A stretch of DNA of 64,000 nt from Variovorax sp. OV700. Lineage in GTDB: Bacteria; Pseudomonadota; Gammaproteobacteria; Burkholderiales; Burkholderiaceae_C. Position 1 is the first letter of the stretch. Each line of letters begins with the position of its first letter. Below the pieces are notes generated by a model that was not told the origin of the DNA, ran no database searches, and saw only the letters and a list, made by a program, of their open reading frames with translations. The stretch spans positions 496,001 to 560,000 of the forward strand of contig NZ_FNDR01000001.1 in the NCBI RefSeq assembly GCF_900099805.1. The letters are read 5' to 3'. This document shows, piece by piece, positions 1-64,000 of this stretch. The position numbers and the translations under genes were made by a program.

Positions 1-1
1 G

Positions 2-427
2 CTGGCCGATCTGCGCGTGGCCGAGGAAGACGCCGTGCTCGGCGTGTTCTGCCGGCGCTGGGGCGTGCCGCTGATCGACGGGGGCACGGTGCGGCTGCCG
101 CGCATCGTCGGCATGGGCCGCGCGCTCGACCTCATCCTGACCGGCCGCCCCGTGGACGCCCGGGAGGCGAGCACTATGGGCCTGGTCAACCGCGTGGTGC
201 CTCACGGCCAGGCCCGCAAGTCGGCCGAAGCGCTTGCGCGCGAGATTGCGTCGTTCCCTCAGCAGTGCATGCTGGCGGACCGCCATTCCGTCTACGCCCA
301 GTGGAACCTGCCGCTGGCCGATGCGCTGCGGCAGGAGGGCCGGCTCGGCGTTCCCATGGTTGCCGCCGAAGGCGCGGCGGGCGCCGAGCGCTTCGTTCGC
401 GGTGCAGGCCGGCACGGCGCTTTCTGA
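2..427 (+). CDS. Enoyl-CoA hydratase/isomerase (crotonase) family, C-terminal part
   Basis: Open reading frame that is already open at the left edge; only about the last 141 residues are present. The visible part reads ADLRVAEEDAVLG, then LPRIVGMGRALDLILTGRPV, then GLVNRVVP, the usual order of the second half of the crotonase fold (active-site helix, then the 'LTGRxxDAxEAxxxGLVxxVV' block). The family hydrates or isomerises acyl-CoA double bonds, commonly in beta-oxidation or aromatic-acid degradation. The substrate cannot be told because the N-terminal oxyanion-hole region lies outside the window. The gene ends 61 bases before the LOG-family gene on the same strand. Confidence 0.85.
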   Translation: MADLRVAEEDAVLGVFCRRWGVPLIDGGTVRLPRIVGMGRALDLILTGRPVDAREASTMGLVNRVVPHGQARKSAEALAREIASFPQQCMLADRHSVYAQWNLPLADALRQEGRLGVPMVAAEGAAGAERFVRGAGRHGAF

Positions 428-488
428 GCCGCCGGGCATGGCGGCCGCAACGCTGCACAATGCAGCGAGTCTTTCTGTCTGATTCCCC

Positions 489-1352
489 ATGAACAATACG
501 CACAACCTTCACGACAAACGCTTGGCGGATGCCTGGGCCACCCTCAAGGCGCACTCCGAAAAAGGCCTCCCGCTCGACCTCGACCCTTCGCGCCTCGCCT
601 TTGCCGACCCGGAATTCCTGCTGCGCCGCGAAACTCGCGGCATCCGCATGCAACTGGAGCTGATGAAGCCCGACCTGGAGCAGCGCGCCCACGGCATCGA
701 AAACACCGTGGTGGTCTTCGGCAGTGCGCGCTTTCGCAGCGAGGAAGAAGCAGCCGCGCTTGTGGCACAGGCCGAAGCCGCCGGCGACGCCGTGGCGGCC
801 GAGCGCTGGCGGCGCCTGGCGCGCAGCTCGCATTACTACGAGAAGGCACGCGCCTTCGGCAAGCTGGTTGCGCAGTACAGCAACGACAAGGAGCCCCAGG
901 ACAAGCTGTTCGTCTGCACCGGCGGCGGCCCCGGGATCATGCAAGCGGCCAACCGCGGCGCCCATGAAGGCGGCGGAATCTCGGTCGGCCTGGCCATCGC
1001 GCTGCCCATGGAGGAGGAAGCCAATCCCTACGTCACGCCGGCGCTGAGCTTCAAGTTCCACTACTTCGCCATCCGCAAGATGCATTTCATGATGCGTGCG
1101 AAGGCGCTGGTGGCGTTTCCGGGCGGCTTTGGCACGCTCGACGAGCTGTTCGAGGTGATCACACTGGTGCAGACCAAGAAGTCCAAGCCGGTGCCGATCG
1201 TGCTGTTCGGCTCGGCCTACTGGAAGAAGCTGATCGACTTCGACTTCCTGGTCGAAGAAGGCGTGATCTCGCCGACCGACGTGAAGCTCTTCGAATACGT
1301 CGACGCGGCGGACGACGCCTGGGACGCGATCAAGCGCTTCTACAAGTTATAA
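489..1352 (+). CDS. LOG family protein (TIGR00730 type Rossmann fold)
   Basis: 287 residues. Nucleotide-binding motifs of the LOG/lysine-decarboxylase-like family are clear: VVFGSAR near 75-81, GGGPGIMQAANRGA near 145-158 and PGGFGTLDE at 211-219. Characterised relatives are cytokinin riboside 5'-monophosphate phosphoribohydrolases or nucleotide 5'-monophosphate nucleosidases; I infer a nucleotide-salvage or housekeeping role. The roughly 70-residue N-terminal extension before the Rossmann core is longer than in the plant-type LOG proteins. The ATG has no strong ribosome binding site. The stop overlaps the stop of the convergent MFS gene by 6 bases. Confidence 0.85.
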   Translation: MNNTHNLHDKRLADAWATLKAHSEKGLPLDLDPSRLAFADPEFLLRRETRGIRMQLELMKPDLEQRAHGIENTVVVFGSARFRSEEEAAALVAQAEAAGDAVAAERWRRLARSSHYYEKARAFGKLVAQYSNDKEPQDKLFVCTGGGPGIMQAANRGAHEGGGISVGLAIALPMEEEANPYVTPALSFKFHYFAIRKMHFMMRAKALVAFPGGFGTLDELFEVITLVQTKKSKPVPIVLFGSAYWKKLIDFDFLVEEGVISPTDVKLFEYVDAADDAWDAIKRFYKL

Positions 1353-2516
1353 GGGCGCCTTCAACCCCCAGCTGGCCCGCGCGCCCAGCGCGATGACACC
1401 GCCCACCACCCAGAAAACGCCCGCGATGCCGATCAGCGCACCGATCGATCCGAACAGCATCGGCATCGCCACGCTGGAGGCATTGATGGTCATGAGCCGC
1501 AGGCCCAGAGCCTCGCCGTGGCGTGCATGCGGGGTGATCTGGTGCAGCATGCTCATCACCATCGGCTGAACCGCCCCGAGCGCGAATCCCAGCACCACGG
1601 AGCACAGGCCCATGGTCCAGGCCGAGTCCAGCAGCGGGTAGACCGCAAACACCGCGGCCGTGACGATGGTGGAGCTCAGGATCACGCTGCGCTCCGAGGC
1701 GCGTGACGCGATCAGGGGCAACACCACCCGGATCACGGCCGCGGCGATGGCGAAAGCGCCGAGGATTGAGCCGATCACCGAGGCGCTGATGCCGCGGTCG
1801 TGCCCCAGCACCGGCAGCACGAAGGCATGCACGTCCCAACTCGACGACTGCAGCCAGTTCACGAACAGCAGGCGCCGGAACATCGGCTCGCGCAGCAGGT
1901 CCCAGGCCCGCGTGGGCGCAGCGCCTGCGACGGGCGCAATGCGCGGCGGCTCGTGCGCGCCACGCGCAAGCAGCCAGCAAGCGATCGGCAGCGCCGCCAT
2001 GACCGCGAAGCAAACCCGGAAGGCCAGCATGTCCGCCGGCGCACGACCGGCATGGTCGATCAAGAGGCCCGCGAGGAACGGACCGACGAAATTGGCGGCC
2101 GCGGGCGCAATCGCCAGCCAGCTGAACACCCGCTTGAGCTGGTTGGCGTTGGTGGCGGAGCGGCCTACGTGGCGCTGCAGCGCGATCACGGTCGCGCCCG
2201 TGGCACCACCCGTGAGCAGCGCCGCAATGCACATGACAGGGAAGGTTGGAAAGACGAGCGCGAGGCCCGCACCCACCGAAGCCGCGATGACCGAAAGCCA
2301 CAGTGGCCGTTTGAAGCCGTAGCGGTCGGTAAAGCGCCCTGCCGGCAAGGCCAGGAACACCTGCGTGAGCGCAAAGAGCGCTATCAACACGCCCACGGCC
2401 GCCGCGCTGTATCCCTGTTGCAGCGCCAGCAGCGGTGTTGCGAGCCGCATGCCGGCCATGGTGGCGTGCAAGCAGACCTGGGCGCCGATGACGCGCAGCA
2501 GTTCGGAGCCTTTCAC
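1347..2516 (-). CDS. MFS transporter
   Basis: 389 residues, about 12 predicted membrane segments. The loop AGRFTDRYGFKRPLW between segments 2 and 3 matches MFS motif A. I chose a GTG start at 2516 because it overlaps the rmuC stop as GTGA, giving translational coupling, and because MFS-like sequence (KGSELLRVIGAQV) begins right there; upstream sequence in the same frame is antisense to the rmuC coding sequence and not transporter-like. The substrate is unknown. It is the last gene of a minus-strand group running from the hydroxyacid dehydrogenase through rmuC. Confidence 0.85.
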   Translation of the reverse strand: MKGSELLRVIGAQVCLHATMAGMRLATPLLALQQGYSAAAVGVLIALFALTQVFLALPAGRFTDRYGFKRPLWLSVIAASVGAGLALVFPTFPVMCIAALLTGGATGATVIALQRHVGRSATNANQLKRVFSWLAIAPAAANFVGPFLAGLLIDHAGRAPADMLAFRVCFAVMAALPIACWLLARGAHEPPRIAPVAGAAPTRAWDLLREPMFRRLLFVNWLQSSSWDVHAFVLPVLGHDRGISASVIGSILGAFAIAAAVIRVVLPLIASRASERSVILSSTIVTAAVFAVYPLLDSAWTMGLCSVVLGFALGAVQPMVMSMLHQITPHARHGEALGLRLMTINASSVAMPMLFGSIGALIGIAGVFWVVGGVIALGARASWGLKAPL

Positions 2517-3892
2517 GGGGTATCGTCGCCCTCGCTGTCCGCGGTGTCGGCCGTGGAAGGCAACAGCGCCTGGGACTGCGCCTCGGGCAGCGCCTCGACC
2601 TTGCGCAATGCAAGGCGCATCTGCTTGGCGCGCGTGTCGGCCTTGTCGAGCGTGTCGGAGGCCTTGGCCACCTGCTCCTTGATGCGCGAAACCCATTCGC
2701 CATAGCGCTCGAACTCGGTCTTGACCGCGCCCAGCACCTTCCAGACCTCGGACGCCTGGTGCTCCAGCGCCAGCGTGCGAAAGCCCATGTGCAGGCTGTT
2801 GAGCATGGCCAGCAAGGTGGTCGGTCCGGCCAGCGTGACGCGGTGCTGGCGCTGGATGGCGTCCATCAGGCCCGGGCGCCGCAGCACTTCGGCGTAGAGG
2901 CTTTCGACCGGCAGGAACAGGATGGCGAAATCCGTGGTGTGCGGCGCGGCCAGGTAGTTCTCGGCAATCGACCTGGCCTCGCTGCGTATGCGCGCTTCGA
3001 GCGCCTTGGCCGCAAGCTCGGCCGCGACGGCGTCGGCGCGCTCGTGCGCATCGATCAGGCGTTCATAGTCGTCGCGTGGGAACTTGGCGTCGATGGGCAG
3101 CCACACCGGGGCACCGTCACCGCCCCGGCCCGGGAACCGGATGGCAAAGTCGACGCGCTGGCCGCTGCGCGGCTTGGTCTCGACCTGCTTGGCGTACTGG
3201 TCGGGCGTGAGCACCTGCTCGAGCAGCGCTTCGAGCTGCACCTCCCCGAACACGCCGCGCGTCTTCACGTTGGTCAGCACGCGCTGCAGGCTACCGACCC
3301 CGACGGCCAGGGTCTGCATTTCGCCCAGACCCTTGTGAACCTGCTCGAGCCGGTCGGCCACCTGCTTGAAGCTTTCACCCAAGCGGGCTTCGAGCGTGCT
3401 CTGCAGCTTCTCGTCGACGGTCTTGCGCATCTCGTCGAGCTTGGCGGTGTTGCTCTGCTGCAGCTGCGCGAGCTGCGTTTCCATGGTCATGCGCACTTCG
3501 GCCAGGCGGCGCGCGTTCGACTCGCTCAGGCCCTGCAGCTGGGTGTTGAGCGTGTCGGCGAGAGTCTTCTGCAGGGAGGCGAGTTGCAGCGAGAAAGCGT
3601 CGAGCTGGGCATTCTGCGTGCGCGTGGCCTCCGCGCCCTGCTGCACCAGCGCCTGCTGGAAAGTGGCGAAGGCCTGACCGGTTTCCTGCCGCGCGCCGCG
3701 CGAGCTTTCGCCAATTTCATGGCGCAGTTCGCGCTCGGAGCGTTCGTTGGCGGCGCCTATGGCGGCCAGCACCGACAGCACCTCGCCGTGGTCAGGCTTG
3801 GGTTGCCGGCGCGCGAGCAGCCAGATCAGCAGGGCGAGCTGGACGACGGCGAGCGCAGCCAGCAAGAGAAGAATCAAGTCGGGAAGTTCCAA
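2513..3892 (-). CDS. rmuC: DNA recombination protein RmuC homolog
   Basis: 459 residues. An N-terminal membrane anchor (residues about 5-27, LILLLLAALAVVQLALLIWL) is followed by a long Gln/Ala/Glu-rich coiled coil (about 45-175). The RmuC nuclease-like domain follows, with GVFGEVQLEALLEQVLTPDQY, LPIDAKFPRDDYERLI and FAILFLPVESLYAEV. In E. coli RmuC limits inversion at short inverted repeats; its biochemistry is not settled. The acidic C-terminal tail ends TADTADSEGDDTP. Its stop overlaps the GTG start of the downstream MFS gene. Confidence 0.92.
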   Translation of the reverse strand: MELPDLILLLLAALAVVQLALLIWLLARRQPKPDHGEVLSVLAAIGAANERSERELRHEIGESSRGARQETGQAFATFQQALVQQGAEATRTQNAQLDAFSLQLASLQKTLADTLNTQLQGLSESNARRLAEVRMTMETQLAQLQQSNTAKLDEMRKTVDEKLQSTLEARLGESFKQVADRLEQVHKGLGEMQTLAVGVGSLQRVLTNVKTRGVFGEVQLEALLEQVLTPDQYAKQVETKPRSGQRVDFAIRFPGRGGDGAPVWLPIDAKFPRDDYERLIDAHERADAVAAELAAKALEARIRSEARSIAENYLAAPHTTDFAILFLPVESLYAEVLRRPGLMDAIQRQHRVTLAGPTTLLAMLNSLHMGFRTLALEHQASEVWKVLGAVKTEFERYGEWVSRIKEQVAKASDTLDKADTRAKQMRLALRKVEALPEAQSQALLPSTADTADSEGDDTP

Positions 3893-3925
3893 GATCGGAT
3901 CGCCGCGTCGCTCATTGAAGATTCG

Positions 3926-4912
3926 TTATTTGCCGGTCAGTGGAACGGGCGTGACGGGCGTCAGCGGCCCCTTGCCGCTGAACCAGGCGATGAGGTTGTC
4001 GGCTGCGAGCTCGGCCATGGCGCGGCGCGTGGGCACGGTGGCGCTGGCAATGTGCGGCGTCAGCACCACATTGAGCACGGTCAGCAGGTCGGGGTGGACC
4101 TTGGGCTCGCCTTCGAACACGTCGAGCCCCGCCGCCGCAATGCGCTTCTCGCGCAGCGCCACGGCCAGCGCCGCGTCGTCGACGATGCCGCCGCGCGCGA
4201 TGTTCACGAGCGTGGCGGTCGGCTTCATCAGCGCGAGCTCAGCCGCGCCAATGGTGTGATGCGATGCCGGCGAATACGGCACCACCAGCACCACGTGGTC
4301 GGCGGTCTTGAGGAGTTCTTCCTTGCCGACGTAACTGGCCTTGCATTCGGCCTCGAGCGCGGCGTCGAGGCGCGAACGGTTGTGATAGACCACGTTCATG
4401 CCGAAGCCGTGCGCGCCGCGCTTGGCAATGCCCTGCCCGATGCGGCCCATGCCGATGATGCCGAGCGTCGAGCCGTGGATGTCGGAACCCGCGAACATGT
4501 CGAAGCTCCACTTTTGCCACTTGCCTGCGCGCAGGAAGTGTTCGCTTTCCGTGATGCGCCGAGCTGTGGCCATCAACAATGCAAAGCCGAAGTCGGCCGT
4601 GGTTTCGGTGAGCACGTCGGGCGCGTTGGTGCCGAGCACGCCATGCGCGGCCATCGCATCGACGTCGAAGTTGTTGTAGCCCACCGCCATGTTGGCGCAG
4701 ATCTTCAGGTCGGGGCAGGCGTCGAGCAGTGTGCCGTCGATGCGCTCGCTGCCGGTGGTGAAGGCGCCCTGCTTGCCTTGGAGCTTGGCGATCAGTTGCT
4801 CCTTGCTCCAGCTCTCGTCGGCCTGATTCGACTCGACCTCGAAGTGCTGCGAGAGGCGTTCGATGGTTTCGGGAAAGATCGCACGCGCGATCAGGATCTT
4901 TGGCTTGCTCAT
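3926..4912 (-). CDS. ghrB: D-2-hydroxyacid dehydrogenase, GhrB-like (glyoxylate/hydroxypyruvate reductase)
   Basis: 328 residues from the ATG at 4912; a TTG at 4927 would add five residues but has no better ribosome binding site. The NAD(P) site GMGRIG lies near 154-159. The catalytic set of the family is present: Arg240 in NIARGG, a Glu in FEGEP (267-269) and His287 in LTPHIAS. Sequence order and the early block MAVGYNNFDVDA resemble GhrB/2-ketogluconate reductases, which reduce glyoxylate, hydroxypyruvate or 2-keto sugar acids in the cytosol. The exact substrate is inferred. The antiporter gene ends 11 bases upstream, so co-transcription is likely. Confidence 0.85.
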   Translation of the reverse strand: MSKPKILIARAIFPETIERLSQHFEVESNQADESWSKEQLIAKLQGKQGAFTTGSERIDGTLLDACPDLKICANMAVGYNNFDVDAMAAHGVLGTNAPDVLTETTADFGFALLMATARRITESEHFLRAGKWQKWSFDMFAGSDIHGSTLGIIGMGRIGQGIAKRGAHGFGMNVVYHNRSRLDAALEAECKASYVGKEELLKTADHVVLVVPYSPASHHTIGAAELALMKPTATLVNIARGGIVDDAALAVALREKRIAAAGLDVFEGEPKVHPDLLTVLNVVLTPHIASATVPTRRAMAELAADNLIAWFSGKGPLTPVTPVPLTGK

Positions 4913-4923
4913 GATGTTTGCAC

Positions 4924-6336
4924 TCAACGGAAGAAGATGAAGGTGGAAAGAACGAACAACGGAATGAGGATGGCGACGGACCAGCCCATGTAGCCGAAGA
5001 AGCTCGGCATGCGCACGCCGCGGCTCTCGGCGATGGCCTTGACCATGAGGTTGGGCGCGTTGCCGATGTAGCTGTTGGCGCCCATGAACACCGACCCGGC
5101 CGAGATGGCGGCCAGCGTAGTGGCGTAGGTGGTCATGAGCGTGGCCGCATCGCCGCCCGCGGTGTTGAAAAACACCAGGTAGGTCGGCGCGTTGTCCAGG
5201 AACGAGCTCAGGATGCCTGAAGCCCAGAAATACATGGCCGGATCAGGCTGGCCGTCGGGCTTTGTCACCGCCGCAATCACCGCCGCAAACGGCCCGTTCG
5301 CGCCGGCCTTGAGCATGGCGATCACCGGGACGATGGTCAGGAAGATGCCCGCGAACAGCTTGGCCACCTCGGCCATCGGACCCCATTCGAACTGGTTGTC
5401 GGCATGCACCTTGGCCGAAGTGGTCTTGAACGAGAGCAGCGTGATGGCGACTAGGCCCACGTCTCGCACCAGACCCGGCAGGCCGACGTGCGTGCCGAAC
5501 ATGTCGAAGCCCACGGGCGTTTTCCAGATGCCGGACAGAAGCACCAGAAAGACCACGCCGCCCAGCAGCCAGAAATTGGCCGCGCCGTCGAAGCCGACGC
5601 GGCGGGTGTCCGGCGTCGGGTCGATCGGCAGCACGCCCTCCTTGCGGTAGTGGTGGCGGTCGATGACATAGAACAGCGCGAGCAGCATGCCGACGAGAAA
5701 CAGCGTTTCAGGCAGGATGTTTTGCGCCGTCCAGAAGAAGTCGACGCCCTTCAGGAACCCGAGGAACAGCGGCGGATCGCCCAGCGGCGTGAGCGATCCG
5801 CCAGCGTTCGACACGATGAAGATGAAGAACACCACCACGTGCGCCTTGCTCACCCGGTTGTCGTTGGCGCGGATCAGTGGCCGTATCAGCAGCATCGAGG
5901 CGCCCGTGGTTCCCATGAGGCTGGCAAGCACCGCGCCGATAGCCAGGATGGCCGTGTTGAGGCCGGGCGCGCCATGCAGGTTGCCTCGGATGTGGATGCC
6001 CCCGGCCACCGTGAACAGCGCGGTGAGCAGGATGATGAAGGGAATGTATTCCTCGACCAGCGCATGCACCAACTGGGATCCGGCCAGGGGCGCCCCATGG
6101 ATCGCGGCAAAGGGAAGCAGGAACGCCAGCGCCCAGGCGGCCGAAATCTTGCCGTAGTGGTGATGCCAGACCGAAGGGGCGAGCAGCGGCATGAGCGCGA
6201 TCGACAGCAGGATGCCTGCGAACGGAACGCCCCAGATCGCCGACAGCTTGCTGCCGTCGATTTCGGCGGCCATGGCAAGCGCGGGAAACATCATCGGCAG
6301 CACTGCGGCCGCCACCAGGCGAACTGTTTTTTTCAT
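4924..6336 (-). CDS. NhaD-type sodium:proton antiporter
   Basis: 470 residues. The ATG at 6336 begins MKKTVRLVAAAVLPMM, a signal-like first hydrophobic stretch, followed by about 11-12 further membrane segments. Characteristic stretches include SNAGGSLTPLGDPPLFLGFL and ASGILSSFLDNAPTYLVFF, matching the ion transporter superfamily NhaD/ArsB arrangement with acidic residues in membrane-associated positions. The likely role is inner-membrane Na+ (or Li+) extrusion for pH and salt homeostasis. It lies 26 bases after the pncB start and immediately upstream of the ghrB-like gene on the same strand. Confidence 0.85.
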   Translation of the reverse strand: MKKTVRLVAAAVLPMMFPALAMAAEIDGSKLSAIWGVPFAGILLSIALMPLLAPSVWHHHYGKISAAWALAFLLPFAAIHGAPLAGSQLVHALVEEYIPFIILLTALFTVAGGIHIRGNLHGAPGLNTAILAIGAVLASLMGTTGASMLLIRPLIRANDNRVSKAHVVVFFIFIVSNAGGSLTPLGDPPLFLGFLKGVDFFWTAQNILPETLFLVGMLLALFYVIDRHHYRKEGVLPIDPTPDTRRVGFDGAANFWLLGGVVFLVLLSGIWKTPVGFDMFGTHVGLPGLVRDVGLVAITLLSFKTTSAKVHADNQFEWGPMAEVAKLFAGIFLTIVPVIAMLKAGANGPFAAVIAAVTKPDGQPDPAMYFWASGILSSFLDNAPTYLVFFNTAGGDAATLMTTYATTLAAISAGSVFMGANSYIGNAPNLMVKAIAESRGVRMPSFFGYMGWSVAILIPLFVLSTFIFFR

Positions 6337-6362
6337 TGGGCCCGTACCGTACCAGACGAGCG

Positions 6363-7583
6363 TCAGGCCGGCGGCTGTTCGATCTCGAACACCTGGCGCA
6401 GGTAGGCCAGGTATTTTTCGTCCTCGCACATGTTCTTGGAGGGGGTGTCCGACAGCTTGGCCACTGGCTGGCCGTTGCAGGTGATCATCTTGATGACGAT
6501 CTGCAGGGGTTCGTAGCCGAGATCGTTGGTGAGGTTGGTGCCGATGCCGAACGCCAGCTGGCAGCGGCCGCGGAACTGCTGGTAGAGCTCGACGGTGCGC
6601 GGCACCGTGAGGCTGTCGCTGAAGATCAGCGTCTTGGTGCGCGGATCGACCCGGTTGGCAATGTAGTGGGCCAGCATGCGCTCGCCCCACTGGAACGGAT
6701 CGCCGCTGTCATGCCGCGCGCCGTCGAACAGCTTGCAGAAGTAAAGGTCGAAGTCGCGCAGGAAGGCGCTCATGCCATAGACATCGGACAGCGCAATGCC
6801 GAGGTCGCCCCGGTATTCGCGGGCCCAGCTCTCGAAGCCGAAGATCTGGCTGTCGCGCAGCCGCGGCCCGAGCCCCTGGCAGGCTTGCAAGTATTCGTGC
6901 GCCATGGTGCCCAGCGGAATGAGGCCGAGCTTCATGGCATAGAGCACGTTGCTGGTGCCCGCGAGCTGAGGCAGCCGCGCGCCGGGAGGGGCCTGCACTG
7001 GCGGCGAGGTGACGGCGCCGAGCCTTGCGTTCAGTGTACGAAGAACCTCTTCGTGCCAGTCCTTGGAGAAGCGGCGGCGGGTGCCGTAGTCGGCAATCTT
7101 GAGATCGGCCAGGCCGGCATCCTGCAGTTGCCCGATCTTGGTTTCCAGGCGCCGCCGGCCTTCTTCGAAGTCCGGCTTTTTCTGCGTGTTGCGAAAGTAG
7201 ACCTCGTTCACGATCGCCAGCACCGGGATCTCGAACAGGATGGTGTGCAGCCACGGACCCTTGATGCGGATCTCGAGCTCGCCCGAGGGCTGGGGCGTGA
7301 TGCTGATGTACTTCTCGTTGAGCCGGAACAGGCCCAGGAAGTCGACGAAGTCGCTCTTGATGAAGCGCATCGAACGCAGGTAGGTCAGCTCGGCGTCCCG
7401 GAACTGCAGCGAACAGAGGCTTCGCACCTCTTCGCGCATCTGCCCCGCGAACTGGGCCAGGTCGATGCCCGGGTTGCGGCACTTGAACCGGTACTCGACC
7501 TGGGCCCCCGGGAAGTGATGCAGGACGACCTGCATCATGGTGAACTTGTAGAGGTCTGTGTCGAGCAGGCTGTGAATGATCAT
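6363..7583 (-). CDS. pncB: Nicotinate phosphoribosyltransferase
   Basis: 406 residues, the normal length for PncB. It starts [18 protein letters not shown], the family hallmark. [23 protein letters not shown] carries the conserved His region that is autophosphorylated in PncB, and later [18 protein letters not shown] and [19 protein letters not shown] bind PRPP and product. The enzyme makes nicotinate mononucleotide from nicotinate, PRPP and ATP in NAD salvage. An A/T-poor 181-base gap separates it from the oppositely oriented csbD-like gene; I see no clear promoter there. Confidence 0.95.
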
Positions 7584-7764
7584 GGTGCTGGTACGGCGCG
7601 CGTTGTCCCGGGCTTTTTCGGCGTGCGACCGATTATCACGGGCAGCGTCGGCTTGTGCCTACGGAGCCAGCACTGGGCGTCCTACCGTCAGGGTGAATAG
7701 GCCCCGCGACAGTGTGTTCACGGCGGCCATGGGCTCGCCGAATCAACCTTTCAAGGAGATTCGC

Positions 7765-7998
7765 ATGAACAAGGACACCATCGAAGGCAATTGGAAACAG
7801 CTCAAGGGCAAGGTCAAGGAGCAATGGGGCAAGTTGACCGACGATGACTTCGACGTGATCGCGGGCAAGCGCGACCAGCTGCTCGGCCGCATCCAGGAGC
7901 GCCACGGCATCAGCCGCGACGAGGCCGAAAAACAAGTCAGGGACTGGGAGACGCGCGACGGCCGCACGCCGGACGCCCTCTGGTACGAAAAGTACTGA
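7765..7998 (+). CDS. CsbD family stress-response protein
   Basis: 77 residues. An AAGGAG ribosome binding site at 7753-7758 sits 6 bases before this ATG and fixes the start; the longer frame upstream is not CsbD-like. The sequence begins MNKDTIEGNWKQLKGKVKEQ and continues GKLTDDDFDVIAGKRDQLLG, the CsbD/YjbJ signature. These small, abundant, hydrophilic proteins are induced by general stress in many bacteria; their molecular function is unknown. A small exported protein gene follows 78 bases later, suggesting a stress or envelope cluster. Confidence 0.9.
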   Translation: MNKDTIEGNWKQLKGKVKEQWGKLTDDDFDVIAGKRDQLLGRIQERHGISRDEAEKQVRDWETRDGRTPDALWYEKY

Positions 7999-8076
7999 GA
8001 CGCGGGGCACCCCAACGGCGGCCCCTGCCCTCCCAACCCTTATTCATTTCTTCTCAACCTCTAAGAAAGAACTCCA

Positions 8077-8484
8077 ATGAAAAAACATCTGCTCATGATC
8101 GCTCTTGCTTCCACCTGCTTCATGGCCACCCAGGCCGGCGCGATGACCAAGGACGAGTACAAGGTCGCCAAGGAAAAGATCGAAGCCGACTACAAGGCCG
8201 ACAAGGCCCAGTGCGACGCGATGAAGGACAACGCAAAGGACGTCTGCCAGAAGGAAGCCAAGGGCAAGGAAGACGTGGCGAAGGCCGAACTCGAACAGCA
8301 GTACAAGCCGAGCGACGCGCATGCCCGCAAGGTAGCCGAAGAGAAGGCGAAGGCCACCTATGAGGTTGCCAAGGAAAAGTGCGACGACCAGGCTGGTGAT
8401 GCCAAGGCCGCCTGCGTGAAGCAGGCCAAGGCCGACGAAGCCCAGGCCAAGGCCGAGATCAAGGCCAAGAAGAAGACCATGTAA
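8077..8484 (+). CDS. Small exported Lys/Ala-rich protein with two C-x10-C repeats
   Basis: 135 residues, not assigned to a named family. Residues 1-22 (MKKHLLMIALASTCFMATQAGA) form a clear Sec signal peptide with a likely cut after AGA. The mature part is highly charged and predicted helical, rich in Lys, Ala, Asp and Glu, and holds an imperfect internal duplication: YKVAKEKIEADY...CDAMKDNAKDVC and YEVAKEKCDDQAGDAKAAC. Each unit carries two cysteines exactly ten residues apart. Periplasmic location and a disulfide-pinned helical hairpin are inferences. It lies downstream of the CsbD gene and ends at a strong terminator. Confidence 0.75.
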   Translation: MKKHLLMIALASTCFMATQAGAMTKDEYKVAKEKIEADYKADKAQCDAMKDNAKDVCQKEAKGKEDVAKAELEQQYKPSDAHARKVAEEKAKATYEVAKEKCDDQAGDAKAACVKQAKADEAQAKAEIKAKKKTM

Positions 8485-8518
8485 GGCCGCCGCGGTCCGA
8501 ATGGCCGCGCGGAAAGGG

Positions 8519-8544
8519 AAACGGCGCCCTCTCGGGCGCCGTTT
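8519..8544. terminator. Bidirectional intrinsic terminator
   Basis: A perfect 11-bp stem (AAACGGCGCCC 8519-8529 / GGGCGCCGTTT 8534-8544) with a TCTC loop. T-rich sequence follows on the plus strand (GTTTTG) and a mirrored stem-end A/T pair serves the minus strand. It lies between the convergent genes ending at 8484 and 8554. Confidence 0.85.
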
Positions 8545-8553
8545 GTTTTGGGA

Positions 8554-8997
8554 TCAAGCTTTCAGCGAGTCGACCACGCGTTGGAGCGCCTCGGGCAATG
8601 GCACCGGCCGCTGCGTGGCCCGATCCACGTACACGTGCACGAAGTGGCCTTGTGCGGCCGCGGTTTCCGCCCCCTCCGCAAAGAGCGCAATGTCGTAGCG
8701 CACGCTGGAGCGCCCGGCCTGGGCCACCCGGATACCTGCTTCCACCGTCTCTGGAAAGGCGATCGGGGCGAAATAGTTGCATTGCGTCTCGACCACGAAG
8801 CCGATCGTCTGCCCCTGGTGGATGTCGAGCGCGCCGCGCTCGATCAGCAGCGCATTCACGGCCGTGTCGAACCAGCTGTAGTAGACGACGTTGTTGACGT
8901 GACCGTACATGTCGTTGTCGGCCCAGCGCGTGGGGATGCTGCGAAACGCGCGGTAGCCGCCTCGGGCATGCGGCGTGGGTTTATTGGCGGAGCTCAT
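8554..8997 (-). CDS. Acyl-CoA thioesterase, 4HBT/YbgC-type hotdog fold
   Basis: 147 residues. The hotdog signature [21 protein letters not shown] (about 24-44) contains the Asp and the GHVNN turn used by 4-hydroxybenzoyl-CoA thioesterase-like enzymes. It hydrolyses an acyl-CoA thioester; the chain or aromatic substrate is not determinable. The ATG overlaps the stop of the upstream deacetylase-like gene (ATGA at 8994-8997), so the two are translationally coupled. Confidence 0.85.
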
Positions 8998-9920
8998 CGC
9001 GCGGCATTTTGCCAGCGGCGCCAGTATTCAAAAGCCACCCTGAAGGTGCCGACTTGCACCTGCACCGTCTCGGCAATGTCGGTCGCGTAGCCGCCGGCCA
9101 TGGCGAAGGCCAACGGAATGCGGCGCTGCCAGGCCCAGTCGAACACGCGCCGGTCGCGCGCCTCCAGGCCGTCGAAGCTCAGCTTGAGGCGGCCGAGCCG
9201 GTCGCGCTCGAAGGGGTCGGCGCCCGCCAGGTAGATCACCAGTCCGGGCGAGAAGCGCCGGTCGAGTTCGTCGAGCGCCTGTTCTAGGGCGGTGAGGTAT
9301 TCGGCATCGCCGCAGCCATCGGGCAGCTCGACGTCGAGGTCGCTCGCCTCCTTGCGGAAAGGAAAGTTCTTCTGCCCGTGCAGCGAAAGCGTGAAGACGC
9401 TGGGGTCGTTGCGGAAGATGCTGGCCGTGCCGTTGCCTTGGTGCACGTCGAGGTCGACCACGGCCACCCGCAACTGCCGCCCGCTGCGGCCGTGCTCCGC
9501 CTGCATCAGCCGCGCAGCCACCGCGGCGTCGTTGAAGACGCAGAATCCCCCGCCCTTGTCGGCATGGGCATGGTGAGTGCCACCCGCCATGTTGGCCGCC
9601 ACCCCGCCGGCAAACGCCGCGCGGCAGGCCGCGATGGTTGCGCCGGTGGAACGGCGCGAACGCTCGACCATCGCTTCGCTCCAGGGAAAGCCGATCTCCC
9701 GCATGGCGTGCGTGCTTACGCTGCCGTCGCTGACGGCGGCGATCCACTGGGGGGTGTGCGCCAGCGCCAGCTCGCCATCGGTGGCGCGGGGCGCCTGCTC
9801 CATCTCCACCGACGGCAGGTGCTCCAGCAGGCGGTCCCGCAGCAAGGCATAGCGGGACATGGGAAAGCGATGGCCCGGGGGCAGGGGCAGTACGAACTGG
9901 CCGGAATAGAAGGCGCGCAT
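8994..9920 (-). CDS. Histone deacetylase family protein (class II-like amidohydrolase)
   Basis: 308 residues. The arginase/deacetylase metal site is intact: THH at 115-117 (general-base histidines), DLDVH at 156-160 giving zinc ligands Asp158 and His160, and GADPF giving Asp235. [19 protein letters not shown] and AMAGGY are further family blocks. Bacterial relatives deacylate acetylpolyamines, acetoin-related substrates or acetyl-lysine; the substrate here is unknown. It is the first gene of a two-gene unit with the thioesterase and is divergent from the phasin gene, with overlapping palindromes in the shared 180-base gap. Confidence 0.88.
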
Positions 9921-9944
9921 GCCAGCATTCTGGAGCCCGGGGCG

Positions 9945-9968
9945 AATTTAGAAAGTGTGTTCTAAATT
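9945..9968. promoter_or_regulatory. Palindromic operator candidate upstream of the deacetylase-like gene
   Basis: AATTTAGAA (9945-9953), a 6-base spacer AGTGTG, then TTCTAAATT (9960-9968): perfect 9-bp arms. It begins 24 bases upstream of the minus-strand start at 9920 and touches the TTGCTGC palindrome. The geometry suits a dimeric repressor. The binding protein is unknown. Confidence 0.6.
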
Positions 9969-9983
9969 GCTGCAAAGCAGCAA
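9967..9983. promoter_or_regulatory. TGC-N3-GCA palindrome, candidate PhaR site
   Basis: TTGCTGC-AAA-GCAGCAA, perfect 7-bp arms, ending 7 bases before the phasin -35 box. A second, shorter TGC-ACC-GCA motif lies at 10030-10038, downstream of the -10. TGC-rich CTGC-N3-GCAG sites are, from memory, the type bound by PhaR, the phasin repressor of Paracoccus. Assignment to a PhaR here is inference. Confidence 0.55.
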
Positions 9984-9990
9984 AACCCCC

Positions 9991-10018
9991 TTGATCGCAA
10001 AGCTGTGCTGCCTATACT
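9991..10018 (+). promoter_or_regulatory. Predicted sigma-70 promoter of the phasin gene
   Basis: TTGATC at 9991-9996 and TATACT at 10013-10018, spacer 16 bases. The start codon follows about 80 bases later, leaving a leader that contains a TGC-N3-GCA motif at 10030-10038. Confidence 0.6.
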
Positions 10019-10100
10019 TGAGGCCATGCTGCACCGCAACATAAACGACGAGGGGCAGCGCAACGTGAACCACCACCCATCCTTTCTGGAGATTCCCCAA

Positions 10101-10652
10101 ATGGCCCTGACCGCTGACCAAATCCTCGCCGCCCAAAAAGCAAACCTCGAAACCCTGTTCGGCCTTACCACCAAGGCTTTCGAAGGCGTTGAAAAGCTCG
10201 TCGAGCTCAACGTGACCGCTTCCAAGGCTGCCCTGGTGGAAGCCGCCGGTACCGCCCAAGCCGCCCTGAACGTCAAGGACGCACAAGAACTGCTGACGCT
10301 GCAAGCCAGCCTGTTCCAGCCCCTGGCCGAAAAGACCGCCGCCTACAGCCGTCACCTGTATGACATCGCCCAAGGCACCGGCGCCGAATTCACCAAGGCT
10401 TTCGAAACCAAGGCTGCTGAAGCCCAGCAAACCTTCGTCGGCCTGGTCGACAGCGCTTCCAAGAATGCACCCGCCGGCTCGGAAACCGCCGTTGCCGTGC
10501 TGAAGAGCGCCGTGGCTGCCGCCAACAACGCTTTCGAATCGGTCCAGAAGGCTGTCAAGCAGGCTTCCGACGTCGCCGAAGCCAACTTCAACGCCGTGTC
10601 GACGCAAGCCGTTGCCGCCGCGAAGACCGCGACCGCTTCGCGCAAGCGCTAA
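10101..10652 (+). CDS. phaP: Phasin family protein (PHA granule-associated)
   Basis: 183 residues. I chose the ATG at 10101, which follows a TGGAGATT ribosome binding site and begins [22 protein letters not shown], the usual N-terminus of betaproteobacterial phasins; the longer upstream frame is leader sequence. The rest is an Ala-rich, almost wholly helical protein with the phasin_2 pattern ([30 protein letters not shown]-like and [10 protein letters not shown] blocks) and a basic end KTATASRKR. Phasins coat polyhydroxyalkanoate granules and set their size. Isolated transcription unit with its own promoter and terminator. Codons are strongly biased, consistent with high expression. Confidence 0.92.
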
Positions 10653-10701
10653 GCCGCCGCTAACACCAGTTGTCTCCTTGGGTCCTCACGGATCCAATTC
10701 A

Positions 10702-10732
10702 GGCCTCATCCTCGGATGAGGCCTTTTTTTTT
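10702..10732 (+). terminator. Intrinsic terminator of the phasin gene
   Basis: Stem GGCCTCATC (10702-10710) / GATGAGGCC (10715-10723), loop CTCG, then nine T residues (10724-10732). Confidence 0.93.
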
Positions 10733-10781
10733 AGCCGGCGCGCGTCTTCGATAATGCAAGTCTCATTTCAGGAGACTCTCA

Positions 10782-11540
10782 ATGCAGATTGACGGCAAGG
10801 TTTTTATCGTGACCGGTGGCGCTTCGGGCCTCGGCGAAGGCACGGCGCGCATGCTGGCTGCGAGCGGCGGCAAGGTGGTCATCGCCGACATGCAGGCTGA
10901 CAAGGGCGAAACCGTCGCGCGCGACATCGGCGGCGTGTTCGTGAAATGCGACGTGAGCCAGGAAGCCGACGGCCAGGCGGCGGTTGCCGCGGCACAGAAG
11001 CTCGGCAAGCTGGTGGGCCTGGTCAACTGCGCGGGCATCGCGCCGGCCGAGAAGACCGTGGGCAAGAACGGCGCGCACGCGCTGTCGGTTTTCAGCAAGA
11101 CCGTGACGGTCAACCTGATCGGCAGCTTCAACATGATCCGCCTCGCGGCCGAGGCCATGAGCGGCAACGAGCCCGAAGCCACCGGCGAGCGCGGCGTGCT
11201 GATCTCGACCGCCTCGGTCGCGGCCTACGACGGGCAGATCGGACAGGCGGCCTACAGCGCCTCCAAGGGCGGCGTGGTCGGCATGACGCTGCCCATCGCA
11301 CGCGACCTCGCACGCAACGGCATCCGCAACATGACCATCGCCCCCGGCATCTTCGGCACGCCCATGCTGTTCGGCATGCCGCAGGAAGTGCAGGACGCGC
11401 TGGCCGCCAGCGTGCCCTTCCCTTCCCGCCTGGGCACGCCCGAGGATTACGCCAAGCTCGCCAAACACATCATCGAGAACGACATGCTCAACGGGGAGGT
11501 GATTCGTCTCGACGGAGCGATTCGACTTCCCCCCCGGTAA
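10782..11540 (+). CDS. SDR-family 3-hydroxyacyl-CoA dehydrogenase (HSD10-like)
   Basis: 252 residues. Nucleotide site TGGASGLG at 11-18, NCAG at 82-85, and the catalytic Ser145, Tyr158 and Lys162 (YSASK). The C-terminal half, [40 protein letters not shown], is typical of type II 3-hydroxyacyl-CoA / 3-hydroxy-2-methylbutyryl-CoA dehydrogenases, which act in fatty-acid and isoleucine breakdown. An AGGAG site lies 7 bases before the ATG; AGTCTC (10759-10764) and GAGACT (10772-10777) could pair and partly mask it. The 3' end overlaps the convergent BrkB gene by 53 bases. Confidence 0.85.
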
Positions 11541-12432
11541 TCGGCGGGACCGCCGTGCTGCCGGTGCGGTCCAGGCGCTCGTACTGGGCGATGACCTGGG
11601 CGCCCAGCAGCACGAGCGTGGCGGCAATCTCCAGGCTCAGCAGCACCACGATGGCCGTGGTGAGCGAGCCGTAGACCACGTTGACCTGCGAAAGCGTCGA
11701 GAAGTACCAGATCAGCACATGTCGCGTGCCCTCCCACAGCAGCGCGGCGGTCACGCCGCCGAGCAGCGCGTGGCGCAGCGACATGCGCCCCGCCGGCATC
11801 ACGAGGTAGAGCGAGGTCAGCATGAAGATCTCGCCGCCCAGCCCCAGCAGATAGAGCAGCATCCCCGACACGCCCGACAGTGACCAGTCGCGCCCGAACA
11901 GGTCGACGCTTTCCTGCCCGACCAGCTGCAGCGCGCCCGACACCAGCGTCATCAGCACCAGACCCACGCACAGGAACAGGATGTACAGGTACGGCATGAC
12001 GGCGGAAACCAGGAAATGCCGCCGGTGGTCGGCCTTGCGATGGTGAAAAATCACCGCCATGGCGCTTTCGAGCACGCTGAAAGCCAGCGAGCTGAAAAAA
12101 ATCATGGTCACCAGCAGCACCGGGCCCATCACGTCGCGATGGTCGAGAAAGTTCGACAGCTCCGTGACAATCGCCTTCGACTGGCCCGGCAGCAGCCATT
12201 CCAGATACCTGCCGATGGTGCGCAGCAGTTCGGCCTGCTCGATGAGGTGAGACATCGCAATGACGCTCACGATCAACAGCGGCACGATGGACAGCAGCGC
12301 GTAGTAGGCCACCGCGCCCGCGAGCAGCAGGCCCTGGTTGGCGCGGAAGGCCTTGAGTGCATCCCAGACAAAATTCAAGGGATGGCGCAGCAACAGCGGC
12401 GCGGCGTGGTGCAATCGTTTGGGCGTCGTCAT
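11488..12432 (-). CDS. YihY/virulence factor BrkB family membrane protein
   Basis: 314 residues with about six membrane segments. Family stretches seen: [23 protein letters not shown] near 33-55, [14 protein letters not shown] and a late [27 protein letters not shown]. The family (formerly ribonuclease BN) has no settled biochemical role. The C-terminal cytoplasmic tail, encoded in the 53 bases that overlap the SDR gene, is Arg-rich and charged. Its start is 83 bases from the divergent dnaG; a perfect 16-bp palindrome CGCCCGCGCGCGGGCG lies at 12462-12477 in between. Confidence 0.85.
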
Positions 12433-12515
12433 CCGTGGACTCCGGGTCTCGCCGAGTATGGCGCCCGCGCGCGGGCGTTCGGCCGCTTGCGTATGATTTG
12501 CCGCTCTTCGCCTAC

Positions 12516-14492
12516 ATGACCATCCCCGCCTCTTTCATCCAGGAACTCATCGCGCGCGCCGACGTGGTGGAGATCGTCGGGCGCTACGTGCAGCTCAAGA
12601 AGGCCGGCGCCAATTTCATGGGGCTGTGCCCCTTCCACGGCGAAAAATCGCCCTCTTTCTCGGTCAGCCCGACCAAGCAGTTCTATCACTGCTTCGGCTG
12701 TGGGGTGCACGGCAACGCCATCGGCTTTCTCATGGAGCACGCCGGCATGGGCTTTGTCGAGGCGGTGCACGACCTCGCCGGCCAATACGGCCTGCAGGTG
12801 CCCGAGGACGATGCCTCCCCCGCCGAACGCGCACGCGCAGCGAACCAGCGCCAAAAGCAGGCCACGCTGACCGACGTGCTCGAAAAAGCCGGCGAGGCCT
12901 ACCGCAAGGCCTTGCGACAGGCGCCGGGCGCCATCGAATATCTGAAGGGCCGGGGCGTCTCCGGCGAAGTGGCCAAGCAGTTCGGCATCGGCTATGCGCC
13001 CGCCGGTTGGCGCACGCTGGCCAGCGTTTTTCCGGACTACGACGACCCCTTGCTCGCCGAAAGCGGGCTGGTGATCGTCAACACCGAAGACGGCGCCGAA
13101 GACGCCAAGCGCTACGACCGTTTCCGCGACCGCGTGATGTTCCCCATCCGCAACGTGAAGGGCGAATGCATCGGCTTCGGCGGCCGGGTGCTCGGCGACG
13201 AAAAGCCCAAATACCTCAATTCGCCCGAAACGCCGGTGTTCAGCAAGGGCCGGGAGCTCTACGGCTTGTACGAGGCGCGCGCAGCCTTCCGCGAGCGCGG
13301 CTATGCGCTGGTGACCGAGGGCTACATGGACGTGGTGGCGCTGGCGCAGCTGGGTTTCCCGAACGCGGTGGCCACCCTGGGCACGGCCTGCACCACCGAG
13401 CATGTGCAGAAGCTCTTTCGCTTCACCGAGTCGGTGGTGTTCAGCTTCGACGGCGATGCGGCCGGCCGCCGCGCGGCGCGCAAGGCGCTCGACGGCGCCC
13501 TGCCCTATGCCACCGACGTGCGCAGCATCAAGTTCTTGTTCCTGCCGGCCGAGCACGACCCCGACAGCTTCATCCGCGAATTCGGCGCCGACGCCTTCGC
13601 CCGCTTCGTGCAGGAAGCCACGCCGCTCTCGCGCTTCATGATCGAGGCCGCGCGCGAAGGCTGTGACCTCACCAGCGCCGAAGGCCGCGCCCACATGAGC
13701 AGCAACGCCCGGCCGCTCTGGAGCGCCATGCCCGACGGCGCGCTCAAGCGACAGATGCTGAGCGAGATCGCCACGCTGGTGCAGCTCGACGCGGCCGCCT
13801 TGTCGGAGCTCTGGGCCGCCACGCCCGGTCCGCGCAAGGCCGCGGCAGCGCCTTCGCCGCGCCATGGCAACGAGCCGGGCGACCCGTTCGACTACTCCGA
13901 CATGCCGCCGCCCTCGGAATACGAACCGCCGCGCTACGAAAACGATAGCAACCCGCGAGGCAAATTCACCAAAGGCAAGCGGTGGGGCGGCAAGTTCGAA
14001 GCGCCCATCGAGCCGCTGCGCGGTCGCGGCAAGCCGCCGAGCCGTCCCGACGTGGCGGTGCGACTCCTGCTGTCGAACATGGCGCAGTGGGAAGCGCTGT
14101 CGCACGAATTGCACGTCATGCTGTGCGACCTGCCCGGCCCGCATGGGGCGCTTTTCACCTGGCTCGACAGCCAGCTGCACGAGCATGGCGTGCAGCCCTG
14201 GGCGGCGCTGCGCGAAGGCATGCGCGGGCTCGATTTCGAACCGCTGGCGGAGCGCCTCATGGCCGTCTCGGAGAGCGCCCCGCCCGCCGAAGGCGAGGAA
14301 GAGCAGCATCTGACCGACGCCGCCAAGGAGCTTTCGAGCGTGCTCGACTTCATGCTCGATGACCTTCTCAAGGCCCAACAGAGCGAGGCCATAGCCGCCG
14401 TGGGCTCGGACCCCAAGGCCCTGGAGCGCTACAAGGCGCTGGAGGCGCGAAGACTCGAATTGCGCGCCCGCTTGAAGCCGTCAGGGGCATGA
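12516..14492 (+). CDS. dnaG: DNA primase
   Basis: 658 residues from the ATG at 12516 (MTIPASFIQELIARADVV). N-terminal CHC2 zinc ribbon with Cys38, His41, Cys59 and Cys62; Toprim catalytic core with VTEGYMDVVALAQ and the acidic DGDAAGRRAARKA; then a long, less conserved helicase-binding C-terminal region. A Pro/Glu-rich linker (about 440-500) explains why it is longer than the 581-residue E. coli enzyme. It synthesises RNA primers at replication forks in complex with DnaB. It lies upstream of rpoD as in the macromolecular synthesis operon, but rpsU is not adjacent. Confidence 0.97.
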   Translation: MTIPASFIQELIARADVVEIVGRYVQLKKAGANFMGLCPFHGEKSPSFSVSPTKQFYHCFGCGVHGNAIGFLMEHAGMGFVEAVHDLAGQYGLQVPEDDASPAERARAANQRQKQATLTDVLEKAGEAYRKALRQAPGAIEYLKGRGVSGEVAKQFGIGYAPAGWRTLASVFPDYDDPLLAESGLVIVNTEDGAEDAKRYDRFRDRVMFPIRNVKGECIGFGGRVLGDEKPKYLNSPETPVFSKGRELYGLYEARAAFRERGYALVTEGYMDVVALAQLGFPNAVATLGTACTTEHVQKLFRFTESVVFSFDGDAAGRRAARKALDGALPYATDVRSIKFLFLPAEHDPDSFIREFGADAFARFVQEATPLSRFMIEAAREGCDLTSAEGRAHMSSNARPLWSAMPDGALKRQMLSEIATLVQLDAAALSELWAATPGPRKAAAAPSPRHGNEPGDPFDYSDMPPPSEYEPPRYENDSNPRGKFTKGKRWGGKFEAPIEPLRGRGKPPSRPDVAVRLLLSNMAQWEALSHELHVMLCDLPGPHGALFTWLDSQLHEHGVQPWAALREGMRGLDFEPLAERLMAVSESAPPAEGEEEQHLTDAAKELSSVLDFMLDDLLKAQQSEAIAAVGSDPKALERYKALEARRLELRARLKPSGA

Positions 14493-14829
14493 AAGTGCTT
14501 GAAATTTGCGCAATAGGCTATAATGTAAGGCTTCGCAACTGGCGAAATTAGGCAAGAGCGACAGCAGCACCTCCGGGCCGACCCCTAGCGCAACGCACTC
14601 CAACGGAAAACATCCGACGGAAAGGGTCACTTACCGCAAGGACTGCACACCAAATGTTCGCCCGACATCTTGCCTGACGAGGAATTTCTTCCTCTTTCCC
14701 AATTGTTTTGTCCGTGCCTGTGCGCGGGCTTTGAGTATTGCCCGTGCCTGTGCGCGGGCTGTGGTGGCGCTGCCTATGTGGCGGTGCGCCTGTGATTTCG
14801 CTTGGTCCATCTTGCTGTAACGAGGTCGT
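14493..14829 (+). other. dnaG-rpoD intergenic region with a short tandem repeat
   Basis: A 337-base non-coding gap. It holds the TATAAT above and, near its end, two exact copies of a 19-base unit CCGTGCCTGTGCGCGGGCT at 14712-14730 and 14742-14760 (30-base period), followed by a third degenerate GTGCGCCTGTG stretch. No RNA family was recognised. The long leader leaves room for rpoD 5'-UTR control. Confidence 0.6.
14499..14524 (+). promoter_or_regulatory. Possible rpoD promoter
   Basis: A consensus -10 TATAAT at 14519-14524 lies 26 bases after the dnaG stop. TTGAAA at 14499-14504 is the best -35 but the spacer is only 14 bases, so the -35 assignment is weak. A second promoter further down the 337-base gap is possible. 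Confidence 0.45.
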
Positions 14830-17184
<2,355 letters not shown>

Positions 17185-17216
17185 GCTGGTCTCCGGTATT
17201 TCTCTCTGACGAGGAG

Positions 17217-17242
17217 GCGCCCGCAAGGGCGCTTTCTTTTTT
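17217..17242 (+). terminator. Intrinsic terminator of rpoD
   Basis: GCGCCC (17217-17222), GCAA tetraloop (17223-17226), GGGCGC (17227-17232), then TTTCTTTTTT (17233-17242). Confidence 0.9.
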
Positions 17243-17276
17243 GGCCTCTACCGACAAGAAAAATGGAGCAACTCCC

Positions 17277-18512
17277 ATGAATCCCGATGCAGCCAAGCTC
17301 TGGCAAGCCCCGCGCTGGGCGCTTGCCGTGCTGCTCGCCGTGCTCGGCATGCTCGGTCCCTTTTCCATCGACACCTACATTCCGGCCTTCTCGGGCATTG
17401 CGCGCTCCATCGGCGCCACGCCGGCCGAAATGCAGCAGACACTTTCGGCCTACTTGTTCGGCTTTGCGTTCATGAACCTGTTCCACGGTGCGCTGTCGGA
17501 CAGCTTCGGCCGCCGGCCCGTGGTGCTGTGGGGACTCGCGGTGTTCACGCTGGCCTCGCTGGGCTGCGCGCTGTCGCAGAACATTGCGCAGCTGGTGCTG
17601 TTCCGCGGGCTGCAGGGCCTCTCGACCGGCGCGGGCATCGTGGTGTCACGCGCAGTGATCCGCGACATGTTCCCGCCCGCCGACGCGCAGCGCGTGATGA
17701 GCCAGGTGACCATCTACTTCGGCGTGGCACCGGCCATTGCGCCGATCGTCGGCGGTTTTCTTTTCGTGCATGCCGGATGGCACGCCATCTTCTGGTTCCT
17801 GGTCGCGGTCGGCGTGATCCTGTTCGTGGCCAACTACAAGCTGCTGCCTGAAACGCTGCACCAGAGCCAGCGCCAGCCGTTCCAGGTGCGGCACCTGATG
17901 CGCGGCTACTGGGACCTGTGCTCGGACCCGCGCTTTCTGCTGCTCGCATTCGCGAGCGGCGTTCCGTTCAACGGCATGTTTCTCTACGTGCTGGCGGCAC
18001 CGGCCTTCCTCGGCGACCACCTCGCGCTCGCGCCAACGCAGTTCTTCTGGTTCTTCCTGCTGACCATCGGCGGCATCATGACGGGCGCGTGGGCCAGCGG
18101 GCGCATGGCGGGCAAGGTGGCGCCCAAGCGGCAGATCCGCGACGGCTTCCTGATCATGCTGGTGACCTCGCTCGTCAACGTGGTGGCCAATTCGCTCTTC
18201 ACCGCGCACGCCGCGTGGGCGCTGTGGCCGCTGGCGGTCTTTGCGTTCGGCTGGGCGCTGATGGTGCCCGTGGTGACCCTGCTGGTGCTCGACCTCCATC
18301 CCGAACGGCGCGGCATGGCCTCGTCGCTGCAGGCCGTGATCGGCTCCACCGCCAACGGCATCGTGGCCGGCGTGGTGGCACCGCTGGTCATGCATTCGAC
18401 GCTGGCACTGGCGCTCACCTCCATGCTGATGCTGGGTATCGGCCTGGTCGCCTGGGTCTGGTTGCACGGGCAGTGGCCCGAAATCGGCCGCCGGGTGGCC
18501 GCGGAGGCCTGA
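17277..18512 (+). CDS. Bcr/CflA family multidrug efflux MFS transporter
   Basis: 411 residues, 12 membrane segments. The GGAG ribosome binding site at 17265-17268 supports the ATG at 17277 (MNPDAAKLWQAPRWAL); a TTG further up lies in the terminator T-run. Drug-resistance MFS features: GPFSIDTYIPAFSGIARSIG in segment 1, motif A GALSDSFGRRPVVLWG and motif C-like VAPAIAPIVGGFLF in segment 5. The family exports drugs such as bicyclomycin or sulfonamides; the substrate here is unknown. Four bases separate its stop from the next start, so the pair is probably co-transcribed. Confidence 0.88.
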   Translation: MNPDAAKLWQAPRWALAVLLAVLGMLGPFSIDTYIPAFSGIARSIGATPAEMQQTLSAYLFGFAFMNLFHGALSDSFGRRPVVLWGLAVFTLASLGCALSQNIAQLVLFRGLQGLSTGAGIVVSRAVIRDMFPPADAQRVMSQVTIYFGVAPAIAPIVGGFLFVHAGWHAIFWFLVAVGVILFVANYKLLPETLHQSQRQPFQVRHLMRGYWDLCSDPRFLLLAFASGVPFNGMFLYVLAAPAFLGDHLALAPTQFFWFFLLTIGGIMTGAWASGRMAGKVAPKRQIRDGFLIMLVTSLVNVVANSLFTAHAAWALWPLAVFAFGWALMVPVVTLLVLDLHPERRGMASSLQAVIGSTANGIVAGVVAPLVMHSTLALALTSMLMLGIGLVAWVWLHGQWPEIGRRVAAEA

Positions 18513-18516
18513 CGCC

Positions 18517-19647
18517 ATGCCGCAGCTTTCCGCCTTGTTGACGCATGCGCGTGCCTGGCTGCCGGGCCGCAACACCGTCGATGCGCGCGAGCGCATGCGT
18601 GCGGTGGCCGGCGCGGCCATCGGCCTTTTGATCACCGCGCTGCTGTGCCGCTGGATGGCCGAAGCGGTGGACGTCAGCATCTGGCTGATCGCGCCGATGG
18701 GCGCAAGCGCGGTGCTGGTGTTTGCCGTGCCTGCAAGCCCGCTGGCACAGCCCTGGTCGGTCATCGTCGGCAACACTTTGTCGACCGTGGTTGGCATCGC
18801 CTGCGTCCGCTGGATACCAGATCCGGCCTGGGCCGCCGCGGTAGCCGTTGGTGCGGCCATCGGGCTGATGTTCGCCACGCGCAGCCTGCATCCGCCGGGC
18901 GGGGCCGCGGCACTGCTTGCTGTGCTCACACACACCGACCATTTCTCTGCGGCTCTGTTTCCCACCCTCGTCAATTCGCTCCTGCTGGTGGTGGCGGGCG
19001 TGGCCTACAACACCTTCACGGGCAGGCGTTATCCCCATGTGCAGGTGGTGCGGCCGCCTTCGGCCGATGCGCGCTTCAGCCAGGCCGACATCGATGCGGT
19101 GCTGGCCCGCTACAACCAGGTGCTGGACATCAGCCGCGACGACCTCGAATCGCTGATCCAGCAGACCGAGCTGGAGTCTTACAAGCGCCGACTCGGCACG
19201 CTGCACTGCGGCGACATCATGTCGCGCGATCCGGTGTCGGTGGAGTTCGGCACGCCGCTGCAGGAGGCCTGGATGCTGATGACGCAGCGCCGCATCAAGG
19301 CGCTGCCCGTCACCGACCGCACGCGCCGCGTGGTTGGCATCGTGACCCAGGCCGACTTCTTCCGCCTGCTCGACCTGGAACACCACGAAGGCATCGCCGG
19401 CAAGCTGCGCGACCTGATCCGCGCCACGCGCACCGTGGTTTCGAATAAGCCCGAGGTGGTCGGCCAGATCATGACGCGCCAGGTGCGCGTGGCCAGTGCC
19501 GACCGGCCAGTGGTCGACCTGGTGCCGCTTTTTTCAGAAGGCGGGCATCACCACATTCCGATCATCGACGGCGAGAGGCGCCTTGCCGGGATGATCACGC
19601 AATCAGACTTCGTGCGCGCGCTCTATCGCGCGGTGGGACCAGCGTAA
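18517..19647 (+). CDS. HPP family membrane protein with tandem CBS domains
   Basis: 376 residues. The N-terminal half has about four membrane helices (about 25-170) with the HPP block ATRSLHPPGGAAALLAVL near 125-143. A cytosolic part carries two CBS motifs, CGDIMSRDPVSVEFG (about 229-243) and QIMTRQVRVASADRPVVDLVPLF (about 316-338), ending HHIPIIDGERRLAGMITQSDFVRAL. HPP proteins have been linked to nitrite or anion transport in plastids and cyanobacteria; CBS pairs sense adenosine ligands. The role here is inferred only as ligand-gated membrane transport. Confidence 0.85.
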   Translation: MPQLSALLTHARAWLPGRNTVDARERMRAVAGAAIGLLITALLCRWMAEAVDVSIWLIAPMGASAVLVFAVPASPLAQPWSVIVGNTLSTVVGIACVRWIPDPAWAAAVAVGAAIGLMFATRSLHPPGGAAALLAVLTHTDHFSAALFPTLVNSLLLVVAGVAYNTFTGRRYPHVQVVRPPSADARFSQADIDAVLARYNQVLDISRDDLESLIQQTELESYKRRLGTLHCGDIMSRDPVSVEFGTPLQEAWMLMTQRRIKALPVTDRTRRVVGIVTQADFFRLLDLEHHEGIAGKLRDLIRATRTVVSNKPEVVGQIMTRQVRVASADRPVVDLVPLFSEGGHHHIPIIDGERRLAGMITQSDFVRALYRAVGPA

Positions 19648-19667
19648 CCAGGGCACCACGCCCTGCC

Positions 19668-20654
19668 CTACTCGAGCACCACATTGGCCTTCTTCACCAG
19701 CGCCGCATAGCGCGCGGCTTCGGTGCGGAAATAGCTCACAGCCTGCTCGGGTGAGGTGGGCTTGATGATGTTGCCCTGCTTGTCCATGGCCTCGCGCACT
19801 TCGGCGCTCGTGAAGGCCGCGGCCACGGCGTCATGCACGCGCTGGATGTCGGCGGCCTGCATCTTCGGCGGCCCGATCACCGCGAACCAGCCTTCGACCA
19901 CGTAGTTGGGGAGGCCCTGCTCGGCGATGGTCGGAATGTCGGGCGCGGCCGGCGAGCGCGTGGAGCCGCACAGGCCGATGGCGCGCAGCGCGCCGCTCTT
20001 GAGGTGCGGCAGCACCGCGGGCAATGCCACCACGCCCATCTCGACCTGGCCCGCGATCATGTCGGTGACCATCGGGCCCGTGCCTTTGTAGGGAATGTGC
20101 CGCGCCTTCACGCCGGCTTCGTCCATGAACATTTCGCCCGCCAGGTGAATGATGGTACCGTTGCCCGACGAGGCGTAGTTGTAGCCCTCGGGTTTGGCGC
20201 GCAGCAGTGCCACCAGCTCCTTCACGTTCTTGGCGGGCAGCTTCGGATTGACCACCAGCACCAGCGGCGTCGCGCCCACCACACTGATCGGCGTCACGTC
20301 GGCGATGGCGTCGAACGGCATCTTCTTGTACACCGCCGGGTTGATGACATGGTTGTTCGACACCATGCCCAGCGTGAGCCCGTCGGGCGCCGCCTTGACG
20401 AGCGCCGACGTGCCGGTGATGCCGCCCGCACCCGGCAGGTTCTCGATCACCACCGGCTGGCCGAAGGCCTTGCCGAGCGCCACGGAAGCCGCGCGCACGA
20501 TGGCGTCCACACCCGAGCCGGCGCTGATCGGCAGGATGAAGCGGATGGGTTTGTCGGAGCCCTGCGCGAGCACGGGGCATGCGGCCAGCGCGGCGGCGGA
20601 GGCGCCGAAGCCCAGTACGGCACGGCGGGTCATGGGGGGAAGAATCTTGTGCAT
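19668..20654 (-). CDS. Bug family periplasmic binding protein (tripartite tricarboxylate transporter type)
   Basis: 328 residues from ATG 20654. A TRRAVLGFGASAAALAACPVLA leader has a twin-Arg-like pair and a signal cleavage site after VLAQG. Bug-fold blocks are clear: KPIRFILPISAGSGVDAIVRAA, QPVVIENLPGAGGITGTSAL, YKGTGPMVTDMIAGQVEMG and IPTIAEQGLPNYVVEGWFAVIGP. Such proteins bind carboxylates for TctAB permeases, but no tctAB lies here, as is common for Bug genes. It is the last gene after the CoA transferase (31-base gap) and is presumably a solute receptor for that pathway. A small CAGGGC/GCCCTG hairpin (19649-19665) separates it from the convergent HPP gene. Confidence 0.87.
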   Translation of the reverse strand: MHKILPPMTRRAVLGFGASAAALAACPVLAQGSDKPIRFILPISAGSGVDAIVRAASVALGKAFGQPVVIENLPGAGGITGTSALVKAAPDGLTLGMVSNNHVINPAVYKKMPFDAIADVTPISVVGATPLVLVVNPKLPAKNVKELVALLRAKPEGYNYASSGNGTIIHLAGEMFMDEAGVKARHIPYKGTGPMVTDMIAGQVEMGVVALPAVLPHLKSGALRAIGLCGSTRSPAAPDIPTIAEQGLPNYVVEGWFAVIGPPKMQAADIQRVHDAVAAAFTSAEVREAMDKQGNIIKPTSPEQAVSYFRTEAARYAALVKKANVVLE

Positions 20655-20685
20655 GGCTTTGTCTCTCTTTATCTTTTGAAAAAAC

Positions 20686-21891
20686 TCAGGCAACGGCCGA
20701 CTCGGCCTGCATGGCCGCCATCTGCGATTCCGCATAGCCGAGTTCGGCCAGCAGTTCGCGCGTGTGCTCGCCAAGCGTCGGCGGGTCCAGGCGCACGCCG
20801 AGGCGCTCGCCGCCCAGCGTGATCGGGAACAGCGTCGTCTGCGCCGTCTGCCCGGCGCGCTCGCCATCGGGCAAGCGGATGTCGGCAAGGCCTCCGGTGG
20901 CTTTCAGGTGCGGGTCTTCGTAGAGGTCTTCGGGCCGCACGATGGGTGCGAAAGGCAGGCCCCGCGCCTCGAAGATGGCCGACAGCTCGGCAGCCGACCG
21001 GTCGGCCAGGCGCTTGCGCAAGTCCGCCAGCAGCGTGGGCCGCACGCGGACCCTGTCGTTGTTGGTGCGCAAGGAGGGGTCGCCCTTCAGGTCGTCGAAG
21101 CCGAGCGCGTCGCAGAACACCGTCCATTGCGCGTCGCTCACCGCGGCCAGGAAGATCTGCTCGCCGTCCTTCACCGTGAACACGTCGTACAGCGCCCAGG
21201 CCGAGATGCGCTCGGGCATCGGCGCCGCGGCCTGGCCCGTGATGGCGTACTGCAGCATGTGCTGGCCGACCAGGAACACGTTGTTCTCGAACAGCGCGGA
21301 CTGCACCTCCTGCCCCTTGCCGGTCTGGGTGCGCTGCATCAGCGCGGCCATGGCACCGATGGCACCGAACATGCCGCCCATGATGTCGTTCACGCTGGTG
21401 CCCGCGCGCAGCGGATCGCCGGGCCGGCCCGTCATGTAGGCCAGGCCGCCCATCATCTGCACCACCTCGTCGAGCGCGGTGCGATGCTCGTAGGGGCCTG
21501 GCAGAAAGCCGGTGTGGTTCACGTACACCAGGCGCGGATTGAGCTTGCTGAGCGCAGCATGGCCGAGTCCGTATTTCTCCATGGTGCCGGGCCTGAAATT
21601 CTGTGCCACCACGTCTGCGGTGGCGCACAGGCGCAACGCCGCTTCGAGCCCCTGCGGGTGGCGCAGGTCGAGCGCGATGCTCTTCTTGTTGCGGTTGAAC
21701 ATCGGGAAGAAACCGGCGCCCGCGCCCAGCAGGTGCCGCGTGCGGTCGCCGTCGATCGGCTCGACCTTGATGACCTCCGCGCCCAGGTCGGCCAGCACCA
21801 TGCCGCAGGTCGGACCCATGACCATGTGCGTGAACTCGACGACGCGGATGCCGGTGAGCGGCAGGTGTTTTTCTTCGGTGTTCGCGCTCAT
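20686..21891 (-). CDS. CaiB/BaiF family (class III) CoA transferase
   Basis: 401 residues. Family landmarks: LPLTGIRVVEFTHMVMGPTCGMVLADLGAEVIKVEP near 10-45, FPMFNRNKKSIALDL, and YEHRTALDEVVQMMGGLAYMTG, where Asp141 aligns with the CoA-carrying aspartate of the class. The enzyme swaps CoA between carboxylic acids in the cytosol. The ATG overlaps the lyase stop (ATGA at 21888-21891). Pairing with an HMG-CoA-lyase-like enzyme suggests that it activates a 3-hydroxy-3-methyl dicarboxylate before cleavage; the substrate is inferred. Confidence 0.88.
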   Translation of the reverse strand: MSANTEEKHLPLTGIRVVEFTHMVMGPTCGMVLADLGAEVIKVEPIDGDRTRHLLGAGAGFFPMFNRNKKSIALDLRHPQGLEAALRLCATADVVAQNFRPGTMEKYGLGHAALSKLNPRLVYVNHTGFLPGPYEHRTALDEVVQMMGGLAYMTGRPGDPLRAGTSVNDIMGGMFGAIGAMAALMQRTQTGKGQEVQSALFENNVFLVGQHMLQYAITGQAAAPMPERISAWALYDVFTVKDGEQIFLAAVSDAQWTVFCDALGFDDLKGDPSLRTNNDRVRVRPTLLADLRKRLADRSAAELSAIFEARGLPFAPIVRPEDLYEDPHLKATGGLADIRLPDGERAGQTAQTTLFPITLGGERLGVRLDPPTLGEHTRELLAELGYAESQMAAMQAESAVA

Positions 21892-22859
21892 GCCGCTGCT
21901 CCCGCCGTCGCCACGAAGGTCTTTGGAAAACCCGCGCGCCACACGGTGCCCTGCAGTGTCTCGCCCTCCAGCCAGCCGGCCACGCGCCGGCGGAGGTCGA
22001 GCAGCTTCGGCAGATCGATTCCCGTGCCAACGCCCATGCTCTCGAGCATGAACACGAGGTCTTCGGTGTCGACATTGCCGCTGGCGCCGGGCGCATGCGG
22101 ACAGCCGCCGATGCCGGCCAGGCAGGCATCGAATCGCGGGATGCCAACTTCGAGCGCCGCATAGACGTTCGCGAGCCCGAGGCCGCGCGTGTCGTGGAAA
22201 TGGCCGCACCACAGGCGGTCGCCCGCGATGCGCCTTGCGCGCTCGAACAGGCTGCGAACCATCGCGGGATCGGCATAGCCGACTGTATCGGCCAGGCTCA
22301 CGCGGTCGGCGCCGGCGTCGAGCAGCGCCTGCATCAGGCGCAGCACCTCGTCGGGCGCCACATGGCCCTGGATCGTGCAGCCGAAGGCCGTGCCGACGCC
22401 GCCATCGATCAAGGTCTTCGAGCCCGCGGCGTCGCGTGCCGCACGGATGCGCGCGACCTCGGCCACCACTTCGTCGGGCGTCTTGCGCAGGTTGGCAAGG
22501 CTGTGCGCATGGCTGGCCGAGAGCGGGACCATCATGAGATCGGCCTCGCCGGCAATGGCGAGTTCGGCGCCCCTGAGATTGGGCACCAGCACAGAGGCGA
22601 AGAGCCCCGGCAGCGTCTTGGCATACGCCAGCAGCTCGGCCGTGTCGGCCAGCTGCGGCAGCAGACGCGCGGGCACGAAGGAGCCGACTTCGATCTCGCG
22701 CTGCCCGGCGGCATGCGCGTCGCGAATCCATTCGATTTTTTGCGCAGTGGGCAATGTTCTCGCAATGCTCTGCAGGCCGTCGCGCAACCCCGATTCGCGG
22801 ACGACCGCGCGGGGCGGCAGAAAAGCGTGCGCTGCGGGCGCAACCGTGGCTTCGTTCAA
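21888..22859 (-). CDS. Hydroxymethylglutaryl-CoA lyase family protein
   Basis: 323 residues. The start is a TTG at 22859: an AAGGAG at 22865-22870 lies 5 bases upstream, while no ATG lies near. The lyase core is intact: RESGLRDGLQ (Arg26/Asp27), the metal ligands in CGHFHDTRG, and the cysteine loop CLAGIGGCPHAPGASGNVDTED. HMG-CoA lyases split 3-hydroxy-3-methylglutaryl-CoA to acetyl-CoA and acetoacetate; relatives cleave citramalyl- or other 3-hydroxyacyl-CoA. First gene of the lyase-CoA transferase-Bug operon, divergent from a LysR gene. Confidence 0.88.
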   Translation of the reverse strand: MNEATVAPAAHAFLPPRAVVRESGLRDGLQSIARTLPTAQKIEWIRDAHAAGQREIEVGSFVPARLLPQLADTAELLAYAKTLPGLFASVLVPNLRGAELAIAGEADLMMVPLSASHAHSLANLRKTPDEVVAEVARIRAARDAAGSKTLIDGGVGTAFGCTIQGHVAPDEVLRLMQALLDAGADRVSLADTVGYADPAMVRSLFERARRIAGDRLWCGHFHDTRGLGLANVYAALEVGIPRFDACLAGIGGCPHAPGASGNVDTEDLVFMLESMGVGTGIDLPKLLDLRRRVAGWLEGETLQGTVWRAGFPKTFVATAGAAA

Positions 22860-22864
22860 GGTGT

Positions 22865-22870
22865 CTCCTT
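22865..22870 (-). promoter_or_regulatory. Ribosome binding site that fixes a TTG start
   Basis: AAGGAG on the minus strand, ideally spaced before TTG 22859 of the HMG-CoA lyase-like gene. It outweighs any downstream ATG and explains the otherwise missing N-terminus. Confidence 0.8.
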
Positions 22871-22923
22871 TTGAAGGTCTTGCACCGATGTTAGAAGTTC
22901 CTATTCGATTCAGAAAATAGATC

Positions 22924-22951
22924 TTGGAAGCCAATTCGTTCCAAAATGGAA
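22924..22951. promoter_or_regulatory. LysR-type operator candidate
   Basis: In the 118-base gap between the lyase operon and the lysR gene, TTGGAA (22924-22929), 9 bases, TTCCAA (22939-22944) forms an inverted repeat. TTCCA-AAA-TGGAA (22939-22951) overlaps it as a second palindrome. A nearby CTATT-N10-AATAG lies at about 22901-22920. The spacing fits LysR recognition and activation sites. Confidence 0.5.
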
Positions 22952-22977
22952 TACCACATCGCTCGACCGGAACCCCC

Positions 22978-23892
22978 ATGCGCGACCTCGACCTGACCAC
23001 CCTCCGCCTCTTCGTCTCCGTCTGCGAAACGCGCAGCATCGCGCGCGCGGGCGAGCAGGCCAGCATCGTCGGCTCGGCCATCAGCAAGCGCCTGGCGCAG
23101 CTGGAGGACACGGTGGGCACGCCGTTGCTGCTGCGCAAACGGCGCGGCGTGGTGCCGACCGCGGCCGGCGAAACGCTGCTGGAACATGCGCGCGCCATGC
23201 TCGGCAGCGCTCAGCGCATCGAGCGAGACATGGCGGCCTATGCCGGCGGTGCACAGGGGCATGTTCGAATCCTCGCCTCGGCCTCGGTGCTGGCCGAATC
23301 CCTGGCCGAGGACGTCGCCAACTTTCTGCAGAACCCGGCACACCGCGACATCCGGATCGACATGGAAGAGCGCGTGAGCCCGGAGATCGTGCGCGGCATC
23401 CGCGAGGGAAGCGCGTCGATCGGCCTGTGCTGGGACGCCGCCGACCTCGATGGCCTGCAGCGGCGCAGCTATCGCAGCGACCACCTGGCCATCGTGGCGC
23501 ACCCCTCGCACCCGGCCGCGCGGCGCGGCAAGGTGCGGTTCGAGGACGTGCTCGACCACGAATTCGTCGGCATGCCCGCCCTGAGCGCGGTGCAGCTGAT
23601 GCTGGCCCGCGAGGCGGCGGTGGCGGGCAAGCCGCTGGTCTACCGAGTGCTGGTGACCAACTTCGACGCCGCCCTGCGCGTGGTGCGCGCCGGCCTCGCC
23701 ATCAGCGTGGTGCCGGCGGAAGTGGCGCAGCCCTTTGCCGACACCTACCGGCTGCGCCTGATGCCGCTCACCGATGCCTGGGCGCGCCGGCGCTTCGCGA
23801 TCTGCTTTCGCGAGGAAGGGACGCTGTCACTGGCGGCGCAACTGCTGGTGGCGCATCTGGAGCAGTGCGCAACGGATCGCTCGGCATCCTGA
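22978..23892 (+). CDS. LysR family transcriptional regulator
   Basis: 304 residues. N-terminal winged helix: LRLFVSVCETRSIARAGEQASIVGSAISKRLAQLEDTVGTPLLLRKRRG, then the periplasmic-binding-like effector domain. The ATG at 22978 gives the standard MRDLDLTTLRLF start. It is divergent from the lyase-CoA transferase-Bug operon and, as usual for LysR proteins, likely controls it and itself through the palindromes at 22924-22951. The effector is probably the pathway substrate or its CoA ester; this is inference. Confidence 0.9.
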   Translation: MRDLDLTTLRLFVSVCETRSIARAGEQASIVGSAISKRLAQLEDTVGTPLLLRKRRGVVPTAAGETLLEHARAMLGSAQRIERDMAAYAGGAQGHVRILASASVLAESLAEDVANFLQNPAHRDIRIDMEERVSPEIVRGIREGSASIGLCWDAADLDGLQRRSYRSDHLAIVAHPSHPAARRGKVRFEDVLDHEFVGMPALSAVQLMLAREAAVAGKPLVYRVLVTNFDAALRVVRAGLAISVVPAEVAQPFADTYRLRLMPLTDAWARRRFAICFREEGTLSLAAQLLVAHLEQCATDRSAS

Positions 23893-23983
23893 TCCGAACG
23901 AAATCCGAAACTGTTCATTGGCCAAAGCGGGGTTTTTGTTTCGGTTCCCGGAACCTAACATTCAGACAAAGGAAACGAATGCA

Positions 23984-24718
23984 ATGAACGACAACACCAC
24001 TTCGGCGGGCGGCGCCACGCTGCACTACATCTTCGATCCGATGTGCGGCTGGTGCTACGCGGCCGCACCGCTGGTCGACGCCGCGCGCAACGTGCCGGGC
24101 CTCGAGGTCGCGTTCCACGGCGGCGGCATGATGACCGGCGCCAACCGGCGCGCCATTACGCCGCAGTGGCGCGACTACGTGATGCCGCACGACCGCCGCA
24201 TCGCCGAGCTCTCGGGCCAGCCCTTTGGCGAAGCCTACTTCGAGGGCCTGCTGCGCGACATCGGCGCGGTCATGGATTCCGAACCGCCGACCACCGCCAT
24301 CCTCGCGGCCGAAGCCTTGCGCGCCGGCGGCGGGCTGGACATGATCCATCGGCTCCAGCGCGCGCATTACGTCGAAGGCCGGCGCATCGCCGATGCGCAG
24401 GTGCTCGCTGCAATAGCCAAAGAGCTCGGCTTCGATCCGGATGCTTTTGCCTCGGCCGTCACGCGCCTGTCAGGCGAAGCGACGTCCAAGCACATGGCCG
24501 AAAGCCGCCAGTGGCTGCAACGCGCGGGCGGCCAGGGCTTCCCGACTTTCGTGCTGGCGCAAGCCGACGGCACCGCGAGCCGCATCGACATCGGTCCATG
24601 GCTCGGCCGCCCCGAGGAATGGAAGGCGCAGCTGGCCAAGCTCGTGCCGCCCTCGCCCACGGCAACGGAGGCCGGGGCTGGCCCGGCGTCGTGCGGTCCG
24701 GACAGCTGCGCGATCTAG
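23984..24718 (+). CDS. DsbA family (FrnE-like) thioredoxin-fold protein
   Basis: 244 residues without a signal peptide, so probably cytosolic. A CGWC redox motif at 21-24 (IFDPMCGWCYAAAPL) sits at the start of the thioredoxin fold. A helical insertion follows, then GGQGFPTFVLAQADG with the cis-Pro of the fold. The C-terminus ends ASCGPDSCAI with two extra cysteines, a possible resolving pair. FrnE-like proteins act in oxidative-stress tolerance or as 2-hydroxychromene isomerase-like enzymes. The substrate is unknown. Confidence 0.82.
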   Translation: MNDNTTSAGGATLHYIFDPMCGWCYAAAPLVDAARNVPGLEVAFHGGGMMTGANRRAITPQWRDYVMPHDRRIAELSGQPFGEAYFEGLLRDIGAVMDSEPPTTAILAAEALRAGGGLDMIHRLQRAHYVEGRRIADAQVLAAIAKELGFDPDAFASAVTRLSGEATSKHMAESRQWLQRAGGQGFPTFVLAQADGTASRIDIGPWLGRPEEWKAQLAKLVPPSPTATEAGAGPASCGPDSCAI

Positions 24719-24737
24719 GCCCTTCAGGCGCGCCGCA

Positions 24738-26435
24738 TTACCTGCTGCACTGGAAGCTCGCGGCCTGCGACACGTCCCCGCCCGTGAAGCGCGGCCACAG
24801 CGGCCACTCGCACAACGGGCGAGCGCGAACAATGCGGAACGGCGGCTGCACTTCCTGCTCGGCCAGCTGCAGGCCGGCCGGCGCACGGCCGCGCTCGACC
24901 CAGTCGGCCAGCGCGCCGAGCATGTCGACGTTGGCCGGGGCGCCACTGCCCACGTGGTCCACGCCGGGCGCGGTGTAAAGGCGCATGAAGCGATCCGTGT
25001 TGTCGCGCCCCATGCGCGCCACCACAGATTCGTAATAGAGGACGCCGGCGAACGGGCTCTGCGCGTAGTCGGCCATGTGTTCGAGCATCAGCAGCTTGCC
25101 GCCGCGCGCGGCAAAGGCGCCGAGGTCGGGGTTGGTCGAATCCATGAGCTGCGACACGGTGGCGATGCGCGCGGCAAAGTCTTCCGCGCGATAGTTGCGC
25201 ACGTCGAGGGTCGGATTGCGCGCATAGAAATACTGCAGCGCGCCGCTGCCGTAGAACCATGCAATGCCATTGCTCGGTTGCGGCGGCACCGTCGGCGCCG
25301 CGGTGCCGGTCCACCACGCGTTCCAGCCGCCCATCGACGCAAAAGCCGGCGTGCCCTCGCCGCCAATGCCCCAGCCCGGATATACCGCGACCCCGTTGGC
25401 CAGCGGCACGGGCGAGCGCCACGGCGAGCGCAGTGTGCGCACCGCCTGCACCTGCGCATCGTTGAGGCAGTTGTCGCCGCTGGTGCCGGCGGCGCAGCGC
25501 AGGCTCGCAGGATCGAAGCGCTGCAGGCAGGCCACGGGGTTCGACACGATGCGGTCCGCCGCGCCGTCCGCGGCATCACACGACGCCAGCACTGCGTTAT
25601 GCACCAGCTGCACCTGCGCCGGCCGGAGCCACCCTTCGCCGAAGGTGGCAATGCCGTTGCGCGTGCCGGCGTGCTGCAGCCCCGTCCAGTTGATGACCGG
25701 TACGCGGCTGAAGATGCCGTCGAAGTCCTGCGGATAGCGCTGCGCCATAGTGAGCGCCTCGCGGCCGCCTTCGGAACTTCCCACGAAGTACAGCTTTTGC
25801 GGCGCTTGGCCGTAGGCGCGCTGCATCAGCGCCACCGCCACGTCGCGCACCTTCTTGTACGAGGCGTGCGCAAAGTTCACCAGCGCTTCGTCGTTGAGCG
25901 CAAAGGCCTGCGGCGGCTGGCCGGCCACGTTCTGGTGGCCGGAGTCGGTGCCGTAGGTTACGTAGCCCTGTGCCAACGGCGTGGGCTGGTCGAAGCGGCC
26001 GGCCGGCACCAGCGAGAGGCCCGTGATCAGCACGCCGTTGAAACCGCCGCCGCCGTACTGCACGCTGCGGCCGTTCCACGCGAGCGGCAGGTTCACCTGA
26101 AACAGGATCGGCGGCGCGCTGGGATCGAGCGGCGCGATGCGGCCCAACACCTTGCAGTGCGCAGGCTTGGGCGGTGTGATGCGCGATGCGGGGCTGGGGC
26201 CGCGTTCTGCGACAGCCAGTGCGGACGCAGGCACCAGCGTTGCGGAATCGATGGTCGCCGCGCCGCTCGGCAGGCCGATGGCCGCGGGTGCAACCGGGGC
26301 CGCGAGCGCCCCGCAGGCCGCTGCAGGATTGGCGCCGAGCGGGAGGCTCTGCGGCCCGGTGGTGCTGCAGGCTGCAAGCAGCACGGCGGAGGCCAACATG
26401 GCGCCCCCGCGAAACAGTGTCTTCGGGATCGCCAT
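24738..26435 (-). CDS. Tannase/feruloyl esterase family lipoprotein
   Basis: 565 residues. Residues 1-23 form a lipoprotein signal with lipobox LAAC (Cys23). The alpha/beta hydrolase nucleophile elbow is GSSEGG (Ser221), with GRSVQYGGGGFNG forming the oxyanion region, a Ca-loop-like CDAADGAADRIV near 286-297, Asp456 in LEHMAD and His494 in GVDHVG. The family includes fungal feruloyl esterases, tannases and bacterial MHETase, which release aromatic acids from esters. The cysteines normally next to Ser and His are absent (Ser220, Val495). Downstream of livF by 34 bases, so perhaps part of an aromatic-uptake operon. Confidence 0.85.
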   Translation of the reverse strand: MAIPKTLFRGGAMLASAVLLAACSTTGPQSLPLGANPAAACGALAAPVAPAAIGLPSGAATIDSATLVPASALAVAERGPSPASRITPPKPAHCKVLGRIAPLDPSAPPILFQVNLPLAWNGRSVQYGGGGFNGVLITGLSLVPAGRFDQPTPLAQGYVTYGTDSGHQNVAGQPPQAFALNDEALVNFAHASYKKVRDVAVALMQRAYGQAPQKLYFVGSSEGGREALTMAQRYPQDFDGIFSRVPVINWTGLQHAGTRNGIATFGEGWLRPAQVQLVHNAVLASCDAADGAADRIVSNPVACLQRFDPASLRCAAGTSGDNCLNDAQVQAVRTLRSPWRSPVPLANGVAVYPGWGIGGEGTPAFASMGGWNAWWTGTAAPTVPPQPSNGIAWFYGSGALQYFYARNPTLDVRNYRAEDFAARIATVSQLMDSTNPDLGAFAARGGKLLMLEHMADYAQSPFAGVLYYESVVARMGRDNTDRFMRLYTAPGVDHVGSGAPANVDMLGALADWVERGRAPAGLQLAEQEVQPPFRIVRARPLCEWPLWPRFTGGDVSQAASFQCSR

Positions 26436-26469
26436 GTGTCTGTCTCCTTCTTCTTCGTCGTCGGAATTG

Positions 26470-27174
26470 CTACCGGGCCACGCCCAGCAACCGTTCGAGC
26501 ACCTGCGGCTGGCTGCGCAATGCCGCTGCGCTGTCGGTGTGGACGATGGTGCCGTGATCGAGCACCACCGCGTGGTCGGAAATCGCGAGGATCGCCTGCG
26601 GGTGCTGCTCCACGATGATCGCGGCCAGGCCCTCGTCCTGCGTGATGCGGCGGATGGCGCGGAGCAGCTCCTCCACGATGATCGGCGCCAGCCCTTCGAG
26701 CGGCTCGTCGAGCAGCAGCAGCTTGGGGTTCAGCACCAGCGCACGGGCCACCGCGAGCATCTGCTGCTCGCCGCCCGAAAGCTGCGTGCCGAGATTCGTC
26801 TTGCGCTCGGCCAGGCGGGGGAACATCTCATAGACGCGCTGCGGATTCCACTTGCCCGGCCGCTCCACCGCCGTGAGGTTCTCATGCACCGTAAGCGACT
26901 TGAAGATGTTGCGCTCCTGCGGCACCCAGCCGATGCCGGCCGCGGCGCGCTGGTGCGGCGCCAGCTTGTGCAGGGCCTGCCCACTGAGCGAGATGCTGCC
27001 GCCGTGCTGCCGTGTGGCCCCCGCCAGCGTGTTGATCAGCGTGGTCTTGCCCGTGCCGTTGCGGCCCAAGAGCGCCATCGTCTGGCCCTCGCCGAGCGCA
27101 AAGGCCACGTCGTGCAGCACCACGGCTTCGCCGTAGCCCGCGCTTAGGTTCTCGATGCGCAGCAGTTCAGACAT
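26470..27174 (-). CDS. livF: Branched-chain amino-acid type ABC transporter ATP-binding protein LivF
   Basis: 234 residues. Walker A GRNGTGKTT, ABC signature LSGGEQQML and Walker B LLLLDEPLEGL, plus the LivF-type block GWVPQERNIFKSLTVHENL. I chose ATG 27174 over ATG 27180 because GGGGAG stands 7 bases before the first and only 1 base before the second. It overlaps livG by 8 bases. It energises import through LivHM; in this locus the cargo may be an aromatic carboxylate rather than an amino acid, judged from the neighbours. Confidence 0.93.
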   Translation of the reverse strand: MSELLRIENLSAGYGEAVVLHDVAFALGEGQTMALLGRNGTGKTTLINTLAGATRQHGGSISLSGQALHKLAPHQRAAAGIGWVPQERNIFKSLTVHENLTAVERPGKWNPQRVYEMFPRLAERKTNLGTQLSGGEQQMLAVARALVLNPKLLLLDEPLEGLAPIIVEELLRAIRRITQDEGLAAIIVEQHPQAILAISDHAVVLDHGTIVHTDSAAALRSQPQVLERLLGVAR

Positions 27175-27928
27175 GGGCATGCTCCCCGTGGCCCAGATAG
27201 ACCTCTTTGACCTTCGGATCGTTGGCAATGGTTTCGGGGTCGCCCTCGGTCAACAGCGTGCCGTTGACCAGCACGGTCATGCGGTCGGCAAAGCTGAACA
27301 CGAGGTCCATGTCATGCTCGATCAGCAGCACCGACACATCGGCCGGCAATGCGGCCACGGTCTGCAGCAATTCCTCGCGCTCCCCTGCGGGAACGCCCGC
27401 CACGGGCTCGTCGAGCAGCAGCACGCGCGGCTCGCAGGCCAGTGCGATTGCAATCTCCAGCAGGCGGCGCTTGCCATAGGCCATGAACTTGGTCTGCTGC
27501 TGCGCCACGTCGCCCAGATGAAACTGCTCGAGCAGTTGCGCCGCGCGTTCCGTCACAGCCTTGGTGGCCCCCAGCGGACGCCACCATTGCGATGCGATGC
27601 CCTGGTGCTGCGACACGACGAGCGCCAGCGTCTCGAGCGGCGTCATCGAGTCGAACAGCTGGTTGATCTGGAAAGTGCGCACCAGCCCGCGCGCCACGCG
27701 CTTGTGCGGCGCCAGGGTGGTGATGTCTTCGCCCAGCAGCGAGATGCGGCCTTCGGTCGGCGTGAGCACGCCGGTCAACAGGTTGATGAGCGTGGTCTTG
27801 CCGGCACCGTTGGGGCCGATCAGCGCATGGCGCGCGCCGCGCTTGAGTTCCATCGTGACGTTGTTGGTGGCCGTGATGCCGCCGAAGCGCATCACCAACC
27901 CCTGCGTCGAAAGCACGGTCTCGGTCAT
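27167..27928 (-). CDS. livG: ABC transporter ATP-binding protein LivG
   Basis: 253 residues. Walker A GPNGAGKTT, Walker B RVLLLDEPVAGV and the LivG features GLVRTFQINQLFDSMTPLETL and a late LIEHDMDLVFSFADRMTVL. The signature segment reads MAYGKRRLLEIAIAL, the LivG variant with YG in place of SGG. ATG at 27928 overlaps the livM stop (ATGA). Partner of LivF as a heterodimeric ATPase on the cytoplasmic face. Confidence 0.94.
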   Translation of the reverse strand: MTETVLSTQGLVMRFGGITATNNVTMELKRGARHALIGPNGAGKTTLINLLTGVLTPTEGRISLLGEDITTLAPHKRVARGLVRTFQINQLFDSMTPLETLALVVSQHQGIASQWWRPLGATKAVTERAAQLLEQFHLGDVAQQQTKFMAYGKRRLLEIAIALACEPRVLLLDEPVAGVPAGEREELLQTVAALPADVSVLLIEHDMDLVFSFADRMTVLVNGTLLTEGDPETIANDPKVKEVYLGHGEHAHV

Positions 27929-28908
27929 GCCCCGCTCCCCTTCTTCTTGCCCAGCCACGTCCATGGCTTGAGCACACGGTCGCGCCCCACGAGCACCAGC
28001 AGCACCAGCAAGAGGCCGATCCAGAACATCCAGTATTGCGGCGTCACGGCCGAGAGCCAGTTCTGCAGCAGCTTGAAGACGATGGCGCCCGCCACGCCGC
28101 CATAGAGCCAACCCACGCCGCCGATCACCAGCATCAGCAGCACATCGGCCGAGCGGTCGAAGGCCAGCACGTCGAGCGAGGCGAAGCCTGTGGTCTGCGC
28201 CAGCAGCGCACCGGCGGCGCCGGCAATGCCGGCGGCCACGGTGTAGATGACGACGACCCGCGACACCACCGGAATGCCGATGGCCATGGCGCGCAGCCGG
28301 TTGTCGCGGATCGCCTTCAGCGTGGCGCCGAAGGGCGAATGCACGAGCCGGCGCATGACGAGGAACAGCACGAGCATCACGCTCAATGAATACCAGGCGG
28401 CCGTGCGGCCGAAGAGATCGAACTCGAACAGGCCGAGCACGGGTCCCATCACCACGCCCTGCAGTCCGTCGGCGCCGCCGGTGAGCCAGTCGAGCTTGTT
28501 GGCGAGTTCGAGCAACAGCAGCGCGGTGCCGAGCGTGACCATCAGCCGCGTCAGGTCGCTGCCGCGCAGGATCGTCACGCTGGCCACGAGGCCGAGCACG
28601 GCCGAGAGCACGGTGGCCACCACCAGCCCTACCGTCGGGTCCGGCATCACGAGCTTGGCGAACAGCGCCGCGGTGTAGGCGCCGAAGCCGAAGAACGCGG
28701 CATGGCCGAGCGACACGATGCCGGTGTAGCCAAGAATCAGATCGAGCGACATCGCGAACAGCGCGACGATGGCGATCTCGTTGACCAGCAGCGAATGCGA
28801 AGGCATGACGAAAGGCAATGCGAAGGCCGCGGCCCACACCACGAATTCAAGGGGGTGCCAGCGCGCCTTGCGCAGCAAGACCGATTCATACGACGAAGGT
28901 GCGCTCAT
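27925..28908 (-). CDS. livM: ABC transporter permease LivM
   Basis: 327 residues with about 9-10 membrane segments. LivM blocks: LILGYTGIVSLGHAAFFGFGAYTAAL, SPFGATLKAIRDNRLRAMAIGIPV (the coupling loop to the ATPases) and SADVLLMLVIGGVGWLYGGVAGA. The start ATG directly follows the livH stop (TGAATG). A long soluble N-terminus and a Lys-rich C-terminus (WLGKKKGSGA) face the cytosol. Confidence 0.93.
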   Translation of the reverse strand: MSAPSSYESVLLRKARWHPLEFVVWAAAFALPFVMPSHSLLVNEIAIVALFAMSLDLILGYTGIVSLGHAAFFGFGAYTAALFAKLVMPDPTVGLVVATVLSAVLGLVASVTILRGSDLTRLMVTLGTALLLLELANKLDWLTGGADGLQGVVMGPVLGLFEFDLFGRTAAWYSLSVMLVLFLVMRRLVHSPFGATLKAIRDNRLRAMAIGIPVVSRVVVIYTVAAGIAGAAGALLAQTTGFASLDVLAFDRSADVLLMLVIGGVGWLYGGVAGAIVFKLLQNWLSAVTPQYWMFWIGLLLVLLVLVGRDRVLKPWTWLGKKKGSGA

Positions 28909-29781
28909 TCAGCGGCCTCCCTTGCGCGTGAACAGGCCTTGGGGCCGCCACATCAAAATCAGGATCATGAGCAGGTAGACGGTGAACGCACCCATCTTGG
29001 GAATGAAGTACTTGCCCGCCACGTCGGCAATGCCGAGCAGCAGTGCGGCCGCGAGCGGCCCAGTGATCGACGAGGTGCCGCCGACCGACACCACGATCAG
29101 AAAATAGATCATGTACTTGAGCGGAAAGGTGGGGTCGAGCCCGAGGATCTCGGCGCCCAATGCGCCGCCCAGGCCAGCGAGTCCCGAACCGACCGCGAAG
29201 GTCAGCAGGAACACGATGTTGACGTTGATGCCCAGCCCCGCCGCCACGCGCGGGTCATCGACCGCGGCGCGCAGACGGCTGCCGAAGCGTGTCTTCGAGA
29301 GAATGAGCTGGAGTACCACGGTGAGCACGGCGCACACCGCGATGATGAAGAGCCGGTAGTGCCCCATGCCGAGCAGGAGCGCGCCATCGCCGATCTCGGT
29401 GCGGCCGCGCAGCCATTCGGGCAACTGGATGTTCTGCTGCGAAGAACCGACGAAGTAGTCGACGGCCGCCACGGCCATAAAGGCCAGGCCAATGGAGAAC
29501 AGCACCTGGTCGAGATGCGGCTTGCCGTACATCGGCCGGTAGAGCGTGCGTTCGAGCAGTGCCCCGGCCAGTGCCACCACGATGAACGCGAGCGGCAGGC
29601 AAGCCAAAAACGGCACGCCCAGCTTCTGCATCGCAAACACCGTGAGATACCCGCCCGCCATGGCAAAGGCACCGTGCGCGAGGTTGATGAAGTTCATCAG
29701 CCCGAGCGTCACGGCCAGCCCCACGGCGAGCACGAAGAGCAGCATGCCGTAGGCGATGCCGTCAAAAAGAATGGTCAACAT
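28909..29781 (-). CDS. livH: ABC transporter permease LivH
   Basis: 290 residues, about 8 membrane segments. LivH blocks: [41 protein letters not shown] at the N-terminus and SRLRAAVDDPRVAAGLGINV as the coupling helix (the Arg-rich EAA-like segment). It forms the translocation pore with LivM. Upstream lies a 318-base gap with an inverted repeat pair separating it from the binding-protein gene. Confidence 0.93.
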   Translation of the reverse strand: MLTILFDGIAYGMLLFVLAVGLAVTLGLMNFINLAHGAFAMAGGYLTVFAMQKLGVPFLACLPLAFIVVALAGALLERTLYRPMYGKPHLDQVLFSIGLAFMAVAAVDYFVGSSQQNIQLPEWLRGRTEIGDGALLLGMGHYRLFIIAVCAVLTVVLQLILSKTRFGSRLRAAVDDPRVAAGLGINVNIVFLLTFAVGSGLAGLGGALGAEILGLDPTFPLKYMIYFLIVVSVGGTSSITGPLAAALLLGIADVAGKYFIPKMGAFTVYLLMILILMWRPQGLFTRKGGR

Positions 29782-30099
29782 GTTTGTTCTTCGGTTCTTG
29801 TTCGTGCGCTTTGTTCAGGGTGTGTGCAAAGGCCACCGGGTACTCCCCTCCGCGAATGTCCCCCGCCCTTCGGGCTCCTCCTTTATTTCGCTGCGCGGAG
29901 CACCCGATGCCCTGTGCACTAGGGCACGCTGCTCGTGCACCACCGATCAACGACTGCTCTGGATCACGCTCTCGCTGGCGGGGTGCCTTGCGCAGCGAAA
30001 TAAAGGAGGAGGCCGCAGGCCGGGGGACATTCGCGGAGCAAGGTACCCCGTCGGCGGGAGCGCCGCCCTGAACAGCAGCGCCCGAGCCCGAACACCTAA
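29782..30099. repeat. Gap between the binding-protein gene and livH holding two inverted copies of a 68-bp repeat
   Basis: Left copy 29838-29905 and right copy 29981-30048 are inverted relative to each other. Shared core: CTCCGCGAATGTCCCCCG, then a small hairpin, then TCCTCCTTTATTTCGCTGCGC, then CACCC. The embedded hairpin differs between copies but stays paired: GCCC-TTC-GGGC on the left, GGCC-TGC-GGCC on the right. The 75-base spacer holds a GCCCT/AGGGC stem at 29909-29925. No coding potential is convincing. The pair could fold into a long stem in the mRNA between the two genes. Confidence 0.85.
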
Positions 30100-31275
30100 T
30101 TACTTCGCCTTGCCCGGATCCTTCACACCCTTGATCACGTCGAACTCGACGTTGTACAACTGCCCGTCCTTCTTCTCGACCTTGCGCAGGTACACGTCCT
30201 GCACGATGTCGCGCGTCTGCGCATCGATGTACACCGGGCCACGCGGGCTCTCGAAGATCTGGCCCTTCATGGCGGCCAGCAGCGCATCGCCCCCGCCCTG
30301 CCCCTTGGTGGCCTTCAGGGCTTCATAGATCACGCGCATGCCGTCATAGCCGCCCACCGCCATGAAGTTGGGGCGCATCTTCGGGTTCGCCTTCTGGAAG
30401 GCCTCGACAAACTTCTTGTTCGCGGGCGACGGATGCGCAGCCGAGTAATGGTGCGAGGTGACCACGCCCAGCGCGCCGTCGCCCATGTCGTTGAGCTGAT
30501 CGTCATCCGTCACGTCGCCGGTGGCGATCATGCGGATGCCGGCCTTGTCCATGCCGCGCTCCAGAAACTGCTTCATCACCGCAGCGCCAGCGCCCGAGGG
30601 CACGAAGACGAACAGCGCATCGGGCTTGGCGTCGCGCACCTTCTGCAGGAACGGTGCGAAGTCGGGGTTGCGCAGTGGCACGCGCAGCTTCTCGATCACC
30701 TTGCCACCGTTGAGCTGGAAGCGCTCGCTGAAGAACTTCTCGGCGTCGTTGCCCGGGCCGTAGTCGGCCACCAGCGTGACGACGGTTTTCACGCCGTTCT
30801 TCGGCGCCCAGTCGCCCATGGCCACCGACACCTGCGGCAGCGTGAAGCTCGTGCGCACGATGTAGGGCGAGGCCTCGGTGATGCTCGACGTGGCGGCGGC
30901 CATCACCACCTGCGGCGTCTTCGACTGCGTGGCCAGCGGCGCGGCGGCCAGCGCGGCCGGCGTGACGCCGAAGCCCGCGATCACGTTCACCTTGTCGTTG
31001 ACGATGAGTTCCTGCGCCAGGCGCTTGGTCACGTCGGGCGTGGCCACGTCGTCCTTGATGATGAGCTCGATCTTCTTGCCCGCCACAGTGTCGCCGTTCT
31101 GCGCCATGTACAGCCGCGCCGCCGCTTCGATCTGCCGGCCGGTGGACGCCTGCTGGCCGGTCATGGGCAGGATCAGGCCGATCTTGAACTTGTTGCTGTC
31201 CTGCGCACTGGCAAGCGACATGGAAAGCGCAAGCGCCGTGAGGCCTGCGGTCTGGATGAGTTGGCGTCTTTGCAT
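30100..31275 (-). CDS. ABC transporter substrate-binding protein (LivK/HBT type)
   Basis: 391 residues. Signal sequence MQRRQLIQTAGLTALALS, with an RR pair and likely cleavage after ASA. Type I periplasmic fold: FKIGLILPMTGQQASTGRQIEAAARLY, then VIAGFGVTPAALAAAPLATQSKTPQVVMAAATSSI, where solute usually binds, and VGGYDGMRVIYEALKATKG. This subfamily often takes aromatic acids in Burkholderiales. The partner permeases are livHMGF downstream. The reductase and oxygenase genes lie upstream, so an aromatic ligand is the best inference. Confidence 0.9.
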   Translation of the reverse strand: MQRRQLIQTAGLTALALSMSLASAQDSNKFKIGLILPMTGQQASTGRQIEAAARLYMAQNGDTVAGKKIELIIKDDVATPDVTKRLAQELIVNDKVNVIAGFGVTPAALAAAPLATQSKTPQVVMAAATSSITEASPYIVRTSFTLPQVSVAMGDWAPKNGVKTVVTLVADYGPGNDAEKFFSERFQLNGGKVIEKLRVPLRNPDFAPFLQKVRDAKPDALFVFVPSGAGAAVMKQFLERGMDKAGIRMIATGDVTDDDQLNDMGDGALGVVTSHHYSAAHPSPANKKFVEAFQKANPKMRPNFMAVGGYDGMRVIYEALKATKGQGGGDALLAAMKGQIFESPRGPVYIDAQTRDIVQDVYLRKVEKKDGQLYNVEFDVIKGVKDPGKAK

Positions 31276-31402
31276 GAGGTTTTTCCTTGAACAACGAAAG
31301 CGGATACCGGGCTATTTTTCAACACTTTGCAACATCCGGCGGAGCAGGCAATCACCTACTTCGCCCCCGAGGCGAGCCATTGTTGCGCGATGAACAAATG
31401 AA

Positions 31403-31421
31403 CTGCGCGCTGATCGCGCAG
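31403..31421 (-). promoter_or_regulatory. Intercistronic stem-loop between reductase and binding-protein genes
   Basis: CTGCGCG (31403-31409), CTGAT, CGCGCAG (31415-31421): a 7-bp stem in the 153-base gap just after the reductase stop. The minus-strand side is followed by TTCATTTGTTCATC rather than a T-run, so it is a weak terminator or an mRNA end-stabiliser. Confidence 0.45.
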
Positions 31422-31428
31422 CGCGTTT

Positions 31429-32415
31429 TCAACTGTCGGGCCGGTACGCGGAGTCCAGCGTGAGGGTGCCCACGGCACGCGATACGCAGGCGCAGATGCG
31501 GGTGGCCGCCTGCTTCTCGTGCTCGCTCAGGAACACGTCGCGGTGGTCGATTTCTCCGTCGACCGCGAGCACGTCCATGGCGCAGAGGCCGCACTCGCCG
31601 CGCTTGCAGTCCCAGAGCGTTTCCACGCCGGCGGCGTCGAGCGCCTCGAGCAAAGTGCAATCGGCCGGCACGGTGATCGCCAGGTCGTGCCGGGGAATGC
31701 GCACGGTGAAAGCCTGCGTCGGAAGCCGGCCGCTGCTGCCGAAGGTTTCGAAGCGCAGGTCCGCCGGTGCACGGCCCGCCGCCTGCCAGGCGCGCTTGAC
31801 GGCTTCGAGCATCGGCACGGGGCCGCAGGTGTAGAGCTGGCCGCCCGCGGGCAGCGCCGCGATGGCCGCCGCGAAGTCGATGGGTGCCGCGCCCTCATGC
31901 GCGACGACGTCGTCGCCAAGGGCCGCGCGCAATTTATCGAGATAGGCCAATTCGCCCGCATGGCGCGCGCCGTAGAGCATCTTCACCGGCACGCCGGTGC
32001 GCCGCGCGTGATCGCCCAGGCGCTCTGCCATCATCACCAGCGGCGTGATGCCGATGCCACCAGCCACCAGCAGGTAACCCGGCGCCGAGAGGTCGAGCGC
32101 AAAGTGATTCTGCGGCGCGCTTACCTGCAGCCGGTCGCCGACGGCCAGGCGCCACATGGCGAGCGAGCCGCCGCGGCCGTCGTCGAGCCGCTTGACGGCA
32201 ATGCGCCAGCACTGGCCGTCGCCCTCGCCCACCAGCGAGTACGAGCGCGTCTGCAGCTTGCCATGGGCCGCCATCACCTGCACCTGCAGATGCGATCCGG
32301 GCTCGTACGTGGCGGCAAAGCCCGGCTCGGGCCGCAGTTCGAATTCACGCACCGTGGGCGTCACGTCGCGCAGCGCAACAATTTGCGCCTGCATCCATCG
32401 AAGGTCGTTTTTCAT
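31429..32415 (-). CDS. PDR/VanB-type oxidoreductase (FMN and plant-type 2Fe-2S)
   Basis: 328 residues. FMN-binding block TRSYSLVGEGDG and GGIGITPLVMM; NAD-binding TCGPVPMLEAVKRAW; C-terminal plant-type ferredoxin domain with CKRGECGLC and a distal Cys in RICACVS. This is the class IA reductase layout used by phthalate dioxygenase reductase and vanillate demethylase reductase. It passes electrons from NADH to the Rieske oxygenase. It lies 36 bases after the gntR gene whose other neighbour is the oxygenase. The physiological aromatic substrate is unknown. Confidence 0.9.
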   Translation of the reverse strand: MKNDLRWMQAQIVALRDVTPTVREFELRPEPGFAATYEPGSHLQVQVMAAHGKLQTRSYSLVGEGDGQCWRIAVKRLDDGRGGSLAMWRLAVGDRLQVSAPQNHFALDLSAPGYLLVAGGIGITPLVMMAERLGDHARRTGVPVKMLYGARHAGELAYLDKLRAALGDDVVAHEGAAPIDFAAAIAALPAGGQLYTCGPVPMLEAVKRAWQAAGRAPADLRFETFGSSGRLPTQAFTVRIPRHDLAITVPADCTLLEALDAAGVETLWDCKRGECGLCAMDVLAVDGEIDHRDVFLSEHEKQAATRICACVSRAVGTLTLDSAYRPDS

Positions 32416-32451
32416 CGGGGAGAAAACCAGCGGAAAAAGAAAATCGGCCGC

Positions 32452-33225
32452 TCAGCCGCGGCGGCGGATCAGCTGCACACCGGGCAGCGGGCGCTGCTCG
32501 GCGGTGGGCGTGCCGTGCAGCGCCTCGCGCAGGTTGCGCCGCGCAATGCGGCTGTGCTCGCGCATCAACGCCTCGGCGCGCGAGCCTTCGCCGGCCTCGA
32601 TGGCGTCGAGCACCTGCAGATGCTGGTCTTGCGCGATCACGAGCATGTCGCGCGCGGCGGGCGAGTTGGCCTGCACGATGACGAAGCCCGACGGCGATGC
32701 GAACGGCAAGTTGATCACGCGCTCGAGCTGCTGCGCGATGACCGGGCTCGCCGCCATCTCGCACAGCAGCGAATGAAACTTCTCGTTGTGCGTGACGTAG
32801 CGCGAAAACGCCGCGTCGTCCAGCGCGGGCTCGCGCAGCAGTTCATCGATGCGTGCCAGACACGCACGCGCTTCGCGCAGCACCACCGGCGCCGCCCCGC
32901 GCTCGGCCGCGAGCCGCGCCACCAGGCCTTCGAGCGTGCCGCGAAGCTCGATGGCGTCCGCCACGTCGCGCTCCGAAAAAGTACGCACTGCGTAACCACC
33001 GTTGGGCAGCGCCTCGAGCAGGCCTTCTTGTTCCAGCCGCATGAGCGCGCTGCGCACCGGGGTGCGCGAAACGCCGAGCTGCTCGGAGATGGCCACCTCG
33101 GCAATGCGCGCGCCGCCCGGCAGTTCGCCGGCCAGGATCATTTCGCGCAATCGCAGCTGCGCCTTCACGGCCTGCGAACTTCCGCCGTCGCCGGATTCGA
33201 CGGGTGATACGGCTGCGACCTTCAT
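32452..33225 (-). CDS. GntR family regulator (FCD domain) of the oxygenase locus
   Basis: 257 residues. ATG 33225 overlaps the oxygenase stop (ATGA at 33222-33225). Winged helix at about 18-85: [56 protein letters not shown], then an all-helical FCD ligand domain with [16 protein letters not shown] supplying a metal or ligand His. Placement between the two catalytic subunits is unusual and implies autoregulation. The GTATAC-cored palindromes at 34338 and 34402 are the likely operators. Confidence 0.9.
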
Positions 33226-34328
33226 GCGGCGCTCTTCTCGGCGGGACGGATCGGGATCGGAGCGCGCGCTGGCGTTTCCTTCTCGACCATTCGGTCGATC
33301 AGCCGACGCGCCCACATCGAGCCCGCGTCGATGTTGAGGTTGTAGAACTGGTGGTCGGGCCGCTCGTCCATGGCCTTTTGCTGCGCCTCGAGCACGAGCT
33401 CGTCCTCGCGGAAGATACCGGCCACGCCCTCGCGCAACTCGTGCGTCAGGCGCTGCTCGCCCAGGCAGTAGTTGCGCGCAAAGGCCCAGAAATAGAGGCA
33501 GGTCTTGTCGGTCTCGGGCGTGATGGTGTTGAGCACGTAACCGTTCACGCCCTTGCTGCGGTCGCCGGGGTTGCCCTCCTTCGGCACCGCGCCGCTGCCC
33601 GCCTCAGCCACGCCGACGTCGATGTTCACGGTGCACGGCCCCTCGAAGCGGATGATCTGCCAGCGATCGACCTTGCCGGCGTAGTCGCGCGCATGGCGGA
33701 TCTGGCCACCCCAGAACGGCGGTGGATCGATGTTCTCCATCCACCGCGTGACGGTGGCCGAGCGGTCGCCGTGCGTGGCGACGAAGGGCGCCTCGGCCAC
33801 TTCGCGATTGCCGATGGAAGAACCGTGCACGAAGGTCTCGTGCGTCAGGTCCATGAGGTTGTCGACCACCAGGCGGTAGTCGCAGTTCACGCGAATCATC
33901 TTGCCGTCGCCGGCCCATGCCGGGTCGTCGTTCCAGTGCATGTCGGGCACCAGTGCCGGGTCGGCCTTGGCCGGGTCACCAGGCCAGATCCAGACGAAAC
34001 GGTGCTTCTCGACCACCGGGAAGCTGCGCACGCAGGCCGAAGGGTTCAGCGTTTCCTGGCTCGGCATGTGGGTGCAGCGGCCCTGGCTGTTGTAGACCAG
34101 GCCGTGGTAGCCGCACACCAGTTCGTCGCCTTCGAGCTTGCCCAGCGAGAGCGGCATCAGGCGATGCCAGCAGGCGTCTTCGAGCGCGGCAACCTGTCCG
34201 TCGGTACGGCGGAACAGCACCAGTTTTTCGTTGCAGATCGTGCGCGGCAGCAACGCATGACGCACTTCCACGTCATAGGCGGCGGCATACCAGGCGTTCA
34301 ATGGAAAGGCGGTCGTGGGCGTTTTCAT
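33222..34328 (-). CDS. Rieske non-heme iron oxygenase alpha subunit (VanA-like)
   Basis: 368 residues. Rieske cluster ligands: CWH (Cys53, His55) and CGYH (Cys72, His75). Mononuclear iron motif near 156-168: [13 protein letters not shown], with Asp160, His163 and His168. The family includes vanillate O-demethylase oxygenase and phthalate or chlorobenzoate dioxygenases; the VanA-like spacing and the coupled VanB-type reductase favour an O-demethylase or related monooxygenase. The substrate is not determinable. No good ribosome binding site precedes the ATG; instead a palindrome starts 10 bases upstream, so repressor binding may block both initiation steps. Confidence 0.88.
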
Positions 34329-34337
34329 GAATACCCA

Positions 34338-34347
34338 ATGTATACAT
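34338..34347. promoter_or_regulatory. ATGTATACAT operator, proximal to the oxygenase gene
   Basis: A perfect 10-bp palindrome within an identical 13-base block CAATGTATACATA shared with the site at 34402. The GTATAC core fits the consensus of FadR-type GntR operators (GT-N2/3-AC). It lies 10 bases upstream of the oxygenase ATG (minus strand). Confidence 0.65.
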
Positions 34348-34401
34348 AAAATCAGAAATATCCAGTGGAATTCCTTAAAATCAGGGTAAATACCGACTTC
34401 A

Positions 34402-34411
34402 ATGTATACAT
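34402..34411. promoter_or_regulatory. ATGTATACAT operator, proximal to the MetE-like gene
   Basis: Second copy of the palindrome, centre 64 bases from the first, close to six DNA turns, and 61 bases before the MetE-like ATG. The flanking sequence is AT-rich against a GC-rich background. Confidence 0.65.
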
Positions 34412-34472
34412 ATCGGCGTGTTTCCGAGGCGATACGATGTTCGATTCGTTTTCAGCCACGACGGAGATCAAC

Positions 34473-35594
34473 ATGTCACAGCACGCCGCCCTGCCCGCCC
34501 GTTACGACCACGTCGGCAGCTTCCTGCGCCCCAAATACCTGCTCGAAGCGCGCGAGCAGAACGCCAAGGGCGAGATCACGCCCGAGCAGCTCCGCAAGGT
34601 CGAAGACAAGGCCATCACCGAGATCGTCCGCTTCCAGGAAGACATCGGCCTGAAGAGCATCACCGACGGCGAGTTCCGCCGCACGTATTTCCACATCGAC
34701 TTTCTCGACCAGCTCGGCGGCGTGAAGACCGACATTCCGGTCACCATCCGCAAGCCCGACGGCACCGAGGAACTCGCGCCGCCCGCCATGCGCGTGATCG
34801 ACAAGGTGCGCCACGTGAAGGACATCCAGCTGGCCGACTTCCAATACCTGAAGAGCCAGGTCTCGGCCGGACGCACACCGAAGGTGACGATTCCCTCGCC
34901 GACCATGCTGCACTTCCGCGGCGGCCGCGCGGGCATCAGCAAGGACGCGTATCCCGAGCTCGATCCGGTGTTCTACGACGACGTGGCCAAGGCCTATGGC
35001 GACGAGCTGCGCTCGCTGGCCGCAGCAGGCTGCACCTACGTTCAGATGGACGACACCAACCTGGCCTACCTGTGCGACGAGCACATGCGCGAAGCTGCCC
35101 GCAAACGCGGCGACGACCCGAACGAACTGCCGCACCGCTATGCCGCGTTCATCAACAAGGTGGTCGCGCAAAAGCCGCCGGGAATGCTGCTGGCCATGCA
35201 CCTGTGCCGCGGCAACTTCAAGAGCACGCACGCCGCGGCCGGCAACTACGAGCCGGTGGCCGAGGCACTCTTGAAGGAGATGGACCTGGACGCCTACTTC
35301 ATGGAATACGACGACGCCCGCTCGGGCGACTTCAAGCCGCTGCGCTACCTGCCCAAGGGCAAGACCGTGGTGCTCGGCCTCGTGACCACCAAGTTCGGCC
35401 AGATGGAAGACAAGGACGAACTCAAGCGCCGCATCGAGGACGCAGCCAAGTACGCGCCGCTCGAACAGCTCGCGCTCTCGCCGCAGTGCGGGTTCTCGAG
35501 CACGGTGCACGGCAACAACATCGCGGTGGAGGCGCAGCGCAACAAGCTGCGCCTGGTTGTGGAGACCGCGCAGGAGGTCTGGGGCTCGACCTGA
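34473..35594 (+). CDS. MetE-like cobalamin-independent methyltransferase (C-terminal domain only)
   Basis: 373 residues. I chose ATG 34473, preceded by CGGAGATCAAC, giving MSQHAALPARYDHVGSFLRP; a longer frame upstream would run through the operator. It corresponds to the catalytic C-terminal barrel of MetE alone. Zinc ligands are all kept: His243 and Cys245 (MHLCRG), Glu278 and Cys339 (SPQCGFSS), so it is probably a working thiol methyltransferase. The substrate may be homocysteine with a methylated corrinoid-free donor, or another thiol. Divergent from, and sharing operators with, the oxygenase operon. Confidence 0.85.
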   Translation: MSQHAALPARYDHVGSFLRPKYLLEAREQNAKGEITPEQLRKVEDKAITEIVRFQEDIGLKSITDGEFRRTYFHIDFLDQLGGVKTDIPVTIRKPDGTEELAPPAMRVIDKVRHVKDIQLADFQYLKSQVSAGRTPKVTIPSPTMLHFRGGRAGISKDAYPELDPVFYDDVAKAYGDELRSLAAAGCTYVQMDDTNLAYLCDEHMREAARKRGDDPNELPHRYAAFINKVVAQKPPGMLLAMHLCRGNFKSTHAAAGNYEPVAEALLKEMDLDAYFMEYDDARSGDFKPLRYLPKGKTVVLGLVTTKFGQMEDKDELKRRIEDAAKYAPLEQLALSPQCGFSSTVHGNNIAVEAQRNKLRLVVETAQEVWGST

Positions 35595-35621
35595 CGCTTC
35601 GTTTCTGGTGAAGTCGGGGGC

Positions 35622-36299
35622 ATGACGACGACCATTACAAAAATCCTCTCAGGCCCCCTCAGCATGTTCGGCGCGAAGGTGCAGATCGCCGCGCTCGAAA
35701 AAGGCATTCACTTCGAACTGACGATGGTGCCGTTCACCAAGGACGACGCTTACGAGCCCAAGCACCCGGACGTGCTGCGCATCAACCCCGTCAAGCAGCA
35801 GGTGCCGGTGCTGATCGACGGCGACGTCGAGCTCTTCGACTCGACGCAGATCTTCGAATACCTCGAAGACCGGTACCCCACCCCCGCGCTGTGGCCCCAA
35901 GGTGTTGCCGAACGGGCACGGGCGCGGCAGCTCGAGCAGAAGTCGGACGAGGTCTTTTTTCCTAACGTGATCAGGCTCTTCGGCCTGCAGCACGACATGC
36001 AGAGCGCGGCCGCCGTGGCGGCCTGCGCCGCGTGCGCCCGCTACTACGACGAGATGGAAGGCCTGCTGGCCACGCGCGAGTACCTCGCGGGCGCATATTC
36101 CTTTGCCGACATCGCCTTCTACATGGCCTGCATCTTTGCCGACCGCAAGGGTGCGCGCATGACGCAGGCCACGCCGCGGCTCCTCGCCTGGCGCAGCCGC
36201 ATGGGCGAACGGCCCGCGGTGCAAACGGTGGTCGAACCGATGATGCGCTTCCTGGCTTCCGAAGGTCGCGACGTGGCCTCGTTCCTGATGCCACGCTGA
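35622..36299 (+). CDS. Glutathione S-transferase family protein
   Basis: 225 residues. N-terminal thioredoxin-like half (about 1-85) with FGAKVQIAALEKGIHFELTMVPF and the cis-Pro block VPVLIDGDVELFDSTQIFEYLEDRYP, which binds glutathione gamma-glutamyl. The all-helical C-terminal domain carries YSFADIAFYMACIF. GSTs conjugate or isomerise electrophiles with glutathione. The start is 27 bases after the MetE-like stop on the same strand, so it may be co-transcribed and could handle reactive aromatic products from the neighbouring oxygenase pathway (inference). Confidence 0.88.
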   Translation: MTTTITKILSGPLSMFGAKVQIAALEKGIHFELTMVPFTKDDAYEPKHPDVLRINPVKQQVPVLIDGDVELFDSTQIFEYLEDRYPTPALWPQGVAERARARQLEQKSDEVFFPNVIRLFGLQHDMQSAAAVAACAACARYYDEMEGLLATREYLAGAYSFADIAFYMACIFADRKGARMTQATPRLLAWRSRMGERPAVQTVVEPMMRFLASEGRDVASFLMPR

Positions 36300-36339
36300 T
36301 CGCTGGCGACAACCCCGGCTCCTCAGGCATCATTGCCGC

Positions 36340-37719
36340 ATGCCGAACACCCGTTTCGACTGGCTTCCTTCACCGTCACAGCATTTCCTCGTCGTCACCT
36401 TCGCGCTGCTGGTCTATGTGCTGACCACGCGCGCGCGCCGCGAACAGCGGGCACCCACCACGGCCATTGCCTGGGTCATGGGGCTCGTGCTCATGCCCTA
36501 CTTCATCCTGCCGATCTATCTCTTGTTCGGCCAGCGCAAGCTGCGCCCGGCCGGCTCGCCGCGGCCGCCGCGCTCGGTGCCGCCGGGGCACTGGGCGGCA
36601 GACCTGATCGAAAGCTTCGGCCTCGCGCCGCCGGGGCCCTGCGCGATCCGCATGCATGCCGACGGCGAGGCCGCGCGCGAGGCACTGTGGCAGGTGATCG
36701 AAGGCGCACGCGAGCGCATCGACGTGTGCACCTTCATCATCGGCGACGACGCGCTGGGCCGCGCCGTCATCGAGCGGCTGGCGCAGCGCGCGCGCGAAGG
36801 CATCAAGGTGCGCGTGCTGCTCGACGGCTTCGGTGCGCTGACATTGCCGCGCCGCCACTTCGAAGTGCTGCGCGCGGCGGGCGGAGAGGTCGCCGTGTTC
36901 CGCCCGTTCTTCAGCCTGCGCCGCATCGGGCCGCGCAACCTGCGCAACCACCGCAAGTTCACCATCGCCGACGACGGCTGGCTGTGGTCGGGCGGGCGCA
37001 ATCTGGCGGGCGAATACTTCACCGGCAACCACAAGCATCCCGAAGGCTGGCGCGATCTTTCGTTCGACCTGCGCGGCAGCGTGGCCGCCGCGGCGGCCCG
37101 CCAGTTCGACCATGACTGGAGCTCGGTGCGCGGCCGCAAGGCGCGCGCCATCACCGCCGATGACGTCGATGAAAGCGCGGGCGGCGCCATGGCGCAGTTC
37201 CTGCCGAGCGGCCCCGACCAGACCGAGGACACGGCCCATGCGCTGCTCATCGACGCCTGCTTTCGGGCCGAGCACCGCGTGCTGGCGATCACGCCCTACT
37301 TCGTGCCGGGCGACGGCCTGCGCGATGCGCTGCGGCTGGCCGCGCGGCGCGGCGTGGAAGTGACCATCGCGATCCCCGCGCAGTCGAACCACCGCCTGGC
37401 CGATTTCGTGCGCGCGCGTGCCATGCGCGACCTGGCCCGCGCGGGCGTGAGCTTTCGCATGCTGCCGTTCATGGCGCATGCCAAGGCCGTGGTGGTCGAC
37501 AACGAACTGGCCATGTGCGGCTCCATCAACCTCGACCTGCGCAGCCTGCTGCTCAACCACGAGGCGGCCGTGGTGTTCTACGGCCCGCACGAGATCGACT
37601 GGCTGGCCGAATGGGTCGCCACCACGGCTTCCGCCGGCGAGCCCTACCGCGCGCGGCGGCCGGGCCTGTTGCGCGACGTGGCCGAGGGGCTGCTGCTCAC
37701 CGTCGCTTTCCAGCTTTAG
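36340..37719 (+). CDS. Cardiolipin synthase / phospholipase D family protein
   Basis: 459 residues. Two N-terminal membrane helices (about 14-30 and 42-64), then two PLD catalytic motifs: His204-x-Lys206-x4-Asp211 (NHRKFTIADDGW) and His380-x-Lys382-x4-Asp387 (MAHAKAVVVDNE). This two-HKD, two-helix layout is that of bacterial cardiolipin synthases, which join phosphatidylglycerol units at the inner membrane; other phosphatidyl transfer is possible. Its 3' end overlaps the convergent tetR by 23 bases. Confidence 0.9.
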   Translation: MPNTRFDWLPSPSQHFLVVTFALLVYVLTTRARREQRAPTTAIAWVMGLVLMPYFILPIYLLFGQRKLRPAGSPRPPRSVPPGHWAADLIESFGLAPPGPCAIRMHADGEAAREALWQVIEGARERIDVCTFIIGDDALGRAVIERLAQRAREGIKVRVLLDGFGALTLPRRHFEVLRAAGGEVAVFRPFFSLRRIGPRNLRNHRKFTIADDGWLWSGGRNLAGEYFTGNHKHPEGWRDLSFDLRGSVAAAAARQFDHDWSSVRGRKARAITADDVDESAGGAMAQFLPSGPDQTEDTAHALLIDACFRAEHRVLAITPYFVPGDGLRDALRLAARRGVEVTIAIPAQSNHRLADFVRARAMRDLARAGVSFRMLPFMAHAKAVVVDNELAMCGSINLDLRSLLLNHEAAVVFYGPHEIDWLAEWVATTASAGEPYRARRPGLLRDVAEGLLLTVAFQL

Positions 37720-38437
37720 CGGGCGCCGGCGCCTTGGCTTCCTTCGCCAGCGCATCGAGGCCTGCGAACACGTAGCGCATCAGGTCGTCCGCCAGGCCTT
37801 CGGTGTCCTTGAGAGCCGGCAGCACTTCGTTGCGGAGGTTTCTGGGTGCCACCGTCATCACGATGCAGGGCAGTACCACGAACAGCATGGCGCGCTGCAC
37901 CGAGGGATGATCGTCAGGCAAATCCATGATGCCGCCGAGCAGGCCGCGGATCAGCTTGGCCTTGGGTAGCACCGCCTGCCGGATCAGCACCGGCAGGGCC
38001 GGCGAAGGCGAAAGCGCCTCGCGCAGCACCACGCGAAAACCCCAGGGCGCCTTGGGCTGGCTCCCCATCTCGATCAGGTGCGTGAGAAAGGTCCGCAGCT
38101 TGAGCCGTGGATCGGTCGGCACGCTGGCCAGGCTGACCAGTTCGTCGATGCTCACGAGCTGGCGGTGCGCCTCGATCAGCACGGCCTCGTAAAGGCCGTC
38201 CCTGCTGCCGAAGTGATAGTTGACGGCGGCCATGTTGGTGCCGGCGCGCGTGCAGATTTCCTTGCTGGTGCTCTCGGCGAAGCCGCGCTCCGCAAACAGC
38301 TGGCCCGCGGTTTCGAGGATGTGCAGGCGCGTGGCGCTGCCGTCGGTGCGGGAGGTGCGTGGAATGCGCGCCGCAGCCTGGCGCGGGACGGGGGAACGGG
38401 CGCCCGAAGGACGGGCGCTGGAAAAGCGGGAAGCCAT
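37697..38437 (-). CDS. TetR family regulator (CerR/CecR-type C-terminal domain)
   Basis: 246 residues. Helix-turn-helix in residues about 35-90: RLHILETAGQLFAERGFAESTSKEICTRAGTNMAAVNYHFGSRDGLYEAVL. The C-terminal half resembles the domain of E. coli CecR (YbiH), which regulates ybhGFSR. It starts 94 bases from the divergent HlyD-type gene; the 16-bp palindrome at 38475 lies between. I infer that it represses the exporter. The basic, Arg/Ser-rich first 30 residues are an extension. Confidence 0.88.
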   Translation of the reverse strand: MASRFSSARPSGARSPVPRQAAARIPRTSRTDGSATRLHILETAGQLFAERGFAESTSKEICTRAGTNMAAVNYHFGSRDGLYEAVLIEAHRQLVSIDELVSLASVPTDPRLKLRTFLTHLIEMGSQPKAPWGFRVVLREALSPSPALPVLIRQAVLPKAKLIRGLLGGIMDLPDDHPSVQRAMLFVVLPCIVMTVAPRNLRNEVLPALKDTEGLADDLMRYVFAGLDALAKEAKAPAPAKAGKRR

Positions 38438-38474
38438 GGCCTAAGGTTAATCGAAATGAAAAAATACTTCAAAT

Positions 38475-38490
38475 TCAAATTCCAATTTGA
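38475..38490. promoter_or_regulatory. TetR operator candidate
   Basis: TCAAATT (38475-38481), CC, AATTTGA (38484-38490): perfect 7-bp arms in an AT-rich stretch between tetR and the exporter genes. TCAAAT also occurs just upstream at 38469-38474, so the left arm is tandemly repeated. Confidence 0.6.
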
Positions 38491-38531
38491 TAACATCCAA
38501 CCTGATCCGGAAATCGGCAGGAGCCCGCCAA

Positions 38532-39542
38532 ATGAACAAGAAACCTCTCATTGCCGCTGCCGTCTTGGTGCTGGCCGCCGCAGCGGGTGGCTGGTGGTAC
38601 TTCCATCGTTCGGCCACGCCGTCCGACCAGCTCGTCCTGTATGGCAACGTCGACGTGCGCCAGGTCTCGCTGGCCTTCAACGCCAATGACCGCGTGGCCG
38701 AGCTCGCAGTGCGGGAAGGCGACCACGTGCGCGCGGGGCAGTTGCTGGGCAGACTCGACACCCGCTCGCTCGTGCTGCGCGTGGCGCAGTCGCAGGCGCG
38801 CATCGGCGTGCAGGAGCAGGCGCTGCTGCGCCTGAAAACCGGCAGCCGGCCCGAAGAACTGGCGCAGGCCAGCGCCCAGGTGGCCGCGGCGCAGGCCGAT
38901 GCCGACCTTGCACAGCAGCAGCTCGCGCGCCTGCAGGCCATCGGCCAGACCACGGCCGGCCGCGCCGTGAGCCAGCAGGACCTCGACAGCGCCCAGGCCC
39001 GCCGCAAAGTGGCGATGGCGCAACTGCAAAACGCGCGCAAGGCGCAGCAGCTCGCCGTTGCCGGTCCACGCAAGGAAGACATCGCGCAGGCGCAAGCCCA
39101 GCTCGAATCCGCGCGCGCCGATCTCGCGCTCATGAACCACCAGCTCCAGGAGGCCGAGCTCAAGTCGCCCATCGACGCCGTGGTGCGCGCCCGCCTGCTC
39201 GAGCCCGGCGACATGGCTTCGCCGCAGCGCCCGGCTTTCACGCTGGCAATCACCGATCCCAAATGGGTACGCGCCTACGTGGCCGAACCCGACCTCGGCC
39301 GCGTGCGGGCCGGCCAGGAAGCCAGCGTGACCACCGACAGCCAGCCCGGCCAGCCCATCACGGGCAAGGTCGGCTATATCTCGTCGGTGGCCGAGTTCAC
39401 GCCCAAGACGGTGCAGACCGAGGAACTGCGCAGCAGCCTGGTCTACGAAATCCGCGTGATGGTCGACGACAAGGAAGACCGCCTGCGGCTCGGCATGCCG
39501 GCCACCGTGCGGCTGCAGCTGTCGTCGAACGGCAAGCCGTGA
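38532..39542 (+). CDS. ybhG: HlyD-family efflux periplasmic adaptor (YbhG-like)
   Basis: 336 residues. ATG 38532 follows AGGAG (38518-38522). One N-terminal membrane anchor (KPLIAAAVLVLAAAAGGWWYF), then LVLYGNVDVRQVSLAFNANDRVAELAVREGDHVRAGQLLG, the lipoyl half and the YbhG hallmark, a long coiled-coil hairpin (about 80-220), and a beta-barrel domain. It bridges inner-membrane ABC proteins and an outer-membrane channel. The symbol is by resemblance to the E. coli protein, where ybhGFSR is under CecR. Confidence 0.85.
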   Translation: MNKKPLIAAAVLVLAAAAGGWWYFHRSATPSDQLVLYGNVDVRQVSLAFNANDRVAELAVREGDHVRAGQLLGRLDTRSLVLRVAQSQARIGVQEQALLRLKTGSRPEELAQASAQVAAAQADADLAQQQLARLQAIGQTTAGRAVSQQDLDSAQARRKVAMAQLQNARKAQQLAVAGPRKEDIAQAQAQLESARADLALMNHQLQEAELKSPIDAVVRARLLEPGDMASPQRPAFTLAITDPKWVRAYVAEPDLGRVRAGQEASVTTDSQPGQPITGKVGYISSVAEFTPKTVQTEELRSSLVYEIRVMVDDKEDRLRLGMPATVRLQLSSNGKP

Positions 39543-39576
39543 TGACGGACCTCATCGACCGCCGTTGCGCCTCGCC

Positions 39577-39674
39577 CCCTCCCCCTCTGGGGGAGGGCTG
39601 GGGTGGGGGCAAGCGGCGTGTCTATCGGGCGCTCTGCCCTGCCCCCATCCCAACCTTCCCCCGGAAGGGGAAGG
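39577..39674. repeat. Paired inverted 34-base GC-rich repeats
   Basis: Unit 1 at 39577-39610 (CCCTCCCCCTCTGGGGGAGGG then CTGGGGTGGGGGC) and unit 2 at 39641-39674 are inverted copies, about 80 percent alike, 30 bases apart. Each can form its own hairpin and the two can pair with each other. They fill the 162-base gap between the adaptor and ATPase genes. Similar CCCTCCCCC palindromes are widespread in proteobacterial gaps. No gene is present. Confidence 0.8.
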
Positions 39675-39704
39675 AGCAAGACCGCATGCCCGGAGGGACG
39701 TTGA

Positions 39705-41501
39705 ATGCTTCGCACTGAGCCCGCCGTCAATGGACGCTCCCTGCACAAACGCTTCGTGGTCAAGGCCTCGAAGCAGGTGGTGCGCGCGCTCGACGGTGTG
39801 TCACTCGATGTGCCCGCCGGCACGCTCACCGCACTGGTCGGGCCCGATGGCGCCGGCAAGACCACACTTCTGCGGCTCATGGCTGGCCTGATGCGTGCCG
39901 ACGAAGGCGAACTGCGCGTGCTGGGCATCGATGTATCGGCCACTCCGCAGGCGGTGCAGGACCGCATCAGCTACATGCCCCAGCGCTTCGGCCTCTACGA
40001 CGACCTGAGCGTGCAGGAGAACCTCGACCTCTACGCCGACCTGCACGCCGTATCCGCCGGCCAACGGCGCGAACGCTATGCGCGGCTGATGGAAATGACC
40101 GACCTCGGCCGATTCACCACCCGCCCCGCGGGCAAGCTCTCGGGCGGCATGAAGCAGAAGCTCGGCCTCGCCTGCACGCTGGTGCGATCGCCCGAGCTGC
40201 TGTTGCTCGACGAGCCCACTGTCGGCGTCGATCCTCTCTCGCGGCGCGAACTCTGGCAGATCGTGCAGCAATTGGTCGATGACGAAAAGCTCTCGGTCAT
40301 CGTGAGCACTGCGTACCTCGACGAGGCCGAGCGCTGCAGCCACGTGTTCGTGCTGCAAGAAGGCCGGCTGATTGCACAGGGCACGCCGGTGGAAATCCAA
40401 AGCCATGCGCAAGGCATGTGCTTCGTCGCCGCGCCGCCGAAGGGCGAGCCGCCGCGCCTGATGCAGGCCCGCCTGCTCGATGCGCGGCAGGACATCGTCG
40501 ACGCCGTGCCGCAAGGCGGCGAGGTGCACTTCATCCGGCGCCAGGGCGCGGACGACGCGGCACTCGGCCAACTGCTCGCCGGCGCGCGCGCCGAGCCTGT
40601 GCCGCCGCGGCTCGAAGACGGCTTCATGATGCTGCTGCGTGCGCACCAGCCTGCTGCGCCGAACGTCGCGCCGCCCGCTGTCGAGAGCCTTGCGCCAGCG
40701 GAAGGCGAACCCGGCGAAGTGGTCATCGAGGTGAAAGACCTGGTGCGCCGCTTCGGCGATTTCGTGGCCGTGGCGAGCACCAGCTTCTCGGTGCGGCGCG
40801 GCGAGATCTTCGGCCTGCTCGGACCCAACGGCGCGGGCAAGACCACCACCTTTCGCATGCTCTGCGGCCTCTTGCCCGCGAGCGGCGGACAGCTGCGCGT
40901 GGCCGGCGTCGACCTGCGCCATGCGCGCGCACAGGCCCGGCAGCGCATCGGCTATGTGTCGCAGAAGTTCGCGCTCTACGGCAACCTCACGGTACGCGAG
41001 AACCTCTCGTTCTTCGGCGGCGCCTACGGCCTGCGGGGAAAAAAGCTGCAGGAGCGCATGGACACGGTGTTGCGGCAGTTCGACCTGGAGCGCGAACTCG
41101 ATGCGCCCAGCGGGCAGCTGCCCGGCGGCTACCGCCAGCGCCTGGCCATGGCGACGGGCCTGCTTCACGAGCCCGAGATCCTGTTTCTCGACGAGCCCAC
41201 CAGCGGCGCCGACCCGCTGGCACGCCGCGAGTTCTGGCGCCGCATCACGGCCCTGGCCGAAGGGGGCACCACCATCGTCATCACGACCCACTTCATGGAA
41301 GAGGCCGAGTACTGCGACCGCATCGTGATCCAGGACGCGGGCAAGGTGCTGGCCATCGGCACGCCGCGGGAGGTGCGCACGCAGGCGCTCGATGGCGAGG
41401 ATCATGAAAAGCGCATCGACATGGAGCAGGCCTTCATCGGCATCGTCGAGAAGGCGCGGAAGGAAGAGCGCGAGAAGAAAAACGAGAAGGTGGCGGCATG
41501 A
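39705..41501 (+). CDS. ybhF: ABC transporter ATPase with two nucleotide-binding domains (YbhF-like)
   Basis: 598 residues; a GGAGG at 39692-39696 supports the ATG. NBD1 (about 10-240): Walker A GPDGAGKTT, signature LSGGMKQKL, Walker B LLLLDEPTVGVD. NBD2 (about 345-580): Walker A GPNGAGKTTT, signature LPGGYRQRL, Walker B ILFLDEPTSGAD. Fused dual NBDs are the YbhF/RbbA arrangement. The C-terminal tail is Lys/Glu-rich. It powers an exporter with two ABC-2 permeases downstream; its stop overlaps the next start (ATGA). Confidence 0.9.
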   Translation: MLRTEPAVNGRSLHKRFVVKASKQVVRALDGVSLDVPAGTLTALVGPDGAGKTTLLRLMAGLMRADEGELRVLGIDVSATPQAVQDRISYMPQRFGLYDDLSVQENLDLYADLHAVSAGQRRERYARLMEMTDLGRFTTRPAGKLSGGMKQKLGLACTLVRSPELLLLDEPTVGVDPLSRRELWQIVQQLVDDEKLSVIVSTAYLDEAERCSHVFVLQEGRLIAQGTPVEIQSHAQGMCFVAAPPKGEPPRLMQARLLDARQDIVDAVPQGGEVHFIRRQGADDAALGQLLAGARAEPVPPRLEDGFMMLLRAHQPAAPNVAPPAVESLAPAEGEPGEVVIEVKDLVRRFGDFVAVASTSFSVRRGEIFGLLGPNGAGKTTTFRMLCGLLPASGGQLRVAGVDLRHARAQARQRIGYVSQKFALYGNLTVRENLSFFGGAYGLRGKKLQERMDTVLRQFDLERELDAPSGQLPGGYRQRLAMATGLLHEPEILFLDEPTSGADPLARREFWRRITALAEGGTTIVITTHFMEEAEYCDRIVIQDAGKVLAIGTPREVRTQALDGEDHEKRIDMEQAFIGIVEKARKEEREKKNEKVAA

Positions 41502-42634
41502 GTGGTTTTTGGACCCGCCTCATCTCCCTCACGCGCAAGGAATTTCGCCAGTTGCTGCGCGACCGCAGCAACCTGGCCATCGGCATCCTGCTGCCGATGG
41601 TGCTGATCCTGATCTTCGGCTACGGCATGTCGCTCGACGTGAAGAACGCACCCGTGGGCGTGGTGCTCGAAGACCCGTCGCCCACGGCGCACGAAGCCAT
41701 TGCCGGCCTGCAGCTTTCGCCCACCATCGCGCCCGTACTGCTGGGTTCCATGCACGACGCCGAGACCCTGATGCGCGAACGCAAGATCGACGGCATCGTA
41801 CGCGTGCCCTCCGACTTTTCGCGCGAGCTGGCCGCGGGCAATGCGCGCGTGCAGCTCATCGTGCATGGGGCCGACGCGGGCCGAGCGACCATCATCCAGG
41901 CCTACGTGAGCGGCGCACTCGCGCAAACGGCCCTGCGCCAGGCGGACCGCGGCGGCGGCACCACTGGCACCGACGCGCCCGCCACGGGCCGCGTGACGGT
42001 GGAGCAGCGCATGTGGTTCAACGCCGCGAACACCAGCACCTGGTACCTGGTACCGGGGCTCATCGTGCTGATCATGACCCTGGTCGGCGCCTTTCTCACT
42101 GCGCTGGTGATGGCCCGCGAATGGGAGCGCGGCACGCTCGAGGCGCTGTTCGTCACGCCGGTGCGGCCGGTGGAAATTCTGCTGGCCAAGATCATTCCGT
42201 ATTTCGCGGTCGGCATGCTGGGTTTGACGCTGTGCCTCCTGGCCGCGCGCTTCCTGTTCGCGGTGCCGATGGTCGGATCGCTGTTCGCGGTAGTGCTCAG
42301 CTCCATGCTCTACCTCATCGTTGCGGTGAGCCTGGGCCTCGTGATCTCGTCGGTCACGCGCAACCAGTTTCTTGCGAGCCAGGTGGCGCTGATCGCCACG
42401 TTCATGCCCTCGATGATGCTGTCGGGCTTTTTGTTCGACCTGCGCAACGTGCCCACCGCCGTGCGCGTGATCGGCCATGTGCTGCCCGCCACCTACTTCA
42501 TGGACCTGATCAAGACGCTGTTTCTCGCGGGCGACGTCTGGCCGCTGATCTGGCGCAACTGCGCGGTCCTGCTCGCCTATGCGGTGGGCCTGCTGCTGCT
42601 TGCCCGCGCCGTCACGCGCAAGAGCCTCGACTGA
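41498..42634 (+). CDS. ybhS: ABC-2 type permease (YbhS-like)
   Basis: 378 residues. First membrane helix near 22-42, a large periplasmic domain (about 45-180), then five more helices. ABC2 motifs: MSGFWTRLISLTRKEFRQLLRDRSNLAIGILLPMVLILIFGYGMSLD at the N-terminus and MAREWERGTLEALFVTPVRPVEILLAK before helix 3. It forms half of the translocation path; the other half is the next gene, 13 bases downstream. Confidence 0.88.
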   Translation: MSGFWTRLISLTRKEFRQLLRDRSNLAIGILLPMVLILIFGYGMSLDVKNAPVGVVLEDPSPTAHEAIAGLQLSPTIAPVLLGSMHDAETLMRERKIDGIVRVPSDFSRELAAGNARVQLIVHGADAGRATIIQAYVSGALAQTALRQADRGGGTTGTDAPATGRVTVEQRMWFNAANTSTWYLVPGLIVLIMTLVGAFLTALVMAREWERGTLEALFVTPVRPVEILLAKIIPYFAVGMLGLTLCLLAARFLFAVPMVGSLFAVVLSSMLYLIVAVSLGLVISSVTRNQFLASQVALIATFMPSMMLSGFLFDLRNVPTAVRVIGHVLPATYFMDLIKTLFLAGDVWPLIWRNCAVLLAYAVGLLLLARAVTRKSLD

Positions 42635-42647
42635 AGGACGGCACTCC

Positions 42648-43766
42648 ATGACCGACTTTCTGCTGCGCATCGCGAACCTCTGCAGGAAGGAGCTGCTCGC
42701 CATCTTCAAGGACCCGGCGAGCCGCGTGATCCTGTTCGTTCCCGCGATCATGCAAAGCCTGATCTTCGGCTACGCCGCCACCTACGATCTCTCGAACGTG
42801 CCCTATGCGTTGCTCGACCAGAGCCGCACGGGCGCATCGACCGAACTGATTGCGCACCTCGACAGCACCGGCGTCTTCCACCGCATGGCCACGCTGCGCA
42901 CGCAGGCCGATATCCGCGAGGTGATCGACACGGAGAAGGCGCTGCTGGTGATCCAGATCGCACCCAATTTCGAGCAGCAGCTCAGTGCGGGCCAGCCCGC
43001 GGCCATCCAGCTGATCCTGGATGCGCGCAACTCCAACACGGCGGGGTCCGCGGCCGGTTACGTGAGCGCAGTGGTGGAGCACTACAACGCCGAGCTGCGC
43101 ACACGCGCCGGCGCGCCGCCAAGCCCGCTCACCATCGAGTCCCGCGCGTGGTTCAACCCGAATCTCCAGACGCGCTGGAACCTGCTACCCGGCCTCATCG
43201 CCGCGCTCAGCATGCTGCAGACACTGCTGCTCACCGCCCTCTCGGTGGCGCGGGAACGCGAGCAAGGCACCTTCGACCAGTTGCTGGTCACGCCGATGTC
43301 GCCGCTCGAAATCATGATCGGCAAGGCGCTGCCGCCCATACTGGTCGGCCTTGCGCAGTCGACGCTGATCCTGCTGGTGGCGCTGTTCTGGTTCCGCATT
43401 CCGATGGCGGGCTCGCTGGCCACGCTCTACACCGGGCTGGTTTTCTTCACCGTGGCGAGCGTGGGCATCGGCCTCTCGATCTCGGCGGTGTCGGCCAACA
43501 TGCAGCAGGCCATGCTCTACACCTTCGTGCTGCTGATGCCGATGATGCTGCTGTCGGGCCTGACCACACCGGTGCGCAACATGCCGCACGCGCTGCAGGT
43601 GATCACCATGGCCAATCCGCTGCGCTTTGCGATCGACCTGGTGCAGCGCGTGTACCTGGAGGGCGTGGGCCTGGCGACGGTGTGGCACAACCTCATTCCG
43701 CTGTCGATCATCGCCGTCGTCACGCTGCCGCTGGCGGCCTGGCTGTTTCGCCATCGCCTGGTGTAG
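42648..43766 (+). CDS. ybhR: ABC-2 type permease (YbhR-like)
   Basis: 372 residues. Same fold as the preceding permease: N-terminal cytoplasmic helix RKELLAIFKDPASRVILFVPAIMQSLIFGYAATYD, a periplasmic loop, then AREREQGTFDQLLVTPMSPLEIMIGKALP and the late LLSGLTTPVRNMPHALQVITMANPLRF. ATG 42648 follows the previous stop by 13 bases. Its TAG stop forms the left boundary of the 268-bp structured element; any insertion there left the reading frame intact. Confidence 0.88.
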   Translation: MTDFLLRIANLCRKELLAIFKDPASRVILFVPAIMQSLIFGYAATYDLSNVPYALLDQSRTGASTELIAHLDSTGVFHRMATLRTQADIREVIDTEKALLVIQIAPNFEQQLSAGQPAAIQLILDARNSNTAGSAAGYVSAVVEHYNAELRTRAGAPPSPLTIESRAWFNPNLQTRWNLLPGLIAALSMLQTLLLTALSVAREREQGTFDQLLVTPMSPLEIMIGKALPPILVGLAQSTLILLVALFWFRIPMAGSLATLYTGLVFFTVASVGIGLSISAVSANMQQAMLYTFVLLMPMMLLSGLTTPVRNMPHALQVITMANPLRFAIDLVQRVYLEGVGLATVWHNLIPLSIIAVVTLPLAAWLFRHRLV

Positions 43767-44031
43767 GGCCTGTGAACGCTATGGAAGGGGTCGCGAAGCT
43801 CGCCACAGCCCGCCCATCAAGGCGCGTGACGCCGTGCGTGCGTCGGCACGCACAAGGAGCGCAACGCCGAGGAGCGGGCTGTGGCGAGCTTCCCTGCGGG
43901 TTGTTTCGCCAAGGGGCCGTCTGCGGCGTTGCTCGCGCTTGCAAGGCCAAAGCCTTGCTGCGCACGGGCGCCTTGCATACAGCCCCTTGGCGAAGCAACG
44001 CGATCCCCTTCCATAGCGTTCACAGGCCCTA
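43764..44031. mobile_element. 268-bp MITE-like structured element
   Basis: Perfect 27-bp terminal inverted repeats, 43764-43790 (TAGGGCCTGTGAACGCTATG...) and 44005-44031, both ending in TA. Inside are two long hairpins: 19-bp perfect arms 43795-43813 / 43874-43892 (enclosing GTGCGTGC-GTCG-GCACGCAC at 43834-43853), and 18-bp arms 43900-43917 / 43982-43999 with one mismatch (enclosing GCAAGGC-CAAA-GCCTTGC at 43941-43958). It resembles a non-autonomous transposable or repeat element with TA target sites. Small frames inside are not convincing genes. Confidence 0.8.
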
Positions 44032-44047
44032 AACCCGGGAGCACCGC

Positions 44048-45586
44048 ATGTCTGCATCACGCACCCTCTTCTTCTCCTGTTCAGTTCTCGCGCTTCTTCT
44101 TGCAGGTTGCGCCATGGGTCCCGACCATCGGCCCACGGAGGCACAAACGCCGGCCGATTGGTCCGCATGGCACGGCGGCTCGCAGACCTTGCTCGGCACC
44201 GAGCGGACGGCGGCGCCCACGGCCGCCGCATCGGGCGACTGGAGGGCCTTCCACGATCCGCTGCTCGACCGTCTGCAGGCACGCGCGCTGGAGGCCAACC
44301 ATGACCTGCAGACCGCCGCCCTGCGTTTTGCGCAAAGCCGCGTCCAGCGCACCGTGGCGGCGGCGCTGCAAGCACCGCAGCTCAACGCCAGCGGCAGCGT
44401 CAACCGGCAGCGCCAGAGCGAAACCGGCGCCGCCACCCGAATGATCGATGCGCTCGGCTCTTCGGTGTCCAACCGCGACCAGCTGATCCGCACCCTGAGT
44501 GAGCCGTACAACCTCTACCAGGCGGGATTCGATGCGTCATGGGAGATCGACCTGTGGGGCCGCGTGCGGCGCAGCATCGAGGCCGCTGATGCGGACGCCG
44601 GCGCGTCGGCCGCCCTGTTGCAGCAGGCGCAGCTCAGCGTGCAGGCTGAGGTGGCGCGCAACTACTTCGAGCTGCGCGGTGCGCAGCTCGAACTGCGGCT
44701 GGCACGCGCCGACATTTCGGCGGCGGCCGAGTCGCTCGAGCTGGTGCAGGCGCGCGCGGACGGCGGCCTGGTCACCGACCTGGACCCGACACGCCAGCGC
44801 ACGCAACTGGCCGAGCTGCGCGCACGCATTCCGATGCTGTTGCAACAGGAGGCCCAAGCCATGAACCAGATCACGCTGCTCACAGGTGCGCAGCCCGGCG
44901 CGCTGAACGCCGACCTCGCTCAGCCCTCCGACGGCGCAGGCGAAACGTTCGAAGCACTTCGTGGGCCGCCGCTGCCCGATCTTGCGTTGGGCCTGCCTTC
45001 CGACGTGGCGCGCCGACGCCCTGACATTGCCGCGGCGGAAGCGCAGCTGCATGCCGCGACGGCGCGCATCGGCGTGGCCGCGGCCGACCTCTATCCGCGC
45101 GTGACGCTCGGTGCGGGCTTCGGCTACGAATCCGCCGGCAGCGAGCGCTTTGGCGAATGGGGTAGCCGGCAATGGCACATCGGCCCTTCCATCAGCCTCC
45201 CGATCTTCGACAACGGCCGGCGTCGCAGCACCGTAACCCTGCGCGAACTGCAGCAGCAGGAAGCCGCGGTGGCTTTCCAGCAGACGGTGCTCAAGGCGTG
45301 GCACGAGATCGATTCGGCGCTGAGCGCCTACACCGCCGAACGCCAGCGCCATGCGGAACTGGTCGAGCGCGAGCGCAACAGCCGCGACGCGCTCACGCTC
45401 GCGCATGCGCGCTATGCGAACGGGCTCACTGATTTCGGCGTCGAGCTCGACGCCCGCCGCGCACTGTTGCAAGCCCGGCGCGACCGGGTGCAAAGCACGA
45501 GCCGCATGGCGGTTGGCCTGGTGGCCGTCTACAAGACACTCGGCGGCGCCATGCCGCCCGCCGCCGCCGTTGCACCACCCGGCTAG
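44048..45586 (+). CDS. Outer-membrane efflux channel lipoprotein (NodT/OprM family)
   Basis: 512 residues. Signal and lipobox LAGC (Cys21), followed by MGPDHRPTEAQTPADW. Repeated OEP motifs: two helix-rich halves with YQAGFDASWEIDLWGRVRRSIEAADAD (start of the first barrel strand set) and GLPSDVARRRPDIAAAEAQLHAATARIGVAAADLYPRVTLGAGFGY. It forms the TolC-like exit duct for the YbhGFSR-type exporter. It sits 16 bases after the structured element on the same strand. Its stop overlaps the convergent ROK gene by 4 bases. Confidence 0.92.
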   Translation: MSASRTLFFSCSVLALLLAGCAMGPDHRPTEAQTPADWSAWHGGSQTLLGTERTAAPTAAASGDWRAFHDPLLDRLQARALEANHDLQTAALRFAQSRVQRTVAAALQAPQLNASGSVNRQRQSETGAATRMIDALGSSVSNRDQLIRTLSEPYNLYQAGFDASWEIDLWGRVRRSIEAADADAGASAALLQQAQLSVQAEVARNYFELRGAQLELRLARADISAAAESLELVQARADGGLVTDLDPTRQRTQLAELRARIPMLLQQEAQAMNQITLLTGAQPGALNADLAQPSDGAGETFEALRGPPLPDLALGLPSDVARRRPDIAAAEAQLHAATARIGVAAADLYPRVTLGAGFGYESAGSERFGEWGSRQWHIGPSISLPIFDNGRRRSTVTLRELQQQEAAVAFQQTVLKAWHEIDSALSAYTAERQRHAELVERERNSRDALTLAHARYANGLTDFGVELDARRALLQARRDRVQSTSRMAVGLVAVYKTLGGAMPPAAAVAPPG

Positions 45587-46644
45587 AAAGTGTTGGTGAA
45601 GCTCGCGTTGCCAAGGCCCGTTCCGATGGTAAGTACGCCCCAGTGCGAAACGTCGCGCATGAAGGGCAACTCGCTCAGGCCCTGCACCACCGCGTCGTTG
45701 TGCATCAGGATCAGCGTGGGACCGGAACCGATCATCGGCATGCGCCGCCACAGCGCGCTGGGCAGGTGAAACGCGCGGCTTTCCCAATCGCCGGGCAGGT
45801 TCTGCGTGCCGCGCTCAATCGAGCCGTCCTTGCGAATGAGCCCCGGGCACGCGATGCCGATGAAAGGCGCCAGGCGGATGTGCTTGCGCTCGCAGTAGCG
45901 GACCATATCCTCCAACATGAGCGCGATGCGTTCGACCATGTCGGTGCGGTTGGGGCTGTCGTCCGCATGGCGCCACTTCTCGCGCCGCACCACCTTGGCC
46001 AGCGACAGGTCGCGCGCCTTGCGCCGGCGTGTCTTCACGATGCCGCATCGCACGTTGGTGCCGCCGATGTCCACGGCGAGGATGGCGTCGTGCTTCTTCA
46101 GCATGGCCGGCGGCGTGAGGTGCACCCAGCCGATGAGGCCGCCGTCGTCGACCTCGTGCGACAGCCGCCCGAGCTGTACGTGCACGCCCATGTCTTCCAG
46201 GATGGCACCGGTCTGCAAAATGGCGCGCTCGCCCACATCGCTTTCGGTGAAGCCGCCGCCCACCACGATGCGCTCCACCTTCTTCCATGAAGGCTGGCGC
46301 GTGAAGCGCTGGATCACCAAGGCCAGTTCTTCGGCAAATTCCTCGATGGCGGCGTGCATCAGGTCGCCGGCATCCGAGGGCTTCTGCAGCACGCGGTCGA
46401 GCTGCTTCTTGCTGAGATCGCGCGAGTGTGTCTTGCCCAATGGATCGGTACCGGCCTTGCGGCGGCGCTTCCGCCAGCGTTCGAGCAACTCCCTGAAGGC
46501 GGTCTGGCTGGCCTGGTCGCCGACGAAGCCGTCCTTGTCGCGCAGCTGCAGGCTGTAGCCCTCCACCCTGAGGCCCGGGAGCTCGCGCAGGCCGTGCACG
46601 TCGGGGCCGGGCAGGAGTTGGGTTTTCTTCTTCATGCCGGCCAT
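45583..46644 (-). CDS. ROK-type sugar kinase/regulator-like protein
   Basis: 353 residues from the ATG at 46644; the ATG at 46635 is equally possible, since neither has a ribosome binding site. A roughly 180-residue N-terminal half (LRVEGYSLQLRDKDGF...LQKPSDAGDLMHAAIEEFAEEL) is not typical of ROK proteins. The ATP-binding ASKHA core starts at ILAVDIGGTNVRCGIV, with ACPGLIRKDGS and LTIGTGLGNASF as phosphate motifs. I see no zinc-binding cluster typical of ROK repressors. Function unknown; a sugar kinase-like role is the best guess. Confidence 0.65.
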   Translation of the reverse strand: MAGMKKKTQLLPGPDVHGLRELPGLRVEGYSLQLRDKDGFVGDQASQTAFRELLERWRKRRRKAGTDPLGKTHSRDLSKKQLDRVLQKPSDAGDLMHAAIEEFAEELALVIQRFTRQPSWKKVERIVVGGGFTESDVGERAILQTGAILEDMGVHVQLGRLSHEVDDGGLIGWVHLTPPAMLKKHDAILAVDIGGTNVRCGIVKTRRRKARDLSLAKVVRREKWRHADDSPNRTDMVERIALMLEDMVRYCERKHIRLAPFIGIACPGLIRKDGSIERGTQNLPGDWESRAFHLPSALWRRMPMIGSGPTLILMHNDAVVQGLSELPFMRDVSHWGVLTIGTGLGNASFTNTF

Positions 46645-46746
46645 GATGGGTGCGATTGCATCCGCACAGCATCGGTAGCCCGCACCAGGGTTTGTAGGAG
46701 ATGAGCGGGTGCCCCGACCGGGGCGATGTCTATACACTGGCCCCCG

Positions 46747-48303
46747 ATGTGCCTGCCCCACCGCCGCATCCTGCGCGCCGCATTGTTGTTGTTCGCCATA
46801 GCCTGGCTCGGTGCCGCTGCGTCGGCGCAGCCCGGCGAGGGCACGCTGCGTGTCGGCTCCAAGCGCTTCACCGAGTCGTACATCCTGGCCGAACTGCTGG
46901 CCCAGACGGCGGCACCGCACACCGCATCGCCACCGGTGGTGCGGCAGGGGCTGGGCAACACGGCCATCGTGTATGAAGCGCTGCGTTCGGGCGCCATCGA
47001 CCTGTATGCCGAATACACCGGCACCATCGCACTCGAAATCCTCAAGGGCTCGCCAGCCGAAACGCGCGAGGCCATGAATACGGCGTTGGCACCGCTGGGC
47101 CTGGGCGTGGCCATTCCGCTGGGCTTCAACGACGGCTATGCGCTGGCCGTGCGGGCGGCCGATGCCGAACGGCTCGGCCTGCGCACGCTGAGCGACCTGG
47201 CAAAACACCCCGAACTCAAGCTGGGCCTCTCGAACGAGTTCATCGGCCGCGCCGATGGCTGGAAGGGCCTGGCCACGCGCTACGGCTTCACGCAGACGCC
47301 GACCGGCCTCGACCACGGGCTGGCCTATGAAGCCGTGGCCGCGAAGCAGATCGACGCGATCGACATCTACACCACCGACGCCAAGATCGACCACCTCGGC
47401 CTGGGCGTGCTGGAAGACGACAAGAAATACTTTCCGCGCTATGACGCGGTGGTGCTCTACAGGCTCGACCTGCCGGCGCGGCTGCCGAAGGCCTGGGCCG
47501 CGCTACAGGCACTCGAAGGCCGCATCGACGAGCGCGCCATGATCGCAATGAATGCGCGCGCCGAGCTGCAAAGCGTGCCCTTCGACGCGATTGCGCGCGA
47601 CTTCCTGGCCAGCACGGGCGAGAAGGCGCAGCAGTCCCGGGAGCCCAGACGCGGCTTCATCGCCAAGCTGTTCGGACCCGATCTCTGGCAGCTGGCACGG
47701 CAGCACCTGCTGCTGGTGGCGGTGTCCGTGGGCGTTGCGATTTTGATTGGCGTGCCGCTCGCGATTCTCGTGTTTCCGCATGTGCGGCTGCGCGCGCTGG
47801 TGCTGGGCCTGGCGAGCATCCTGCAGACCGTGCCGTCACTCGCATTGCTGGCGGTGCTGATCTCGCTGCTCGGCGCGATCGGCGCGCTGCCCGCGCTGAT
47901 TGCACTCACTCTCTACTCGCTGCTGCCGATCATGCGCAACACGGTGACCGGCTTGGCCGAAGTGCCGAATGGCCTGCGCATGGCGGGCACCGCGCTAGGC
48001 ATGACGCCGCCGCAGAGCCTTCGGCTGGTGCTGCTGCCGCTTGCGCTGCCCACGCTGCTGGCGGGCGCTCGAACGGCCACGGCCATCGCCATCGGCACGG
48101 CAACCATTGCGGCCTTCATCGGCGCGGGCGGATTCGGCGAACGCATCGTCACGGGGCTGGCGCTCAACGACCGCGAGCTGCTCGTGGCGGGCGCGCTGCC
48201 GGCCGCGGCGCTGGCGCTGCTGAGCGAGGGGATCTTCGAGCTCGTGGAGATGCTGATGCGCCGTCGGCGCCAGGCGCCGCAGCCGTCTTCGCCTCCGCCA
48301 TGA
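46747..48303 (+). CDS. Fused osmoprotectant ABC binding protein-permease (OpuC/ProXW-type)
   Basis: About 518 residues from ATG 46747; ATG 46726 would add 7. A signal peptide (ILRAALLLFAIAWLGAAASA) leads a glycine-betaine/choline binding domain (about 25-285: VGSKRFTESYILAELLAQ, YAEYTGTIALEIL, DIYTTDAKIDHLGLGVLEDDK). A six-helix permease with the EAA loop (GLAEVPNGLRMAGTALGMTP) follows. Import of compatible solutes under salt stress is inferred. No ATPase gene lies next to it. The last 140 bases overlap the convergent lysR. Confidence 0.87.
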   Translation: MCLPHRRILRAALLLFAIAWLGAAASAQPGEGTLRVGSKRFTESYILAELLAQTAAPHTASPPVVRQGLGNTAIVYEALRSGAIDLYAEYTGTIALEILKGSPAETREAMNTALAPLGLGVAIPLGFNDGYALAVRAADAERLGLRTLSDLAKHPELKLGLSNEFIGRADGWKGLATRYGFTQTPTGLDHGLAYEAVAAKQIDAIDIYTTDAKIDHLGLGVLEDDKKYFPRYDAVVLYRLDLPARLPKAWAALQALEGRIDERAMIAMNARAELQSVPFDAIARDFLASTGEKAQQSREPRRGFIAKLFGPDLWQLARQHLLLVAVSVGVAILIGVPLAILVFPHVRLRALVLGLASILQTVPSLALLAVLISLLGAIGALPALIALTLYSLLPIMRNTVTGLAEVPNGLRMAGTALGMTPPQSLRLVLLPLALPTLLAGARTATAIAIGTATIAAFIGAGGFGERIVTGLALNDRELLVAGALPAAALALLSEGIFELVEMLMRRRRQAPQPSSPPP

Positions 48304-49192
48304 GGCAGTCGCGCAGCAGCGTGGCGCCCACCCCCAGGGACTTGTCGGCACGGTGACAGAAGTAGGACGGCTGGTCCGTTCTACCGTCCGGGCCGATGCG
48401 GTTCACCGGCAATTGAACCAGCGTTCCCGCGGCCAGGTCGTTCGCCACCAGCCACGCGGGCATCTTTCCCCACCCGAGGCCGGCGCGCAGCAGTTCGAGC
48501 TTGATGTACATGTCGGTCACGCGCCAGGTCGAAGGCGATAGCACATCGATGTCGTAGCCCTGGCTCAGCGCGCTGGGGTCTTCCACCACGATCTGCACGT
48601 GCTCCGCCGCGGCGGCATCCAGGCTCTTGCCGCCGCGCCGCGCGGCATGGACCGCCAGCGCGTGCGAAGGCGCGGCGACCGCCACCGTATGAAGCTGCAG
48701 CAGGAATTCGCGGCTGATCTTTTCGTCGGCATGGCCGAAGGCCGCGATGGCGAGATTGCACCGCCCTGAATTCAGCGCATCGATGGTGCCGCCCATGGAG
48801 CTGTACTCCACGCGGATGGCGATGCTCGGGTACACCGCGTGCATGCCGCGCATGGCATTGGCCACCATGGCCGGCGGAAAGAGCGTGTCCACCGCCAGCG
48901 CCAGCCCGAGTTCGATCCCCTGCTCGAGCCCGTGGGCGCGCGAGCGCAAGGCCTCGACCTTCGACAGGATGACCCTCACGTCGCCCAGCAGTGCCTTGCC
49001 CGTGGACGTGAGCACCGGCTTGTGGCCGGAACGGTCGAAGAGCCGCACCTGCAGTTGCTCTTCGAGATTGGCGATGGCGTGGCTCACGGCCGACTGCACC
49101 CGGTGCAACCTTGAAGCGCCGGCGCGAAAGCTCCCGGCGTCCGCCACGGCGACGAACATCTGCATCTGGCCCAGTGTGAGAACGTCCAACAT
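48164..49192 (-). CDS. LysR family transcriptional regulator with an atypical C-terminal tail
   Basis: 342 residues. Winged helix: MLDVLTLGQMQMFVAVADAGSFRAGASRLHRVQSAVSHAIANLEEQLQVRLFDR, then the effector-binding domain to about residue 297. The remaining roughly 45 residues (GADGASASPRARRSPRSAAPAP...) are Ala/Arg/Pro-rich and antisense to the end of the fused Opu gene, as if the original stop was lost and translation runs on to the next one. Divergent from an MFS gene 73 bases away; it probably regulates that carrier. TTGGCCAA (49213-49220) lies in the shared gap. Confidence 0.87.
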   Translation of the reverse strand: MLDVLTLGQMQMFVAVADAGSFRAGASRLHRVQSAVSHAIANLEEQLQVRLFDRSGHKPVLTSTGKALLGDVRVILSKVEALRSRAHGLEQGIELGLALAVDTLFPPAMVANAMRGMHAVYPSIAIRVEYSSMGGTIDALNSGRCNLAIAAFGHADEKISREFLLQLHTVAVAAPSHALAVHAARRGGKSLDAAAAEHVQIVVEDPSALSQGYDIDVLSPSTWRVTDMYIKLELLRAGLGWGKMPAWLVANDLAAGTLVQLPVNRIGPDGRTDQPSYFCHRADKSLGVGATLLRDCLMAEAKTAAAPGADGASASPRARRSPRSAAPAPRPAARPPRAARGR

Positions 49193-49265
49193 GATCTGTG
49201 TACTCGATTGAGTTGGCCAATATTATTCGCTTTCATCGATCGTGTATTCGTCGCAAAGTGGCGGC

Positions 49266-50507
49266 ATGCACAAGCAATTCGAAATACCCGGCGCACCGCC
49301 TGCCGCCGTAGCCCGCTCGCCTTCTTCAACGCACTGGCCCGCCGTGGGGCTGGTTGTGGCCGCTGGCGTGATGGCGTCCCTTCAGGTCGGCAAGGTCGCC
49401 ATCGCGGTGCCCCAGTTGCGCACCGACTTCGGCCTCGATCTCTCGATGGTCGGATGGCTCATGGCGATGTTCTCGCTGCTGGGCGTACTGGGCGCCGTGC
49501 CCGTCGGCGCATGGGTCGCGCGCGCCGGTGACAGACGGCTGGTGCTCATCGGCCTGCTGGCCATTGCCGTCGGCAGCACGGTGGGCGCACTGGCAGGCAG
49601 CGTTGCAGTGCTGCTGGCGGGCCGCGTCGTCGAAGGCCTCGGTTTCGTGCTGATCACCATCGCAGGCCCCTCGGTGCTGCAGCGCGTGGTCGCGCCAGGC
49701 GGCAAGGACCTCGCATTCGCGATCTGGAGCTGCTTCATGCCGGCGGGAATTGCGATTGCGCTCTTCAGCGGCGCGCTGCAGGGCGGCTGGCGCGGCTTCT
49801 GGCTCGGCAATGCCGCGCTCGCGGCCGTGCTCGCGGTGCTGTTGCTGATCGGCGTTTCACGCGGCAGCAGCGACCGCGAGGCGCCAGTGTCGTGGCGCGG
49901 CATGGTGCGCGACGCGGTCCTCACCCTCCGAACTGGCGCGCCGGCGCTGATTGCAGCGTCTTTCGTGATCTACAGCCTGCAGTTTTTTGCGCTCTTCAGT
50001 TTTCTGCCGGTGCTGCTGATCGAACGCATGGGCGTGGGCACGGCCACGGCCGGATCACTGAGCGCCGTGGCCTGCTGCGTCAATGTGGCGGGCAACCTTG
50101 TGGCCGGCGTCCTGTTGAAGCGCGGCGCCGCGCGCTGGCTGCTGGCAGCATCGGCCAGCGCCTTGATGGGCCTTTCGGCCATCGGCATCTTCCTGCCGAT
50201 GCTCGGTACGGTGCCGGCCTTTGCGCTGTGCCTGGCCTTCTCCGCCGCGGGCGGCCTGCTCCCCGCCACGCTGATCGGTACCTCCGCCCTCGTTGCGCCG
50301 AGCGCGCGGCTGGCGCCGATGTCGATGGGCCTCCTCATGCTGGGGAGCAACCTGGGCCAGATGATCGGGCCTGTGGTCGTGGGTGGCGCGGTGGATTCGC
50401 TGGGGTGGCCCGCGGCGGCGGCCATCGTTGCGGTGGCGGGCGTGATCGGCGTGCTGCTTGCGCTCGGGCTCAGGCGCTCGCTGGCACGCAGCGGCCACGC
50501 CCGATAA
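49266..50507 (+). CDS. MFS transporter
   Basis: 413 residues from ATG 49266 (MHKQFEIPGAPP); a GTG at 49242 would add 8 residues and neither has a strong ribosome binding site. Twelve membrane segments with motif A-like GAVPVGAWVARAGDRRLVLIG after segment 2. Resembles CynX/NimT or drug-type MFS carriers, but the substrate is unknown. The divergent LysR gene is the probable regulator. A strong hairpin (50515-50537) follows. Confidence 0.83.
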   Translation: MHKQFEIPGAPPAAVARSPSSTHWPAVGLVVAAGVMASLQVGKVAIAVPQLRTDFGLDLSMVGWLMAMFSLLGVLGAVPVGAWVARAGDRRLVLIGLLAIAVGSTVGALAGSVAVLLAGRVVEGLGFVLITIAGPSVLQRVVAPGGKDLAFAIWSCFMPAGIAIALFSGALQGGWRGFWLGNAALAAVLAVLLLIGVSRGSSDREAPVSWRGMVRDAVLTLRTGAPALIAASFVIYSLQFFALFSFLPVLLIERMGVGTATAGSLSAVACCVNVAGNLVAGVLLKRGAARWLLAASASALMGLSAIGIFLPMLGTVPAFALCLAFSAAGGLLPATLIGTSALVAPSARLAPMSMGLLMLGSNLGQMIGPVVVGGAVDSLGWPAAAAIVAVAGVIGVLLALGLRRSLARSGHAR

Positions 50508-50514
50508 GGCGAAT

Positions 50515-50537
50515 GGCCGGGCGCACCGCGCCCGGCC
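50515..50537. terminator. Stem-loop between convergent genes
   Basis: GGCCGGGCGC (50515-50524), ACC loop, GCGCCCGGCC (50528-50537): perfect 10-bp stem. Poor T-run on both sides (TTGAG), so it may work as a weak or Rho-assisted terminator for both the MFS gene and the aldarate operon. Confidence 0.6.
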
Positions 50538-50546
50538 TTGAGAACA

Positions 50547-51983
50547 TCAAGCCAGCGTATACGCCGTCTTCACCGTCGTGAAGAACTCCTGCGCATACTT
50601 GCCCTGCTCGCGCGGGCCGTAGCTGGAACCCTTGCGCCCGCCGAACGGCACGTGGTAGTCCACCCCCGCCGTGGGCAGGTTCACCATCACCATGCCCGCC
50701 TGGCTGTGGCGCTTGAAGTGCGTGGCGTGCTTCAGGCTCGTGGTCGCAATGCCCGCCGACAGCCCGAACTCCGTGTCGTTGGCCGTGGCCAGCGCTTCGT
50801 CATAGTTCTTCACCCGGATCACGCTCGCCACCGGCCCGAAGATCTCTTCCTTGTTGATGCGCATGGCCGCGGCCGATTCGCTGAAGAGGGCCGGCGACAT
50901 GTAGTAGCCGTCCGTCTCCAGCTTCAACCGCTCGCCGCCCGCGGCCAGCGTGGCGCCTTCGCCCCGGCCGATGGCCACGTACTCCAGGTCCTGCTCCAGC
51001 TGCGACTGGGAAGAGACCGGCCCGATGTCCGTGCCCTGGGCCAGCGCATCGCCCACCTTGATCTTGGCCATGCGGGCCTTCATCGCCTCGATGAACTTCG
51101 GATAAATGCCTTCGGTCACGATCAGCCGGCTGGAGGCCGTGCAGCGCTGGCCGGTGGAGTAGAAGGCGCTTTGCACGCTGAGTTCCACCGCCTGGGTCAG
51201 GTCGGCGTCGTCCAGAACGATCTGCGGGTTCTTGCCACCCATCTCCAGCTGCACCTTCTTGTGGTGGGTCACGCACTGCACCGCGATGTTGCGGCCCACG
51301 CCCACCGAACCGGTGAAGCTGATGGCATGGATGCCGGGGTGGCTGACCAGGGCCTCGCCGATGACGCTGCCGCGGCCCATCACGAGGTTGAACACGCCCG
51401 CGGGGATGCCCGAGCGGCTGATGATCTCCGAGAGTGCCCAGGCGCAGCCGGGCACGAGGTCGGCGGGCTTCAAGACCACGCAGTTGCCAAAAGCCAGGGC
51501 CGGGGCGATCTTCCAGGCCGGAATGGCGATGGGGAAGTTCCAGGGGGTGATGAGGCCCACGACGCCGACGGGCTCGCGGGTGATCTCCACGCCGATGTTG
51601 GGGCGCACCGAGGGCAGCAGCTCGCCCGCCAGGCGCAGGCATTCGCCGGCGAAGAACTTGAAGATCTGGCCGGCGCGGGTGGCTTCGCCGATGCCTTCGG
51701 CGCGGGTTTTGCCTTCTTCGCGCGCCAGCAGGGTGCCCAGTTCTTCCTTGCGCGCCAGGATCTCGGTGCCGATCTTGTCCAGCGCATCGGAGCGCGCCTG
51801 GATGCTGCCGGTGGCCCAGGCGGGGAAGGCGGCGGTGGCGGCGGCCACGGCGGCCTGGACATCGGCGGCGCTGCCCTGGGCGTACTGGCCCAGCACGTCG
51901 CTGAGGTTGCTGGGGTTCAGGTTGGGGCTGTAGCTGGCGCCGGTGCGCCATTCGCCGCCGATCAGGTTGTCGAAGTTTTGCAT
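50547..51983 (-). CDS. Aldehyde dehydrogenase, probable 2-oxoglutarate semialdehyde dehydrogenase
   Basis: 478 residues. Catalytic Cys281 in STGQRCTASS, general-base Glu247 in LEMGGKNPQ, Asn149 in TPWNF, and the NAD loop FTGSVGVG. Its position as the last gene of the gudD-kdgD operon fits the final step of the oxidative aldarate pathway: 2-oxoglutarate semialdehyde to 2-oxoglutarate. The family alone would not prove this. A 90-base gap separates it from gudD. Confidence 0.88.
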   Translation of the reverse strand: MQNFDNLIGGEWRTGASYSPNLNPSNLSDVLGQYAQGSAADVQAAVAAATAAFPAWATGSIQARSDALDKIGTEILARKEELGTLLAREEGKTRAEGIGEATRAGQIFKFFAGECLRLAGELLPSVRPNIGVEITREPVGVVGLITPWNFPIAIPAWKIAPALAFGNCVVLKPADLVPGCAWALSEIISRSGIPAGVFNLVMGRGSVIGEALVSHPGIHAISFTGSVGVGRNIAVQCVTHHKKVQLEMGGKNPQIVLDDADLTQAVELSVQSAFYSTGQRCTASSRLIVTEGIYPKFIEAMKARMAKIKVGDALAQGTDIGPVSSQSQLEQDLEYVAIGRGEGATLAAGGERLKLETDGYYMSPALFSESAAAMRINKEEIFGPVASVIRVKNYDEALATANDTEFGLSAGIATTSLKHATHFKRHSQAGMVMVNLPTAGVDYHVPFGGRKGSSYGPREQGKYAQEFFTTVKTAYTLA

Positions 51984-52073
51984 TGGGATTTCCTTGCTGC
52001 TCGATGGAAAGAAAGAAGCCGGAGCACTGCGTGTCCGGCTGCGGAAAATCGAAACGGGAGAGAGACTAAACCT

Positions 52074-53432
52074 TCAGCGAACCATGCAGGGCTTCTTGTT
52101 GTCGAAAGTCCACCCCGGGATCAGGTATTGCATCGCCTGCGCATCGTTGCGCGCACCGAGGCCGTGCTTCAGGTACAGCTGGTGCGCCTTCTCGACCTCG
52201 TCCATGTCGAGCTCCACGCCCAGTCCGCCGCGTGTCGGCACCTTCACGTAGCCGCCTTCGATCTGCAGCGGCGCCTTCGTCAGGCGCTGGCCGTCCTGCC
52301 AGATCCAGTGCGTGTCGATGGCGGTGACCTTGCCCGGCGCCGCCGCCGCCACGTGCGTGAACATGGCAAGCGATACATCGAAGTGGTTGTTGGAGTGCGA
52401 GCCCCAGGTCAGGCCCCAGGCCTGGCACAACTGCGCCACGCGCACCGAGCCCTGCATCGTCCAGAAGTGCGGGTCGGCCAGCGGAATGTCGACCGATTGC
52501 AGCGAGAGGCTGTGCACCATCTCGCGCCAGTCGGTGGCGACCATGTTGGTGGCGGTGGGCAGGCCGGTCGCACGGCGGAACTCGGCCATCACCTCGCGGC
52601 CCGAGAACACGCCTTCGGCGCCGCAGGGGTCTTCGGCATAGGCCATGACGCCATGCAGGTCGCGGCAGAGGCGGATCGCGTCCTGCAGCAGCCAGCCGCC
52701 GTTCGGGTCGAGCGTGACGCGCGCTTTAGGGAAGCGCTCGTGCAGCGCACGGATGGCCTCGACTTCTTCCTCGCCGCGCAGCACGCCACCCTTGAGCTTG
52801 AAGTCCGTAAAACCGTAGCGCGCATGCGTGGCCTCGGCCAGGCGCACGATGGCTTCCGGCGTCATTGCTTCTTCATGGCGAAGGCGGAACCAATCGTTGT
52901 CGGCGCCGGGATCGGTCTCGTACGGCAGGTCGGTCTTGGTGCGATCGCCTACATAGAACAGGTAGCCGAGCATCTGCACGGCATCGCGCTGCTGGCCTTC
53001 GCCGAGCAATGCGGCCACCGGCACTTCGAGATGCTGGCCCAGCAGGTCGAGCAGCGCCGCCTCGACGGCGGTTACCGCATGGATGGTCACGCGCAGGTCG
53101 AAGGTTTGCTGGCCGCGGCCGCCGCTGTCGCGGTTGGCGAACGCACTGCGCAGGCTGTTGAGCACCGCGTTGTGCTTGCCGAGGGGCTGGCCCACGATGA
53201 GGTCGCGTGCATCTTCGAGCGTCTGGCGGATCTTCTCGCCGCCCGGCACTTCGCCGACGCCGGTGTGGCCCGCGCTGTCGGTCAGGATCAGCAGGTTGCG
53301 CGTGAAGAACGGGCCGTGCGCGCCGCTCAGGTTCATCAACATGCTGTCGTGGCCCGCGACGGGCACCACGCGCATGCCGGTGACCACGGGGGCGCCGGAG
53401 ATGGAAGAAGTTGAGGCGGATGAAGTTGTCAT
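52074..53432 (-). CDS. gudD: Glucarate dehydratase
   Basis: 452 residues. All enolase-superfamily residues of GlucD are seen, seven positions after the E. coli numbers: Lys212-x-Lys214 (FKLKGG), Asp242 (LDPNG), Glu267 (YAEDP), Asn296 (TATNM) and His346 (SHSNNH). It dehydrates D-glucarate (and often L-idarate) to 5-keto-4-deoxy-D-glucarate, the substrate of KdgD encoded two genes upstream. A poorly conserved Ser/Thr-rich N-terminus precedes [15 protein letters not shown]. Confidence 0.95.
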
Positions 53433-53459
53433 TTGCGCGAACCTGGGGAAATTCAGTGC

Positions 53460-53909
53460 TTAGATTCTCACGGCCTGGCGGGCCAGCAGCTTCCAGTCGC
53501 TGCCCTGCTTTTGCCACACGCCGAGGATCTTCAGCGCCACCTTGCCGGGCTTGCCCGAATCGAGCGTGTCGGCCGCGAGCGTGTGGCGCACGATGGCCGT
53601 CTGGCCGTCGACCACCTTGACGGTCTGGTCGATGATCGTGATGGCCACGAAGTCCGACTTGCCGGCGACAAGGTCACCGATGAAGCTGGCCTTGGTGTCG
53701 ACCTTGCCGCCCGAATGGCCGTAGCTCAGGTCCTCGGCCACCAGCGCGCCGAGGGCGGCAGGCGTCGGGTCGATCATCGCGATGCGCAGCCGCTCGGCGG
53801 CCGCGGCCACTGCCGGTTCGGCCGAGGCGCCGCCGCCGGCCGGAACCATGGCGCAACCCGAGAACAGAACTGCCGACGCGGCAATGAGAAGAAGCTTTTT
53901 CATGAGCAT
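53460..53909 (-). CDS. Exported NTF2-like (DUF4440/SnoaL-type) lipoprotein
   Basis: 149 residues from ATG 53909, chosen for a GGAG about 10 bases upstream (ATG 53903 is the alternative). Lipobox-like LFSGC near residue 19 after MKKLLLIAASAV. The mature part resembles the NTF2-like fold: AERLRIAMIDPTPAALGALVAEDLSYGHSGGKVDTKASFIGDL and TAIVRHTLAADT with VWQKQGSDWKLLARQAVRI at the end. Function unknown; it lies between gudD and kdgD, spaced 27 and 41 bases from them, so it is co-expressed with sugar-acid catabolism. Confidence 0.75.
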   Translation of the reverse strand: MLMKKLLLIAASAVLFSGCAMVPAGGGASAEPAVAAAAERLRIAMIDPTPAALGALVAEDLSYGHSGGKVDTKASFIGDLVAGKSDFVAITIIDQTVKVVDGQTAIVRHTLAADTLDSGKPGKVALKILGVWQKQGSDWKLLARQAVRI

Positions 53910-53950
53910 GTGGTGTTGTCTCCGTTGTTGTTGTTTGTGGATCGTTCCGA

Positions 53951-54862
53951 TTACTGCGGGCCGAGCGCGTCGATCAGCGCCTTGAGCTTTTCCATCTCTG
54001 CGGGCTTCAGGTCGGTGAGTGGCGCGCGCACCGGGCCAGCGTCGTGGCCAACGATCTTGGCGCCGGCCTTGACGATGCTCACCGCATAGCCAGGCGTGAG
54101 GTTGCGCAGTTCGAGGTAAGGCATGAAGAAGTTCTTCAGCAGGCGATGCTGGGTGGCCATGTCGTCGTCGCGCACAGCTTCATAGAACTGCACCGCTGTC
54201 TTCGGAATGAAGTTGAAAACGGCCGACGAATACACCGGCGTGCCCATGGCCTTGTAGGCCGCGGCATACACCTCGGCCGTGGGCAGGCCGCCCAGGTAGG
54301 CAAAGCGATCGCCCATCTTCTGGTAGATGGCCACCATGGCTTCGATGTCGCCGATGCCGTCCTTGAAACCGACGAGGTTCGGGTTGCGCTCGGCCAGGCC
54401 GGCCAAGGTGTCGGGCTTGAGGCGGCTGGAGGCGCGGTTGTAGACGATCACGCCGAATTTCACGCTCTTGCACACCGCTTCGACGTGCGCGGCCAGGCCT
54501 TCCTGGCCGGCTTCGGTCAGGTAGTGCGGCAGCAGCAGGATGCCGTGCGCGCCAGCCTTCTCGGCCGCTTGCGCACACTGGATCGCAAAGCGCGTCGGGC
54601 CGCCGGCGCCGGCAATGATCGGCACCACGCCGCGGCAGGTGTCGACCGCGCTCTGGATGATGCCGGGGTACTCGTCCCCCGTGAGCGAGAAGAACTCACC
54701 CGTGCCGCCGGCCGCGAACAGCGCGCTCGCGCCGTACGGAGCGAGCCATTCGAGACGCTTCTCGTAGCCCTTGCGGTTGAAGTCGCCGTTCGCGTCGAAG
54801 TCGGTCAACGGGAACGAGAGCAGGCCGGAGCCCATGATGGATTTAAGTTCTTGAGGGTTCAT
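53951..54862 (-). CDS. kdgD: 5-dehydro-4-deoxyglucarate dehydratase
   Basis: 303 residues, DapA-type TIM barrel. Schiff-base Lys167 in VGFKDGIGD, Tyr141 in VIVYNRAS, and the [13 protein letters not shown] phosphate-like loop near 52-64. KdgD decarboxylates and dehydrates 5-keto-4-deoxyglucarate to 2-oxoglutarate semialdehyde and CO2. The first residues [23 protein letters not shown] are family-typical. The 143-base gap upstream, toward the Bug gene, holds a CCCCC-GGA-GGGGG hairpin (54951-54963). Confidence 0.95.
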
Positions 54863-54950
54863 CGAGACACCAATGACAAGTGAGTTGAAGAAAGAAATGA
54901 ATTGATTCGTGGACTACCGCGGAACCGGCTCCGCCGTGCCGCTGGTAGTG

Positions 54951-54963
54951 CCCCCGGAGGGGG
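54951..54963 (-). promoter_or_regulatory. Intercistronic hairpin cluster between Bug and kdgD genes
   Basis: CCCCC-GGA-GGGGG at 54951-54963, with GCGGA-ACCGGC-TCCGC nearby (about 54919-54934). GC-rich paired sequence in a 143-base gap with no gene; a candidate mRNA processing or attenuation site between the transporter receptor and the enzyme genes. Confidence 0.45.
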
Positions 54964-55005
54964 TTGGCGCGCGCGACACGAAGTGCACGCAGACTGGGGG
55001 AGAGC

Positions 55006-55980
55006 CTAGTCCAGCTTGATGCCCGCGTCTGCAACTACCTTGGCCCAGCGCGTGCGTTCCTTGCCGAAGAATTGCTCTTCCTCGGCAGGCGCCATGGTCA
55101 CGACCTCCGCGCCCTGCCCTGCAAGGCGAGAGCGGATGTCGGCCGCGCGGATGACGGTGATCAGTTCCTTGTTGAGGCGCTGCACGATCGCATCGGGCGT
55201 GCCCTTGGCAACCCTGATGCCCTGCCACGTACCCGATTCGAAGCCGGCAACGCCCTGCTCCGCAATGGTAGGCACGTCGCCGATCAGCGGCATGCGCGTC
55301 GATTTCGAAACGCCGAGCACCTTGAGCTTGCCGCTTTGCACGTGCGGCAAGGTGGCCAGCATGCCGTTCATGAGGATCTGGGTCTGTCCGGCGACCGTAT
55401 CCTGCACCGCCTGCACGCCACCCTTGTAGGGCACGTATTGCCAGCGCGCGCCGCTGGCACGCTCGAGCGCCACGCCGGCAAGGTGCGGCGCACTGCCGGT
55501 GGCGGTCACGGCAAAATTGATGTCCGACTTCTTCGACAGCGCGATCAGTTCCTTGAGGTTGTTGGCCTGGACCGACGGATGCACCACGAGCAAATGCGGC
55601 GAATAGGCCAGCATCGTCACGCCGCGCAGGTCCTTGGAAGGATCGAAAGGCAGGCGCGTGTAGACCGAGGGGCTGATGGCGAGCGCACCGACGTCGCACA
55701 GCAGCAGCGTGTAGCCATCGGGTTTGGACTTGGCGACGAAATCAGCGCCGAGGTTGCCGTTGGCGCCCGGCTTGTTCTCGACGATGACCGGCTGGCCGAG
55801 CGCTTCCGACAGCGGCTGGCTGATGGAGCGGGCAATGATGTCGGATGAACCGCCCGGCGGGTACGGCACCACGATGCGCAGTGGCTTGGTGGGCCAGGCG
55901 TCGGCCGCATGCACGCCGCCGGCGGCAAGCACGCCGCCGCCCAGCGCGCCGAGCATCAGGTCACGTCTTTTCAAGCTCAT
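55006..55980 (-). CDS. Bug family periplasmic binding protein of the aldarate operon
   Basis: 324 residues. Leader MSLKRRDLMLGALGGGVLAAGG with a twin-Arg-like RRD pair and cleavage near HAADA. Bug blocks: KPLRIVVPYPPGGSSDIIARSI, QPVIVENKPGANGNLGADFVAK, YVPYKGGVQAVQDTVAGQTQIL and VPTIAEQGVAGFESGTWQGI. No TctAB permease genes are near. As the first gene of the gudD-kdgD operon it probably captures an aldarate; a regulator-type motif precedes its start (56009-56021). Confidence 0.87.
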   Translation of the reverse strand: MSLKRRDLMLGALGGGVLAAGGVHAADAWPTKPLRIVVPYPPGGSSDIIARSISQPLSEALGQPVIVENKPGANGNLGADFVAKSKPDGYTLLLCDVGALAISPSVYTRLPFDPSKDLRGVTMLAYSPHLLVVHPSVQANNLKELIALSKKSDINFAVTATGSAPHLAGVALERASGARWQYVPYKGGVQAVQDTVAGQTQILMNGMLATLPHVQSGKLKVLGVSKSTRMPLIGDVPTIAEQGVAGFESGTWQGIRVAKGTPDAIVQRLNKELITVIRAADIRSRLAGQGAEVVTMAPAEEEQFFGKERTRWAKVVADAGIKLD

Positions 55981-56008
55981 TCAGGTCTCCTGTCAGGTTG
56001 TGTTGTCA

Positions 56009-56021
56009 GTCATCGTACAAC
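56009..56021. promoter_or_regulatory. GntR half-site like motif before the aldarate operon
   Basis: On the minus strand GTTGTACGATGAC, 11 of 13 bases equal to the perfect palindrome at 56904-56916. It lies 29 bases upstream of the Bug gene start. Likely operator of the divergent-side regulator. Confidence 0.55.
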
Positions 56022-56060
56022 TACAAATAACGCTTGTCCAGCTTTGAGGGGAAATTTCGT

Positions 56061-56879
56061 TCAGGAAGCAGCTGGCGGCGTGTTGGCCGAGGCTTGTTGC
56101 GCCGCTTCCTGCGCCACGCGCAGCCGTTCGCGGCTGTTGGTCAGGTGAATGCGCATCGCCGCGCGGGCCGACTCCGGATCGCGGCGCGCGATGGCCGCGT
56201 AGATCTCTTCGTGCTCGCGGTTCACGCGGCTCAGGTACTCGCCGCGCCGGTCGTAGTTGCGAATGGCGGTGATACGCGTGCGCGGAATGATCGTGGTGCC
56301 CAGGTGGCTCATGATGTCCGCGAAATACGGGTTGCCGGTGGCCTGGGCGATCTGCAGGTGAAAGCGGAAATCGGGCGCGACCGTGTCCCCCGCCACCGCC
56401 ACATTACGCTCGAAATCGTCGAGCGCCTGGCGCATGGCAAGCAGGTGCTCCTCGGTGCGACGCGTGGCCGCGAGGCCCGCCGATTCGGTCTCCAGGCTGA
56501 TGCGCAGCTCGAGCACCGCCAGCACGTCCACCGAGGTGGCGATGTCTGCGGAGTCGAGCCGGAACATGCCCGCTGCGCGCGGCTGCAGCACGAAGGTGCC
56601 GACGCCATGGTGCGTTTCGACCAGCCCGGCGGCCTGCAGCTTCGAGAGCGCCTCGCGCACCACCGTTCGGCTCACGCCGAAGGTCTTCATGATGGCCGAT
56701 TCGGTGGGCAGCTTGTCGCCGGGGCGCAGCGACTGGCTGCGGATCTTCTCGCCCAGGTCTTCCACCAGCCCGTGGGCCAGGCCGCGCGGGCGCGGGCGCC
56801 CCACAAAGGAGGCGCCTGCAGCGGCGGCGTCTGCCGCTGCATTCGAAATTGAGGGATTACCCGTAGCCGTTTGGACCAT
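56061..56879 (-). CDS. FadR/GntR family regulator of the uronate/aldarate locus
   Basis: 272 residues from ATG 56879 (a TTG at 56885 would add two). Winged helix with GLAHGLVEDLGEKIRSQSLRPGDKLPTESAIMKTFGVSRTVVREALSKLQAAGLVETHHGVGTFV (about 33-97), then an FCD domain with FRFHLQIAQATGNPYF. An Ala-rich N-terminal 30 residues precede it. It lies between the operons for aldarate use (minus) and uronate import/oxidation (plus), and its own upstream region carries GTTGTACGACAAC. The effector is presumably a uronate or aldarate. Confidence 0.9.
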   Translation of the reverse strand: MVQTATGNPSISNAAADAAAAGASFVGRPRPRGLAHGLVEDLGEKIRSQSLRPGDKLPTESAIMKTFGVSRTVVREALSKLQAAGLVETHHGVGTFVLQPRAAGMFRLDSADIATSVDVLAVLELRISLETESAGLAATRRTEEHLLAMRQALDDFERNVAVAGDTVAPDFRFHLQIAQATGNPYFADIMSHLGTTIIPRTRITAIRNYDRRGEYLSRVNREHEEIYAAIARRDPESARAAMRIHLTNSRERLRVAQEAAQQASANTPPAAS

Positions 56880-56903
56880 GGTCAAGATAATAATCCCCTA
56901 TTA

Positions 56904-56916
56904 GTTGTACGACAAC
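56904..56916. promoter_or_regulatory. GTTGT-ACG-ACAAC operator before the GntR gene
   Basis: Perfect 5-3-5 palindrome, 25 bases upstream of the gntR ATG, in the 191-base gap shared with udh. The TAGTTGTACGA core recurs before the Bug gene. An imperfect CCGGTT-ATTCG-AACTGG (56965-56981) lies nearer to udh. Confidence 0.6.
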
Positions 56917-57070
56917 AGATAACTTATCACTCAGTTTGCTGCAAGTGTCCGTCCCAGCCATCGACCGGTTATTCGAACTGGCGCGGCATGGGAGATGAAG
57001 CCGCTTCCTGGCCAGCTTTCGGTGACTGCTCCATCGCCCTGGACTTCAACCCATTCACACGCCACCACAC

Positions 57071-57901
57071 ATGTCGACGTCCTCACAAACTACCAACAGC
57101 AAGCTCCACCGGATTCTGCTGACCGGCGCCGCCGGAGGCTTGGGCAAGGTTCTGCGCGAACGCCTGCGCCCCTTTGCCGAGATCCTGCGCCTTTCGGACA
57201 TCGCCGCAATCGCCCCTTCCGAGGGTGCGCACGAAGAAGTGGTGTCCTGCGACCTCTCGGACAAGGCGGCGGTCCATGGGCTGGTCGAAGGCTGCGACGC
57301 CATCGTGCATCTTGGCGGCGTTTCGGTCGAGCGGCCGTTCGAGGAAATTCTCGAGGCCAACATCAAGGGCGTGTTCAACGTCTATGAAGCCGCCCGCCGG
57401 CACGGCGTGAAGCGCGTGGTGTTCGCGAGTTCGAACCACGTGATCGGCTTTCACAAGCAGAGCGAACGGCTCGACGCCAGCGCGCAGCGCCGGCCCGACG
57501 GCTACTACGGTCTGTCGAAATCGTTCGGCGAAGACGTCGCTCAGTTCTACTTCGACCGCTACGGCATCGAGACCGTGAGCATCCGCATCGGCTCGTCGTT
57601 CCCGGAGCCGCTCAACCGCCGGATGATGAGCACCTGGCTCAGCTACCGCGACCTCACCTCGCTGATAGAGAAGTCGATTTTCACGCCCGGCGTGAAGCAC
57701 ACGATCGTCTACGGCATGTCCGCCAACCGCGATGTCTGGTGGGACAACAGCGCGGCGGCGCACCTGGGCTTCGTGCCGCAAGACACCTCCGAGGTGTTCC
57801 GCGACAAGGTCGAGGCCCAGCCTCCCGTGGCGCCGACCGACCCTAATGCCATCTACCAGGGCGGCGCGTTCACGGCGCAGGGCCCGTTCGGCGACCAATG
57901 A
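57071..57901 (+). CDS. udh: Uronate dehydrogenase
   Basis: 276 residues, extended SDR. NAD motif GAAGGLG (G19, G22, G25), catalytic Tyr146-x3-Lys150 (YGLSK) and Ser121 region (VVFASSNHVIGFH). FASSNHVIGF and WWDNSAAAHLGFVP are the uronate dehydrogenase type. It oxidises D-galacturonate or D-glucuronate to the aldaro-1,5-lactone with NAD+. First gene of a plus-strand run; its stop overlaps the lactonase ATG (ATGA at 57898-57901). No clear ribosome binding site. Confidence 0.9.
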   Translation: MSTSSQTTNSKLHRILLTGAAGGLGKVLRERLRPFAEILRLSDIAAIAPSEGAHEEVVSCDLSDKAAVHGLVEGCDAIVHLGGVSVERPFEEILEANIKGVFNVYEAARRHGVKRVVFASSNHVIGFHKQSERLDASAQRRPDGYYGLSKSFGEDVAQFYFDRYGIETVSIRIGSSFPEPLNRRMMSTWLSYRDLTSLIEKSIFTPGVKHTIVYGMSANRDVWWDNSAAAHLGFVPQDTSEVFRDKVEAQPPVAPTDPNAIYQGGAFTAQGPFGDQ

Positions 57902-58809
57902 CGTCCAGCATGCACGCCGAACTCGTTCTCGATGCGCGATGCGCCACCGGCGAAAGCCCGGTCTGGCGCGCCGACGAGCAGGCCCTCTACTGGGTAGACA
58001 TTCCGGCGAAACAATTGCACCGCTGGCACGCCGCGACCGGAGCGCACGTCTGCTGGACTGGTGACGAGATGCTGGCCTGCATCGCACCGCGTGCCGGACA
58101 TCCGGGCGAGTGGATTGCCGGCATGGAAAGCGGGCTGTTCGCCATTGCCACGCGCGCCGACGGCACGCTCGCCGCGAGCCCCGTAGCCAGCGCCGTCCAT
58201 GCGGAACGCGGCATGCGTTTCAACGATGGCCGCTGCGACCGCCAGGGCCGCTTCTGGGCCGGCACCATGCAAATGGACATGGCGGCAGCCCACGAGGTCG
58301 GCCGCGTGTACCGCTACCAGGGCGACGTGAATGCGGAAGTGGCGCTGCGCGCCCAGTTCGAGCACCTGATCGTCCCGAACGGCCTCGCCTTCAGCCCCGA
58401 CGGCAAGACCATGTACCTCTCCGATTCGCATCCGGCGGTGCAGACCGTCTGGGCTTTCGACTACGACACCGATACCGGCACGCCGCATGGCCGCCGCGTG
58501 TTCGTCGACATGAAGCCGCTGCCGGGCCGCCCCGACGGGGCGGCCGTGGACTCCGATGGCTGCTACTGGATCTGCGGCAACGACGCCGGGCTCGTTCACC
58601 GCTTCACGCCCGACGGACGGCTCGACCGCTCCCTTGCCGTGCCGGTGAAGAAGCCCGCGATGTGCGCCTTTGGCGGCCCAGAGCTCGACACGCTCTACGT
58701 GACATCGATCCGCCCCGGAGGTGACCTGTCCGATCAACCGTTGGCGGGCGGCGTTTTTGCGCTGCGCCCGGGCATCAAGGGGCTTGCGGAACCCGAATGC
58801 CGTTTCTGA
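57898..58809 (+). CDS. SMP-30/gluconolactonase family aldarolactone hydrolase
   Basis: 303 residues, six-bladed propeller. Metal-site residues: Glu in TGESPVW, Asn in RFNDGRCDRQGRFWAGTM, Asn in VPNGLAFSPDG and Asp in GRPDGAAVDSDGCYW. It opens the aldarolactone product of Udh to galactarate or glucarate. Translationally coupled to udh. The cytosolic location follows from the absence of a signal peptide. Confidence 0.9.
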   Translation: MTSSMHAELVLDARCATGESPVWRADEQALYWVDIPAKQLHRWHAATGAHVCWTGDEMLACIAPRAGHPGEWIAGMESGLFAIATRADGTLAASPVASAVHAERGMRFNDGRCDRQGRFWAGTMQMDMAAAHEVGRVYRYQGDVNAEVALRAQFEHLIVPNGLAFSPDGKTMYLSDSHPAVQTVWAFDYDTDTGTPHGRRVFVDMKPLPGRPDGAAVDSDGCYWICGNDAGLVHRFTPDGRLDRSLAVPVKKPAMCAFGGPELDTLYVTSIRPGGDLSDQPLAGGVFALRPGIKGLAEPECRF

Positions 58810-58844
58810 TTGTTTTTTAACCACCAACCCCAAGAGGAAGACAA

Positions 58845-59813
58845 ATGAAATACACCCGCCACCTCATTGCCCTGGCCGTAGGCGCCTTGGCCATGGCTGC
58901 GAATGCGGTCGAGTTCCGTTCGGCCGACGTGCACAACAGCGACGACTACCCCACCGTCGCGGCGGTCAAGTACATGAGCGAACTGCTCGACAAGCGCAGC
59001 AATGGCAAGTACAAGATCAAGGTGTTCAACAAGAGCGCACTCGGCAGCGAGAAGGAAACGCTCGACCAGGTGAAGATCGGCGCGCTCGAAATGAACCGCG
59101 TCAACATCAGCGCGCTGAATTCGATCTGCCCCAAGACGCTGGTGCCGACGATGCCCTTTTTGTTCGACTCGATCGCGCACATGCGCAAGTCGCTCGACGG
59201 CCCCATCGGCGACGAGATCCTGAAGGGCTGCGAGCATGAAGGCCTGGTCGGCCTGGCCTTCTATGACAGCGGCGCGCGTTCGATCTACGCCAAGAAGCCG
59301 GTGAAGACGCTGGCCGATGCGAAGGGGCTCAAGATCCGCGTGCAGCAGTCCGACCTGTGGGTCGCGCTGGTGAGCGCCATGGGCGCCAATGCCACGCCGA
59401 TGCCCACCGGCGAAGTGTTCACCGCGCTCAAGACCGGCCTCATCGACGCGGCGGAAAACAACATTCCCTCCTACGACGGCTTCAAGCACTACGAAGCAGT
59501 GAAGTTCTACTCGCGCACCGAACACTCGATGGCGCCCGAGATGCTCGTGATGTCGAAGGCCGTCTACGACAAGCTGCCCAAGGCCGACCAGGACCTGTTC
59601 CGTGCCGCGGCCAAGGAATCGGTCGCCTTCCAGCGCAAGAAGTGGGATGAGCAGGAAGCCAGGTCGCTCGAGGTCGTGACCAAGGGCGGCGCCCAGATCA
59701 TTGCCGATGTGGACAAGGCTTCGTTCCGCGCCGCCATGACCCCGGTCTACACCAAGTTCATCTCGACGCCCGATCTGCAGCGCCTCGTCAAGGCCGTTCA
59801 AGACAACAAGTAA
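58845..59813 (+). CDS. TRAP transporter substrate-binding protein (DctP family)
   Basis: 322 residues. Signal peptide [18 protein letters not shown]; mature protein starts near [17 protein letters not shown]. DctP blocks: [74 protein letters not shown], in which the Arg of LKIRVQQS binds the carboxylate. AGAGGAAG ribosome binding site. The Udh-lactonase context makes a uronate the likely ligand. A perfect 9-bp hairpin follows the gene. Confidence 0.92.
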
Positions 59814-59821
59814 CGCGCCCC

Positions 59822-59847
59822 GGCCCTCCCGCTTTCCAGGGAGGGCC
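59822..59847 (+). promoter_or_regulatory. Stem-loop between TRAP binding protein and permease genes
   Basis: GGCCCTCCC (59822-59830), 8-base loop, GGGAGGGCC (59839-59847), no strong T-run. It probably protects or ends the dctP message, giving more binding protein than permease. GGGAA-A-TTCCC (59863-59873) follows and abuts the dctQ start codon, overlapping its ribosome binding site. Confidence 0.65.
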
Positions 59848-59873
59848 CTTCACCCATATTCAGGGAAATTCCC

Positions 59874-60461
59874 ATGACACTGACCGTTCCCGCAGTAGAC
59901 ACGATGGCGACCGGCGTGCCCGTCGAGCTCGAAGACCTGGTCGATCCGCATGGACGCCCGCCGTCCAACCATGCCTATTCGCGCTTCTGCGCGTTCCTCT
60001 CCAAGGCCAGCCTGATGCTCGCGGTGGCGATGCTCATCACCATCATCGTGTGCGTGCAGTACCAGGTCGTCGGCCGCTATGTATTCAACGACACGCCGAC
60101 CTGGGCCGAAGGCCTCGCGCTGCAGCTGGTGTTGTATGTCACGGCGCTTGGCGTTGCCGTCGGCGTGCGCGATGCCGGCCACATCGGGCTCGACTCGCTG
60201 GTGGTGCTGCTTCCCGAATCGCTCCGCCTGAAGATCGAAGTGCTGATTCATGCGCTGGTCGCGCTCTTCGGCGCAATCATGACCTGGAGCGGTTGGGTCT
60301 GGACCACGCTCAAGTGGAGCGACATCAAGCCCATGATGGGCGTTCCGGTGGGTCTCGACTATCTCGCGCTCGTGATTGCGGGCCTCCTGATCGTCCTCTT
60401 TTCGATTGAACATATCGTCGCCCTGCTGCGCGATGAAGAAGTGGTGCCCGCGTGGAACTGA
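59874..60461 (+). CDS. TRAP transporter small permease (DctQ family)
   Basis: 195 residues, four membrane helices with conserved QYQVVGRYVFNDTPTWAEGLALQL (helix 2 region) and RDAGHIGLDSLVVLLP. The N-terminal 40 residues are a soluble, Pro-rich extension. It pairs with DctM in the inner membrane for Na+-coupled import. It overlaps the dctM gene by 10 bases. An immediate upstream palindrome may mask its AGGGAA ribosome binding site. Confidence 0.9.
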   Translation: MTLTVPAVDTMATGVPVELEDLVDPHGRPPSNHAYSRFCAFLSKASLMLAVAMLITIIVCVQYQVVGRYVFNDTPTWAEGLALQLVLYVTALGVAVGVRDAGHIGLDSLVVLLPESLRLKIEVLIHALVALFGAIMTWSGWVWTTLKWSDIKPMMGVPVGLDYLALVIAGLLIVLFSIEHIVALLRDEEVVPAWN

Positions 60462-61750
60462 CTGTCCTCTCCCTCGTTTTCCTGGTGCTGCTGGTGCTGG
60501 GTGTGCCGGTCGCGTTCTCGATCGGCCTAGCCTCCGTCGCCACCGTGCTCTATGCGGGCCTGCCCGTTGCCGTGGTGTTCCAGAAGATGGTCGGCGGCAT
60601 GCAGGTCTTCTCGTTCCTGGCGATTCCGTTCTTCGTCTTCGCCGGTGAACTCATGCTTTATGGCGGCATCGCGCAGCGCATCGTCCGCTTTGCCAACAGC
60701 CTGGTGGGCCACGTGCGCGGCGGCCTCGGCATGAGCAACGTGATCGGCTGCACGCTGTTCGGCGGCGTGGCCGGCTCACCGGTGGCCGATGTCTCGGCCA
60801 TGGGCTCCGTGATGATCCCGCTGATGAAGAAGGAAGGCTACGACGCCGACTACGCGGTCAACGTCACGACGCACGCGGCCCTGGTGGGCGCGCTGATGCC
60901 CACGTCGCACAACCTGATCATCTTCACGCTCGCGACCACCGGCATCGCCTCGGTCAGCGTGCTGAGCCTGATTCTCGCGGGCCTGATCCCCGCGCTGATC
61001 CTCACGCTGTGCAATCTGGGCGCCGCCTATTACGTCGCCATCCGCCGCGGCTACCCGATTCGCGGCGCGTTTCCGGGCTGGGGCGAGGTGCTTACGGCTT
61101 TCATCGGTGCGCTGCCGGGCCTGATGATCGTGGCGATCATCCTGGTCGGCATCCTGTCGGGCGTGTTCACCGCCACCGAGTCGGCCGCGACGGCGGTGCT
61201 CTGGGCATTGGGCGTGACCGTGCTCGTGTACCGGTCGCTCAGCCGCAAGGACTTTTTCAAGGCCTGCGCGAAGGCCTGCAAGACGACCGGTGTCGTGTTG
61301 CTGCTGATCGGCATTTCTTCCGCCTTCGGCTACTTCATGGCGCTGTACGAAGTGCCGCAGAAAACCGGCGAGCTCATGACCAGCGTCTCGAGCGATCCGT
61401 GGGTCATCTTCCTGATGATCAACGTGTTGCTGTTCGTGCTGGGCACCTTCCTGGACATGGCCGCGACCATCCTGATCTGCACGCCCATCTTTCTGCCCAT
61501 TGCCATGCAGTTCGGCATGAGCCCGGTGCAGTTCGGCATCGTCATGCTGATCAATTGCGCCCTGGGCCTCAACACGCCGCCGGTAGGCACCACCCAGTTC
61601 ATAGGCTGTGCGATCGGAGGGGTATCCGTCGGGCAGGTGATGCGGTCGATCTGGCCGTTCTATGGTGCCCTTTTGATCTGCCTGATGCTCGTGACCTATG
61701 TTCCGGCGTTCTCGATGTGGCTGCCGGACCTGGTCAACGCGGTCAAGTGA
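60452..61750 (+). CDS. TRAP transporter large permease (DctM family)
   Basis: 432 residues, GTG start at 60452 within the last codons of dctQ. About 12 helices: [85 protein letters not shown] and the late [19 protein letters not shown]. This is the DctM pattern with twin GG/SPVADV loops that bind Na+ and substrate. It imports the ligand held by the upstream DctP protein. Confidence 0.93.
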
Positions 61751-61782
61751 CACCAAAAACAAGCAACGCGGAGTTCGTTCCG

Positions 61783-63390
61783 ATGGCTGACTCATCACTA
61801 CCCTCTTCCCCGCCGGTGCGCCCGCCGCACCGCATCCACATGCACGCGGCGGACAACGTCGCCATCGTGGCCAACGACGGCGGCCTGAAGGCCGGCGCAG
61901 CGTTTGCCGACGGCCTCGTGCTGGTCGACAACGTGCCGCAAGGCCACAAGGTCTCGCTGACCGACCTGGCCGAAGGCGACGCCGTCGTCCGCTACAACGT
62001 GGTCATCGGCTACGCGCTGAAGGCCATTCCGCGCGGCAGCTGGGTGCACGAGCGCCTGCTGCAGATGCCCGCGGCGCGCGAGCTCGAAGGCCTGCCGATC
62101 GCCACCGTGAAGCCGCCCGTGCAGCCGCCGCTCGAGGGCTACACCTTCGAGGGCTATCGCAACCTCGACGGATCGGTCGGCACGCGCAACATCCTCGCGA
62201 TCACGCAGACCGTGCAGTGCGTGGCGGGCGTGGTCGATTTCGCGGTGCAGCGCATCAAGGCCGAGCTGCTGCCCAAGTACCCCAACGTCGACGACGTGGT
62301 GGGCCTCTCGCACAGCTACGGCTGCGGCGTGGCCATCGACGCGCCCGATGCGATCATTCCGATCCGTACGCTGCGCAACATCAGCCTCAACCCGAACTTC
62401 GGCGGCGAGGTGATGGTCATCAGCCTGGGCTGCGAAAAGCTGCAGCCCGAGCGCCTGCTGCCGCCGGGCAGCATCCCGCTGGTGGACGAGCGCAACGTGG
62501 CCGACATCGGCGAGACGGCCAATGCCAAGCTCGACGTGGTGTGCCTGCAGGACGACGCACACGTTGGCTTCATGTCGATGATCGATTCGATCATGCGGCA
62601 GGCCGAGGAGCACCTGGAGCGGCTCAATGCGCGCAGGCGCGAGACTGTGCCAGCCAGCGAGCTGGTGGTGGGCGTGCAATGCGGCGGCAGCGATGCATTC
62701 TCTGGCGTCACGGCCAACCCGGCCGTGGGCTTTTGCACCGACCTGCTGGTGCGCGCCGGCGCCACCGTGATGTTCTCGGAAGTGACCGAGGTGCGCGACG
62801 GCATCGACCAGCTCACCTCGCGCGCGACCACGCCCGAGGTGGCCGACGCCATGATCCGCGAGATGGCCTGGTACGACGCCTACCTGGACCGCGGCCGCGT
62901 CGACCGCAGCGCCAACACCACGCCGGGCAACAAAAAGGGCGGGCTCTCGAACATCGTCGAAAAGGCCATGGGCTCGATCGTCAAGAGCGGCAGCGCGCCG
63001 ATCTCCGGCGTGGTCCCCCCGGGCGAGAAGGCAAGGCAGAAGGGCCTGCTCTATGCGGCAACGCCCGCCAGCGACTTCATCTGCGGCACGCTGCAGCTGG
63101 CCGCCGGCATGAACCTGCACGTGTTCACCACGGGCCGCGGCACGCCTTACGGCCTGGCCGAAGTGCCGGTGATCAAGGTGGCGACGCGCAGCGACCTGGC
63201 GCGCCGCTGGCACGACCTGATGGACGTGAACGCCGGCCGCATTGCGGATGGCGACGCCAGCATCGAGGACGTGGGCTGGGAGATGTTCCGCCTGATGCTC
63301 GATGTGGCCAGCGGCAGAAAGAAGACCTGGGCCGAACAGTGGAAGCTGCACAACGCGCTGGTGCTGTTCAACCCCGCCCCCGTGACCTGA
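61783..63390 (+). CDS. garD: Galactarate dehydratase
   Basis: 535 residues from ATG 61783 (GGAG 9 bases upstream). UxaA-family layout: N-terminal SAF-like domain (about 15-95: [48 protein letters not shown]), then the catalytic part with [30 protein letters not shown] and [22 protein letters not shown]. Cys residues in YGCG, LGCEK and VQCGGSD are probable iron ligands. It converts meso-galactarate to 5-keto-4-deoxyglucarate, feeding KdgD. It pairs with GudD as a second dehydratase for the two uronate branches. Confidence 0.93.
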
Positions 63391-63418
63391 CTTCACCCGA
63401 GCTCGAAAGGAAACATCC

Positions 63419-64000
63419 ATGGAAGACCTCAAAGGCAAGACCGCACTCGTCACTGGCGCCAGCACCGGCATCGGCGCCGCGGTGGCCATTGCGTTCGCGG
63501 CGCGCGGCATGCGCGTGGCGGTGCACTACAACAGCTCGGCCGATGCGGCGAACCAGGTCGTCGAGACCATTCGCAAGGCCGGCGGCGACGCCTTTTCGCT
63601 GCAGGGCGACGTGCTCGACACCGCCGCCATCCGCGAATGCGTGAAGCAGACTGCGACGCGGTTCGGCCGCATCGACGTGCTGGTCAACAACGCGGGCAGC
63701 CTGGTAAAGCGCGTGCCCATCGCTGAATTCGACGATGCGCTGTTCGACGAGGTGATGCACATCAATGCGCGATCGGTACTCGCGTTTGCGCGCGAAGTGG
63801 TGCCGCTCATGCGCACCCATGGCGGCGGCAACATCATCAACGTGACCTCGGTCGCGGCCCGCACCGGCGGCGGGCCCGGCGCCTACCTTTATGCAGGCTC
63901 CAAGGGCTTCGTGAGCACGGCCACGCACGGGCTCGCCAGGGAACTCGTCGGCGACAAGATCCGCGTGAACGCGGTGGCGCCCGGCGTCATCCAGACGCCG
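63419..64000 (+). CDS. SDR family oxidoreductase (N-terminal part)
   Basis: The first 194 residues of a short-chain dehydrogenase, cut by the right edge. TGASTGIG (about 13-20), NNAG, Ser in INVTSVAA, and YAGSK as the catalytic Tyr-x3-Lys. AGGAAA ribosome binding site; 28 bases after garD. It resembles FabG/gluconate 5-dehydrogenase-like SDRs. Its place in the operon suggests oxidation or reduction of a sugar acid intermediate. Confidence 0.85.
   Translation, partial: MEDLKGKTALVTGASTGIGAAVAIAFAARGMRVAVHYNSSADAANQVVETIRKAGGDAFSLQGDVLDTAAIRECVKQTATRFGRIDVLVNNAGSLVKRVPIAEFDDALFDEVMHINARSVLAFAREVVPLMRTHGGGNIINVTSVAARTGGGPGAYLYAGSKGFVSTATHGLARELVGDKIRVNAVAPGVIQTP

Follow-up and report, generated by a model that had tools for sequence, protein, structure and literature searches.

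The window, a stretch of 64,000 nucleotides from Variovorax sp. OV700, carries a 268-bp palindromic element between two open reading frames, the upstream one read from its translation as an exporter permease and the downstream one as an outer-membrane channel (Table 1). The element proper, GGG...CCC, occupies 43766–44029 (264 bp) and is flanked by TA on each side; the in-frame stop of the upstream frame is the TAG at 43764–43766 that is formed at the element's left end, and the frames that cross the 268 bp in the ORF listing are probably chance ones. The initial annotation had described perfect 27-bp outer repeats, TA at both ends, a left TA lying in the upstream stop codon and a possible three-way fold, all of which are borne out by the sequence and by the fold predictions below. 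The two inner arms it had reported are also present, although they are longer and less perfect than the 19 and 18 bp given, pairing 43795–43818 with 43869–43892 (92% complementary) and 43897–43924 with 43975–44002 (86%). The outer bases of the left terminal repeat are common to IS5-family insertion sequences, whilst its inner bases are variable with their pairing preserved.

Table 1. Features of the element and its neighbouring genes (positions in the window).
Feature	Position	Strand	Remark
Upstream ORF, putative exporter permease (from its longest start)	42579..43766	+	translation reading
Element including both TA	43764..44031	.	268 bp
Left TA, putative target duplication and TA of the TAG stop	43764..43765	.	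TA duplicated at other copies
Perfect 27-bp left terminal inverted repeat	43764..43790	+	
Arm A hairpin	43795..43892	+	complementarity, fold, covariation
Arm A conserved 52-nt module, CAAGGCGC...GCAACGCCG	43818..43869	+	pattern match (G000:C30:539818-539869)
Central mini-hairpin CCC-TGC-GGG	43892..43900	.	
Arm B hairpin	43897..44002	-	complementarity, fold, covariation
Arm B conserved 52-nt module, arm A motif on opposite strand	43924..43975	-	pattern match (G000:C30:539924-539975)
Right terminal inverted repeat	44005..44031	-	
Right TA	44030..44031	.	
Downstream ORF, read as outer-membrane channel	44048..45586	+	translation reading

The predicted RNA fold of the element has a free energy of −208.8 kcal/mol (z −16.8), the DNA fold has a z of −16.4, and a fold this stable was not reached by any of 200 shuffles; the two predictions are alike, and each has an outer stem, a small hairpin at the centre and two arms. 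Alignment A1 contains 86 copies, 7 of the 93 non-redundant copies having been omitted for weak orientation or similarity; the aligned copies have the hairpin arms in common while their stems vary freely, with 96.6% of cells paired, two-sided changes at 74 of the 83 base pairs and a length that stays near 268 bp. Two-sided cells number 1582 versus 431 in shuffles, the covariation score is 0.605 versus 0.158, and sliding the structures along the alignment lowers pairing to 35–44%. Between nearest neighbours, two-sided Watson-Crick changes make up 6 of 42 paired-column differences at 97–100% identity, 62 of 149 at 93–97%, 72 of 123 at 88–93% and 40 of 77 at 80–88%. A chance palindrome is ruled out by the comparison with shuffles together with the matches in other genomes. 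At the gathering score, Rfam returned only tRNAs for the 10 loci searched; the best matches below threshold were a miRNA model (E 0.0005; 37.8 bits, threshold 114) and RF02966 (E 0.014; 30 bits, threshold 65.3).

Of 100 genomes searched in the genus, its own included, 53 contain matches to the element, as do 41 of 299 genomes of the family, belonging to 25 of the 141 genera; many matches are full-length and lie at different loci. Its own genome (G000, 6.48 Mb) holds one full copy, while G095 holds seven that are 97.8–100% identical, a similarity that points to recent spread. Full-length relatives also occur in Gammaproteobacteria: a scan of bacterial genomes for the end-sequence pattern gave at least 118 stretches, many of them gammaproteobacterial (for example Thiodiazotropha), with a complete end pair 264–275 bp apart in 28 of the 118 among the matches listed, and the Ca. 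T. endolucinida genome contains 159 exact 16-base ends. In a sample of 398 genomes from the phylum, an exact 18-base end was present in 25, and the reversed control pattern was absent among the matches listed. For the set of 149 copies, the length range of 267–274 bp is partly selected for, as copies were picked by end pairs 264–275 bp apart, with doubtful loci removed by hand; shortened copies of 44–233 bp are also present, some of which (among L111–L121) amount to barely more than two ends. Nine Thiodiazotropha loci (L187, L206, L220, L241, L248, L257, L277, L278 and L279) carry, once or twice, an extra mini-hairpin of about 23–29 nt, whose position inside the element differs between the copies read.

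Beyond chromosomes, a plasmid search returned two records, both from Variovorax and one full-length, and a phage search returned no matches to the element. Full-length end pairs lie on two IMG/VR contigs classed as viral (L302, L305). Paired ends were also seen in assemblies labelled as other phyla, namely L194 and L219 (a MAG labelled Maribacter) and L210 (an Acidobacteriaceae MAG), which may reflect either transfer or binning error.

When the flanks of 16 copies were joined, many matches spanned the predicted empty site. Thirty empty-allele loci, covering five copies, were compared with the occupied sites, and four of the five copies have one or more empty alleles with just a single TA at the point where, in the occupied site, TA stands on both sides (3/3 alleles for L015, whose occupied left flank has two extra bases, 2/2 for L126, 1/1 for L132 and 4/18 for L141), while none of the six alleles for L128 has TA at the junction. 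These alleles support insertion at TA for the four copies, and, with the dispersed full-length copies, they uphold the initial annotation's reading of the feature as an element with TA at its ends, one that is mobile and multi-copy in relatives. At the window's own site, element-free relatives read CTGA, ...CTGGT-CTGAACCC or similar, or are scar-like, so that a TA duplication is not demonstrable at this position. In G020, G082 and G011 (L080, L081, L086) the junction of the two flanking genes reads CTAGGGAGC or CTAGGAGC, possibly the deletion scar of a lost copy. The TA in the permease stop is occupied in G018, G000 and G090, which fall into two groups that each also contain element-free relatives; this patchy occupancy would correspond to repeated insertion, transfer or multiple losses.

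Copies are enriched at stop codons. Among 103 non-redundant genus and family copies, 63 lie on an in-frame TAG stop, compared with 26 of 100 other CTAG sites at the same loci (Fisher p 6e-7) and 2 of the window's 9 CTAG sites; 54 of the 63 have one end, and 9 both ends, on a neighbouring gene's TAG. Gene ends were here called from open length and codon-position GC rather than annotation, and the enrichment can result from removal of harmful insertions instead of targeting. By orientation relative to the neighbouring gene, 33 copies are A-side and 21 B-side (p 0.13).

Three insertion sequences (L195, L298 and L266) also carry the ends of the element. All of them encode transposase in two frames that match NCBIfam IS5_3, those of L195 and L266 also matching PF13340 and PF01609; L298 lies on a further IMG/VR contig classed as viral. 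The same ends are common to the element and L195, L298, L266 and L398/L402, which we take, by comparison with the description in PMC3281130, to be of the IS427 type. One Thiodiazotropha genome with 122 exact element ends contains two copies of such an insertion sequence, of 838 and 839 bp and with 2 differences, whose ends are GGGCCTGTTAACAAT and GGGGGCGTTAACAAT, the one a close match to the element end and the other diverged. Table 2 of PMC3281130, in the portion available, lists IS427-group elements of 832–865 bp with 2-bp duplications in all but one and two overlapping ORFs in all but one, and PMC4133298, likewise available in part, describes ISPsp10 as having duplicated TA and taken its stop codon from the target TA; by these descriptions the Thiodiazotropha insertion sequence fits the IS427 group. 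In G396, a matching transposase is present in an element-bearing genome, with one of the two ends of its insertion sequence diverged.

The interior of the element does not resemble that of a deleted insertion sequence: in blastn comparisons of three elements with three insertion sequences, 17–26 end bases align and all other matches are short and at chance level (E ≥0.27), which argues against derivation of the element from them by deletion. In the window's own genome, none of 16 candidates is an IS5_3 transposase, and in the genus and family, where 16 genomes were searched and 10 gave matches, none of the 30 IS5_3 loci taken from those 10 carries element ends with ≤1 mismatch. Eleven loci with an unpaired end match in a search of seven genomes (L100–L110) were considered as candidate insertion sequences and rejected: end pairs were sought in all 11 and ORFs listed for three, and no transposase with the element's ends was seen. 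G362 has sixteen IS5_3 transposase matches, several of them at contig ends.

The inner arms contain a module of 52–54 nt, CAAGGCRC...GCAACGCNG, that a pattern search also located outside the element with GGGCCTGTT ends. Elements whose ends are quite different carry it as well, some of them two-armed (about 268 bp) and others one-armed (about 160 bp). L439, L440, L441 and L614 have two modules within ends GGAGGCTGTCGGGC, GTACTCCTTCAACATG, TTACTAACCCTAACCC and AGAGCTCATTTCATAAATA and span 266–271 bp; L452 and L454, with ends GTGTACCTCGTC and GTGTAGTGTCC, have two arms and one exact module; and L623, L644 and L645, with ends AGAACGTGTTGACG, TGAGCCTATCTCG and TAGAGCGTGTTATG, have one exact module in a span of 268–269 bp, a length from which a second arm is presumed. 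Among 158 distinct elements, 127 span 264–273 bp and 8 span 157–161 bp, about the range of the one-armed forms; 136 have GGGCCTGTT-like ends (≤2 mismatches), and among the remaining 22 the arms are doubtful in a few cases. Of 16 one-armed elements, 3 lie on the same strand as the neighbouring gene, 7 on the opposite strand and 6 on neither.

The flanks of 413 distinct pattern matches are two-peaked in their pairing, and 234 of the 242 well-paired matches are 52–54 nt long. Because the arm analysis retained those 242 matches by a threshold of ≥11 of 16 flank pairs, a level attained as well by 312 of 5000 mixed flank pairs, their pairing of 90.9% is partly selected for, whereas the two-peaked distribution is unaffected; likewise, CAAGGCRC and GCAACGCNG are prescribed by the search pattern, and their invariance in A2 is therefore no evidence. 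Adjacent modules are convergent in 87 of 89 pairs, with a spacing of 106–108 in 84, so that in the two-armed form each strand bears one arm in the CAAGGC-to-GCAACG direction. The pattern was found in 147 of the 398 phylum genomes, chance matches in coding sequence included; six of these genomes have 22–53 matches each and no control match, controls elsewhere numbering 0–2 per strand. A further insertion sequence matching IS5_3, L386, has ends AGAACCTATCTCA, the same as those of the one-armed elements L620 and L621, and so connects, for a second time, an element bearing the core with a different insertion sequence. From the module's occurrence with different ends and from this link, a conserved core seems to travel on exchanged ends that match different transposases.

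Taken together, these observations make it highly probable that the element is a MITE (miniature inverted-repeat transposable element) inserted at TA by an IS5-family, IS427-type transposase supplied from elsewhere, its arms being a module common to elements with other ends. As the general description of MITEs has it, the element is short and has terminal inverted repeats and dispersed copies, and four of the five copies compared with empty sites show target duplication; non-autonomous transposition is well supported. In the proposed mechanism, a DDE transposase of this type, made elsewhere, would recognise the outer ends and insert the element at TA, preferably within C-TA-G. Since the first base of the element next to TA is a G, its insertion into either TAG or TAA would rebuild a TAG stop, and genes would on that account tolerate the element at their 3' ends. 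The two arms would be a conserved, structured, convergent module, and, the same module being present in elements with other ends, they probably serve the element or the host independently of any single transposase. Three parts of this reading are inferred, namely movement by an enzyme acting in trans, the exchange of ends and whatever function the arms may have.

The alternative that survives best, although we consider it unlikely, is that the element is kept mainly for an RNA fold that serves a host gene, for example by determining the end or stability of the upstream transcript at the stop codon, with mobility secondary. The stop-codon position, the strong and conserved fold, the conserved loop motifs and the provision of one arm per reading direction would all suit such a role, as would an excess of G-U over A-C cells, both overall (140 versus 87) and between nearest neighbours (83 versus 54), in counts that omit two mostly G-U pairs. 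The excess comes mainly from the arm A stem (47 versus 15), however, and is missing from the outer stem and the arm B stem (29 versus 31 in each), from which it follows that pairing is preserved largely as strict complementarity; this fits both strands mattering, as DNA or through transcription of both, and the pattern is compatible with the DNA and RNA levels alike and does not decide between them. The initial annotation's suggestion of a terminator finds no support in one consensus scan, which gave no terminator-like site in 43600–44200 (0.7 in shuffles).

Slow divergence at the window's site might also favour a host role: relative to the copy in G000, those in G090 and G018 have diverged by 3.4% and 3.8%, against 9–25% at four-fold sites of the flanking genes. 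The 295 coding bases immediately to its left, however, differ by just 1.0% in G090 (3/295) and by 4.7% in G018, and compared with this near flank the element does not clearly evolve more slowly. Presence of the element among relatives does not track permease distances, and as some closer relatives of G000 lack it, the slow divergence may reflect separate insertions; with the near flank equally slow in G090, it does not prove selection.

Far less probable is a REPIN-like hairpin that an HUH (RAYT) transposase moves as single strands and to which the outer repeats simply belong; two inverted hairpin modules and gene-end positions recall such elements, whereas the conserved outer bases match DDE insertion sequences and four copies have single-TA empty alleles. 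Less probable still is the IS630/Tc1-mariner MITE envisaged by the initial annotation from the TA at both ends, given that the insertion sequences found with the element's ends encode IS5-family transposases. A local palindrome without mobility, for which one could cite the presence of just one full copy in the genome that the window comes from, is negligible in view of dispersed full-length copies at unrelated loci with matching boundaries and empty sites.

The MITE reading can be extended, tentatively and with somewhat less than even confidence, to a proteobacterial superfamily in which a hairpin core of one or two arms with the 52–54-nt module has repeatedly acquired different ends, IS5-type and perhaps others. 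If so, a working arm would be presented whichever strand is read, and the core would be a general-purpose parasite or host-tolerance module and not one transposon's relic. The usual view of a MITE is that of a single transposon's shrunken relic; in this case the conserved part is the interior, across Beta- and Gammaproteobacteria, and the ends differ between subfamilies. Two questions thereby become testable, namely the selective cause of the fold and how non-coding elements switch transposase, and the stop-codon habit suggests how an element can adjoin genes without breaking them.

The initial annotation knew of no described family with this layout, and the open-licence literature and Rfam likewise gave no counterpart, although an existing ISfinder entry is possible; the end 14-mer was not found in that literature, and the core motifs combined with 'repeat' gave unrelated papers only, as far as their available text goes. 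The nearest relatives by end type and TA duplication are IS5-family MITEs and IS427-group insertion sequences (PMC3281130, PMC4133298, in the parts available), and the full-length insertion sequences with the element's ends, at 815–840 bp and with the transposase in two frames, resemble that group as these sources describe it. The element differs from IS5-family MITEs in an interior unlike that of a deleted insertion sequence and in a conserved two-armed core found also with other ends.

Among other families, compared by description, Correia/NEMIS, ERIC and RUP MITEs resemble the element in terminal inverted repeats, TA ends, a long stem fold and location near genes, but these and similar elements are presented in the available part of PMC2229807 as single stem-loops of about 100–200 bp, whereas the present element has an outer stem, two arms and conserved loop motifs and occurs in Beta- and Gammaproteobacteria. 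The CIR repeats of Caulobacter and Brucella likewise consist of a pair of long hairpin arms with a linker between them, an arrangement that the same portion of PMC2229807 contrasts with elements having a stem that pairs the 5' and 3' ends; the element has both. Structured MITEs are described in Thiomargarita (PMC4853749, available in part), and QMITE1 and QMITE2 of Coxiella are structured multi-copy MITEs of a gammaproteobacterium that differ in size and direct repeats, QMITE1 being without orthologues in other genomes according to the available text of PMC5896051. REP, BIME and REPIN sequences share an inverted pair of hairpin modules with the element. The element's modules are much longer than theirs, and its ends are of the DDE type.
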